The notes under the pieces: generated by a model
Told to the model about the DNA's origin: nothing
The model's database searches: none
What the model saw: only the letters and a program-made list of their open reading frames with translations
Origin: a virus
Strand: one strand, 5' to 3'
IMG/VR virus record: IMGVR_UViG_3300050821_006257
Location: 1 to 33,624 of that record
DNA length: 33,624 nt
In this document: piece by piece, positions 1 through 33,624 of the stretch
Layout of the letters: each line of letters opens with the position of its first letter
How positions within the stretch are numbered: the first letter of the stretch is position 1
Translations under genes and position numbers: made by a program

Positions 1-174
1 GACCTCCTAACGGCAGTGGAGGCCCCGCGGTTGCCGCGCTTCAAAACCTCTCAAGCCCAAGACCCGCATAAGGCTTTCGGGCTTTATGCCTATCACTCAG
101 GCCGACGCGATCAGCACGACGTATGGCTGACGCTGCTGACCGGAGAAGCACCGAAGGAGCAGAACAGTGAGTGA
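1..174 (+). CDS. C-terminal end of a virion gene (portal position), partial
   Basis: An open frame runs in from the left edge and stops at the TGA at 172-174, giving the last 57 residues of a protein that begins outside the window. The tail is hydrophilic and ends in APKEQNSE. It overlaps the GTG start of the next gene by 8 bases. In phages of this layout the gene just before the scaffold and capsid genes is usually the portal, so a portal C-terminus is the likeliest identity. That is inferred from position only, as no portal motif is visible in so short a piece. Confidence 0.55.
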   Translation, partial: DLLTAVEAPRLPRFKTSQAQDPHKAFGLYAYHSGRRDQHDVWLTLLTGEAPKEQNSE

Positions 175-769
175 AGAAAAGCAGGCCGTGGTTGACACGA
201 CCCAAGCAGCGGCACCGCCGGCTGCGACGGACGACAGCGCACGGGTAGGCGTGGACCCGCTCGATGAACTCTTGACCCAATGGGATCAGAGTGAGGCGAA
301 CAAGGCCCCCGTTCCACCTCCCGTACCGCCTACACAGCAGACTCAGGAGGTCGTCCCGCCTTGGGCTCAAGACCTCCGCAATCGGCTCTTTAAGGAGGAC
401 TTGAACAAGGCTGTTTCTAACATCTTTGGCGAACTGAAAATCGCGCTCCCAGTAGAGGCGAAGATCGGTTGGATTGATCAATTGGCTATAAACAATCCTG
501 CTCTCGGGCGGGCTTTTATGGACAGGATCAATAACCCGAGAGCTTGGGAACAGGCTGAGAAAGCCATATCGAAGAAGATATGGAACGACTTCAAGTCTTC
601 CCAGGTGGACGAAACAGCCACCGCTGATCACGAGGCTGTTGCGCAAGCGGTTCGGGGCGCGTCAACCAACAAGGTCGCCACGGAACCCGCCCCCAAATTC
701 GGGCGAATGTCCAACGCCGAGTTTCGCAAGTACGCTATAGAGCAGTACGGCTTCGATCCCGGCGTGTAA
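167..769 (+). CDS. Scaffold-like capsid assembly protein
   Basis: This 200-aa protein lies directly before the major capsid gene, the usual place for a scaffolding protein. The N-terminal third is acidic, Ala/Pro-rich and probably disordered, with a PPPVPP run near residue 50. The rest is charged and predicted helical and ends in EQYGFDPGV, a short terminal segment like those scaffolds use to touch the capsid shell. The GTG start is supported by AAGGAG about 9 bases upstream and by overlap with the preceding stop. The scaffold role comes from position and composition rather than from a recognised domain. Confidence 0.6.
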   Translation: MSEEKQAVVDTTQAAAPPAATDDSARVGVDPLDELLTQWDQSEANKAPVPPPVPPTQQTQEVVPPWAQDLRNRLFKEDLNKAVSNIFGELKIALPVEAKIGWIDQLAINNPALGRAFMDRINNPRAWEQAEKAISKKIWNDFKSSQVDETATADHEAVAQAVRGASTNKVATEPAPKFGRMSNAEFRKYAIEQYGFDPGV

Positions 770-799
770 GTGGTGACCTCCAGGCCATAGGAGACAACG

Positions 800-1879
800 A
801 TGGCCCTGACAGTCACCGACGACGTAACTATTCTCACCAAGCCGATCAATGCCGTCTTTCAGCAGACCTTTCTGCGCCGTGCGCAGCAGGTTTGCCCGTA
901 CTTCACGGGGACGGTTCCCGGCCAACTGAACAGGCAGCAAGGCACGTCCACCATAAAGTGGCGGCGTATCGAGCAGCTTGCCCCCTCGACGGCGGCATTG
1001 TCCGAACTGACCGGCGCGCTTGCGTTCATGGGCGGCCGTTCCTCGGTCACGCCGACGTTCACTGATGTTTTGGCCACAATGAGCAAATATGGCCAGTTCT
1101 ACATCGTCAACGAAGAAGTGGACCTGTTCAACCCGAACGGCACCACGAATGAGCTGATCGGGACGCTCGGCGAGTCCGCCGGACGTTCGCTCAACCAGCT
1201 CATGCGCAACGTGTCCGAGGGAACGCTGCCGCAGGTCTACGCCAACAACGTGGCGTCGCTGCGTTCGGTCGTCGCCAAGGTTGCAACCGGCGACCTCAAC
1301 TACGTTATCAACCAGTTGTCGCGTAACGCGGCGCGGACCTTTACCGCCATGTCTCCCGGCGCCGTCGAGATCGGCACAGTGCCGATCCTGCCGTCGTTCT
1401 GGGCCTTCTGCCACCCGGACGTTGCGGTGGATATTGCCGGTCTGACCGGCTTTACCTCGGTGGAGAAGTACGCACAGCAAGTGTCGATCGCCATCGGCGA
1501 GTTTGGCACCTATTCGCTGGCCGGCCGCGGTCTCCGGTTCATCCAATCGGAGGATGCCTCGATCGGCCTAGCAGGCGGCGGTGCGGTGGGCGGCGGTATC
1601 CGCGGCATTACCAACACTGACGTGTACGCCATCGTAGTCATTGGTCAGGACGCACTGGGATCGGTCGGCCTGGGCCTGCGTCACACCGATGGCACCTACA
1701 AGGCCGGCGACAATACCGGCGGATGGGAGATCATCAACCATCCGGTGGGATCGAGCGGAGCAGCAGACCCGTTCAACGAAATCGCGACGTTGGCTTACAA
1801 GTTATTTTTTGCCGGCGCGGTTTTGAACTCAACCTGGGGCTTCTCGATCCGCAGCGGCGCCAGCCTGCTCGTTCCGTAA
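800..1879 (+). CDS. Major capsid protein, N4-gp56 family
   Basis: This 359-aa protein forms the icosahedral shell. Its pattern matches the N4-gp56 capsid family: an N-terminal helix with FQQTFLRRAQQ, a short STIKWRRIEQL strand like the family's frr-L segment, the SKYGQFYIVNEEVD segment (compare yG-y-isde-d), a central HPDVAVDIAGL segment, then EFGTYSLAGRGLRFIQS (compare E-G-g-RFv-s) and a C-terminal beta region. The length is close to that of other members. AGGAGACAACG stands just before the ATG. A hairpin follows the gene, and scaffold and adaptor genes flank it, as expected for a capsid cassette. Confidence 0.88.
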   Translation: MALTVTDDVTILTKPINAVFQQTFLRRAQQVCPYFTGTVPGQLNRQQGTSTIKWRRIEQLAPSTAALSELTGALAFMGGRSSVTPTFTDVLATMSKYGQFYIVNEEVDLFNPNGTTNELIGTLGESAGRSLNQLMRNVSEGTLPQVYANNVASLRSVVAKVATGDLNYVINQLSRNAARTFTAMSPGAVEIGTVPILPSFWAFCHPDVAVDIAGLTGFTSVEKYAQQVSIAIGEFGTYSLAGRGLRFIQSEDASIGLAGGGAVGGGIRGITNTDVYAIVVIGQDALGSVGLGLRHTDGTYKAGDNTGGWEIINHPVGSSGAADPFNEIATLAYKLFFAGAVLNSTWGFSIRSGASLLVP

Positions 1880-1921
1880 TAACGGAAGGAAAACGCGGCC
1901 CCCGTCATGCGTGGCGGGGGC
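1872..1921 (+). other. Two hairpins after the capsid gene
   Basis: Two inverted repeats lie between the capsid gene and the next gene. TTCCGT/ACGGAA (1872-1877 and 1882-1887) has a 4-base loop, and GCCCCCG/CGGGGGC (1898-1904 and 1915-1921) has a 10-base loop. No run of T follows, so this is not a standard intrinsic terminator. It may act as a partial terminator or an RNA-stability element that keeps capsid mRNA more abundant than the genes downstream. Confidence 0.5.
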
Positions 1922-1941
1922 TGTAAACCTATGGAGTTTTC

Positions 1942-2397
1942 ATGGGCGCTATTCTGACCAGAATCGATGACCCGCGCGATAATCTGATGAAGATGACGCG
2001 CGATGAACTCTATGACTACGGCAAGGAGAACGGCATCGAGTTTCCGCAAGGCCGCGATACGCCGGCCTTTGATGGGACCAGTGCTCCGGTTCCGAATATG
2101 GTGGCCATATTACGCGCTCGGGGACTGCCCGGCCGCGACAAGTCGTACCGTCAACTCGGCGCTCCGCAGCCGCTCCTTTCTGATCCGCCGGCATCATACA
2201 GCAACAAGATATTGCCCAAGACGCCACCGCCCATTCCATCGCCTACGTGGGACCGGGATCAGGAACCGCCGCCTCCTATTGAGAAGATGACCATGGGGCA
2301 GATGCGCAAGGAGTGCAAAAGCCGCGGCATCAAGATGGAGCGACGGGACAACATGAACACGTTGCGGGACAAGCTCCGTGGCCAAAACGCTGCTTGA
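1942..2397 (+). CDS. Virion-region protein with two SAP/HeH-like motifs
   Basis: This 151-aa hypothetical protein has two short helix-extended-loop-helix segments resembling the SAP/HeH/LEM group. One is near residues 18-35 (MTRDELYDYGKENGIEF) and the other near residues 115-147 (MTMGQMRKECKSRGIKM and following). A Pro-rich linker (PPPIPSP, PPPPIEK) separates them. Such motifs often bind DNA or act as small interaction modules. Position after the capsid gene suggests a head or head-completion role. TGGAG lies just before the ATG. The end overlaps the next gene by 20 bases. Confidence 0.7.
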   Translation: MGAILTRIDDPRDNLMKMTRDELYDYGKENGIEFPQGRDTPAFDGTSAPVPNMVAILRARGLPGRDKSYRQLGAPQPLLSDPPASYSNKILPKTPPPIPSPTWDRDQEPPPPIEKMTMGQMRKECKSRGIKMERRDNMNTLRDKLRGQNAA

Positions 2398-3046
2398 TGG
2401 CGTCAACCAGACGCTATTGCGGGTAAACATTATCGCCGGGAATGCGGGGCTGCTCACGTCGCTGACCAATTCGGCGCTGCAGCACAACATCGACGTTGCA
2501 ATCCAGGTCATCAACGAGAGCATCGGCCGTCTTTATCAATACTCCGAAAAGTCACTACCGATCGAGCAGGCGGAAGGCAGCATCGTTCTTGCCACCGGCG
2601 TGCGGGAATACGCACTCGCCGCCGATTTTGTCATGATGATGTGGCCGTTCCGGGATCGGGTGAACACGCAATACATCAATGAATACACGCAAGGCTATAA
2701 CGCGCTTCTCGACCTCGACCCGCAACAGAACCAGAGTTCGCAGCCGCTGTGGGGTGTCATCAGCCCGATCACCGGCAAGCTGCGCGTCGAATTTGCGCCC
2801 GACATTACCGTAAACGGCCGGCAATATTTCTACGAGTACGAAAAGCTGCTGGTGATGGTCAATGCAACAGACACCATGCCGTTTCTCGACTCGGTGTTCT
2901 GGCAGATGATCCCGGTCTGGGCTGAACTCTATAGCCGCGGCATGCGCAACGCTTTCGACCAGGGCATCTACAAGGAAGCATTAGGCATTGCCTCCAAGCT
3001 GCTGACGCAAGAGAAGCAGAGAACCAACTATTCCCCGAGGGGCTGA
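2378..3046 (+). CDS. Head-tail adaptor-like protein
   Basis: This 222-aa protein has the place and size of the adaptor or tail-tubular-A-like proteins that follow the capsid gene in short-tailed phages. It begins with a helical region (LRVNIIAGNAGLLTSL, then AIQVINESIGRLYQYS), has a central beta-rich part and ends in helices rich in aromatic residues (FWQMIPVWAELYSRGMR). This overall design, with helices that pack on the portal and a beta lobe, is typical of adaptors. The start is GTG, nested in the end of the preceding gene, and the stop overlaps the next ATG. The role is inferred from context and size. Confidence 0.6.
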   Translation: MAKTLLDGVNQTLLRVNIIAGNAGLLTSLTNSALQHNIDVAIQVINESIGRLYQYSEKSLPIEQAEGSIVLATGVREYALAADFVMMMWPFRDRVNTQYINEYTQGYNALLDLDPQQNQSSQPLWGVISPITGKLRVEFAPDITVNGRQYFYEYEKLLVMVNATDTMPFLDSVFWQMIPVWAELYSRGMRNAFDQGIYKEALGIASKLLTQEKQRTNYSPRG

Positions 3047-4662
3047 TGGTACAGCGCATCGGACCCGAGGAAAACAATGTCACCCTCAAATTCGGCGGCG
3101 GGTTGCACACCAGGGCATCGCCGGACGAGATCGACGGCCGCGAGGCGGCGGGCGGCTTCAACTTCACTATCGATATTCAGGACCGCAACCTCAAGAACCG
3201 GCCGCCGTTCGATCTTGTGGGTACGGCGCCTAACGCCGGAGCCATCCGCGGCGCTGCCAGCCTGTTAAAAACGGACGGCACCGTAACTACGATATTCCAG
3301 GCCGGGAACACTATCTACAAGTGGGACGGCCACTCGGGCTTTACAAATGTCGGCTCCTGCAGCTCCGGCTGCCAGTTGCGCGGGCACTGGAAAACCCACG
3401 TCTGGAACCTGAGCAATATCGTTCTGATCACCGACTTGACGCTGACCGATACGGTGTATCAGTGGGACGGCACGACGTTCAGCCATCCGGTGTTCACCGA
3501 CCAGGCAGGAGGCGCGTTCGGCAATTTCTTCGCCAAGTATTGCGCCGTGCAGGACGAGAGGGCCGTATTTGCCAACGTATTTGCAGGCACTGCCACACCG
3601 CAGATGATCGTCGGCACCAAGCGCAGCGTCTACACGCAGTTGACTGTGGTCAATCGTCCGTCATCGTCGCTCGGGGCCGCCGATCCTTTTTTCCTTCTGT
3701 CCAAGGACCAAAAGCCGATCAATGGCTATTTGACTACCTATCTCGGGACGATGATCTCGACGGAAAAGGGCGAGATATTTAACCTCACCGGGACCGACTC
3801 CACGAACTTCGCCTTTGCCACGTTCTATGCCGCCTCGTGTGCTGCGGGTGTGGAATCGATCGAGGAAATCGGCAACGACTTCATTTATGGCCGGCCAGGG
3901 CGCATCGAGAGTGTGCGAGACACCAACACTTTCGGCAATTCAACCGCATCGGACCTCACCGAAATCGTTTCTGATCAGGTCGCCGCCTATACCGGATGGA
4001 CCATCGTATTCAACTCGCGAACGCGCAAGACGTATTGTTTCCCGGCCGGGGTTTCCGAGTGCTGGGTGTTGGATGCGGCAATCCGCGATGCAAACCAGAT
4101 CAGTCCATGGATGCGCTGGAAAACCAGTCATCCGATGGCGTTCCAGCCTACGATGGTGATGTCGCTGCTCGATCCGGTGGACGGGCTCGAATATATCTTC
4201 ATGGGCGACGCGACGGGCCACATCTACCGGATGGAAGGAACGGGAGCAAACGGCGACGGCGGCACCAGCACCATCAACATGCAGTTCCTGTCGAAACTCA
4301 TATCGGCGCGGCTGGACGCCAAGGCATACGATGTCGAGGGCTACATAAAATATAAGCAGCAGCTCGTAGCCGCAGTCACGCTGACATTCCAGTACCAGGG
4401 CGAAAATATTTTTACGAACTCGCTGACGACCACGCTTGCCGGAGCGGGAGCCGGCAGCTACTGGAGCGGAACATCGTATTGGGGCGGGACGACCGCATCA
4501 CCGGGGGCGGGTTTCTGGGGCTCGTTCACCGGCCGTTTGACGCGCAACAAGTTCAGCATTCCCGGCAATGCAAACGAGTTTCAGGTGCTGACCGAGGTCA
4601 CCGGCAATAATGCTGTCTCCATCAACGAAATCGGAATCCGCTTCCGCGCTTCGAGTTCGTAG
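3046..4662 (+). CDS. Large beta-rich virion protein, tail/stabilisation type
   Basis: This 538-aa protein is almost entirely beta-strand. It has repeated short blocks such as TIYKWDGHSGFTNV and TVYQWDGTTFSHPV, each a Y-x-WDG motif of the kind seen in beta-propeller blades. In short-tailed phages, propeller-type proteins in this slot form the tail nozzle or head-stabilisation ring. The C-terminus is Gly/Ser/Trp-rich (AGAGSYWSGTSYWGGTTAS) and then forms a beta sandwich-like end. It starts on the A of the preceding TGA. The structural assignment is well supported, but the exact location in the virion is not. Confidence 0.65.
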   Translation: MVQRIGPEENNVTLKFGGGLHTRASPDEIDGREAAGGFNFTIDIQDRNLKNRPPFDLVGTAPNAGAIRGAASLLKTDGTVTTIFQAGNTIYKWDGHSGFTNVGSCSSGCQLRGHWKTHVWNLSNIVLITDLTLTDTVYQWDGTTFSHPVFTDQAGGAFGNFFAKYCAVQDERAVFANVFAGTATPQMIVGTKRSVYTQLTVVNRPSSSLGAADPFFLLSKDQKPINGYLTTYLGTMISTEKGEIFNLTGTDSTNFAFATFYAASCAAGVESIEEIGNDFIYGRPGRIESVRDTNTFGNSTASDLTEIVSDQVAAYTGWTIVFNSRTRKTYCFPAGVSECWVLDAAIRDANQISPWMRWKTSHPMAFQPTMVMSLLDPVDGLEYIFMGDATGHIYRMEGTGANGDGGTSTINMQFLSKLISARLDAKAYDVEGYIKYKQQLVAAVTLTFQYQGENIFTNSLTTTLAGAGAGSYWSGTSYWGGTTASPGAGFWGSFTGRLTRNKFSIPGNANEFQVLTEVTGNNAVSINEIGIRFRASSS

Positions 4663-5164
4663 CAAATGGCGGCTGTCGCAGACGTTGCGGCGCACCGTTA
4701 ACTACCGCCCGATCGAGGCCGACGACATCAAGTATTTGTGGGCGGCGTACAAGCAGGGTGCGTTCCCCGACATGGAGCCGGACCTCGAGCCGGACGAGTT
4801 CAAGGAAGCGTTCTATAGCCTTGTGCAGGCGAAATTTCATGCGGTGTGGACGCTGTTTGGGCCGACCCGCAAGGGGTTAATCCCGGTCGGCGTGGTGTTC
4901 GCGGCCTGGGCTCCGAATGGGCCATTTCTGATCGTTACCGGCGCGGTGTGGATGCCATGGGCGAGCAAGCGCAACATAGTCGAGTGCATGGTCGGGTTTC
5001 TGAACGGCGTTCGCAAGGAATTTGCGCTGCAATTCTACGCTTTGCCGGAACACAAACGGCTTTATGAGGTCTGCGCGATGCACGGAGCCGTCAGACGCAT
5101 TGGCACTTCGTATACTGCCATCGCCGGCAAGCATGCCGCCATGTTCGAGACCAGGGCGCCGTAA
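4610..5164 (+). CDS. GNAT-like phage protein
   Basis: The ORF is 184 aa, but the true start is uncertain. ATG 4610 lies inside the preceding gene, and a TTG at 4684 would give about 160 aa beginning just before the conserved-looking NYRPIEADDIKYLW. The body resembles GNAT-fold proteins found in tailed-phage structural operons: a central beta pair (GLIPVGVVFAAW, FLIVTGAVWMPWAS) followed by KRNIVECMVGFLNGVR, where the N-acyltransferase fold has its cofactor loop, and a C-terminal RRIGTSYTAIAGKHAAMFET. A classical acetyl-CoA pyrophosphate loop is not obvious, so activity is unproven. Confidence 0.6.
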   Translation: MLSPSTKSESASALRVRSKWRLSQTLRRTVNYRPIEADDIKYLWAAYKQGAFPDMEPDLEPDEFKEAFYSLVQAKFHAVWTLFGPTRKGLIPVGVVFAAWAPNGPFLIVTGAVWMPWASKRNIVECMVGFLNGVRKEFALQFYALPEHKRLYEVCAMHGAVRRIGTSYTAIAGKHAAMFETRAP

Positions 5165-5965
5165 ATGTCGTTCCTCAGCGGCAAAGGCCCGAATATATCG
5201 ACGCCGACCGCCTTCCAGCCTGCGGGCTTTACCAGTTCCGGCTTTACTGGCAGCTATGCGGGCGGCTCCTACAATGTGGCCCCTACTGCTGGGTTGTCGT
5301 CAAATGTCGGCAATTTGGAACTCACATTCGGGAATGCGTCCAGGGCATTCAGCAATCTTGCCAATACGGTAAAGCTGGGATTTTCGCAATTCCGCCAGGC
5401 CGGATTGGCCGACCTGACTAATCAGCAGAGTGCGGCGCGATCCAATCTGCAGGATACTCTGGCGCAGCGGCGCATTCTCGGTTCGTCATTTGCCAATGCG
5501 CAGCAAAGCCAGCAGGATGCCGAATTTGCAGCAAAGCGCGACCAGTTCATCGCAGAGTCGTATCTTGCGGAATTGGAGGCGAGTAACAAGCTCATTCAGG
5601 AGCAGTTTCAGGCCAAGACGCAGCAGTTTGCGGTCGGCATCAATGAAATGAATTTGGAAGCCGGGATTGCCGCCGATCTGTCAGCCAAGGCGACATCCTC
5701 GATGGCATCAATAGCATCAGCACAAGCGGAACTCGACGCAAAGGCTCAGGCAGGTGTCGGTAGCTTCTTCGGAACCCTTGCCAGCGGCGGATTAGGCGCA
5801 TTCGGCAAGTATGCCGGAAGCCCTTCTGGTTCTAGCGCGCTTACTTCACTGTTCGGCGGTGCTGGCGGCGCAAGCAGTGCCGGTGGTACGGCGGCGGCTG
5901 CGACAGGTGGAGAAGCATTACTGTCCGATGCCGAAATGGAAGCAACGCTTGCTGCTCTGGCATGA
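5165..5965 (+). CDS. Internal virion-like protein, helical core with Gly-rich ends
   Basis: This 266-aa protein has a low-complexity Gly/Ser/Thr/Ala N-terminus (residues 1-50). A long Gln/Ala-rich helical core follows (about 70-200, with QQSQQDAEFAAKRDQF and QEQFQAKTQQFAVGI). The C-terminus is a Gly/Ala/Ser-rich tail (GGAGGASSAGGTAAAATGG). Such composition is common in ejection or internal core proteins of short-tailed phages, which must unfold and leave through the tail. It opens a run of three similar genes (5165-9067). The ATG begins one base after the previous stop. Confidence 0.6.
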   Translation: MSFLSGKGPNISTPTAFQPAGFTSSGFTGSYAGGSYNVAPTAGLSSNVGNLELTFGNASRAFSNLANTVKLGFSQFRQAGLADLTNQQSAARSNLQDTLAQRRILGSSFANAQQSQQDAEFAAKRDQFIAESYLAELEASNKLIQEQFQAKTQQFAVGINEMNLEAGIAADLSAKATSSMASIASAQAELDAKAQAGVGSFFGTLASGGLGAFGKYAGSPSGSSALTSLFGGAGGASSAGGTAAAATGGEALLSDAEMEATLAALA

Positions 5966-5974
5966 GGAAATAAC

Positions 5975-7444
5975 ATGGCCGGCATCGGTTTTGGTCTTGG
6001 TGGGTTTGCCAGCGCATTTCAGCAGGGAATGCGCGACAACAGCCTTGCCGATTATCGGCAACAGGAACTCAAGCTGCAAGAGCAGGCGCAGAAGAACGCC
6101 GAACAACGTTTCCAGACCACCCGCATCGATCAAATCCGCTCCGATGCAATGAAGAACATTGCAGAGGGTATCGAATCCATCAAGATTGCCCATCCCGAGA
6201 TCGGCAACGATCAGATTTCAAAGCAATTCATGCCGTGGGTCGAGCAGGTAGCAGGGTTGACCCAGAAATCAGGTCTAGACCCGGCTACGGTCTATTCGCA
6301 GTTCGCCACCGCGTTGGCCAGGCCGCCAAAGACGCAGACCGCAGCAGCCATGACAGCCGCAACGACCGAGCCGAAGGTCGAGAAAATGACCTCCGCGTCG
6401 GGGGATCAAAGCATTGCCATCGTGGACCCGTACAAGAAAACCGTGGACTACCCTGGCGGCCAGCCGGATACGTCGGTGCCGTCGCCGCGCGAGGGCCTAG
6501 AGCCGGGTGAGATCGACACCAATTTCCGAGACGCACTAGCCAAGCGTGCGGGACTGACATCGGAAGAACTGGACGTAGCGGGCCGTTCCTGGGCCGCTGG
6601 GAATCCCACGGCCGTGCAAAATCTCGGGCGCAGCCGAGGGGGAGAAGCACAAAAGGCCATAAGAGCATGGGGCACGCATACTCTTATGCGTGAAGAAGGA
6701 CTTTCTGCAAAAACCGCTGCGGAAGTATTGGCAAATAACGTCATAGAATTTAGCGGTATGAAAGCTGGTGCTGCTTCTCTGGCGCGCAGAGAGGCGCAAG
6801 TTATTGGTGCATCCGAAACAGCCATGCAGACCGCGCCGCGCGTTACCGAAGCGTCAGATGCCGTGGACAGGACCAAATACTCTGACATCAATGCCATCAT
6901 CCTGGCGGGAAAGCGAAGAACAGGGGACGAAAATGTCATCCGCTTTGGCATCGCGGTGAACACCTTTATCAACAATTATGCGCGGGCAGTCGGAGCCGGG
7001 AGTGCGACGCTAACCGATACTGCCCGCGCCGAGGCAACTGCAAATCTGCAATTGGCATGGTCTAATGGACAAATCCATGCCGCCATCGATCAGATGCTCA
7101 ATAAGGAGCTGCCTTCGGAAGTCACGGGCGCCAAGTTGGGCATGCGGGAATTCCTCAAGCAGCGGGGGTATGCGGTTCCTCCCGGCGGTTCCGGCGGTGG
7201 TGGCGGCGGTGGTAAGGGCGGCCCATCAAGCATGTCCGATGACGAACTCAAGAAAAAGCTCGGCATTGGACCACGGAGCGAGAGTAGTCCCGGCAACAAG
7301 GTTGCAATGGATGCTACTGAACGGCAGGGGTTTCAGAGGCGTATCGACAACGCAGAAAGTGATAAGGATATTTTGAAGATACGCAAAGAACTTGAAAAGC
7401 GCGGGATCGACCCCGAAACTATCCCTGCACTGCGGATGGGATAA
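5975..7444 (+). CDS. Internal virion/ejection-type protein
   Basis: This 489-aa protein starts with a Gly-rich segment (GIGFGLGGFASAF) and then a long Gln/Glu/Ala-rich helix (LQEQAQKNAEQRF). The middle is helical with LAKRAGLTSEELD, and a glycine run (about residues 406-415) separates a charged C-terminal tail. GAGGAAATAAC precedes the ATG. Being large, soluble, helical and next to similar genes fits an internal core protein injected with DNA. No enzymatic domain such as a transglycosylase is visible. Confidence 0.6.
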   Translation: MAGIGFGLGGFASAFQQGMRDNSLADYRQQELKLQEQAQKNAEQRFQTTRIDQIRSDAMKNIAEGIESIKIAHPEIGNDQISKQFMPWVEQVAGLTQKSGLDPATVYSQFATALARPPKTQTAAAMTAATTEPKVEKMTSASGDQSIAIVDPYKKTVDYPGGQPDTSVPSPREGLEPGEIDTNFRDALAKRAGLTSEELDVAGRSWAAGNPTAVQNLGRSRGGEAQKAIRAWGTHTLMREEGLSAKTAAEVLANNVIEFSGMKAGAASLARREAQVIGASETAMQTAPRVTEASDAVDRTKYSDINAIILAGKRRTGDENVIRFGIAVNTFINNYARAVGAGSATLTDTARAEATANLQLAWSNGQIHAAIDQMLNKELPSEVTGAKLGMREFLKQRGYAVPPGGSGGGGGGGKGGPSSMSDDELKKKLGIGPRSESSPGNKVAMDATERQGFQRRIDNAESDKDILKIRKELEKRGIDPETIPALRMG

Positions 7445-9067
7445 ATGGCCGACAATAGATATGAGCTTTTGGCCGAAGGCTACCGCCGTGGTATTCTACC
7501 GCCGGACATGAAGGCGGCCTATGAAGAGGCGCAAAAGCGCGGCCTGTTCGTTGCGTCTGAAATGCAGGCATCGCAGCAGCCGGACTACGGCAAGATGTCA
7601 GCAGGCGAGATCGCCACTTCGGCTGTTGAGCACGTAGGACCTAGTGCATTGCAGATGGGCAAGGACATCTATCAAACCGTCCGACACCCGATTGAAACCG
7701 CTACAAACATTGGCAATATCGGCAAGGGCGTGCTGCAGAAGCTCGGCATCATGGAAGGCAAGGATGCGGAACCGTATGCCGATGCGGTCGGACAATATCT
7801 AGTAAAAAAATATGGGTCTGGAACTGCCATCAAAGAGACAATGGCGACCGATCCTTTAGGTTTAGCGGCAGATTTGTCTATGCTACTTACTGGAGGCGGC
7901 GGCGCCGCAGCGCGAGTTCCTGGCATCGTTGGCAAAGCTGGACGGGTAGCTCAGAAGGCTGGAGACATCGTTAATCCCCTTAATGTAGCAGGACAAGCCG
8001 TCAAAGGCGCGGCAAAGGCGGGATCGGAAGCTGTGGGTGGCTTGCTGACAGGAACTGGCGGTAAATCCATAAATCGCTCGTTTATGTCCGGTGCGGAAGC
8101 AATCACTGACCCGTCTCAAGGCAAGGCATTCCGTGGCAATTTTACTGGAAAAGTTGATCCAGCAGAAGTCGTTTCTGACGCTAAGGACGCAATTTCTGGT
8201 CTTATAAAATCAAGGGGTGAGGAATACCGAGCGGAACTTGGCAAGGTTACGGGAACTTCGTCATTGCCGTTGTCGTACAATAAAGTTGACAGGGCGATAG
8301 ATACGCAGATTAACAAATTCCACGGCAAGGTTCTTGACGAGTCCTTACAGCAAGTAGTCGAAACCGTCAGGGATCGCGTCGAACAATGGAAGGGTCTTCC
8401 TAACGTATTCCAATCTCCGTTGGGATTTGATGCGCTAAAAAAGAACATTGCGGACATCCGAAATCTTCCGGGTAATACCGACCAATTTGGAAGACTGACT
8501 AAGCAGGGAGCAGTTGTAAAGAACATCGAAAGGGCTATTACTGACACAATTTCGGATGCGGACCCAAAATATGCGAAGGTGATGGAAGCATACTCTAGCG
8601 CATCGGATATTATCGAAAATCTGCAACGGGAACTTAGTTTAGGACGTAACGCCAACGTCGATACCGGACTAAGAAAGTTGCAATCTGTACTCCGCAATAA
8701 TGTCAATACAAGCTACGGACGACGAGAGAGACTTGCTACGTTCTTGGCGGACAACGGGGCAACAACACTACTTTCGGCCCTTGCCGGTCAGAGCATGAGC
8801 ACTCTAATCCCTCGCGGTCTTGCGGCTCGTGCCTTGGCAGCAGCTCAGGCGTTCTTTGGCCTAGAGCACGGTGCGGGAAGCGAGCAACTGCTAAAGGCGG
8901 CGGGCGCCCTTACATTATCCTCGCCGGCTGTAGTTGGCGGCCTCGCGCATGGTGCCGGTATTTTATCGAGTCCGTTATATGCCGGCGCGCAGGCGGGTCG
9001 GCGCGTGGGTCTTGGGCCGGCTCGTCTCGGTTTGGGCGCCCGTGTTCTAAGTTCTACCCCTCAGTAG
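7445..9067 (+). CDS. Large internal virion/ejection-type protein
   Basis: This 540-aa protein is probably the largest internal virion protein here. The first 60 residues are charged, beginning MADNRYELLAEGYRRGIL. A Gly/Ala-rich segment (DLSMLLTGGGGAAARV, about 140-160) could be membrane-active. The central part (about 240-420) is a long helical region with DRAIDTQINKFHGKVL and RDRVEQW. The C-terminus is hydrophobic, with Ala/Gly-rich stretches that could insert in a membrane, as ejection proteins do. Bases between about 7.8 and 8.8 kb are less GC-rich than the neighbours, which suggests exchange of this part. Confidence 0.6.
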   Translation: MADNRYELLAEGYRRGILPPDMKAAYEEAQKRGLFVASEMQASQQPDYGKMSAGEIATSAVEHVGPSALQMGKDIYQTVRHPIETATNIGNIGKGVLQKLGIMEGKDAEPYADAVGQYLVKKYGSGTAIKETMATDPLGLAADLSMLLTGGGGAAARVPGIVGKAGRVAQKAGDIVNPLNVAGQAVKGAAKAGSEAVGGLLTGTGGKSINRSFMSGAEAITDPSQGKAFRGNFTGKVDPAEVVSDAKDAISGLIKSRGEEYRAELGKVTGTSSLPLSYNKVDRAIDTQINKFHGKVLDESLQQVVETVRDRVEQWKGLPNVFQSPLGFDALKKNIADIRNLPGNTDQFGRLTKQGAVVKNIERAITDTISDADPKYAKVMEAYSSASDIIENLQRELSLGRNANVDTGLRKLQSVLRNNVNTSYGRRERLATFLADNGATTLLSALAGQSMSTLIPRGLAARALAAAQAFFGLEHGAGSEQLLKAAGALTLSSPAVVGGLAHGAGILSSPLYAGAQAGRRVGLGPARLGLGARVLSSTPQ

Positions 9068-9131
9068 AGTCTTTGATCTGCTGAAACACGATTGCGGCGA
9101 AAAACGCTGCGACGAGAATCCATAGCAACAT
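9054..9131 (-). CDS. Possible 25-aa single-TM microprotein
   Basis: On the minus strand of the gap between the ejection gene and the fibre gene there is a short frame with GGGGAAC a few bases before its ATG. The product, MLLWILVAAFFAAIVF followed by a charged tail QQIKDSTEG, would be one membrane helix. It points against its neighbours and overlaps the end of the gene before it by 14 bases. The sequence is hydrophobic enough to be real, but an ORF this short can arise by chance. Confidence 0.3.
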   Translation of the reverse strand: MLLWILVAAFFAAIVFQQIKDSTEG

Positions 9132-9163
9132 ATCAGTTCCCCGACTTCATGTGAGGCCCCCTC

Positions 9164-10558
9164 GTGGCTCAACTCTACCCGTCAACGCCGGTCACCGGCT
9201 ACAACGCCAACCCGCCGCCGGACGACGGCACGCAGGTTTCGACGAACCTTGAGCGCTGGTCGGATGTCAAGACCAAGATCGGCGACCCCCTCAACGTCTT
9301 TGCCGGTGCGGTCGATGGTAACTTAACTGCGGCTTTTGGCAAGACCCTTGACGGGGCTACGGTCGTATCCACCGGAACCACTTATGTCATGTCTGCGGCC
9401 GATCAGGGCAGGCTGATCGTGGTCACCGTAGCGGGCGTGGTTGTCACAACCCCCTCTGCCGCCGTGGTAGGGGCGCCGTTCACGTTCGCGATCAGCAACC
9501 AGTCGAACGGGACGATCACGCTGGACGGATTTGGCGCGCAGACGGTGGACGGGCTGACCGTACAGACCCTCAAGGCCGGCTCCGGGGCGGTCGTCAAAAC
9601 GGACGGCAGCAACTGGTTCACTTTTGGCCTTAAGCCGGCGCAGCTTGTGTCGGTCAATCCGCCGTTCGGCTTCGATGTGCCGGTCAACTTGGGTCTGGTC
9701 GCGTCGGTCAACGCCGGCATTCTGACCGTTGCCATCAAGACCAACTCGGGCAACGATCCGAGTCCCGGCGATCCGGTCCTGATCCCGTACCGTGATGCGA
9801 CGGTTGCCAACGGCGATCCGGTCTGGATTGCGATTACCGCGGCGCTGAGCATCAACACCAACGCGATCGGCGCAACGCTCCAAACACAGAATTCAACCCC
9901 GTTCCGGTTCTGGATTTGCGCATGTAACAATGCTGGCACTCCGGTTCTTGCGTTGTGGCATTCCGGTGTAGCCGCTCCGGTAGCAATAATAAGGCCGCTC
10001 GATGAATCCTCGTTGCAGTCGGCTACGGGCATTAGTGCGGCTGCGACATCGGCGGGCGTGTTCTATTGCCCCAATGGTACAACGCTTACAAACGTTGCAG
10101 TTCGTAAGATCGGATTCCTGGATTATGTGGCCGGTCTGGCGACAGCCGGTAATTACAACATCGCCCCGACGAAGCTGCAATTGTACGGCCCAGGAATACC
10201 AAGCCCAGGGACTGTGATCCAGTCTGCGGTATCGCTTAGTATAAATCCCGCCATCACGATTTCGAACGCCGTCAACGCTGTGAAGATTTTTTCCCACCTG
10301 ACTGTTTCCCAAACCGGCACGGCAGCGGTTTTGGGGACGCTGACAACCACGCTCAAAAGAGGCGCAACTACTTTAGACACGGCAGTACAAAACATTTTTC
10401 TTAGTACAACACTCTCTTTAGGAGGTGTCGTTTCTCTTCTCGCTATTGACGCTCCTGGCACAACTACAGCTTCTTATGCTCTTGCTACCACATCAACAAA
10501 TGGAGGGGCTATCGTTACAGGCCAGAACGCGACCATGCTTGACGAGATCATGGCATGA
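9164..10558 (+). CDS. Tail fibre/spike-like protein
   Basis: This 464-aa protein is rich in Thr, Ser, Val, Gly and Asn and predicted almost all beta. The N-terminal part (1-170) contains TTYVMSAADQGRLIVVTVAG and ISNQSNGTITLDGFG, a pattern seen in receptor-binding fibres. The C-terminal half is a different beta domain coded by less GC-rich DNA (about 10.2-10.5 kb), consistent with a swapped receptor-binding tip. It starts at GTG preceded by GTGAGGCCCC. Position after the internal proteins and before lysis genes fits a fibre. The host receptor cannot be inferred. Confidence 0.65.
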   Translation: MAQLYPSTPVTGYNANPPPDDGTQVSTNLERWSDVKTKIGDPLNVFAGAVDGNLTAAFGKTLDGATVVSTGTTYVMSAADQGRLIVVTVAGVVVTTPSAAVVGAPFTFAISNQSNGTITLDGFGAQTVDGLTVQTLKAGSGAVVKTDGSNWFTFGLKPAQLVSVNPPFGFDVPVNLGLVASVNAGILTVAIKTNSGNDPSPGDPVLIPYRDATVANGDPVWIAITAALSINTNAIGATLQTQNSTPFRFWICACNNAGTPVLALWHSGVAAPVAIIRPLDESSLQSATGISAAATSAGVFYCPNGTTLTNVAVRKIGFLDYVAGLATAGNYNIAPTKLQLYGPGIPSPGTVIQSAVSLSINPAITISNAVNAVKIFSHLTVSQTGTAAVLGTLTTTLKRGATTLDTAVQNIFLSTTLSLGGVVSLLAIDAPGTTTASYALATTSTNGGAIVTGQNATMLDEIMA

Positions 10559-10842
10559 ACCCAGAGGCGCCGTTTGACGGCCTGAACGAGCATTGGGAAC
10601 CGCCGCCCGAAGAGCCGGTCCTGATATGGCCGATGCTGCTGACCTTGTTTGTCATCGTTGTCATAGGATTTGTCGTCTATTCCTGCTCGGCAGGCGCCCA
10701 TGAAGTGCTATTCCAACACTGGCAACATCCGCACTACGGATGCGGGCAATGGACCCCGTGCTACGTCCGCGCTCTCTCGCGAGAGCATATGTCGGGGATG
10801 CCGAGGATCGTTAGCCGGAGTTATTGGACGACACGGAGATAA
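10555..10842 (+). CDS. Small single-TM protein at start of lysis region
   Basis: This 95-aa protein has a Pro/Glu-rich N-terminus (PPPEEP), one strong membrane helix at about residues 22-43 (LIWPMLLTLFVIVVIGFVVYSC) and a basic, aromatic C-terminus. It is joined to the fibre gene by an ATGA overlap and stands just before the lysin. This could be a holin or a spanin-type membrane component, but neither family is recognised. The second half overlaps another frame (10700-10849) that is coupled to the lysin gene. Confidence 0.5.
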   Translation: MNPEAPFDGLNEHWEPPPEEPVLIWPMLLTLFVIVVIGFVVYSCSAGAHEVLFQHWQHPHYGCGQWTPCYVRALSREHMSGMPRIVSRSYWTTRR

Positions 10843-10849
10843 TGCCTGA
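10700..10849 (+). CDS. Possible nested small gene ahead of the lysin
   Basis: A 49-aa frame lies out of phase inside the preceding gene. It begins MKCYSNTGNIRTTDAG and ends GVIGRHGDNA. Its TGA forms an ATGA overlap with the lysin start, the junction used by most gene pairs here. Two cysteines (CRGC) sit near residues 32-35. Nested lysis genes are known in phages, but this one has no strong Shine-Dalgarno and could be chance. Confidence 0.28.
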   Translation: MKCYSNTGNIRTTDAGNGPRATSALSRESICRGCRGSLAGVIGRHGDNA

Positions 10850-12048
10850 TGAGATATGGCATCAAATGGCCGCAGTACGCCAAGGAATGGGACGAGATGG
10901 TCATCAAGCCATCCCTGCTCCCGGAATTCGAGGGTATTGCCAGGAAGATACTCGCCAGCAAAGCGCGCTATCAGTCGATCGAGGCTGCAACCGGGGTCAA
11001 ATGGTATCATATCGGGGTAATTCATACCCGCGAGAGCAACAATAATTTCAGCACCTATCTCGGCAATGGGCAGTCGCTCAGCCGCGTCACAACCATCGTA
11101 CCGAAGGGCCGCGGTCCCTTTGCTACGTTCGAGGCAGGCGCTATTGATGCTCTAAAAATTGATGATCTGACCAATGTCAGGGATTGGCGACTTGAGAAAA
11201 TTTTGTATTTTTGCGAGCAGTTCAATGGCTGGGGTTCAGCTCTCAAGGGCATACCGTCAAGTTACATATGGGGTGGGACAAACATACAGCAGCCTGGAAA
11301 ATGGATTGCTGATCACGTCTGGGACGGCAATTACATTGATACGCAGCCGGGTTGCGCGCCGATCCTCGCCACATTGGCGAAGATGGACCCGACAATCCAA
11401 TTCGTCCGCGAGACGCCGCCGGTTGTGGCCACAGTAACGCCCCCTTTTCCGGTGCCCCCGATGGTTAAGACTTCGCCGATCTTTGGGGGATTCTGCATTC
11501 GCGGACTGCTGTCGGTCTTCGTGTCACGTGCCATGGAGAACCTGACTTCGGAGATCAATGCCAAATATCCCGGCAAGACTGCCCAAAATGTATATCCCGA
11601 CCCGATGCAGGTCAGTGATCATGGCTACTGGTTCTCGTATTTCAGCAATGTGCCGTGGCTGACCGACCAGTGCGTCGCCATCCATCAGGCCGGAAAGAAG
11701 ATCGTACTCATCGGTCATTCGTTCGGCGCCAGCGCAGCGATCATGGTGGCACAGGCTCTTGCGGTAAAGAGCATCGAAGTCGAACTGCTCTGCCCGATCG
11801 ATCCAGCCGCGCAGTATCCCGCCTATCTTGTCATCCCGCCGAGCGTTCAGCATTGCGTCGGCTTCTTTCAGAAACAGCCGGGCGAGCTCGGGCAGGGCGT
11901 TGATGTCGAGGGCAAGGGCTGGACCGATGCGGAGTGGAAAGCTCGAGTTGTCCAATTCCAGCGCCAGGAAAGCCATCTGGCCATTGCCGACGACCCTTTC
12001 ACGCATAACACGATACTGAACGCTATCAGGAACATGGTGGTGGCATGA
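10849..12048 (+). CDS. Endolysin: lysozyme-family domain fused to alpha/beta hydrolase
   Basis: This 399-aa protein has two modules. Residues 1-187 match the lysozyme-family (COG5526-like) lysins of alphaproteobacterial phages: H59-T-R-E62 followed by NNNFSTYLGNGQSL and VPKGRGPF, with E62 the likely catalytic acid, and a later FNGWG...PSSYIWGGTN block. A Pro-rich linker (188-210) leads to residues 211-399, which carry the nucleophile elbow GHSFG (S291), an acidic CPIDPA loop (D318) and a late histidine (H386, or H376), the order of an alpha/beta-hydrolase triad. The first half should cut peptidoglycan. The second may be a lipase or esterase acting on envelope lipids. No signal peptide is seen, so a holin is needed. 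Confidence 0.75.
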   Translation: MRYGIKWPQYAKEWDEMVIKPSLLPEFEGIARKILASKARYQSIEAATGVKWYHIGVIHTRESNNNFSTYLGNGQSLSRVTTIVPKGRGPFATFEAGAIDALKIDDLTNVRDWRLEKILYFCEQFNGWGSALKGIPSSYIWGGTNIQQPGKWIADHVWDGNYIDTQPGCAPILATLAKMDPTIQFVRETPPVVATVTPPFPVPPMVKTSPIFGGFCIRGLLSVFVSRAMENLTSEINAKYPGKTAQNVYPDPMQVSDHGYWFSYFSNVPWLTDQCVAIHQAGKKIVLIGHSFGASAAIMVAQALAVKSIEVELLCPIDPAAQYPAYLVIPPSVQHCVGFFQKQPGELGQGVDVEGKGWTDAEWKARVVQFQRQESHLAIADDPFTHNTILNAIRNMVVA

Positions 12049-12422
12049 CTGCCAACATTCTCGCACTCCTTTTGACCCTATCCATCGTGGGGCTAATTGC
12101 CCTGCTTGCCTTCCTGGGCAAGACCGATACCGACACGTTCAAAATTCTGGTCGGCGGCCTGATGACGGTGGGGTTTACCAATGTCATCGGGTTCTATTTT
12201 GGCTCCTCGGCCGGCTCTAAGAGTAAGGATGAGGTGATCAGCTCGTTGGCAACCGGGACCGGAACGGGCGGTCCTGCCGCCGTTGTGGCGGCTGCCAAGG
12301 CTGCCGCTCCTGCCGCAGCCAAAGAAGCCGCACCGCCTGCCGCTGATGTAGCCGCACCGCCCGCGGCCGAAATCGCTGTCGAGCATGCGCTGGCCGAGCG
12401 CGACGCGGAACACAAGGCGTGA
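12045..12422 (+). CDS. Holin candidate, two TM segments with Ala/Pro-rich tail
   Basis: This 125-aa protein has two membrane helices, residues 5-24 (ILALLLTLSIVGLIALLAFL) and about 33-53, then a short SSAGSKSKDE turn. The tail (about 75-125) is rich in Ala and Pro with repeated APPAA-type units. It overlaps the lysin by ATGA, so both are probably translated together. Two TM helices and lysin coupling fit a class II-like holin. The long repetitive tail is unusual for holins and could instead reach into the periplasm as a spacer. Confidence 0.55.
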   Translation: MTANILALLLTLSIVGLIALLAFLGKTDTDTFKILVGGLMTVGFTNVIGFYFGSSAGSKSKDEVISSLATGTGTGGPAAVVAAAKAAAPAAAKEAAPPAADVAAPPAAEIAVEHALAERDAEHKA

Positions 12423-12523
12423 CCTATCCGCACTACACGCTCACGCTATCTGGTCGCGATGCCCTGGTGTGTATTGCTGTCCTGCTTCTGCTCGGCGGCT
12501 TAATCGGATGGATCGTCAAATGA
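12419..12523 (+). CDS. 34-aa single-TM small protein
   Basis: Starting from a GTG that overlaps the stop of the holin candidate, this frame encodes 34 residues. A polar start (MTYPHYTLTLSGRD) is followed by one strong helix (ALVCIAVLLLLGGLIGWIV) and a final Lys. The next gene begins with an ATGA overlap, so both ends show the tight coupling typical of the operon. It may be a lysis accessory or antiholin-type peptide. The function is unknown. Confidence 0.55.
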   Translation: MTYPHYTLTLSGRDALVCIAVLLLLGGLIGWIVK

Positions 12524-12738
12524 GCATCGAGGATATTGCGCTGCGGTTTGAGGGGCTTTCGGAGCAGCAGATTGCAGCGTTCCATGCAGCTTTGGCCGAC
12601 AGTGTGCACACGGTCGCCAATATCAAAGCCATCATCGGCATTATCGAGGCTGAGTTGCCTCGCCTCAAGAAAACAGTGGCAACCGCCGAAAACCTCCTCG
12701 CCACCATCAATGCGAAGCAGAAACAATGGCAGGGATGA
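12520..12738 (+). CDS. Small helical hypothetical protein
   Basis: This 72-aa protein is predicted to be all helix, with a coiled-coil-like second half (IIEAELPRLKKTVATAENLL). ATG 12520 is chosen because it overlaps the stop before it by four bases. An in-frame ATG at 12508 would add only MDRQ. It lies in the lysis region between small membrane genes. No family is recognised. Confidence 0.55.
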   Translation: MSIEDIALRFEGLSEQQIAAFHAALADSVHTVANIKAIIGIIEAELPRLKKTVATAENLLATINAKQKQWQG

Positions 12739-12902
12739 CATACGCAACAGCCCGCACCGAGGCAGCCGAACTGGCGCTGGCCCTGCTGGATGCCGGCGAG
12801 GACAAGAATGACATCTACAGCGTATTTCTGCAAGTCGCGACGACGCTGCTGACGGTCAACAACCAAATGATCCGTGACGAACTCAGAAAGGCACTCAAAT
12901 GA
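12735..12902 (+). CDS. Small helical hypothetical protein
   Basis: The frame encodes 55 residues starting MTYATARTEAAELALALL and ending DELRKALK. An in-frame ATG nine bases earlier (12726) is also possible. It has ATGA overlaps with both neighbours, which supports it being a real gene despite its size. It is predicted helical and soluble, with no recognised family. Confidence 0.5.
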   Translation: MTYATARTEAAELALALLDAGEDKNDIYSVFLQVATTLLTVNNQMIRDELRKALK

Positions 12903-13432
12903 ACTGGATAGCAGTTGTTGCTTCGTTCGTGCCGGCCCTGGTACAGCTTATACCGCAGATCGTATCTGCCTGGACCCGCTCGTCCGGGAACGGACTTGCC
13001 AAGGTGGCAGCGGTTGTTCAGGGAACGCCTGTCGCTACCACGCTGGCCGATATCGGCAGTGCGATGTTCCCAAAACTGAACCCCGAGCTGCACGCTGCGG
13101 CCGCGGCCCTCATTCACGCTCACCCAGACAATACCGCCTATGTGCAGGAGACATTGAATTTCCTCAGCTCCACCGGCTATATCACCATCAAGCCTATTCT
13201 GGTCGTTGATGGTGCATGGGGGCCAAAGACGAGCGCCGCCGTGGCAATGCTGCAGACTAAGCTCGGCGTGCCTACGACCGGTTTTCTTGCCGATGCCGAA
13301 TATGCCGGCCTCTCGGTTCTGGTATCGAAGTTTGCCGGCGCGAACATCAACACGGCACTTGCGGCAGTCGTCCCAATGCCTGCGGCGGCACCAGCGCCGG
13401 TTCCGGCTGCTGCTCCAGTAGCATCAAAATAG
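12899..13432 (+). CDS. Peptidoglycan-binding domain protein
   Basis: This 177-aa protein has a hydrophobic N-terminus (residues 3-24, IAVVASFVPALVQLIPQIVS) that could be a signal anchor. At about residues 100-138 there is a PG_binding_1-like module: VVDGAWGPKTSAAVAMLQ, then LGVPTTGFLADAEYAGL, with the family's D-G-x-x-G-P-x-T core. The tail is Ala/Pro-rich. It carries no hydrolase domain of its own, so it may hold a partner on the cell wall or act like a spanin. It sits in the lysis region and is linked by ATGA to the preceding gene. Confidence 0.65.
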   Translation: MNWIAVVASFVPALVQLIPQIVSAWTRSSGNGLAKVAAVVQGTPVATTLADIGSAMFPKLNPELHAAAAALIHAHPDNTAYVQETLNFLSSTGYITIKPILVVDGAWGPKTSAAVAMLQTKLGVPTTGFLADAEYAGLSVLVSKFAGANINTALAAVVPMPAAAPAPVPAAAPVASK

Positions 13433-13444
13433 CAGGAGGTTATC

Positions 13445-13624
13445 ATGTCACGAGGATTACTGTTTTGGGTTATCTGGGTCATTTGCGTATTGATCTGGGC
13501 TGGCGTCAATTTCGGAGGTATGGGCGGCCAGTACGCATCTCACCTGGCCGGCGGCGGCGTGATCGAATTTGTCCTATTCGGTCTGCTTGGTTGGCAGGTC
13601 TTTGGACCTGTAGTTCACGGATGA
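13445..13624 (+). CDS. Two-TM small membrane protein
   Basis: This 59-aa protein has two membrane helices: residues 5-20 (LLFWVIWVICVLIWAG) and about 38-55 (VIEFVLFGLLGWQVFG), with a Gly-rich turn (GGMGGQ) between them. A strong Shine-Dalgarno (AGGAGGTTATC) lies directly before the ATG. It is a second holin or antiholin candidate, since small two-TM proteins beside lysins often play this role. After it, 13625-13752 holds no convincing gene, only fragments in several frames. Confidence 0.6.
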   Translation: MSRGLLFWVIWVICVLIWAGVNFGGMGGQYASHLAGGGVIEFVLFGLLGWQVFGPVVHG

Positions 13625-13752
13625 TGCGCCGCCACTATAGACGGCAAAAGCCGTTTGCATGAGGCACGGCAGCCACGTTCCTTATTGCCGTGTCGTTCGT
13701 CGCGTGGATACTGACGCAGACGAGTGTCAAGATTTGGCCAGGGCTATGATAC

Positions 13753-14025
13753 ATGAGCAATGAACGGCATTTGACAGCCGAAGAAACCCGCCACGAAATT
13801 GCGCAATTGAGAGAACTTCTGGAGCAGAAAATAAAAGCACTTGATGCGGTGATCAGCGCTCGCCTCGATGCGATGGACCGTGCACTAGTCCTGGCAGATC
13901 GCCAATCTAATCTTGCCGATCTAGCACAACAGTACGAGGACTTGGTGCATCGGCTCACCAAATTGGAGAAAAATAGTGCCAGAACGAAATACAGGAGTCA
14001 GTCAGACAGTAATTCCGAATCCTGA
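13753..14025 (+). CDS. Coiled-coil protein
   Basis: This 90-aa protein is highly charged and helical, with heptad-like spacing of hydrophobics (HEIAQLRELLEQKIKALDAV and LADLAQQYEDLVHRL). Its final 50 bases overlap the start of the next, longer coiled-coil gene. Both contain the block ISARLDAMD or ISARIDGME, so they probably arose by duplication. The function is unknown. A role in membrane-linked assemblies is possible because the partner gene has a TM tail. Confidence 0.6.
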   Translation: MSNERHLTAEETRHEIAQLRELLEQKIKALDAVISARLDAMDRALVLADRQSNLADLAQQYEDLVHRLTKLEKNSARTKYRSQSDSNSES

Positions 14026-14815
14026 TCCGAGCGCCATCACCGCAGAAGCGATCGATAGGCGTGTTAATAATGCCGAGCGAGTAATCAGTGCGCGTATAGA
14101 CGGCATGGAAAAGGCCGTCGGCGTCTTTCAAGGCGACTTGACGCGAGTGCCGACGCAACTCGATCGCGCCATTGAGAGCTTACGCAGTTTGCTGGAGGCC
14201 CGCCAGGAGGGCGCCAGTGCGGTTATAAAGCAACGACTCGATGGCATGGACAAAGCCATTGAGCTGTTCCAGAAGTTTACTGACCGAACGCCGGAGTACG
14301 TCCGCGATCAAGTCACGCACTTACGCGAGTTGCACGAAGCCGGATTTGAAAGCATCCGCACTCAGTTCATATTGTTGAAACAGGCGACCGAACAACTCGA
14401 TTTGGCGAACAAAACCGCCATCGCGGCAGCCTTGCAAGCACAGAAAGAAAGTGCTGGTGAGACGCAGAAATCGTCGCAAGCCGCTATTGCCAAATCCGAA
14501 AATTCGACATCGGAAGCAATCAAGGCGCTGACGACAACGTTCAATGCGGCGATTACGGGAGCGACCGATCGTATCAACGACCTGAAATCGCGGCTCGATC
14601 GAGGCGAAGGCAAGACTAATGTGACCGACCCGATGATGGAGAGTCGTTTTGCCGCCATCATGTCACGACTGGATTCAGTCACCACATCGCGCGATACTCA
14701 TGCCGGTAGCGATGCCACAGCCGCTGTAAACAGTGCGAAGATGCTGGGCATCATTGCTATTGCGGTCGCCCTGGCGGTCGGTATCGGAGATATTGTCGTC
14801 CGTTTGGCTCATTGA
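13976..14815 (+). CDS. Tail-anchored long coiled-coil protein
   Basis: This 279-aa protein starts at GTG. Residues 20-245 are coiled coil, with repeated units (RVISARIDGMEKAVGVFQ and VIKQRLDGMDKAIELFQ). The C-terminus is a single TM helix (about 256-275, IIAIAVALAVGIGDIVVRL), so the rod would face the cytoplasm or periplasm from the inner membrane. It is the last gene of the + operon, with a strong terminator 23 bases after its stop. It could serve in lysis timing, superinfection exclusion or membrane remodelling. No family is recognised. Confidence 0.6.
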   Translation: MPERNTGVSQTVIPNPDPSAITAEAIDRRVNNAERVISARIDGMEKAVGVFQGDLTRVPTQLDRAIESLRSLLEARQEGASAVIKQRLDGMDKAIELFQKFTDRTPEYVRDQVTHLRELHEAGFESIRTQFILLKQATEQLDLANKTAIAAALQAQKESAGETQKSSQAAIAKSENSTSEAIKALTTTFNAAITGATDRINDLKSRLDRGEGKTNVTDPMMESRFAAIMSRLDSVTTSRDTHAGSDATAAVNSAKMLGIIAIAVALAVGIGDIVVRLAH

Positions 14816-14837
14816 ATAAACAGCAAGGCACCAACTG

Positions 14838-14867
14838 GCCCGGCCGCAGCGATGCGCCGGGCTTTTT
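14838..14867 (+). terminator. Intrinsic terminator ending the + late operon
   Basis: The stem pairs GCCCGG (14838-14843) plus CGCA with TGCG plus CCGGGC (14857-14862). It has one bulged C and a GCGA tetraloop, and TTTTT (14863-14867) follows. This is a textbook rho-independent terminator. It sits just after the coiled-coil gene and just before the end of the converging minus-strand operon. Confidence 0.85.
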
Positions 14868-14871
14868 GTTG

Positions 14872-15345
14872 TTAATCGTTCCCGTCAACCTCATCCCAAC
14901 CTTCGGGATGGAAATTTGCATCATATTTAGGGGCATCACCGAAAGCGGCGCGAGTATCGTCGCGCAGCGCACCGGTGTATTCCCGTTCGTGCAGCGTGTG
15001 CCAGCAATCATCGTGCCGTTTTAGGAGTGCCCGCAGCAGTTCGATTTCGGCCAGCAAGGCAACGATGTCCCCTTGCCGGCTATCCGCGTAGTTGACGAGG
15101 TTTTGTGTCTCGGGGGTCTCGGTACTTGTGCAGTCGCAGCCGCCATCACGAGTGACCGTCCCGCATGACTTACACCACATACGTTCTTGATTGGCCCGCA
15201 GCCGCTCGATCTCGTCGGCCTGCTCTTTCACACGATCGAAATAGATTTGCCGCAGTCGCTCGATCTCTGTGGCGGCTTCCTCCATTGTCTTACCCCACGG
15301 AGGGTTTAATCGACCTGCCCGCAACCGCTCTACGATGTCGGTCAC
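14872..15345 (-). CDS. Coiled-coil protein, MTDIVER family copy 3
   Basis: Read from GTG at 15345, the protein has 157 residues. It begins MTDIVERLRAGRLNPPW and has EAATEIERLRQ, then a small zinc-ribbon-like CKSCGTVTRDGGCDC in the middle (two CxxC/CxC pairs), and further helical coil. The N-terminal block MTDIVERLR with EA-x-EIERL repeats in the two genes upstream. GTG is chosen because it overlaps the previous stop by four bases (GTGA). This is the last gene of the minus operon, and the shared terminator hairpin lies just beyond its stop. The function is unknown. Confidence 0.6.
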   Translation of the reverse strand: MTDIVERLRAGRLNPPWGKTMEEAATEIERLRQIYFDRVKEQADEIERLRANQERMWCKSCGTVTRDGGCDCTSTETPETQNLVNYADSRQGDIVALLAEIELLRALLKRHDDCWHTLHEREYTGALRDDTRAAFGDAPKYDANFHPEGWDEVDGND

Positions 15346-15611
15346 GGCTTGGCATCCCTCCACATTTCAAGGGCTTTAATCGCCTTCTCTGCCAAACTCT
15401 TATTTTCGGCCCGCAGCCGCTCGATTTTGGCGGCGGCCTCACGTAATTTCACGCATAACTCAATGTTCTCCTCGGCAAGTTTATTGCCTTCCTGCCGTGC
15501 CCGCTCAATCTCGGCGACGAGCTGTCCCAACAATCCGACAACCTCGTATGAGGAATATGTGTCGCCGTGTAGCTCGACCACCTTACGTGCCTGCTCCACG
15601 ATGTCGGTCAT
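15342..15611 (-). CDS. Coiled-coil protein, MTDIVER family copy 2
   Basis: This 89-aa paralogue of the genes on either side begins MTDIVEQARKVVELHG. It lacks the zinc-ribbon but keeps the helical repeats (LVAEIERARQEGNKLAEEN and AKIERLRAENKSLAE). ATGA and GTGA overlaps join it to both neighbours. The family is widespread in phages of alphaproteobacteria but has no known job. Confidence 0.6.
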   Translation of the reverse strand: MTDIVEQARKVVELHGDTYSSYEVVGLLGQLVAEIERARQEGNKLAEENIELCVKLREAAAKIERLRAENKSLAEKAIKALEMWRDAKP

Positions 15612-15814
15612 CGGTCTATCTCCGAGAGCAGGGAACTACTGTGATATTGGGTTTCCGGGTCCTCGTCGTTTCCGGCATCGCTCACATATTGCCGCGCCTC
15701 TTTGAGTAACGCCTGCAACCGCTCAATCTCGTCGGCGGCTTCATGGCAAGTTGGCCATGGTCCATCTTTCCTCCCCCGTCCCATTTGCCTCAGCCGCTCC
15801 ACGATGTCGGTCAT
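15608..15814 (-). CDS. Coiled-coil protein, MTDIVER family copy 1
   Basis: This 68-aa protein is the first of the three copies. It begins MTDIVERLRQMGRGRKDGPW and has EAADEIERLQALLKEARQ. GGGAGCGG precedes its ATG, and the long non-coding block upstream probably supplies the promoter. It overlaps the next gene by ATGA. Tandem duplication followed by drift explains the similarity of the three. Confidence 0.6.
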   Translation of the reverse strand: MTDIVERLRQMGRGRKDGPWPTCHEAADEIERLQALLKEARQYVSDAGNDEDPETQYHSSSLLSEIDR

Positions 15815-16051
15815 TTTTCCGCTCCCATAATTAGCTGTTAATTAGCCGGGTTTCCTTGCCGCAACATTAACCGTTAAGATAACAATGACTTAGCTCGCAT
15901 ATGCCAGTAACACGAAGTTAACCTATAAGACTTTTTCATGCTATTTCATCTCATTGGCTAATGGACTTTTCTTCCTATTCCATAGCCATTTAGCGGTTAA
16001 ATGCCATTAACACCCGTTCCAGACAATTTCGCACGCATCGTTAGCCGGGCG
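15815..16051. promoter_or_regulatory. AT-rich non-coding block with iterons; possible origin or promoter
   Basis: No gene is seen in these 237 bases, which are much more AT-rich than the surroundings. TTAGCCGG occurs near one edge (15842-15849) and near the other (16041-16048), with a further copy just beyond the edge inside the next gene (16052-16059). TTAACCGTTAA (15867-15877) and TTAGCGGTTAA (15990-16000) are related short near-palindromes. This pattern fits an origin or a binding region for a phage protein, and the block must also start or carry transcription of the three genes below it. No convincing -35/-10 pair was found. Confidence 0.4.
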
Positions 16052-16219
16052 TTAGCCGGACGTATATGCTCTATATTGTTCATCCCACTCACCATGCGGC
16101 ATGAATAGGGGCCACGATTCCTGCGGCTCTAAATGACGCTGCTCATTCCACCAGCGGACAAACTCATCGATTCTTTGCTTTTCCAGGTCTGCCCACACGC
16201 CAAGCGCCATGTCATCCAT
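16052..16219 (-). CDS. 55-aa hypothetical protein
   Basis: The frame starts with ATG at 16219, overlapping the stop of the AlpA-like gene, and ends at the edge of the AT-rich block. The product begins MDDMALGVWADLEKQRID and has a Trp/Glu-rich centre (RWWNEQRHLEPQESW). Tight overlap and amino acid composition support a true gene. No family is known. Confidence 0.6.
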   Translation of the reverse strand: MDDMALGVWADLEKQRIDEFVRWWNEQRHLEPQESWPLFMPHGEWDEQYRAYTSG

Positions 16220-16421
16220 TTGCTAAATACTCCTGCCTCGGAAGGGCGTCGATCCAAGCCTGCACCTCCCCACTGTCCCACCGTATCGGCGAATTCTCCC
16301 ACGGCCCTATGCGGCGAGGAAGCGGGAACCTGCCCAGGCGCATCATGCGCCATATTGTCGGATAGCTGATACCTACCATCCGCAAAACTTCGGGGCGCGA
16401 AAGCAAGCGCGTTTCGGTCAT
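16212..16421 (-). CDS. AlpA-like excisionase/regulator
   Basis: Read from ATG 16421, the product is 69 residues with an AlpA/MerR-type winged HTH. RPEVLRMVGISYPTIWRMM is the helix-turn-helix, and then RLGRFPLPRRIGP...IRWDSGEVQAWI matches the W-x-x-x-E-V-x-x-W end typical of the family. Such proteins activate integrase genes or act as excisionases. The ATG overlaps the stop of the gene before it (ATGA). It implies a temperate history, but no integrase is in the window. Confidence 0.75.
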   Translation of the reverse strand: MTETRLLSRPEVLRMVGISYPTIWRMMRLGRFPLPRRIGPWENSPIRWDSGEVQAWIDALPRQEYLANG

Positions 16422-16675
16422 GGCGCGGTAGCCTTGGCGATGGCGGTAGCAACGATACAAATAGGGGAATGTTTATGATCGTTCTCGGATTCCCCGTCCC
16501 ACCCGAAACAGGCTGAACACCGACCGCGTACATCAAATTCCACTACTTTCAGCGCCTCCAGCAAATCCGGCGCGGCGGCGATCAGGCGGGCGTTGGCGAT
16601 CCAAGAATCTAGGTCGCATTTCGGCTGCGCCAACCACGGCCCCGGTGTGTGCTTGCTCCCGCTCATCTCATTCAC
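16418..16675 (-). CDS. Small conserved phage protein (HTPGPW type)
   Basis: This 85-aa protein has the well-known phage block KHTPGPWLAQ near its N-terminus and ANARLIAAAPDLLEALK in the middle, found in many phage-encoded proteins of unknown function. It also carries CSACFGWDGESENDHKH, which may bind zinc. GTG 16675 or ATG 16666 could start it. It lies in the tightly coupled left operon. Confidence 0.7.
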   Translation of the reverse strand: MNEMSGSKHTPGPWLAQPKCDLDSWIANARLIAAAPDLLEALKVVEFDVRGRCSACFGWDGESENDHKHSPICIVATAIAKATAP

Positions 16676-16865
16676 TCCATGAAAAGATGGAGCCGCATTT
16701 GCGCGGCCCCTTCGTGCCTACGTTGCCCGAGTGATGGGCTGTGGTTGTGTGCCTCACTCGACATTCGTCGCGCGTTGCTCGCGCCCGTCTGGTGCCTTTC
16801 ATTTCCGCCGTAATCCGGGCCACGGCAGTAAAGCCCATCCGGGCGGTATCGCACGGAATTGTCAT
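16668..16865 (-). CDS. Small basic hypothetical protein
   Basis: The ATG at 16865 overlaps the stop of the preceding gene (ATGA) and gives 65 residues. They are Arg/Thr-rich (TAEMKGTRRARATRDECRV, TTTAHHSG). The product could bind nucleic acid by charge alone. No family is recognised, and another frame in the same place lacks the coupling. Confidence 0.4.
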   Translation of the reverse strand: MTIPCDTARMGFTAVARITAEMKGTRRARATRDECRVRHTTTAHHSGNVGTKGPRKCGSIFSWSE

Positions 16866-16960
16866 TGTTGATGTTCCTGATATGCCTGACATCCTGGACA
16901 TAATCTCGATGGCGGATCGGCGAGGTAGATGCCGCAATTTTCACATGATATTGGCTTCAA
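16862..16960 (-). CDS. Small zinc-ribbon protein
   Basis: Read from TTG 16960, which overlaps the preceding stop (TTGA), the protein is 32 residues. It has two CxxC pairs (CENCG at the start and CPGC near the end), forming a four-Cys zinc-binding knuckle. The open frame extends upstream to 17050, so a longer form is possible. It is probably a structural zinc protein with a small DNA- or protein-binding role. Confidence 0.4.
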   Translation of the reverse strand: MKPISCENCGIYLADPPSRLCPGCQAYQEHQQ

Positions 16961-17142
16961 ATCGGATTTTCCGGTTTGTCCATGAGGCGACTGGCGAAGA
17001 TTATCTGCCCCGCTGGCCGCATCAGAACGATCGTGTACAGGTCGCGCCATGACTTTGCCGTGTGCATCAGCCCGTTGTGTTCTGCTATCGCGGCACGTTC
17101 AGCAATGCTCGCGAGCTGCTGTTGCTTCTCATTCTCAGTCAC
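16957..17142 (-). CDS. Small helical hypothetical protein
   Basis: The frame starts at GTG 17142 (GTGA overlap with the stop before it) and encodes 61 residues, [18 protein letters not shown] and onward. It looks helical with no known family. An in-frame TTG at 17145 would lengthen it by one residue. It is linked by TTGA overlap to the zinc-ribbon gene. Confidence 0.5.
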   Translation of the reverse strand: MTENEKQQQLASIAERAAIAEHNGLMHTAKSWRDLYTIVLMRPAGQIIFASRLMDKPENPI

Positions 17143-17522
17143 CAAGGAATCTGATCATCTAGTGGCGGCGGGTCGAGTTCATCGTGTGTTTGTGGTGCCG
17201 GCGCAGGCGCGGCAGCGGGCTTGGGAATGCGAACGCGAATCGCTTCGACGGAATCGCCACGGAAGTCCACCATGGCCGGGAACAGGATTACTTCCTTGCC
17301 TTCCCACATATCGGTGTCATCGCCGTAGGCACTCGCAATTACCTTGCTATTTGTCTTGTTCATGACTAATCCCTTTGTGCCCTTTTTGAAAAACAAAACA
17401 GGTTTCTTGTCATCATCGCCGATAGTTTCCATCTCGACGCGATCAATCACGGCCTTTATTTGCCGATCCTGCAAATCCGCCGCTTTCAAATACTTACTCG
17501 GGAACGCCGCAGAAATTTTCAT
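17139..17522 (-). CDS. SSB-like phage protein with acidic C-terminal tip
   Basis: The product, read from ATG 17522, is 127 aa. Its core is beta-rich ([36 protein letters not shown]), in keeping with an OB-like fold. The C-terminus is a Pro/Ala linker followed by [14 protein letters not shown], the acidic-plus-aromatic tip used by single-stranded-DNA-binding proteins (compare DDDIPF of bacterial SSB). A similar family is common in alphaproteobacterial phages. With the Gp157-family gene upstream it suggests a recombination or replication module. DNA binding is inferred, not shown. Confidence 0.6.
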
Positions 17523-17979
17523 GGTGTCTCTCCTGGGCTGCGGATGCACGCCGTTTTTGTTGATAGATATTGGAGCAGGTTCTACAGATACGCGAGCCGT
17601 TTGGATTGGTATACAGATTATCATTCGTTAATTCATGACCGACATTACAATGTGTTTTCGGCTGATAAGCCCCTGTTCTTTTGCTTCTAATTCGGAGTTT
17701 CTTTGCAGCATCCCGCATATTTTCAGCTTGAGTGCCTAAAAATAAATGAGATGGTCGAACGCAGGCTGGATTATCGCAATGGTGACATACTCCCTGACCT
17801 ACTGGAATTTGGCCACGGTAAAATTCATACGAAAAACGATGAACTAGTGTCGGCTTTTTATTGATCATGATACGCCCATAACCCTTTTGATCTTTTGATC
17901 CGCTCCATTCCCAGCAATCAATTCCTATTTGGACAAATCGCCAAAATCTCACGTTTGCTGGCTCACGTTTTCCTTGCAT
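17494..17979 (-). CDS. HNH endonuclease with C-terminal zinc finger
   Basis: This 161-aa protein has an HNH core at residues 64-92: [16 protein letters not shown] then [10 protein letters not shown], the typical H-x-CDNP-x-CV-x-P-x-HL-x-GT-x-x-NM arrangement. A second zinc site follows (C111, H115, C132, C135). It is a free-standing endonuclease of the homing or VSR-like type. The DNA is more AT-rich than the flanking genes, and the end overlaps the SSB-like gene start by 29 bases, suggesting insertion of the endonuclease here. It starts one base after the stop of the Gp157 gene. Confidence 0.8.
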
Positions 17980-17980
17980 G

Positions 17981-18477
17981 TTATTTCACCAGTATCCTGA
18001 GCACGGGCTCAGCATTACTCAGCGCACAGCCTGGCACGTGCTCATGTGCCGTCAGTGCCGCGCCGATGCGCGTCTTATCGGGTTCGGTCTTGATGCGCAG
18101 AAAGTCCTTTGGGATTTCCTGCTCATTCACGATGACGACTTTCTGCCGACCGGCGCTGATGCTTGTGGTCGCCTCCGGCAGCTCTGCCTTGCGCAGCTCG
18201 GCCGTGTTCATGACCTTGCCGATCAGAGAGCGTAGCGCATGTTCGCGCCGCTCCAGCCGTGCTTTGCGCTCTTGCAACTCGCCAATGTAGTCGGCAGTGC
18301 CGCCCGCCAACGCTTTGGTTGAGCCGATCTTGCGCACAATACCGGACAGAAATTCAAAGGTATCGTCTGCCCTCCGATCATGTCCTCGCGCAAAATTTCA
18401 TCTTCGAGGAGTTCGGGATACGCCAGCAACAACCACGTGATTTCGTTCTGTACGGATTTGACATCGAGGGCTTTCAT
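17981..18477 (-). pseudogene. Siphovirus Gp157-family protein, broken by a one-base frameshift
   Basis: Two frames together give a Gp157-like protein of about 165 residues. The first (18477 down to about 18370) encodes MKALDVKSVQNEITWLLLAY and PELLEDEILREDMIGG. The second (to 17981) continues ADDTFEFLSG, RKIGSTKALAGG, a helical coiled-coil (LQERKARLERREHALRS) and the diagnostic RIKTEPDKTRIGAAL...VPGCAL end. The frames meet at the CCC run at 18370-18372 (GGG on the coding strand). Adding one G there restores one continuous frame. This could be mutation, sequencing error or programmed slippage. The start is set by an ATGA overlap with the gene above. Confidence 0.75.
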
Positions 18478-18665
18478 ACCGACCACCCGCTCTCGCGCTC
18501 CTCGTCATAGTCCTTCTGCAACTCCCAGCCATCGATCCACTCGTCTACAATGCGCTGTGCCTCGGGGTAGGTGTGTCCCAAGTCAATTAAACAGCGGATT
18601 GCGCCGAGCCGCGTGATGTGGCTGTTGCGCAGGTCCGTATAAATGCCCTGCTCGTTGTCGCTCAT
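18474..18665 (-). CDS. Small hypothetical protein
   Basis: Read from ATG 18665 (ATGA overlap with the previous stop), the product is 63 residues, beginning MSDNEQGIYTDLRNSHITR and rich in Glu/Asp toward the end (QKDYDEERESGW). It is helical in the middle (AQRIVDEWIDGW). It lies directly above the Gp157 gene, whose start overlaps its stop. The function is unknown. Confidence 0.6.
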   Translation of the reverse strand: MSDNEQGIYTDLRNSHITRLGAIRCLIDLGHTYPEAQRIVDEWIDGWELQKDYDEERESGWSV

Positions 18666-18862
18666 GCCGTGCTCCGTCCGATATCGTGACATGCGGCCTT
18701 GATGGTCAGCATGCCCAGGTCGGAATCGCAGTCAATCCAGCCGCACGCGCAGTAGGCGAACGTGAACCATCCGGCTTTCTGGAACCGCACCCGATGATCG
18801 TGGACGACCGGCTCAAGCTGCGGCTCGCTGCCGGCACCGGGGGATTTATTGTTCGTATTCAT
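18662..18862 (-). CDS. Small hypothetical protein with Cys pair
   Basis: Starting at ATG 18862 (ATGA overlap), the product is 66 residues. The first part is polar (NTNNKSPGAGSEP). The later part, FQKAGWFTFAYCACGWIDCD, has three closely spaced cysteines that might bind metal. No family is recognised. Confidence 0.5.
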   Translation of the reverse strand: MNTNNKSPGAGSEPQLEPVVHDHRVRFQKAGWFTFAYCACGWIDCDSDLGMLTIKAACHDIGRSTA

Positions 18863-18975
18863 CGGAACAGCACACACAAAGCAATGATCCACACCGCGAC
18901 CAATTCCATTGTGGTCATTGTCAGTAAATAGACGCGATACCAGTCAGCGCCGGGCGATTTGTGCGGGGCGGTCAT
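18859..18975 (-). CDS. 38-aa single-TM small protein
   Basis: The ATG at 18975 overlaps the end of the leading ORF (ATGA). The product has a polar N-terminus (MTAPHKSPGADWYR) and a helix of about 20 residues (MELVAVWIIALCVLFR is its second part). It is the second gene after the left promoter. It could be a membrane-acting early peptide. Confidence 0.5.
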   Translation of the reverse strand: MTAPHKSPGADWYRVYLLTMTTMELVAVWIIALCVLFR

Positions 18976-19106
18976 GATTGAGGCTCCCGGCCCGCAGCAG
19001 GCCAAGGCCGGCCCGGGGGACGTGGCACAGCGGGATGGTTCTGTGCCGTCACCGGCTTGGCGGTGCTGCTGCGGGCCGGAACTGGAAAGGAGATGAGGGT
19101 TGACAT
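18972..19106 (-). CDS. 44-aa Pro/Ala-rich first gene of left operon
   Basis: The ATG at 19106 follows GGGAG by five bases, and the product starts about 17 bases after the predicted left-promoter transcription start. It is Pro/Arg/Ala-rich (SFPVPARSSTAKPVTAQ, PRPPGRPWPAAG) and has no known family. Its stop overlaps the next gene by ATGA, which supports translation. The coding DNA also holds a 12-bp inverted repeat, so it may act as a leader as well. Confidence 0.45.
   Translation of the reverse strand: MSTLISFPVPARSSTAKPVTAQNHPAVPRPPGRPWPAAGREPQS
18989..19077. repeat. 12-bp inverted repeat with inner hairpin in left leader
   Basis: GGCCCGCAGCAG (18989-19000) is matched exactly by CTGCTGCGGGCC (19066-19077). 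Inside the pair a second stem, GGCACAG/CTGTGCC (19024-19030 and 19041-19047), leaves a 10-base loop. The repeats lie within the 44-aa ORF on the left transcript. They could form an RNA structure that influences early-gene expression, or be an accident of GC-rich coding DNA. Confidence 0.45.
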
Positions 19107-19129
19107 GGCCGCTCCCGAATGGTGGGAGC

Positions 19130-19159
19130 AATATAGTTCGCAAATCGCGAACACGTCAA
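19130..19159 (-). promoter_or_regulatory. Left early promoter (PL-like) with operator in the spacer
   Basis: On the minus strand TTGACG (19159-19154) and TATATT (19135-19130) are separated by 18 bases. The spacer holds the 17-bp operator at 19136-19152 (GTTCGC, five bases, GCGAAC). The same arrangement points right at 19522-19551. Predicted transcription starts near 19123 and enters the left operon. A bound repressor would cover the promoter directly. Confidence 0.75.
19136..19152. promoter_or_regulatory. Operator OL1
   Basis: A perfect 6-bp inverted repeat, GTTCGC-AAATC-GCGAAC, lies between the -35 and -10 of the left promoter. It is one of four related 17-bp sites flanking the repressor gene. 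Confidence 0.75.
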
Positions 19160-19166
19160 GCACAAA

Positions 19167-19183
19167 GTTCGCAGGACGCGAAT
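19167..19183. promoter_or_regulatory. Operator OL2
   Basis: GTTCGC-AGGAC-GCGAAT differs from the perfect palindrome at one end base. It starts 31 bases from OL1, about three helical turns, so dimers could contact each other on the same face. It lies upstream of the left -35 and near the repressor gene end. Confidence 0.65.
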
Positions 19184-19200
19184 TTATTTTGGGGGAAAGA

Positions 19201-19467
19201 TTATGCTGCGGTGCGCCGCATTTTCCGCAGGAGTTTTGTCATTCCTGGGTCAATATCGCCGTCGATGATCCAATCCAGCCGCAGGCGGAACCGTCTTTTT
19301 ATCGCCTGGGCAACTTCGGTAGTGATCGGTCGACGCCCCTTTTCAAAGGGATTGTAGACATTCCGCGCAACACAGATTTCTCGGCAAAAGTCGGCTTGGA
19401 CCTCATAGCCGAGGGCCAGGCGGGTCTCCCTTAGCCGCTTGCCCTGTTCCTCGAGGTGGTTTCCCAT
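19201..19467 (-). CDS. XRE-family repressor
   Basis: The product, read from ATG 19467, is 88 aa. It has an N-terminal HTH of XRE type (GKRLRETRLALGYEVQADFC, then CVARNVYNPFEKGRRPIT). The NVYNPFEKGRR block is typical of rhizobial small XRE repressors. It lacks the C-terminal cleavage/oligomerisation domain of lambda CI. The gene lies between left and right promoters, each containing palindromic operators, so it is the best candidate for the lysogeny repressor. It has no clear Shine-Dalgarno, and no clear own promoter was found. It may instead be the Cro-like member of the pair. Confidence 0.7.
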   Translation of the reverse strand: MGNHLEEQGKRLRETRLALGYEVQADFCREICVARNVYNPFEKGRRPITTEVAQAIKRRFRLRLDWIIDGDIDPGMTKLLRKMRRTAA

Positions 19468-19502
19468 AAGGGATATTTCAGCATTTTCCCCGCCCTCAGT
19501 CG

Positions 19503-19519
19503 TTTCGCGATTTGCGAAC
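19503..19519. promoter_or_regulatory. Operator OR2
   Basis: TTTCGC-GATTT-GCGAAC matches the operator consensus at all but the first base. It lies upstream of the right promoter -35, starting 26 bases from OR1 and close to the repressor start, so it may also tune repressor expression. Confidence 0.65.
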
Positions 19520-19521
19520 GC

Positions 19522-19551
19522 TTGACTTGTTCGCAGACTGCGAACTATATT
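19522..19551 (+). promoter_or_regulatory. Right early promoter (PR-like) with operator in the spacer
   Basis: TTGACT (19522-19527) and TATATT (19546-19551) are 18 bases apart. The spacer contains operator OR1. Its pieces match the left promoter almost base for base. The start ATG of the Cro-like gene begins only eight bases after the -10, so the mRNA probably has no 5' leader. Confidence 0.78.
19529..19545. promoter_or_regulatory. Operator OR1
   Basis: GTTCGC-AGACT-GCGAAC fills the right promoter spacer. Including the flanking spacer bases it is a perfect 17-bp palindrome (GTTCGCAG-A-CTGCGAAC), the most symmetric of the four sites, which suggests the highest affinity. Confidence 0.75.
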
Positions 19552-19558
19552 ACCGCCC

Positions 19559-19798
19559 ATGTCCGTTACGGTGGATTCAGCAATCGACGATTTGGGGGGC
19601 ACCGGCGCCGTAGCCGCGGCTCTCGACTTGCCCTTGTCAACAGTCAGCACTTGGCGTGCTCGACGCTTCATTCCGGCCCGCCGGTGGCCGGACATCGTGC
19701 GGATCGCCGCCGAAAAGTCCTGCAGCCACATCACATTTGATGCTTTGGCGGCCTTGCAGTTCGAAGCCGACCTCAACGGGGCCGAAACATGCCCCTGA
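19559..19798 (+). CDS. Cro-like HTH regulator
   Basis: This 79-aa protein has a HTH near residues 15-37 (TGAVAAALDLPLSTVSTWRA), where LPLSTVSTW is the recognition helix with the typical T-V-S-x-W end. RRFIPARRWPDIVRIA follows. It diverges from the XRE gene across shared operators and is first in the right operon, the usual place of Cro. The start codon is nearly at the transcription start (leaderless). It could bind the same operators in a different order of preference. Confidence 0.72.
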   Translation: MSVTVDSAIDDLGGTGAVAAALDLPLSTVSTWRARRFIPARRWPDIVRIAAEKSCSHITFDALAALQFEADLNGAETCP

Positions 19799-19952
19799 AA
19801 CCGCACCATATCGCCCATTCTGTCCTCCCATGTGGGGAGGCTGGCCGCGTTTGCAGCACTTTTCGGTCGCATCCCCGCTTAGATTGTGACAGGGGTTCGA
19901 CACAATACAACCTACACTTTGTAACAATTTGTAACGTGCGTGAGAGGGTGTC
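19799..19952 (+). promoter_or_regulatory. Intergenic segment with hairpin and tandem TTTGTAAC
   Basis: CCTCCC/GGGAGG makes a hairpin over a short loop near 19824-19842, with no T-run. Nearer the next gene TTTGTAAC is repeated twice with AA between (about 19918-19935). Such a repeat could be a regulator site. No clear promoter stands out here. Confidence 0.4.
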
Positions 19953-20180
19953 ATGCGTAAATCAGCGGGGAAGGCTGCGGACAAGTCAATCCGCAGCAGC
20001 GAACATCTGTGCGGCCAAAAATTCGGCGTGGTCGCAAAAGCGATCTGGCCAGAGAAAACAGCCTTTGAATTGTCGGCACTTACGGGCGCATCCTTGCGTG
20101 CCTGCGAGTATTGGCTGGCCGGTCAGCGCCATCCGAATGCCGCTGCGATCCGCGCGGTTCTCAACGAAATTCTGTCCTGA
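19953..20180 (+). CDS. Small HTH-like protein
   Basis: This 75-aa protein has a basic N-terminus (RKSAGKAADKSIRSSE). It then has a HTH-like region (FELSALTGASLRACEYWLAG, then QRHPNAAAIRAVL), which matches the pattern of YdaS/XRE-like phage regulators. GAGAGGG precedes the ATG. It lies in the right operon between the Cro-like gene and the tRNA. A regulatory role is inferred. Confidence 0.6.
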   Translation: MRKSAGKAADKSIRSSEHLCGQKFGVVAKAIWPEKTAFELSALTGASLRACEYWLAGQRHPNAAAIRAVLNEILS

Positions 20181-20190
20181 ATCTTCGAAT

Positions 20191-20265
20191 TGTAGGGTGG
20201 AGCAGCGGCAGCTCGTCTGGCTCATAACCAGAAGGTCGTGGGTTCGAGTCCCACCCCTGCAACCA
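20191..20265 (+). tRNA. tRNA-Met (anticodon CAT), CCA encoded
   Basis: A complete cloverleaf is visible. The acceptor stem has TGTAGGG paired with CCCTGCA, with one wobble. The D stem is GAGC/GCTC, the anticodon stem TCTGG/CCAGA has loop CTCATAA (CAT), and the T stem is GTGGG/CCCAC with loop TTCGAGT. A73 and an encoded CCA follow. The paired position 1-72 and the lack of three G:C pairs next to the anticodon argue against an initiator. It is an elongator tRNA-Met, or a tRNA-Ile with modified C34. It may boost translation or mark a past integration site. Confidence 0.92.
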
Positions 20266-20452
20266 ACTTGTATGCCCGTTGGCTCGCTTGCCGAGAACGG
20301 CATGGTTGCGAAACCCCGCGAGTTTCGGCGCCGGAGCCGTCCTTTCGCTTGGTCCCCCGATTGATGCGGATGGGTGAGCGGCTTCGGCGCCGATCCTGAT
20401 TAGTTTGTGTTGCAGTGCGTGCTGTCTGTCCCGGTCCACCGGAGAACTGCGC

Positions 20453-21511
20453 ATGCACGGCACCAACCGTCCGCCATTCACCGCCGACGACATCCAGGAT
20501 GTCAGCGGCCCAAGCTGGCCGCGGCATACGCAATGCGCATGCAATCCCGGCTGCATGAGTTGCGCGCCGTCGTGCCGTAGCAGCGGGCCGGATAGGCCGT
20601 TTGGATTGCCCGCAGACAGTGTGGAACGTCGCGATTCGCTTGGGCGGCGTATTCGCCAAACACCTGAATTCACGCTTGAACAGATGGAGCGGATCACTCG
20701 GTACTATGCCGAGACTCCCGCATGGCAATTCGACCTATCAGAACTCGCCAAAGAAATAGGCAAAAGCCGCCACAATATCTGCCGCTATGCCCGTAGAGCG
20801 GGTTTGACCAATTTTAGTCGGCTGGCATCTGATAAGCAGAAGGCTGCTAAACGCCGCCCGCTCTCTGCAAAACACCGGCAGGCACTGCGCAAACCCAAGT
20901 GGCAAGACAAGCCGCATCCCCGCGGTATGGCTGGCAAGAAACACACCGATGCGACCAAGGCTCGCATTGCGGTAGCTTCCAAGACCGAATGGGCTACGCA
21001 GAAAACGTTCGGTGGGCCATTGGTATCGGAGGAGGCTTCGCATCTTCGCAGTGAACGAATGCGCGCTGTAATGGCACTTAGGCCGGCGCATAAAAATTAC
21101 ACCAATAGAAATGGCGGCCACAGGGAAGATCTTAACGGGCAATATTTCCGGTCATCCTGGGAAGCTAACTACGCCCGATATTTGAATTTCCTGATCAAAC
21201 TCGGCGTGGTCGAGCATTGGAAATACGAGCCGGATACCTTTTGGTTCAAGGGCATCAAGCGCGGGGTGACCAATTACAAGCCGGATTTCCGGGTGAAATT
21301 CAAAGGCGACGAAAAACTCGTTTACGTTGAAGTCAAAGGCCAGATCGTCCCAAAAGACAAGGTGAAGTGGCGGCGGATGAAAAAATACTATCCGCAGATC
21401 ATTTTGCAGATTGTTGCGTCCAAAGAATACTACGACATTCAGAAAAAATGGTCATCGGCTATCCCGACTTGGGAAAAGAAAGCTCCGTTCATTCGGAGTG
21501 CCCGCCGATGA
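20453..21511 (+). CDS. PD-(D/E)XK nuclease with HTH and NUMOD3-like modules
   Basis: Read from ATG 20453, the protein is 352 aa. The N-terminus has closely spaced cysteines (residues 28-41). Residues 93-117 form a HTH (SELAKEIGKSRHNICRYARR). At about 158-180 there is a NUMOD3-like segment (GKKHTDATKARIAVASK). The C-terminal 120 residues have a nuclease core: E237 in SWEANYARYL, PDF with D278, and EVK at 293-295. This resembles DUF1064-type phage nucleases or junction resolvases. An in-frame ATG at 20405 gives a longer form. The protein could be a homing nuclease or a recombination enzyme. Confidence 0.72.
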   Translation: MHGTNRPPFTADDIQDVSGPSWPRHTQCACNPGCMSCAPSCRSSGPDRPFGLPADSVERRDSLGRRIRQTPEFTLEQMERITRYYAETPAWQFDLSELAKEIGKSRHNICRYARRAGLTNFSRLASDKQKAAKRRPLSAKHRQALRKPKWQDKPHPRGMAGKKHTDATKARIAVASKTEWATQKTFGGPLVSEEASHLRSERMRAVMALRPAHKNYTNRNGGHREDLNGQYFRSSWEANYARYLNFLIKLGVVEHWKYEPDTFWFKGIKRGVTNYKPDFRVKFKGDEKLVYVEVKGQIVPKDKVKWRRMKKYYPQIILQIVASKEYYDIQKKWSSAIPTWEKKAPFIRSARR

Positions 21512-22107
21512 GCGACCCCTTCGCCGACCTGCCGCGCGGGCATTTTGCCGCCATTTTAGCGGACCCTCCTTGGCCATTCGCCACTTGGAGCCACAAAGGA
21601 CAGGGCAGAAGCGGAGAAGCACACTACAGCACGATGAGCCACGCCGACATAGAAGCCCTACCAGTGGCTTCCGTGGCGGCTCCTGATGCCGCTCTGTTCG
21701 TGTGGGTCGTTCAGACGCAAATCCCGGAAGCCGTCAGACTGGTGGAAGCATGGGAGTTTACCCTCAAGTCGCTGGCCTTCCTGTGGGTCAAAGGCGACGG
21801 GCTTCCAATGTTTCCCGACGATGTTGTGACTCAAATGGGCATGGGCAAATGGACCCGCGCCGAAACCGAACAATGCTGGCTTGCAACTCGCGGTAGCCCA
21901 AAGCGCCTAGCGGCGGATGTCCGGCAAGTGATGGATCAGCGGCGCCGCGAGCACAGCCGCAAGCCCGACTGCGTACACGAGCGCATCGAACGGCTGGTAG
22001 CCGGCCCATACCTTGAGCTGTTTGCCCGCCAGCGCCGCCCCGGCTGGACCTGCTGGGGCAATGAGGTAGGCAAGTTCGACCGGCCAACACTTGAGGCCGC
22101 CGAATGA
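21508..22107 (+). CDS. MT-A70 family adenine-N6 DNA methyltransferase
   Basis: This 199-aa protein begins with ATG at 21508 (ATGA overlap with the nuclease). The catalytic motif DPPW is at residues 19-22 (LADPPWPF), followed by HYSTMSHADIEALPV. Further on is FVWVVQTQIPEAVRLVEAWEF, and the C-terminus has a SAM-binding-like stretch (GPYLELFARQRRPGWTCWGNE) typical of MT-A70 methyltransferases of the phage type. These add a methyl group to N6 of adenine. No partner restriction gene is near, so its likely uses are anti-restriction or regulation. A GcrA-like gene follows one gene downstream. Confidence 0.88.
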   Translation: MSDPFADLPRGHFAAILADPPWPFATWSHKGQGRSGEAHYSTMSHADIEALPVASVAAPDAALFVWVVQTQIPEAVRLVEAWEFTLKSLAFLWVKGDGLPMFPDDVVTQMGMGKWTRAETEQCWLATRGSPKRLAADVRQVMDQRRREHSRKPDCVHERIERLVAGPYLELFARQRRPGWTCWGNEVGKFDRPTLEAAE

Positions 22108-22256
22108 CCCGCACATTCCGCTTTGTCCGCTGGCATCGCCTGCCCGACTACCTACTGCTCGGATGGCTGCCGGTTGCCGACCTCGGTCACCCGCATTCGC
22201 AATACGTCACGCTCTGCGAATGGCTGTGCGCTTGCCCCTGCAAGGAGCCGATATGA
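22104..22256 (+). CDS. 50-aa conserved phage protein
   Basis: The ATG at 22104 overlaps the methyltransferase stop, and the TGA overlaps the GcrA-like start. The product begins MTRTFRFVRWHRLPDYLLLG and ends with a Cys-rich LCEWLCACPCKEPI. Related short proteins are common in phages of Rhizobiales. The function is unknown. Confidence 0.6.
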   Translation: MTRTFRFVRWHRLPDYLLLGWLPVADLGHPHSQYVTLCEWLCACPCKEPI

Positions 22257-22792
22257 CAACCTGGACCGAGGAACGCACGACACAATTCCTCGACCTGTAC
22301 GCGCAAGGGCTGTCGCACCGCGAGATCGGGGCGGCGCTGCATGTCAGCCGAAATGCCTGCATCGGCAAGGCGCAGCGAATGGGGCTGGAAAAGCGCCGTC
22401 CAGTGCGACAGCCGAAGCCGTGGGTGGCTGCGGGCGTCCATGAACGCACTTGGCAACGGTGGCAGGCAAAGGCGAATGGGCGAGATCCGCAAGCCCGGCG
22501 CGGGCCTCAGCGGCTTACCCGGTACATCGATGAGCGGATCGGATCAGACGGCATCGATCATATGTTCAGCACATGGGCATCCAAGCCGTTCGTGCTTGAC
22601 GAGGTGCGGTTCGCGGCCGATCTGGCCGCCGCTAATCCAGTCTCACTCGTCGAGCTGCAAGCGCATCATTGCCGCTTCCCGGTTGGTGAACCGGGCAATC
22701 CAGCCGAACCAATGATGTATTGCGGCGCAGCAAAGTGCGGGGAAGATTATTCTAGCTATTGTGCGGCGCATCACAGGATCGCGTTTGCGTGA
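22253..22792 (+). CDS. gcrA: GcrA-like cell-cycle regulator
   Basis: From ATG 22253 the protein has 179 aa. The start (TTWTEERTTQFLDLYAQGL, then HREIGAALHVSRNACIGKAQ) is the GcrA DNA-binding helix-turn-helix with the signature N-A-x-IGK-x-x-R. The C-terminus (HCRFPVGEP...MYCGAAKCGEDYSSYC...H) matches the GcrA region that contacts sigma70 and ends in Cys/His. In Caulobacter GcrA works with RNA polymerase at promoters with methylated GANTC sites. Here it lies one small gene after an adenine methyltransferase, so a joint control of transcription is plausible. Confidence 0.82.
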   Translation: MTTWTEERTTQFLDLYAQGLSHREIGAALHVSRNACIGKAQRMGLEKRRPVRQPKPWVAAGVHERTWQRWQAKANGRDPQARRGPQRLTRYIDERIGSDGIDHMFSTWASKPFVLDEVRFAADLAAANPVSLVELQAHHCRFPVGEPGNPAEPMMYCGAAKCGEDYSSYCAAHHRIAFA

Positions 22793-22809
22793 GGAGGCCC
22801 GGCATCATC

Positions 22810-22938
22810 ATGCCGATTGAGCCGGTAAAGGCGTGCGACCGTGTAAGGCGTGGGCGAAGCGCGGGGAACTTACCGCCAAAAGCGGCTTCCGACCCCCACT
22901 GTTGCGGCTTGTCGGGCAGTGGAAAGCCATCGACCTAA
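22810..22938 (+). CDS. Possible 42-aa small protein
   Basis: The frame is preceded by GAGGAGG about 13 bases upstream. The product begins MPIEPVKACDRVRRGRSAG and contains HCCGLSGSG. The gap up to the next gene (22939-23070) has no convincing gene, although a 29-aa frame at 22992-23081 overlaps the following start. It may be real but has no family. Confidence 0.35.
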   Translation: MPIEPVKACDRVRRGRSAGNLPPKAASDPHCCGLSGSGKPST

Positions 22939-23070
22939 GAACGGCAATGTAATGCGTAAGCCGGGCGACTGGCCCACGATATAGGGCATCGATGGGAATA
23001 GCGCGAAACAAGCACCTCACACGCATGGCTACTACGGTAGCCGGGTTTTGCGGAAGCGGAAGTATGTCTG

Positions 23071-23391
23071 ATGAGCAATAAATTTGAACTGACAGAGAAC
23101 TGGCAACCAACACTGACCGACTTTCGCTACGGGGAAAGTCTCGGTCTGTCGATGCGGCAGATGCACGATTGTTTCGAGGAAATGCGGCTGTGGGCATTTG
23201 CAAATGCAAATCGGTCTGTGGCTCGCAAATCTAATTGGAGCATGGCGTTTCGTAGCTGGATGTGGAGACAAGCAAAGGAAGAACGCAATGCAGCAACAAG
23301 TCCAACCATGGCGGCCTTCGACCGGCTTATCGCCCGAGCAGAGGAAATTGAAGGCGATGGAAGTCCTCCGATGCGCGATATCACACCGTGA
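23071..23391 (+). CDS. DnaT-like replication domain protein
   Basis: This 106-aa protein has the pattern of the DnaT/primosome C-terminal domain: WQPTLTDFRYGESLGLS, then a Trp/Phe-rich segment and KSNWSMAFRSWMWRQAKEE (compare dW-x-x-x-F-r-x-W-l). Such domains pair with a helicase loader or replisome protein. The upstream N-terminal part usually found with it is absent, so this may be a stand-alone domain. The next gene overlaps its end. Confidence 0.6.
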   Translation: MSNKFELTENWQPTLTDFRYGESLGLSMRQMHDCFEEMRLWAFANANRSVARKSNWSMAFRSWMWRQAKEERNAATSPTMAAFDRLIARAEEIEGDGSPPMRDITP

Positions 23392-23776
23392 AGCGAGCAA
23401 AGCGGCGAAAGACCTCGTCGGCCTCTGGCCACATGCACGGCCGGCCGATCCCGACACTTACGCAGCAGGGATTGCGGCTGTACTTGCTGGCTATCCCGCT
23501 GGAGTGGTCCAAGAATGTTGTGATCCCCGGACTGGTCTCGCGCGTTCGCGTGAGTTCCCGCCGACGGCTGCGGCCGTAGTTGACTGGTGTGATGCGCGCG
23601 TCGTCCATCACCAGCGGTGGGCGGCCTATGTGCCGGTGAAGGTTACGCGGCAATATGACGGCTCGGAATTGCTCCGCGAGGAGTTCAGCCCTGAGCACCG
23701 CAAGACGATGCTGGAGCGGCTGCAGGGGCTCATGGAGCCGTTTCGGCGCAAGCCCCAGCGTGAGGCCGCCGAATGA
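23288..23776 (+). CDS. Conserved phage replication-region protein
   Basis: From ATG 23288 the protein has 162 aa and overlaps the preceding gene by 104 bases. A later start (ATG 23357) would reduce the overlap to 35. The central block DPDTYAAGIAAVLAGYPAGV, then DPRTGLARSREFPPTAAAV, is a pattern seen in phage genes next to replication functions. The C-terminus is basic and helical. It could be a helicase-loader-like protein, but there is no clear match to lambda P. Confidence 0.6.
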   Translation: MQQQVQPWRPSTGLSPEQRKLKAMEVLRCAISHREASKAAKDLVGLWPHARPADPDTYAAGIAAVLAGYPAGVVQECCDPRTGLARSREFPPTAAAVVDWCDARVVHHQRWAAYVPVKVTRQYDGSELLREEFSPEHRKTMLERLQGLMEPFRRKPQREAAE

Positions 23777-24237
23777 GTATGGCCGTGCCCAAAATCATCA
23801 GCCGCAAGGAAGCGATGGCGCGCGGGTTGAAGTGGTATTTCACGGGGAAGCCGTGCAAATATGGGCACATTTTGAAAAGATCAACAAGATATAAAAGATG
23901 TTCTCGTTGTCATTCGATAGAACAAAAACGGAGTTATATAAAGGCAATTTCTCAGGGAGGTGAGCAATTTCGGCAGCAGCACAACAAAAAAAACAGGGAA
24001 TGGCTTGCCAAAAATCCTGAATACCCTCGTGAATGGCGAGCCAAAAATCTCGAACACCACAAAGAGAAGTGTCGTGAATACAAGATGTACGGACCTAAAA
24101 ACCCAACGGGAGAACTACAATGGCTAAGAAAGGCACTGGCATTCAATCGACAGGTAAAGCGCATGCTAAGGAGTCCGCAAAATGCTTGGAAATTGCCGAG
24201 CAAGGTATCACCACAGCAAAACAGTACGCGCAGATGA
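23773..24237 (+). CDS. Zinc-finger protein of homing-endonuclease type
   Basis: This 154-aa protein starts with an ATGA overlap. Residues about 20-50 contain GKPCKYGHILKRSTRYKRCS with a C-x3-H and C-x2-C zinc knuckle, the same layout as the C-terminal finger of the HNH protein at 17494-17979. The rest is highly charged (EWRAKNLEHHKEKCREYK), without a recognisable HNH core. The DNA is AT-rich against its neighbours, typical of a mobile homing gene. It may be a decayed or partner form of a homing endonuclease. Confidence 0.6.
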   Translation: MSMAVPKIISRKEAMARGLKWYFTGKPCKYGHILKRSTRYKRCSRCHSIEQKRSYIKAISQGGEQFRQQHNKKNREWLAKNPEYPREWRAKNLEHHKEKCREYKMYGPKNPTGELQWLRKALAFNRQVKRMLRSPQNAWKLPSKVSPQQNSTRR

Positions 24238-24401
24238 TGTCGGCGTTGATGACTGACCTCATCGTCGGCTCGATAACACCGCAGATTGGTAACGCGGTCT
24301 GCAACGCTGGCGGCAAGATGCTCAAGGTCGTGGAACTCCAGCTCAAGTACGGCAAGACCTCTACTGACGGATCGTTGCCGCAGTTGAAGATGATAGATTG
24401 A
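24120..24401 (+). CDS. Hypothetical protein, 93 aa
   Basis: Starting inside the end of the preceding gene (overlap 118 bases), this protein begins MAKKGTGIQSTGKAHAKES and is helical with a hydrophobic middle (MMSALMTDLIVGSITPQIGN, then KVVELQLKYG). GC content and codon use return to the surrounding pattern, which supports it over the overlapping frame. The function is unknown. Confidence 0.55.
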   Translation: MAKKGTGIQSTGKAHAKESAKCLEIAEQGITTAKQYAQMMSALMTDLIVGSITPQIGNAVCNAGGKMLKVVELQLKYGKTSTDGSLPQLKMID

Positions 24402-24470
24402 TTCGCAAAGGGACCATATCGGCGTCGCAGCGGCTGGTTTGTACGACGGCCGCTGCGCGCCGTTACCCGC

Positions 24471-24611
24471 GTGCCGAAGAACTACCTGCTGATCCGTGCT
24501 CAGCATCGGCAAAAGTGGATGTCGGAAATTGAATTTCTAATACAGGCCCAAACCCTGGAAGTTATCACCGCAGACCAACGCCGGATGCTGTTCCCCGATG
24601 CTGCAATTTGA
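24471..24611 (+). CDS. 46-aa hypothetical protein
   Basis: The GTG at 24471 gives MPKNYLLIRAQHRQKWMSEI, then FLIQAQTLEVITADQRRMLF. The composition is protein-like (Q/R/L balance), and the end overlaps the NusG-like gene start by 14 bases. A competing frame at 24398-24532 begins with a TTGA overlap but has a less natural composition. No family is recognised. Confidence 0.5.
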   Translation: MPKNYLLIRAQHRQKWMSEIEFLIQAQTLEVITADQRRMLFPDAAI

Positions 24612-25125
24612 CGAGCCGCGCCGGTGGTATGTGCTGCTCACGGAATCCGAGCGCAAGGCGGCGGTGTGGCTGGAGCGTAACCGGTATCTGCCGTACTGGC
24701 CCAAGTACAGCGGCCAGGAGAAGCTGGCTCGAGGTCGTCGTCGCGCGTGCCTGCGCTCGGTAATTCCAGGGTATATTTTCCTTCCGTTGGCCAACGGGTC
24801 TGACCCGGACTGGAAACACGTTTTGGGCACGCCAGGCGTGCGCGAGGTCATCCGTGACGGCGACCATACGCCGATATCCATCGGCGACCACGAAATTGAG
24901 CGTATCCGCATGATCGAAGCGGCGCTGAATGCCTCGCCGGTCGCTGCAGCCGCGGGTATCCCGTTCAAGGTTGGCCAACGTGTCCGCGTTCGCAGCGATA
25001 TGTTGTGGCAGTGGCAGGGTCAGATACTCGATATTGACAAGTCAGGTAAAATCAGCATAGAGGCTGACCTGTTCGGGCGCCGCACCAAGGTCGTGCTGCC
25101 GGTGTCTGAGATCGAGGCGATTTAG
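24598..25125 (+). CDS. NusG/RfaH-like transcription factor
   Basis: This 175-aa protein has an NGN domain at about residues 8-108, starting RRWYVLLTESERKAAVWLER and including PGYIFL (residues 57-62), which matches the NusG PGY-x-F/L-V strand. A KOW-like domain follows at about 123-175 (FKVGQRVRVRSDMLWQWQGQ, then ISIEADLFGRRTKVVLPVSE). NusG-type proteins bind RNA polymerase and change pausing and termination. A phage copy placed before the ATP-grasp and terminase genes may help transcription of the late genes. Sequence recognition is strong, but the target is inferred. Confidence 0.82.
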   Translation: MLQFDEPRRWYVLLTESERKAAVWLERNRYLPYWPKYSGQEKLARGRRRACLRSVIPGYIFLPLANGSDPDWKHVLGTPGVREVIRDGDHTPISIGDHEIERIRMIEAALNASPVAAAAGIPFKVGQRVRVRSDMLWQWQGQILDIDKSGKISIEADLFGRRTKVVLPVSEIEAI

Positions 25126-25237
25126 CTCATGGCGCTGCCTGGGCCGTCCGGGTGCAACCAAGCGAAGTCACTCGGCGGCGGCCAACTCGCCGCTACAATC
25201 GGGCGTTTGCCCGTAGCCACGCAATTCAAAATCATAC

Positions 25238-26485
25238 ATGGCCAATGATCTCAGCACAAAAACCTGCTGCGTGTTCGATAATGGCCTCTTCGTATCGCTT
25301 GCGGAGACGCTGAGCGCGTCCTTCGCTACGACCTACTACCATTCGCCCTGGGAAGCCGGGTTCCCGCGCTCCAACGCTACGATACTCGGCGAGGGAGTTC
25401 CGGGTGTTCATCGCCTGAACAGTATATGGCCGGTGCTGGACGATATCGACCTGTTTGTGTTCCCGGACATCTTCCACGGTCCATTGCAGGCATATCTGCG
25501 ATCGATCGGCAAGCGCGTGTGGGGCTCAGGGCTGGGCGAAAGCCTGGAGATGGTCCGCGGCCAGTCCAAGCGGTGGATACGCGACCTGGGGCTTTCTGTG
25601 GGCGATTACCGGGTCATCTATGGGCTGAACGAGCTGCGCCGGCATCTCCAGCGGCACGATAACCAGTACGTCAAGATCAGCCGCACCAGGGGTGATTTTG
25701 AAACATTCAAAAGTATCAATTATCAGCTTATCGAGCCTCGATTAGACGAATTGGAACATAAGCTTGGCGCAAAAAAGCATATTGCCGAGTTCCTTGTCGA
25801 GGAGCATATCGAGGCTAGCGCGGAATTTGGGTTTGACGGATTCACAGTTGATGGAAGCTATCCGTACCGCGCTCTATACGGAGTTGAGACGAAAGATGCG
25901 GGGTATGTCGGACAAGTGGTTCCGTACAGCTCGCTCCCGCGTTCGCTCGGCTATGTTAACACAAAACTATCGCCTCTCTTCCGCGACCTCAAATACCGCG
26001 GATTTTTCTCGTCGGAAGTCAGGGTTGCCGAAGACGGTACGCCGTACCTGATCGACCCGTGCTGCCGTATGGCCAGCCCGCCCGGTGAGCTATATCAACT
26101 CATTGAAAACCTTGCAGAAATCCTGTGGCACGGCGCCGATGGCGAGCTGGTCGAGCCGGTCTGGCCGTTCAAATGGGGCGCCCAGCTCATCCTCAAGTCG
26201 GACTGGGCCGAGCACGGATGGCAACCTATTGATTACCCTGAAGAATTGGGGTTTCACGTGAAACTTCACTATATGACTGTGATCATGGGCAAGCGGTATT
26301 ACGTGCCGCAGGCGGTGACCATGCCGGAGATCGGGGCGGTAGTGGCCGGCGGTGACACGAAAGAGGCGGCCATCAAGGCCGCCCAGGACATCGCCGAGCA
26401 GGTTAAGGGCTACGACGTGACGTACAACATTGCCGCGCTGGAAGAGGCTGCAACGGGTATGGAGAAGCTTAGCCGTGCGGCGTAA
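25238..26485 (+). CDS. ATP-grasp ligase-like protein
   Basis: This 415-aa protein has an ATP-grasp fold like PurD. It has a pre-ATP-grasp N-terminal domain (about 1-95), GKRVWGSGLGESLEMVRGQS, the ATP-binding YVKISRTRG (K146), the hinge FLVEEHI (about 186-191), and the metal site near 260-277: E260 in SSEVRV and D273 in YLIDPCCR. The usual N of the E-x-N-x-R motif is replaced by Cys (C275), and R277 is kept. Such enzymes join an acid to an amine using ATP. Between the NusG-like factor and the terminase, a virion or DNA modification role is possible. The substrate cannot be read from sequence. Confidence 0.72.
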   Translation: MANDLSTKTCCVFDNGLFVSLAETLSASFATTYYHSPWEAGFPRSNATILGEGVPGVHRLNSIWPVLDDIDLFVFPDIFHGPLQAYLRSIGKRVWGSGLGESLEMVRGQSKRWIRDLGLSVGDYRVIYGLNELRRHLQRHDNQYVKISRTRGDFETFKSINYQLIEPRLDELEHKLGAKKHIAEFLVEEHIEASAEFGFDGFTVDGSYPYRALYGVETKDAGYVGQVVPYSSLPRSLGYVNTKLSPLFRDLKYRGFFSSEVRVAEDGTPYLIDPCCRMASPPGELYQLIENLAEILWHGADGELVEPVWPFKWGAQLILKSDWAEHGWQPIDYPEELGFHVKLHYMTVIMGKRYYVPQAVTMPEIGAVVAGGDTKEAAIKAAQDIAEQVKGYDVTYNIAALEEAATGMEKLSRAA

Positions 26486-26975
26486 GATCAGCGATAAAGC
26501 CCTGAACGATGCTGCCGACGGCCTGCCGGACCTTACCGAGCAACAGCGGAAGTTTGTCGAGGGTGTGCTGATGGGCAAGACGCTGATCGACAGCTATCGT
26601 GCGGCCTACGACTGTTCGAACATGCTACCGAACTCGATCTGGTGCGAAGCATCGAAGCTCCGTTCGCACACAAAGATCGCCCAATGGGTGGCTGCGGCTA
26701 CAAAAGCCCATTTCGGCCTGACCAGCCGCACCAGAGAACAGCACATCGCCAAGCTGGCTGAACTTGGTGCCATCGCTGTCGAGACCGGCAACGTCGGTGC
26801 CGCGGTCCAGGCCGAACAGCTCATCGGCAAGGTCGAGGGCCATTATACCGAGCGCCTGAATATCAGCGTCACCGACCCGCTGCAGACACTACGCGAGATC
26901 GCACAGTTCGCACCGGAGCTCGCTGCCAAGCTGGCCGCCGACCAGGGCATCGAATGGCAAGAGACTCAGCACTGA
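26475..26975 (+). CDS. Small terminase subunit-like protein
   Basis: Read from GTG 26475, the protein has 166 aa. The N-terminal part contains LTEQQRKFVEGVLMGKTLID, then SYRAAYDCSNM, resembling the helix-turn-helix of small terminase subunits (compare T-x-k-Q-x-x-F-v-x-x...A-x-x-A-y). The middle (SRTREQHIAKLAELGAIAVE) is helical for oligomer contacts. It starts within the end of the ATP-grasp gene. The large subunit should lie beyond the window. Assigned from pattern and position. Confidence 0.7.
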   Translation: MRRKISDKALNDAADGLPDLTEQQRKFVEGVLMGKTLIDSYRAAYDCSNMLPNSIWCEASKLRSHTKIAQWVAAATKAHFGLTSRTREQHIAKLAELGAIAVETGNVGAAVQAEQLIGKVEGHYTERLNISVTDPLQTLREIAQFAPELAAKLAADQGIEWQETQH

Positions 26976-27064
26976 TGCCGACCGACGAATGGACCGCGGA
27001 CGAAGCCGACCCGTATCAGCAGCCAGATGATCCCGATAACTGGCGTGATGAGGCAGAGGAATGA
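26975..27064 (+). CDS. 29-aa acidic small protein
   Basis: The ATG overlaps the terminase stop, and the TGA overlaps the next ATG. The product begins MPTDEWTADEADPYQQPDD and ends NWRDEAEE. It is very acidic, with no family. The tight coupling is the main support. Confidence 0.5.
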   Translation: MPTDEWTADEADPYQQPDDPDNWRDEAEE

Positions 27065-27240
27065 CGTACAACAGCAATCCAAACTATGACGAGCTGCTTA
27101 TCCACACCGAGCGCCACGACATCAAAGGATGGCTGCTCAAAGCCGCCCAGGAAGACGACGCGCAAACCTTGCTCGAGGCAATCAACCGGCAGCCGCCGCA
27201 CCGCCTGGCGCGCAAGCTGGCAGAGCTGTTGGCGAAGTAG
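27061..27240 (+). CDS. 59-aa hypothetical protein
   Basis: ATG 27061 overlaps the previous stop by four bases. The product begins MTYNSNPNYDELLIHTERHD and is helical after that (LKAAQEDDAQTLLEAINRQ, then RLARKLAELLAK). It is small and soluble, with no known family. Confidence 0.55.
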   Translation: MTYNSNPNYDELLIHTERHDIKGWLLKAAQEDDAQTLLEAINRQPPHRLARKLAELLAK

Positions 27241-27245
27241 AAGCC

Positions 27246-27371
27246 GTGACACAGCGTCGAGGGACTATGCAAATCAGTAAATCCGTGCTAACGCGCGAGC
27301 GTCAGCAAGAAAATAAGAACGCCCTTGGCGTGCTTCACCCGGAGCAGCGACTAGCTGCGATGGGTAGCTGA
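27246..27371 (+). CDS. 41-aa hypothetical protein
   Basis: A GTG six bases after the previous stop begins MTQRRGTMQISKSVLTRERQ, followed by NKNALGVLHPEQRLAAM. An internal ATG at 27267 is also possible. It is basic and helical. Support is limited to spacing and composition. Confidence 0.42.
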   Translation: MTQRRGTMQISKSVLTRERQQENKNALGVLHPEQRLAAMGS

Positions 27372-27384
27372 GCAGACCAGCAGC

Positions 27385-27582
27385 ATGGATAAGCTGCGAG
27401 GCTCAGGCTCGACATTCTCCACCAGCGGCAAACACTGGAAGCCATTCCAGCACAATCCCAAAATCACCCGCCGCAATGCTCGTCTGCGCCGACTGCAGCG
27501 CAAAGGCCTCACACCAACCAAGGCCGAACTTGCAGCAATGACTGAGGCAGCCGTGGCCGGTCAACCAATACCGCAACGCTGA
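27385..27582 (+). CDS. Small basic protein
   Basis: This 65-aa protein begins MDKLRGSGSTFSTSGKHWKP and is rich in Arg/Lys (KITRRNARLRRLQRKG), so it could bind nucleic acid. It closes the small-gene run after the terminase. A 521-base block without genes follows. Confidence 0.5.
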   Translation: MDKLRGSGSTFSTSGKHWKPFQHNPKITRRNARLRRLQRKGLTPTKAELAAMTEAAVAGQPIPQR

Positions 27583-27894
27583 CCAGATACAGATTGAGCA
27601 TGGCCAACACAGTGATTTGAGCTGTTGCCAGCTTGTGTGTGTGGCCATCCAAACGGCAGCTAGCCTCAGCGAATCACCTGCTGACAGCAGCTTAGCCCCG
27701 GCCTGGGATGCCCATGGTCTTCCCAGCACTAGCCTAAGCTACACTAGCACTAGATATATCAATAGCTTATCTGCTTACTCATGCTATGTATGGGCTAGTG
27801 TGAGCGGGCAAAGGGTGGCCAGGGGCGGGGGTGGGCACCACCCCGGTGCCCTGCTGATGCGGTTGCAATACCCCGTCCATCATCCGGCCAAATC

Positions 27895-27919
27895 CAAACA
27901 TCACTAAGGCATTGATATT
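27895..27919 (+). repeat. 25-bp direct repeat, copy 1
   Basis: The unit begins CAAACATCACTAAGGCATTG and ends ATATT. It is identical in copy 2, starting 92 bases further on. The piece CACTAAGG resembles the core of T3-type phage RNA polymerase promoters (CACTAAAGG), though no such polymerase is seen in the window. Confidence 0.7.
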
Positions 27920-27929
27920 GCTGTACTAT

Positions 27930-27941
27930 CCCTGCGCAGGG
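27930..27941. repeat. 12-bp perfect palindrome between the direct repeats
   Basis: CCCTGCGCAGGG is a perfect palindrome placed 10 bases after repeat copy 1. It could bind a dimeric protein. It can also fold as a small hairpin in RNA. Confidence 0.5.
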
Positions 27942-27986
27942 CGGTTCGCCTGGTGGCGGGCTACTGCATGGCTGTGGAACCGGGCA

Positions 27987-28011
27987 CAAACATCACTAAG
28001 GCATTGATATT
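27987..28011 (+). repeat. 25-bp direct repeat, copy 2
   Basis: This copy matches the first base for base (CAAACATCACTAAGGCATTG then ATATT), and both are followed by a single varying base and CT. The spacing of 92 bases start to start could reflect duplication of a promoter or binding site. Confidence 0.7.
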
Positions 28012-28103
28012 ACTAGTGAAAGGTGGTAGTGCACATTTGGGGATCACACGTTCGGTGATCTTAAATGAGGGGTGCGTCGCTCTGAACCCAATGTTGAGGC
28101 AAG

Positions 28104-28370
28104 GTGCCCATGCGGGTGGAAGGCCCGCACTTATCCACATGTATTGATAATGCACTGCAACATGGAGCAGCAGGGATGGCATTACTGAAGCAGGGCAATT
28201 TATTGTTGAATTTTGCCAATAAGTTGCAGGAGGCTGCGAGTGTAAGGGATTTGAACGCGGCAATAATAGCAAGGCTGACGGGTGTTCCTTGCTCCCCTGC
28301 CACTGTTGAGACTGATAGCGATTTCCGCAATCCGAATGTGCCGGTTAATGGCGCGGGAGGTAGGTCATGA
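28104..28370 (+). CDS. Hypothetical protein, 88 aa
   Basis: A GTG at 28104 or ATG at 28110 starts a protein with a helical part (ALLKQGNLLLNFANKLQEA) and a less ordered C-terminus. TTGAGGCAAGG is upstream, suiting the ATG. The stop overlaps the next ATG (ATGA). No known family. Confidence 0.5.
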   Translation: MPMRVEGPHLSTCIDNALQHGAAGMALLKQGNLLLNFANKLQEAASVRDLNAAIIARLTGVPCSPATVETDSDFRNPNVPVNGAGGRS

Positions 28371-28513
28371 AGGGCAAGGGCAGTCATACGATTAGGCCGA
28401 AGATGGTGTTGCAGCGTGGTCGGCAGGCGGCTGTAGCGCGGTCGGCGTGGAAGTCTGAGGGGCACAAGCGGCGTACTGGGACGGCGCGGCAGGGTGGGAA
28501 GCGTGGGCGGTAA
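28367..28513 (+). CDS. 48-aa strongly basic small protein
   Basis: The ATG overlaps the previous stop (ATGA). The product begins MKGKGSHTIRPKMVLQRGRQ and ends GTARQGGKRGR, with about a third Arg/Lys. It could bind DNA. The stop lies inside the next gene start. Confidence 0.5.
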   Translation: MKGKGSHTIRPKMVLQRGRQAAVARSAWKSEGHKRRTGTARQGGKRGR

Positions 28514-28802
28514 GCGGTTTGTTCTAGCGGCGGCTTTATGTTTTGCGGGGGTGCTGCCGGCTGGGGCGGTTGGGGTGAACTGCGCGAGTGTTGTCATCCA
28601 GAAGGGTTCGGCTTGCCAGTATTTGTCGAGCTCGGGTCCGTTTCGCGCTTGCATGGTGGACAGTGCGGGTACTGGCAGCACGTGGAACCTGATGGTGATC
28701 AGCGGGTCGCATGCCTGGGTTTCGGTGCTCAATGTGCCGAACGACCAGACGCAGTTGATGAACAATTCGTTTGCGGTCATTTCCTGTCAGGTGCCGTTCT
28801 GA
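28503..28802 (+). CDS. Exported small protein with signal peptide
   Basis: The GTG at 28503 gives a product starting MGGKRFVLAAALCFAGVLPA followed by GAVGVNCASVV, a classical basic-hydrophobic-small-residue signal peptide with cleavage probably after an AGA. An earlier GTG at 28494 is also possible. The mature part (about 80 aa) is beta-rich with two or more Cys for disulphides (GSACQYLSSSGPFRACM). It should be secreted or periplasmic. A phage-coded exported protein could block superinfection or modify the host surface. No family is recognised. Confidence 0.55.
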   Translation: MGGKRFVLAAALCFAGVLPAGAVGVNCASVVIQKGSACQYLSSSGPFRACMVDSAGTGSTWNLMVISGSHAWVSVLNVPNDQTQLMNNSFAVISCQVPF

Positions 28803-28818
28803 TGGAGGTGGCATAGCT

Positions 28819-29022
28819 ATGGTGGGGCATACGCATTCGGGGACGACGTCGGCGATGGGGCGATCTGGGATGGAGAAGCTGACGGAAGCGATTGCGAGGA
28901 GTTTTGTTGCATCGCAGCGGGAGTGGGAGTTTTCGGGGGAGCTGCATGAGCAGCATCGGGCGCGGGCGCGGGAGATTGTGGCTGCGGTTGAGGCGGCGGG
29001 TTTTCGGATTGTGCGGAAATGA
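28819..29022 (+). CDS. Small helical hypothetical protein
   Basis: The ATG at 28819 follows GGAGGTGG. The product (67 aa) starts MVGHTHSGTTSAMGRSGMEK and has a long helix (LHEQHRARAREIVAAVEAAG). The coding strand is unusually G-rich compared with genes at 9-12 kb. The stop overlaps the next gene (ATGA). No known function. Confidence 0.55.
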   Translation: MVGHTHSGTTSAMGRSGMEKLTEAIARSFVASQREWEFSGELHEQHRARAREIVAAVEAAGFRIVRK

Positions 29023-29207
29023 GCGATCCGGCTGCGATAGTTCAAAAGTGGATGTTGGCGCTCGCTGACAAGATCGCTGATCAGGCAGACGCGAGTGCTG
29101 ATGGATTTAGGGACGTGGCGGGCGATGTTGCGTTGCGTTCTTTTGCTGCGTCGATACGAAATGCGAATGCGGCGCACGGTTTCATCCCTGAAATGCTGAA
29201 ACACTAA
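29019..29207 (+). CDS. Small hypothetical protein
   Basis: This 62-aa protein begins MSDPAAIVQKWMLALADKIA and is helical, with alternating Ala/Asp (ADQADASADGFRDVAGDVA). It is joined by ATGA to the preceding gene and ends directly before the GT-A gene. No known function. Confidence 0.55.
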   Translation: MSDPAAIVQKWMLALADKIADQADASADGFRDVAGDVALRSFAASIRNANAAHGFIPEMLKH

Positions 29208-29831
29208 GTGACGCCAAGTTTTTTCTTTGCCACGCCATGCCATAGCAACATCACGGTTCAATATTGCCGTTCGGCACTGGCGTTGACGAAAGAGTTAGTG
29301 CAAGCGGGCATAGAGCACGAGTGGGCAATCCATCAGGGCTGCAGCATAATAAGCATTGCAAGAAACTTATTGGTGCAAAAATTCCTTGATGGGAAATGCA
29401 ATTATCTGTTCTGGATAGACTCCGACATTCGTTTTGAGCCGGACGATTTTGCCAAAATATACCGTCTCGATGCTGACATAGGCGTCGGCGCCGCTTCCAC
29501 GCGAGCGGAAAAGCGGCTCATCAATATGTGGAAGGGTGGCAAGCGGCTGGCAAGTTTGGAGACGCTATCCGGTCCCATCGAGGTTGACTATGCGGGAACG
29601 GGGTTCATGGCAGTCAAACGCGAGGTGATCGAGGTTTTGTCGCAGTCATGCGGAGCGTTCATGGCGAATGACGATAGGGTTTCCGCTCTGTACATGACGC
29701 CGATTCACGATGGGGAATTTGAGGGCGAAGATCATTTCTTTTGTCGGATTGCGCGCGAAGCCGGGTTCAAGATAGTGCTCGATCCATCGGTACAGGTTGG
29801 TCATGTTGGCCAATGTGAATACAAACTCTAG
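29208..29831 (+). CDS. GT-A fold glycosyltransferase-like protein
   Basis: This 207-aa protein starts at GTG immediately after the previous stop. It has a nucleotide-sugar-binding-like start (PSFFFATPCHSNI), DSD at residues 71-73 (YLFWIDSDIRF), the typical metal-binding motif of GT-A enzymes, then YAGTGFMAVKREVIEVL, the acidic GEDHFF (173-178) for acceptor activation and a late H199 in VQVGHVG. These would transfer a sugar from a nucleotide sugar. The target may be virion protein, DNA or a host molecule, and the sequence cannot say which. Confidence 0.72.
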   Translation: MTPSFFFATPCHSNITVQYCRSALALTKELVQAGIEHEWAIHQGCSIISIARNLLVQKFLDGKCNYLFWIDSDIRFEPDDFAKIYRLDADIGVGAASTRAEKRLINMWKGGKRLASLETLSGPIEVDYAGTGFMAVKREVIEVLSQSCGAFMANDDRVSALYMTPIHDGEFEGEDHFFCRIAREAGFKIVLDPSVQVGHVGQCEYKL

Positions 29832-29839
29832 AGGTTGAA

Positions 29840-30190
29840 ATGACAATTTATCACCCGAAAGTCGGCTTTGACATTCAATCTGTTACGTCGGCCGGAACGG
29901 ATGCGGCGAGCGCAACAGTTATTACTATCAATGTCGGGGAAACGCTGATCTTTGTTACCGGCTCTGGCGGACCCGATGGAGTTTTGATGCCGGACATGGA
30001 CATCGGCAATGAGGTTGAACTGAGACCGGTCAGCAATCAGTGCCGCCTCTACCTTCCTGGGGGGGCCACTCTTAAGGGGCTCGACGGAAGCACTATTACG
30101 GTCGCTATTTATGTTCAGGCTCAGAGTGCTGGCGGCGTAGGAACTCAGCTTATCAAGAGCAATACATCAGAGTGGCGAATCAACATCTAA
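29840..30190 (+). CDS. Beta-rich virion-like protein
   Basis: This 116-aa protein is all beta and rich in Thr/Val/Gly (TDAASATVITINVGETLIF). AGAGGTTGAA precedes the ATG. Its size and composition fit a small decoration or tip protein, but no motif secures it. It lies between the GT-A gene and other late genes. Confidence 0.45.
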   Translation: MTIYHPKVGFDIQSVTSAGTDAASATVITINVGETLIFVTGSGGPDGVLMPDMDIGNEVELRPVSNQCRLYLPGGATLKGLDGSTITVAIYVQAQSAGGVGTQLIKSNTSEWRINI

Positions 30191-30212
30191 GGCAACACAG
30201 GAGGCTTAGGCC

Positions 30213-30701
30213 ATGGCCTACACGGAGCAGGACGTTGATCGGCTGATCATGGAAGTTGGGATGATGAAGGCGAAGCGGAAGGCGGATTTGATGCATCCGC
30301 CGGTCGTGGTGGTTCCGTACATCGGAACCGACAAGGACAAGGCGCCTGCCGTACCGGATGCCGATGTGGCGGCGGAAATGGAGATGGCCGAGCTGGAGCG
30401 GGATAGCCCGTCAGTGGCGTTTGAGAAGGACACGTTCGGCTTGCGGTTGCGGATGCGCGACCCGCTCACTGGCAAAATTCACGTGATTTGCCAGCCAGAG
30501 GAGGATGGCAAGCCGGAGAAGTTCATGACGGCGAAGGCGGTGAACGACCTGCTGGTGGCGGGGCGGAAGCCGGTGCTGGAGAAGCGCAGGGCGGATGCGG
30601 TGGCGGCGAAGGCTGCGGCTGACAAGGCGTTTGCGGAGGCGAACAAGCCGGTGCCGGTTGCGGTCCATGGCGGGCCGGTGATGACCCCGGCCGGACACTA
30701 G
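30213..30701 (+). CDS. Charged hypothetical late protein
   Basis: This 162-aa protein has AGGAGG before its ATG. It starts MAYTEQDVDRLIMEVGMMKA. The middle is beta-rich (TFGLRLRMRDPLTGKIHVI) and the C-terminal part an Ala/Lys-rich helix (RRADAVAAKAAADKAFAEAN). This could be a structural or scaffolding-type protein. No family is recognised. Confidence 0.55.
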   Translation: MAYTEQDVDRLIMEVGMMKAKRKADLMHPPVVVVPYIGTDKDKAPAVPDADVAAEMEMAELERDSPSVAFEKDTFGLRLRMRDPLTGKIHVICQPEEDGKPEKFMTAKAVNDLLVAGRKPVLEKRRADAVAAKAAADKAFAEANKPVPVAVHGGPVMTPAGH

Positions 30702-30710
30702 GAGGCGATC

Positions 30711-30965
30711 ATGGCGGAGAAATATGCGGGTAGCGTGCCGCATCATGCGGGCCGGTCGTGGAAGATGGCGCCGTGCGACCAGTATGAGGGGATAAAGCCT
30801 ACGGTTTCGTACAATGACCCGCTGGCGACGCCTACGTCTGTGGTGGCGGCAAGGTCAACGCAGCGGACAGCGGGGAAGCCGGTTCTGGACTGGAACCCTG
30901 GGCAGTTTCCGCAGAGCGGCAGTCCGGCGACGCGCAGGGCCGGCGGTGGTGGGAGGCACAAGTAG
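30711..30965 (+). CDS. Small Gly/Pro/Ser-rich protein
   Basis: This 84-aa protein with strong SD (AGGAGG) starts MAEKYAGSVPHHAGRSWKMA. It is low in secondary structure and ends in a basic GGGGRHK. The stop overlaps the next GTG (TAGTG). Possibly a virion-associated peptide, with function unknown. Confidence 0.5.
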   Translation: MAEKYAGSVPHHAGRSWKMAPCDQYEGIKPTVSYNDPLATPTSVVAARSTQRTAGKPVLDWNPGQFPQSGSPATRRAGGGGRHK

Positions 30966-31141
30966 TGCCGTTGGTCTGGAAAGATGGCCGCAAGGTTGAA
31001 GGCACGATGGAAGAGTACATTGCTCAACTGCGTGCTGTCGCCGACAGGATGGACAAGCGGTTCAGCATTTTTTCGGACGAACGTGGCTTAATTGGAGACT
31101 TTCTGCGGGGTGCGGCAGACCAGCTTGAAAAAGGAGCATAG
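30965..31141 (+). CDS. Small helical hypothetical protein
   Basis: The GTG at 30965 overlaps the preceding stop. The product (58 aa) begins MPLVWKDGRKVEGTMEEYIA and is helical (QLRAVADRMDKRFSIF). The gene ends two bases before the next ATG. No known family. Confidence 0.55.
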   Translation: MPLVWKDGRKVEGTMEEYIAQLRAVADRMDKRFSIFSDERGLIGDFLRGAADQLEKGA

Positions 31142-31143
31142 CG

Positions 31144-31422
31144 ATGCTGTACGATCCGAAGTGGGGAAGGCCGTCGCTTGCCGGCTTCAAGGTGTGGCTC
31201 GAGCGGCAAGACCCGAACGAGACGTTCTGCTATTCCGACTGCGATGGCTGTGCGGTGGGGCAGTATCTGACCTCGATCGGTATGCGCTGGCGAACGATGG
31301 ACGATCCGGTCATGCTGAATGCGCTCAACATGTTTGCCTGCCGGGCAGCCTACGGCAATGACACGCCGACCTTCGGGGCGGTGCTGCGCGAGATCGAGCA
31401 TGCCGAGGCGGGGCCGGCATGA
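31144..31422 (+). CDS. Cys-rich small hypothetical protein
   Basis: This 92-aa protein has AAAGGAG before its ATG. The middle is FCYSDCDGCAVGQYL, a closely spaced Cys trio that may bind zinc or form a cluster. The rest is helical (MLNALNMFACRAAYG). The stop overlaps the next ATG. No family is recognised. Confidence 0.55.
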   Translation: MLYDPKWGRPSLAGFKVWLERQDPNETFCYSDCDGCAVGQYLTSIGMRWRTMDDPVMLNALNMFACRAAYGNDTPTFGAVLREIEHAEAGPA

Positions 31423-31574
31423 AAGCCTCGCGCAAGGTCATACGGTCAATGGCCAAGACCTATGAGCCGAAGAAGGGATGGGGCCGCGCCGTCGGCGCAT
31501 CTGGCGGTTCCAAGCCCGGTACGGTTGCCAAGACCGTGCTGAAGAAGACCATGCGGGGGAAGAAGAAGCCATGA
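31419..31574 (+). CDS. Lys/Arg-rich small protein
   Basis: Starting from an ATGA overlap, this 51-aa protein begins MKASRKVIRSMAKTYEPKKG and ends KTMRGKKKP, highly basic with Gly/Ser in the middle. It could bind nucleic acid. The next gene overlaps its end by ATGA. Confidence 0.5.
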   Translation: MKASRKVIRSMAKTYEPKKGWGRAVGASGGSKPGTVAKTVLKKTMRGKKKP

Positions 31575-31750
31575 TCTATGCCAAGGAGATGGGCAAGTCA
31601 TTGGAGAAGATAGACGCTCTGGTCAAGTTCATATCGGGAGAGCCGGATGAACTGCTCAGAAAGCATATGTGGATGCAAATGCTGGTTTGTGCCCCGGAGC
31701 GGATTGTGCACTCGTATTCGGATTATTTGAAACGGAAGGCCGCTTCATGA
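31571..31750 (+). CDS. Small helical protein
   Basis: This 59-aa protein starts MIYAKEMGKSLEKIDALVKF and is helical with a Trp/Met stretch (HMWMQMLVC). It is coupled by ATGA to its neighbours on both sides. No known family. Confidence 0.5.
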   Translation: MIYAKEMGKSLEKIDALVKFISGEPDELLRKHMWMQMLVCAPERIVHSYSDYLKRKAAS

Positions 31751-32205
31751 AGCGCATTCTCTCTATCGCGGCTGCCGTAGGGCTGCTTCTGGGCTGCTGT
31801 GGGTTAGCCGCTCCGCCAGCCCGCGCGCAATACTTCATGGAAGTGGCCCCTGGAAGCGTGGAAAATGCGATCAATCCCACTATCCTCCTCCGGGACCGCC
31901 AGGTATCGGCGCTCAATACGGCGGTATCGCTCACTTACGACATGCGCGGGATCGTCAATGCTCTGGCGATTGTCGCGGTGTGTTCGGCGGGGACGGCGGC
32001 CTTGACCGTGTCCGGCAGCTCGGACAACATCAACTTCATCGCCATAGACACGATTACCGCGGCGGCGACGCAGGTGAAAAACTACAACAGCAGCACGGTC
32101 GGGGCGACGACGGCGGTTTCGCCGCTGGCGTTTCGCTGGGTGCGGATTTTGGTCGCCACTTGTGGCGTAGGCAATACGTCAACGCTCACAGTGGCCGGCA
32201 AGTAA
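31747..32205 (+). CDS. Exported/lipoprotein-like protein
   Basis: This 152-aa protein begins MKRILSIAAAVGLLLGCCGL followed by AAPPARAQYF. This is a signal peptide that could be cleaved after PARA by signal peptidase I, or processed at LLGC as a lipoprotein. The mature part is beta-rich (AALTVSGSSDNINFIAIDT), with a late Cys. Phage lipoproteins and secreted proteins often block superinfection or alter the surface. It is coupled to the previous gene by ATGA. The role is unproven. Confidence 0.6.
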   Translation: MKRILSIAAAVGLLLGCCGLAAPPARAQYFMEVAPGSVENAINPTILLRDRQVSALNTAVSLTYDMRGIVNALAIVAVCSAGTAALTVSGSSDNINFIAIDTITAAATQVKNYNSSTVGATTAVSPLAFRWVRILVATCGVGNTSTLTVAGK

Positions 32206-32223
32206 CGGTCGGCGTTGCGTCGT

Positions 32224-32313
32224 TTGCCGGGGTTCTGCCTCAAGCAGACACCCTCCCCCGGCAATAGGGCGGCAGGGCTGCCAGTCCCACCCCGACACCC
32301 GGCTCTGCCGCCC
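32224..32313. other. Two adjacent long-loop inverted repeats
   Basis: TTGCCGGGG (32224-32232) pairs with CCCCGGCAA (32256-32264), and GGGCGGCAG (32267-32275) pairs with CTGCCGCCC (32305-32313). The loops are 23 and 29 bases. No gene is seen between 32206 and 32384. Without a T-run these are not simple terminators. They may be RNA processing or attenuation elements between the exported protein and the next structural-type gene. Confidence 0.5.
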
Positions 32314-32384
32314 ACCTTTCCCCGGCTCTTTTCTCCTCCTTCGCGCCATGAGGCGCACAAGGCAGCGCAACATAGGAGATCAAC

Positions 32385-32873
32385 ATGGCGCGCTATGCAG
32401 TGTCCAACCAGAATGCGGCTTCCCCGATCAGCTTGACCACGACCTACAAGACCGAGGTGGTGGCGACTGCTGCCACCGGCGCGACCACGCTGCGCCGCGG
32501 CTGGATTGACGAGGTCGTTGTCGGTGCGGATGGTGTTGCCAACGCCACGGATTGCCAGATCGTCTGGGACTGGTCGGTACAGACTGCGGTCGGTACGGTC
32601 GTTGCCGTCGTTCCGCAGCCCACACCGGACGGCTCCGATGCCGCCGCGCTGCTGGTCTATGGTGTCAATGCTACGGCCGAGGGGACAATTACGGCAAATT
32701 CGTCCCTTCTGGCATTCGCCACCAACCAGCGGCAGTCGCAGCGCATCCAGTACGCCGATTTCCGGCTCACCCCGCTGATCATCCCTGCGGTCAACCTCAA
32801 GGGCATCGCAGCGCGGGCCAAGTCCACGACCTATGCCTCGACCGCAGTGGTGCAGGAATACGTGGTTGAATGA
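32385..32873 (+). CDS. Beta-rich virion-like protein
   Basis: This 162-aa protein starts with AGGAGATCAAC before its ATG. It is beta-rich with many Thr/Ala/Val (TTYKTEVVATAATGATTLRR, DEVVVGADGVANATDCQIVW) and looks like a phage decoration or minor virion protein. The length and the lack of any enzyme motif agree. The end overlaps the next ATG. Confidence 0.5.
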   Translation: MARYAVSNQNAASPISLTTTYKTEVVATAATGATTLRRGWIDEVVVGADGVANATDCQIVWDWSVQTAVGTVVAVVPQPTPDGSDAAALLVYGVNATAEGTITANSSLLAFATNQRQSQRIQYADFRLTPLIIPAVNLKGIAARAKSTTYASTAVVQEYVVE

Positions 32874-33163
32874 AGGTTACCGGCTGGACTATCTGCAGCA
32901 ATAACGGCTCCGATCGGCCGGCCTACGAAGCCGACCTGTTGGTCTGCCGCCACTGCGGGAAGACCGTGTTCATGTGCCACAGTATTACCAAGGTGCCGCT
33001 GCCGGCTTCTGCGGTGGCGGAACGGTGCGGGTGCTGCGATCAGCCGATCTGCGGGCGCTGCAAGGAGAAGATGCGCAATGGCGCCATCTGCTCCTACTTC
33101 CGCGACCGTATTGATGCCGAGGAAGCTGCTCATGCCCAATACAGGAAACTAGGCGCATGGTGA
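32870..33163 (+). CDS. Double zinc-ribbon-like protein
   Basis: This 97-aa protein contains LVCRHCGKTVFMCHS, then ERCGCCDQPICGRC, eight cysteines in CxxC spacing that could hold two zinc ions. The C-terminus is charged and helical (FRDRIDAEEAAHAQYRK). It starts with an ATGA overlap. Small zinc-ribbon proteins of this kind are common in phages of the group. The function is unknown. Confidence 0.62.
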   Translation: MKVTGWTICSNNGSDRPAYEADLLVCRHCGKTVFMCHSITKVPLPASAVAERCGCCDQPICGRCKEKMRNGAICSYFRDRIDAEEAAHAQYRKLGAW

Positions 33164-33444
33164 TGAAGTGCCAGCATGATCCGGTCGAGCAGACCCGCGG
33201 CAAGATGGGCGAGGCCGACTATTTCGATGTGTTGGAGAACGACACCCAGGAAGCCTTCCTGCATCGGGTGCCGAAGCCGTACCACGAGAACGTGGAGATC
33301 GACCAGGGCAATGCCGCTGATGTCCGCATCATCTGCAAGAAATGCCACATGACCACGGGCTGGTCCAAGGCGGACGCGCCGGGCATGCCGGGCGCTGGCC
33401 TTCTCTGGCTGCGGCAGCGGTGGGCCGCGATGACGAAGGACTAG
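33163..33444 (+). CDS. Zinc-knuckle hypothetical protein
   Basis: From ATG 33163 (an ATG at 33157 is also possible) this protein has about 93 aa, starting MKCQHDPVEQTRGKMGEADY. A CKKCHMTTGW motif near the middle forms a zinc knuckle. The C-terminus has Trp/Arg (LWLRQRWAAM). It overlaps the stop before it. No known family. Confidence 0.55.
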   Translation: MKCQHDPVEQTRGKMGEADYFDVLENDTQEAFLHRVPKPYHENVEIDQGNAADVRIICKKCHMTTGWSKADAPGMPGAGLLWLRQRWAAMTKD

Positions 33445-33448
33445 GGCC

Positions 33449-33624
33449 GTGGCTTATTATACGGCGTTCATAGCCGCATGGAATTCGGCCACACAGCCGC
33501 CGGCCGGTGTGACGGGATTGCCGCTGGCCGGGACGACCGCGCAGAAGCTCGCGCTGTTCAATGCGTGGACGGTCACTGGAGTGGTGCCGACGACGCTGCA
33601 AGTTACCGGAACGCAATTGCTCAA
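33449..33624 (+). CDS. Late phage protein, partial at right edge
   Basis: The frame starts at GTG 33449 and runs off the window. The visible 58 residues begin MAYYTAFIAAWNSATQPPAG, then a Thr/Ala-rich stretch (LAGTTAQKLALFNAWTVTG). Related proteins are seen in phages of Rhizobiales. The role is unknown because most of the protein lies outside. Confidence 0.5.
   Translation, partial: MAYYTAFIAAWNSATQPPAGVTGLPLAGTTAQKLALFNAWTVTGVVPTTLQVTGTQLL

Follow-up and report, generated by a model that had tools for sequence, protein, structure and literature searches.

The DNA analysed here is a viral contig, IMG/VR record IMGVR_UViG_3300050821_006257, whose 33,624 bases we call the window. It carries a capsid gene and genes for a terminase small subunit and a NusG-type antiterminator. 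Neither a terminase-large nor a portal gene was present among the window frames scanned, so the record is probably incomplete, and no integrase was found in it. At the DNA level, its similarity to known phages consists mainly of tRNA matches. The region studied, at positions 19130-19551, lies between divergent early operons and groups a small repressor gene, the start of a cro-like operon and a set of promoters and operators, as follows:

18972-19106, minus strand: putative first ORF of the left operon, 44 aa, given by ORF position only; ATG 5 nt past the Shine-Dalgarno; no family match
19111-19129, minus strand: hairpin spanning the predicted PL start; left arm GCTCCC at 19129-19124, right arm GGGAGC at 19116-19111 holding the Shine-Dalgarno
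19130-19159, minus strand: promoter PL, TTGACG at 19159-19154, N18, TATATT at 19135-19130; predicted start at about 19122-19123
19136-19152, no strand: operator OL1, filling the PL spacer; 0 mismatches to GTTCGC-N5-GCGAAC
19167-19183, no strand: operator OL2; 1 mismatch to GTTCGC-N5-GCGAAC
19201-19467, minus strand: CI-like, HTH-only repressor, 88 aa (HTH_3, 7.5e-5; the family profile matches P22 C2 at 2.7e-7 and the 434 repressor)
19475-19503, minus strand: putative repressor promoter PRM, -35 ACGACT at 19503-19498, 17 nt ending in TGC, -10 TGAAAT at 19480-19475, then 7 nt to the ATG at 19467
19503-19519, no strand: operator OR2; 1 mismatch to GTTCGC-N5-GCGAAC; abuts the PRM -35, its centre at position -44 relative to the predicted start of PRM
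19522-19551, plus strand: promoter PR, TTGACT at 19522-19527, N18, TATATT at 19546-19551; 7 nt before the cro ATG
19529-19545, no strand: operator OR1, filling the PR spacer; 0 mismatches to GTTCGC-N5-GCGAAC
19559-19798, plus strand: Cro-like protein, 79 aa (YdaS, 1.9e-6; P22_Cro, 1.4e-3; the family profile matches Xfaso-1 Cro at 2e-7)

Several other genes were recognized in the flanking operons. The left one contains an AlpA/excisionase-like gene (16212-16460). In the right one, a 75-aa ORF without family match (19953-20180) follows cro in the position of lambda cII, and further along are an MT-A70 adenine methylase gene (21367-22107) and the NusG/RfaH-like antiterminator gene (24598-25125; PF02357, 2e-11; phrog_6386).

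Which of the two small HTH proteins plays the part of CI and which that of Cro had been left to inference in the initial annotation, and homology settles the matter: the minus-strand protein of 88 aa is CI-like, akin to P22 C2 and the 434 repressor, and the plus-strand protein of 79 aa is Cro-like, akin to Xfaso-1 Cro, P22 Cro and YdaS. The fold of the repressor model is closest to the DNA-binding domains of P22 C2 and the 434 repressor, with the weak E-values expected for a small HTH fold, and the model places its recognition helix at the predicted helix 35-42. As that annotation had also proposed, the repressor lacks a cleavage domain: its HTH match is the only one, and no cleavage or peptidase domain was matched in any of the 20 complete repressors of the family described below (86-113 aa, the window included). 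LexA boxes, sought as an explanation of induction, were absent from the window switch. Restriction C-proteins are also structural neighbours of the repressor, and the Cro-like protein, like 13 of the 19 Cro proteins of the family, matches the Pfam model YdaS, named YdaS_toxin. A stand-alone toxin-antitoxin or restriction-control locus with no role as a phage switch might be read from these two matches, but we consider it very improbable, given that the locus is flanked by the divergent early operons of a phage that encodes a capsid, a terminase small subunit and an antiterminator and that YdaS of CP-933P has been argued to act as Cro rather than as a toxin-antitoxin partner (PMC8630535).

The operators and outward promoters form a nearly symmetrical arrangement. 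Both promoters, TTGAC(G/T)-18-TATATT, were found where the initial annotation had placed them, each with one operator in its spacer and a second beside it, giving four sites with 0, 1, 1 and 0 mismatches from left to right. The search for GTTCGC-N5-GCGAAC that it had suggested as a measure of rarity returned, at one mismatch or fewer, just these four sites in the whole record. The exact core TTCGC-N5-GCGAA is likewise present four times, whereas 300 dinucleotide shuffles gave 0.10 copies on average and never more than 1; for TTGAC-N18-20-TATANT, PL and PR are the sole occurrences, with 0.03 expected. The two promoter-operator units constitute a 32-nt inverted repeat that is 84% complementary.

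This layout is not peculiar to the window. When the repressor of the window was used as sole query, it retrieved no relatives in viral contigs, and no near repressor or Cro exists in any phage of the annotated collection; searching instead for the operator-core pair in viral contigs and genomes yielded matches in many viral contigs. The full layout is present in at least 20 further distinct loci of divergent phages, namely 19 viral contigs and, among the genome matches listed, one Bradyrhizobium retamae prophage, so that the lambda-like reading put forward earlier for the window is now supported by the same arrangement in 20 other places. All loci have a short HTH-only repressor between the operator pairs (reduced to a remnant in one) and a YdaS/P22-Cro-like gene outside them. 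There are only two operators per side in the window, as had been claimed, and in all 21 loci, and a third right operator (OR3) is absent. The two operators of a right pair are separated by 24-26 bp, in most loci by 26, and those of a left pair by 29-32 bp; in our reading, two promoters placed back to back share the right spacing and hold it constant, while drift is possible on the left. The OR1 and OL1 cores are perfect in 21/21 loci and degeneracy is highest at OR2, which fits an occupation of OR1 before OR2. A tyrosine integrase was found in 13 of the 17 virus records searched and about 2.4 kb from the switch in the B. retamae prophage. The right-operator pattern occurs in 1 of 392 family-level genomes, so cultured copies are rare. 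Besides this family-wide layout, PRM, the predicted leaderless starts and the PL hairpin had been missed in the initial annotation.

Variation within the family links the repressor to its operators. At the position of R35, with which the recognition helix begins, lysine or arginine occurs in 16/16 loci whose operators have an outer G, and proline, glycine or leucine in the 4/4 that lack it. By HTH alignment, R35 appears to correspond to Gln28 of the 434 repressor, the residue with which that protein recognises the outer base pair. This column is the only one in the repressor alignment that separates the two operator groups, although 6% of random label sets also yield some separating column; no column of the Cro alignment follows the outer base. 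Residue and base each change four times on the tree, and the supported independent pairs are three, too few to reach significance alone. Operator pairs with a spacing of 33-35 bp also occur in other phages and were treated as a class apart. The core TTCGC-N5-GCGAA is used in pairs 34 bp apart by other phages (L014, L063, L069 and L189), where a Pro-Asn-Thr recognition helix accompanies non-G outer bases in agreement with the same residue-base rule.

Between OR2 and the repressor gene, 19/21 loci share the geometry of a putative PRM, with a weak -35 of the form [AG]CGAC[AT] placed directly against OR2, a 17-nt spacer and a weak -10 followed after 7 nt by the ATG; in most loci a TGn precedes the -10, making it an extended one. 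The distance between the OR2 core and the repressor ATG is exactly 36 nt in the same proportion of loci (19/21), and the cro ATG is 7 nt past the PR -10 in 18/21. With ATGs this close to both -10 elements, the repressor and cro mRNAs are predicted to be leaderless. A weak inverted repeat also crosses the predicted PRM start (19468-19480) in several loci (13/20,000 permutations; p 0.054 after thinning for relatives). If the PRM start is taken at the repressor ATG, OR2 is centred at -44; the lambda OR2 is centred near -42. A weak -35 touching an operator at this distance would fit activation of PRM by the bound repressor. Alternatively, PRM might be constitutive and the repressor at OR2 would merely strengthen the repression of PR, as the extended -10 can work without an activator and the protein is devoid of the C-terminal cooperativity domain of lambda CI. 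We find this rather unlikely, because the weak -35 always stands against OR2 at the distance of a class II activator and because PaaR2 of CP-933P, at low level, enhances its own promoter and operon (PMC8630535).

One lineage provides a natural variant of the switch. L005 and L006, which match at 100% identity along about 8.3 kb and are counted as one locus, keep cro (70% identical to that of the window), PL, PR, OL1, OR1 and OR2, but only a 36-aa remnant is left of their repressor (L005:2987-3094; L006:6416-6526), the OL2 core has a mismatch and the PRM -10 does not have the usual form. That two metagenome contigs carry the same sequence speaks against a misassembly. No integrase was found in this 66-kb record, which likely represents a natural lytic line descended from a temperate phage. 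That operators have been kept together with cro in a line without repressor suggests that Cro uses these sites; its predicted binding also rests on position and homology. A tRNA gene directly behind cro (tRNA-Met at 20191-20265 in the window, tRNA-Thr at L005:3428-3503) was seen only in these two lineages, which are the two without recognisable integrase, and no tRNA was found in the other family loci examined.

On the far side of the repressor gene, at most 18 nt separate its stop codon from the OL2 core in 11/21 loci (18 nt in the window), and in three more the two overlap. No terminator fits in such a space, and transcription from PRM should therefore enter the left operon in most relatives unless bound repressor blocks it. 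Right after the PL -10, nearly every locus has an inverted repeat, which in the window forms the stem GCTCCC/GGGAGC with a predicted fold of -11.8 kcal/mol. The left arms differ among loci (18 distinct 7-mers) while their pairing is kept: own arms pair better than swapped ones (0/20,000 permutations), a result that still holds on a set thinned for relatives, and the same test at PR, used as control, was negative. We rejected an intrinsic terminator for the lack of a T-run after the stem and a protein site for the lack of sequence conservation. Positions 1-5 past the PL -10 are nearly all pyrimidines and a purine occupies position 6 or 7 in 20/20 loci, the same +1 position as at PR, so the left arm is predicted to end where the PL transcript should start. 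The right arm holds the Shine-Dalgarno that serves the first left gene. This Shine-Dalgarno has a predicted accessibility of 0.36 in the PL RNA and 0.02 in the read-through RNA, and is less accessible in the latter in all 20 loci where it can be identified; longer RNAs tend to fold more, which makes part of this drop trivial, and the value of 0.16 obtained with swapped left arms bounds that part.

The simplest reading of the hairpin is that it would guard the left operon against read-through. To our knowledge, such a guard has not been described for phage switches in the open library of literature that we searched; this would be the novel part of the switch, and its function is what we infer. 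It is possible, if somewhat short of an even chance, that the repeat belongs to a lambda-type switch but serves as an mRNA stabiliser, a polymerase pause or a DNA site for another protein. PL starts are predictions, and a start right after the -10 would put the whole hairpin in the PL RNA; moreover, longer stems leave residual pairing in that RNA. Variable arms with conserved pairing are, however, unlike a protein site, and the purine position fits a start just past the left arm. On balance, we regard it as an even call that the left lytic operon possesses a translation gate sensitive to the start site, with an anti-Shine-Dalgarno placed past the PL -10 but ahead of the start, in DNA that PL itself leaves untranscribed, such that the same DNA would be silent when read through from PRM and active when transcription starts at PL. 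If true, such a gate would make a terminator behind the repressor gene unnecessary, so that this gene could stop at its own operator, and would allow the switch to be reduced to two operators on each side. The PL hairpin makes this a clear prediction that can be addressed by mutation.

Taken together, we consider it highly probable that the region is a lambda-type immunity region, the lysis-lysogeny switch of a temperate-type tailed phage, working broadly as follows. The HTH-only repressor would bind OR1 and OL1 and, lying over the spacer that separates -35 from -10, block PR and PL. When bound at OR2, it would adjoin the weak PRM -35 and probably activate transcription of its own leaderless mRNA, like lambda CI at the OR2 of that phage. 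The Cro-like protein, made from a leaderless PR transcript, would compete for the same sites and favour lytic growth, and PRM, with no third right operator, would have no separate shut-off site. In most relatives, PRM transcription would run on into the left lytic operon, and the hairpin, forming only in the read-through RNA, would bury the Shine-Dalgarno of this operon's first gene; transcripts initiated at PL would lack the 5' arm and be translatable. The family offers 21 distinct sequence versions of a minimal form of the lambda-type switch, the most thoroughly studied genetic switch, one in a sequenced Bradyrhizobium strain and one in a natural line without repressor. It makes testable how little of the lambda design suffices, without OR3 and without a cooperativity domain, and also how a lysogen stops its repressor transcript from switching on lytic genes.

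With lambda, 434 and P22, the switch shares the gene order OL - cI - OR - cro, with an HTH repressor gene divergent from cro, PR and PRM transcribed in opposite directions, PL at the other end of the repressor gene, promoter spacers occupied by operators and OR2 beside the PRM -35. The lambda cI mRNA is leaderless, as predicted here for the repressor, and the Cro-like protein is related to P22 Cro. Those phages have three operators per side where there are two here, and their repressors have a C-terminal cleavage and cooperativity domain where this one is an HTH domain alone; here, cro is also predicted to be leaderless and a hairpin is present at PL. While it works like that of lambda, the switch is closest in its parts to the experimentally studied PaaR2/YdaS switch of CP-933P from E. 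coli O157:H7, which also combines an HTH repressor and a YdaS-type Cro on overlapping operators, a leaderless paaR2 mRNA with a mapped start, and PL and OL on the far side (PMC8630535). CP-933P differs in its four 18-bp palindromes, three pseudosymmetric operators per region, unrelated operator sequence and a toxin-antitoxin pair behind the repressor gene, where here OL2 follows the stop (PMC8630535). In PY54 immB, the cI and cro mRNAs have both been mapped as leaderless, as predicted here, but Cro binds a single operator and the operators are unrelated (PMC4488713). The Rhizobium phage 16-3-type c repressors of StopSmel and RcWaterboi, also from alphaproteobacterial phages, have an HTH domain about 33% identical but are longer (about 174 and 240 codons), and the stretches of these phages that were read contain no TTCGC operators. 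The nearest parallel to the proposed guard comes from outside phages. In IS10/Tn10, the transposase is shielded from outside promoters by an RNA structure that forms only upon read-through and hides the ribosome-binding site, one arm being missing from the RNA of its own promoter. The ribosome-binding site studied here is likewise predicted to be hidden in read-through RNA and open in own-promoter RNA, but the guarded item would be a phage early operon, protected against the phage's own repressor transcript.
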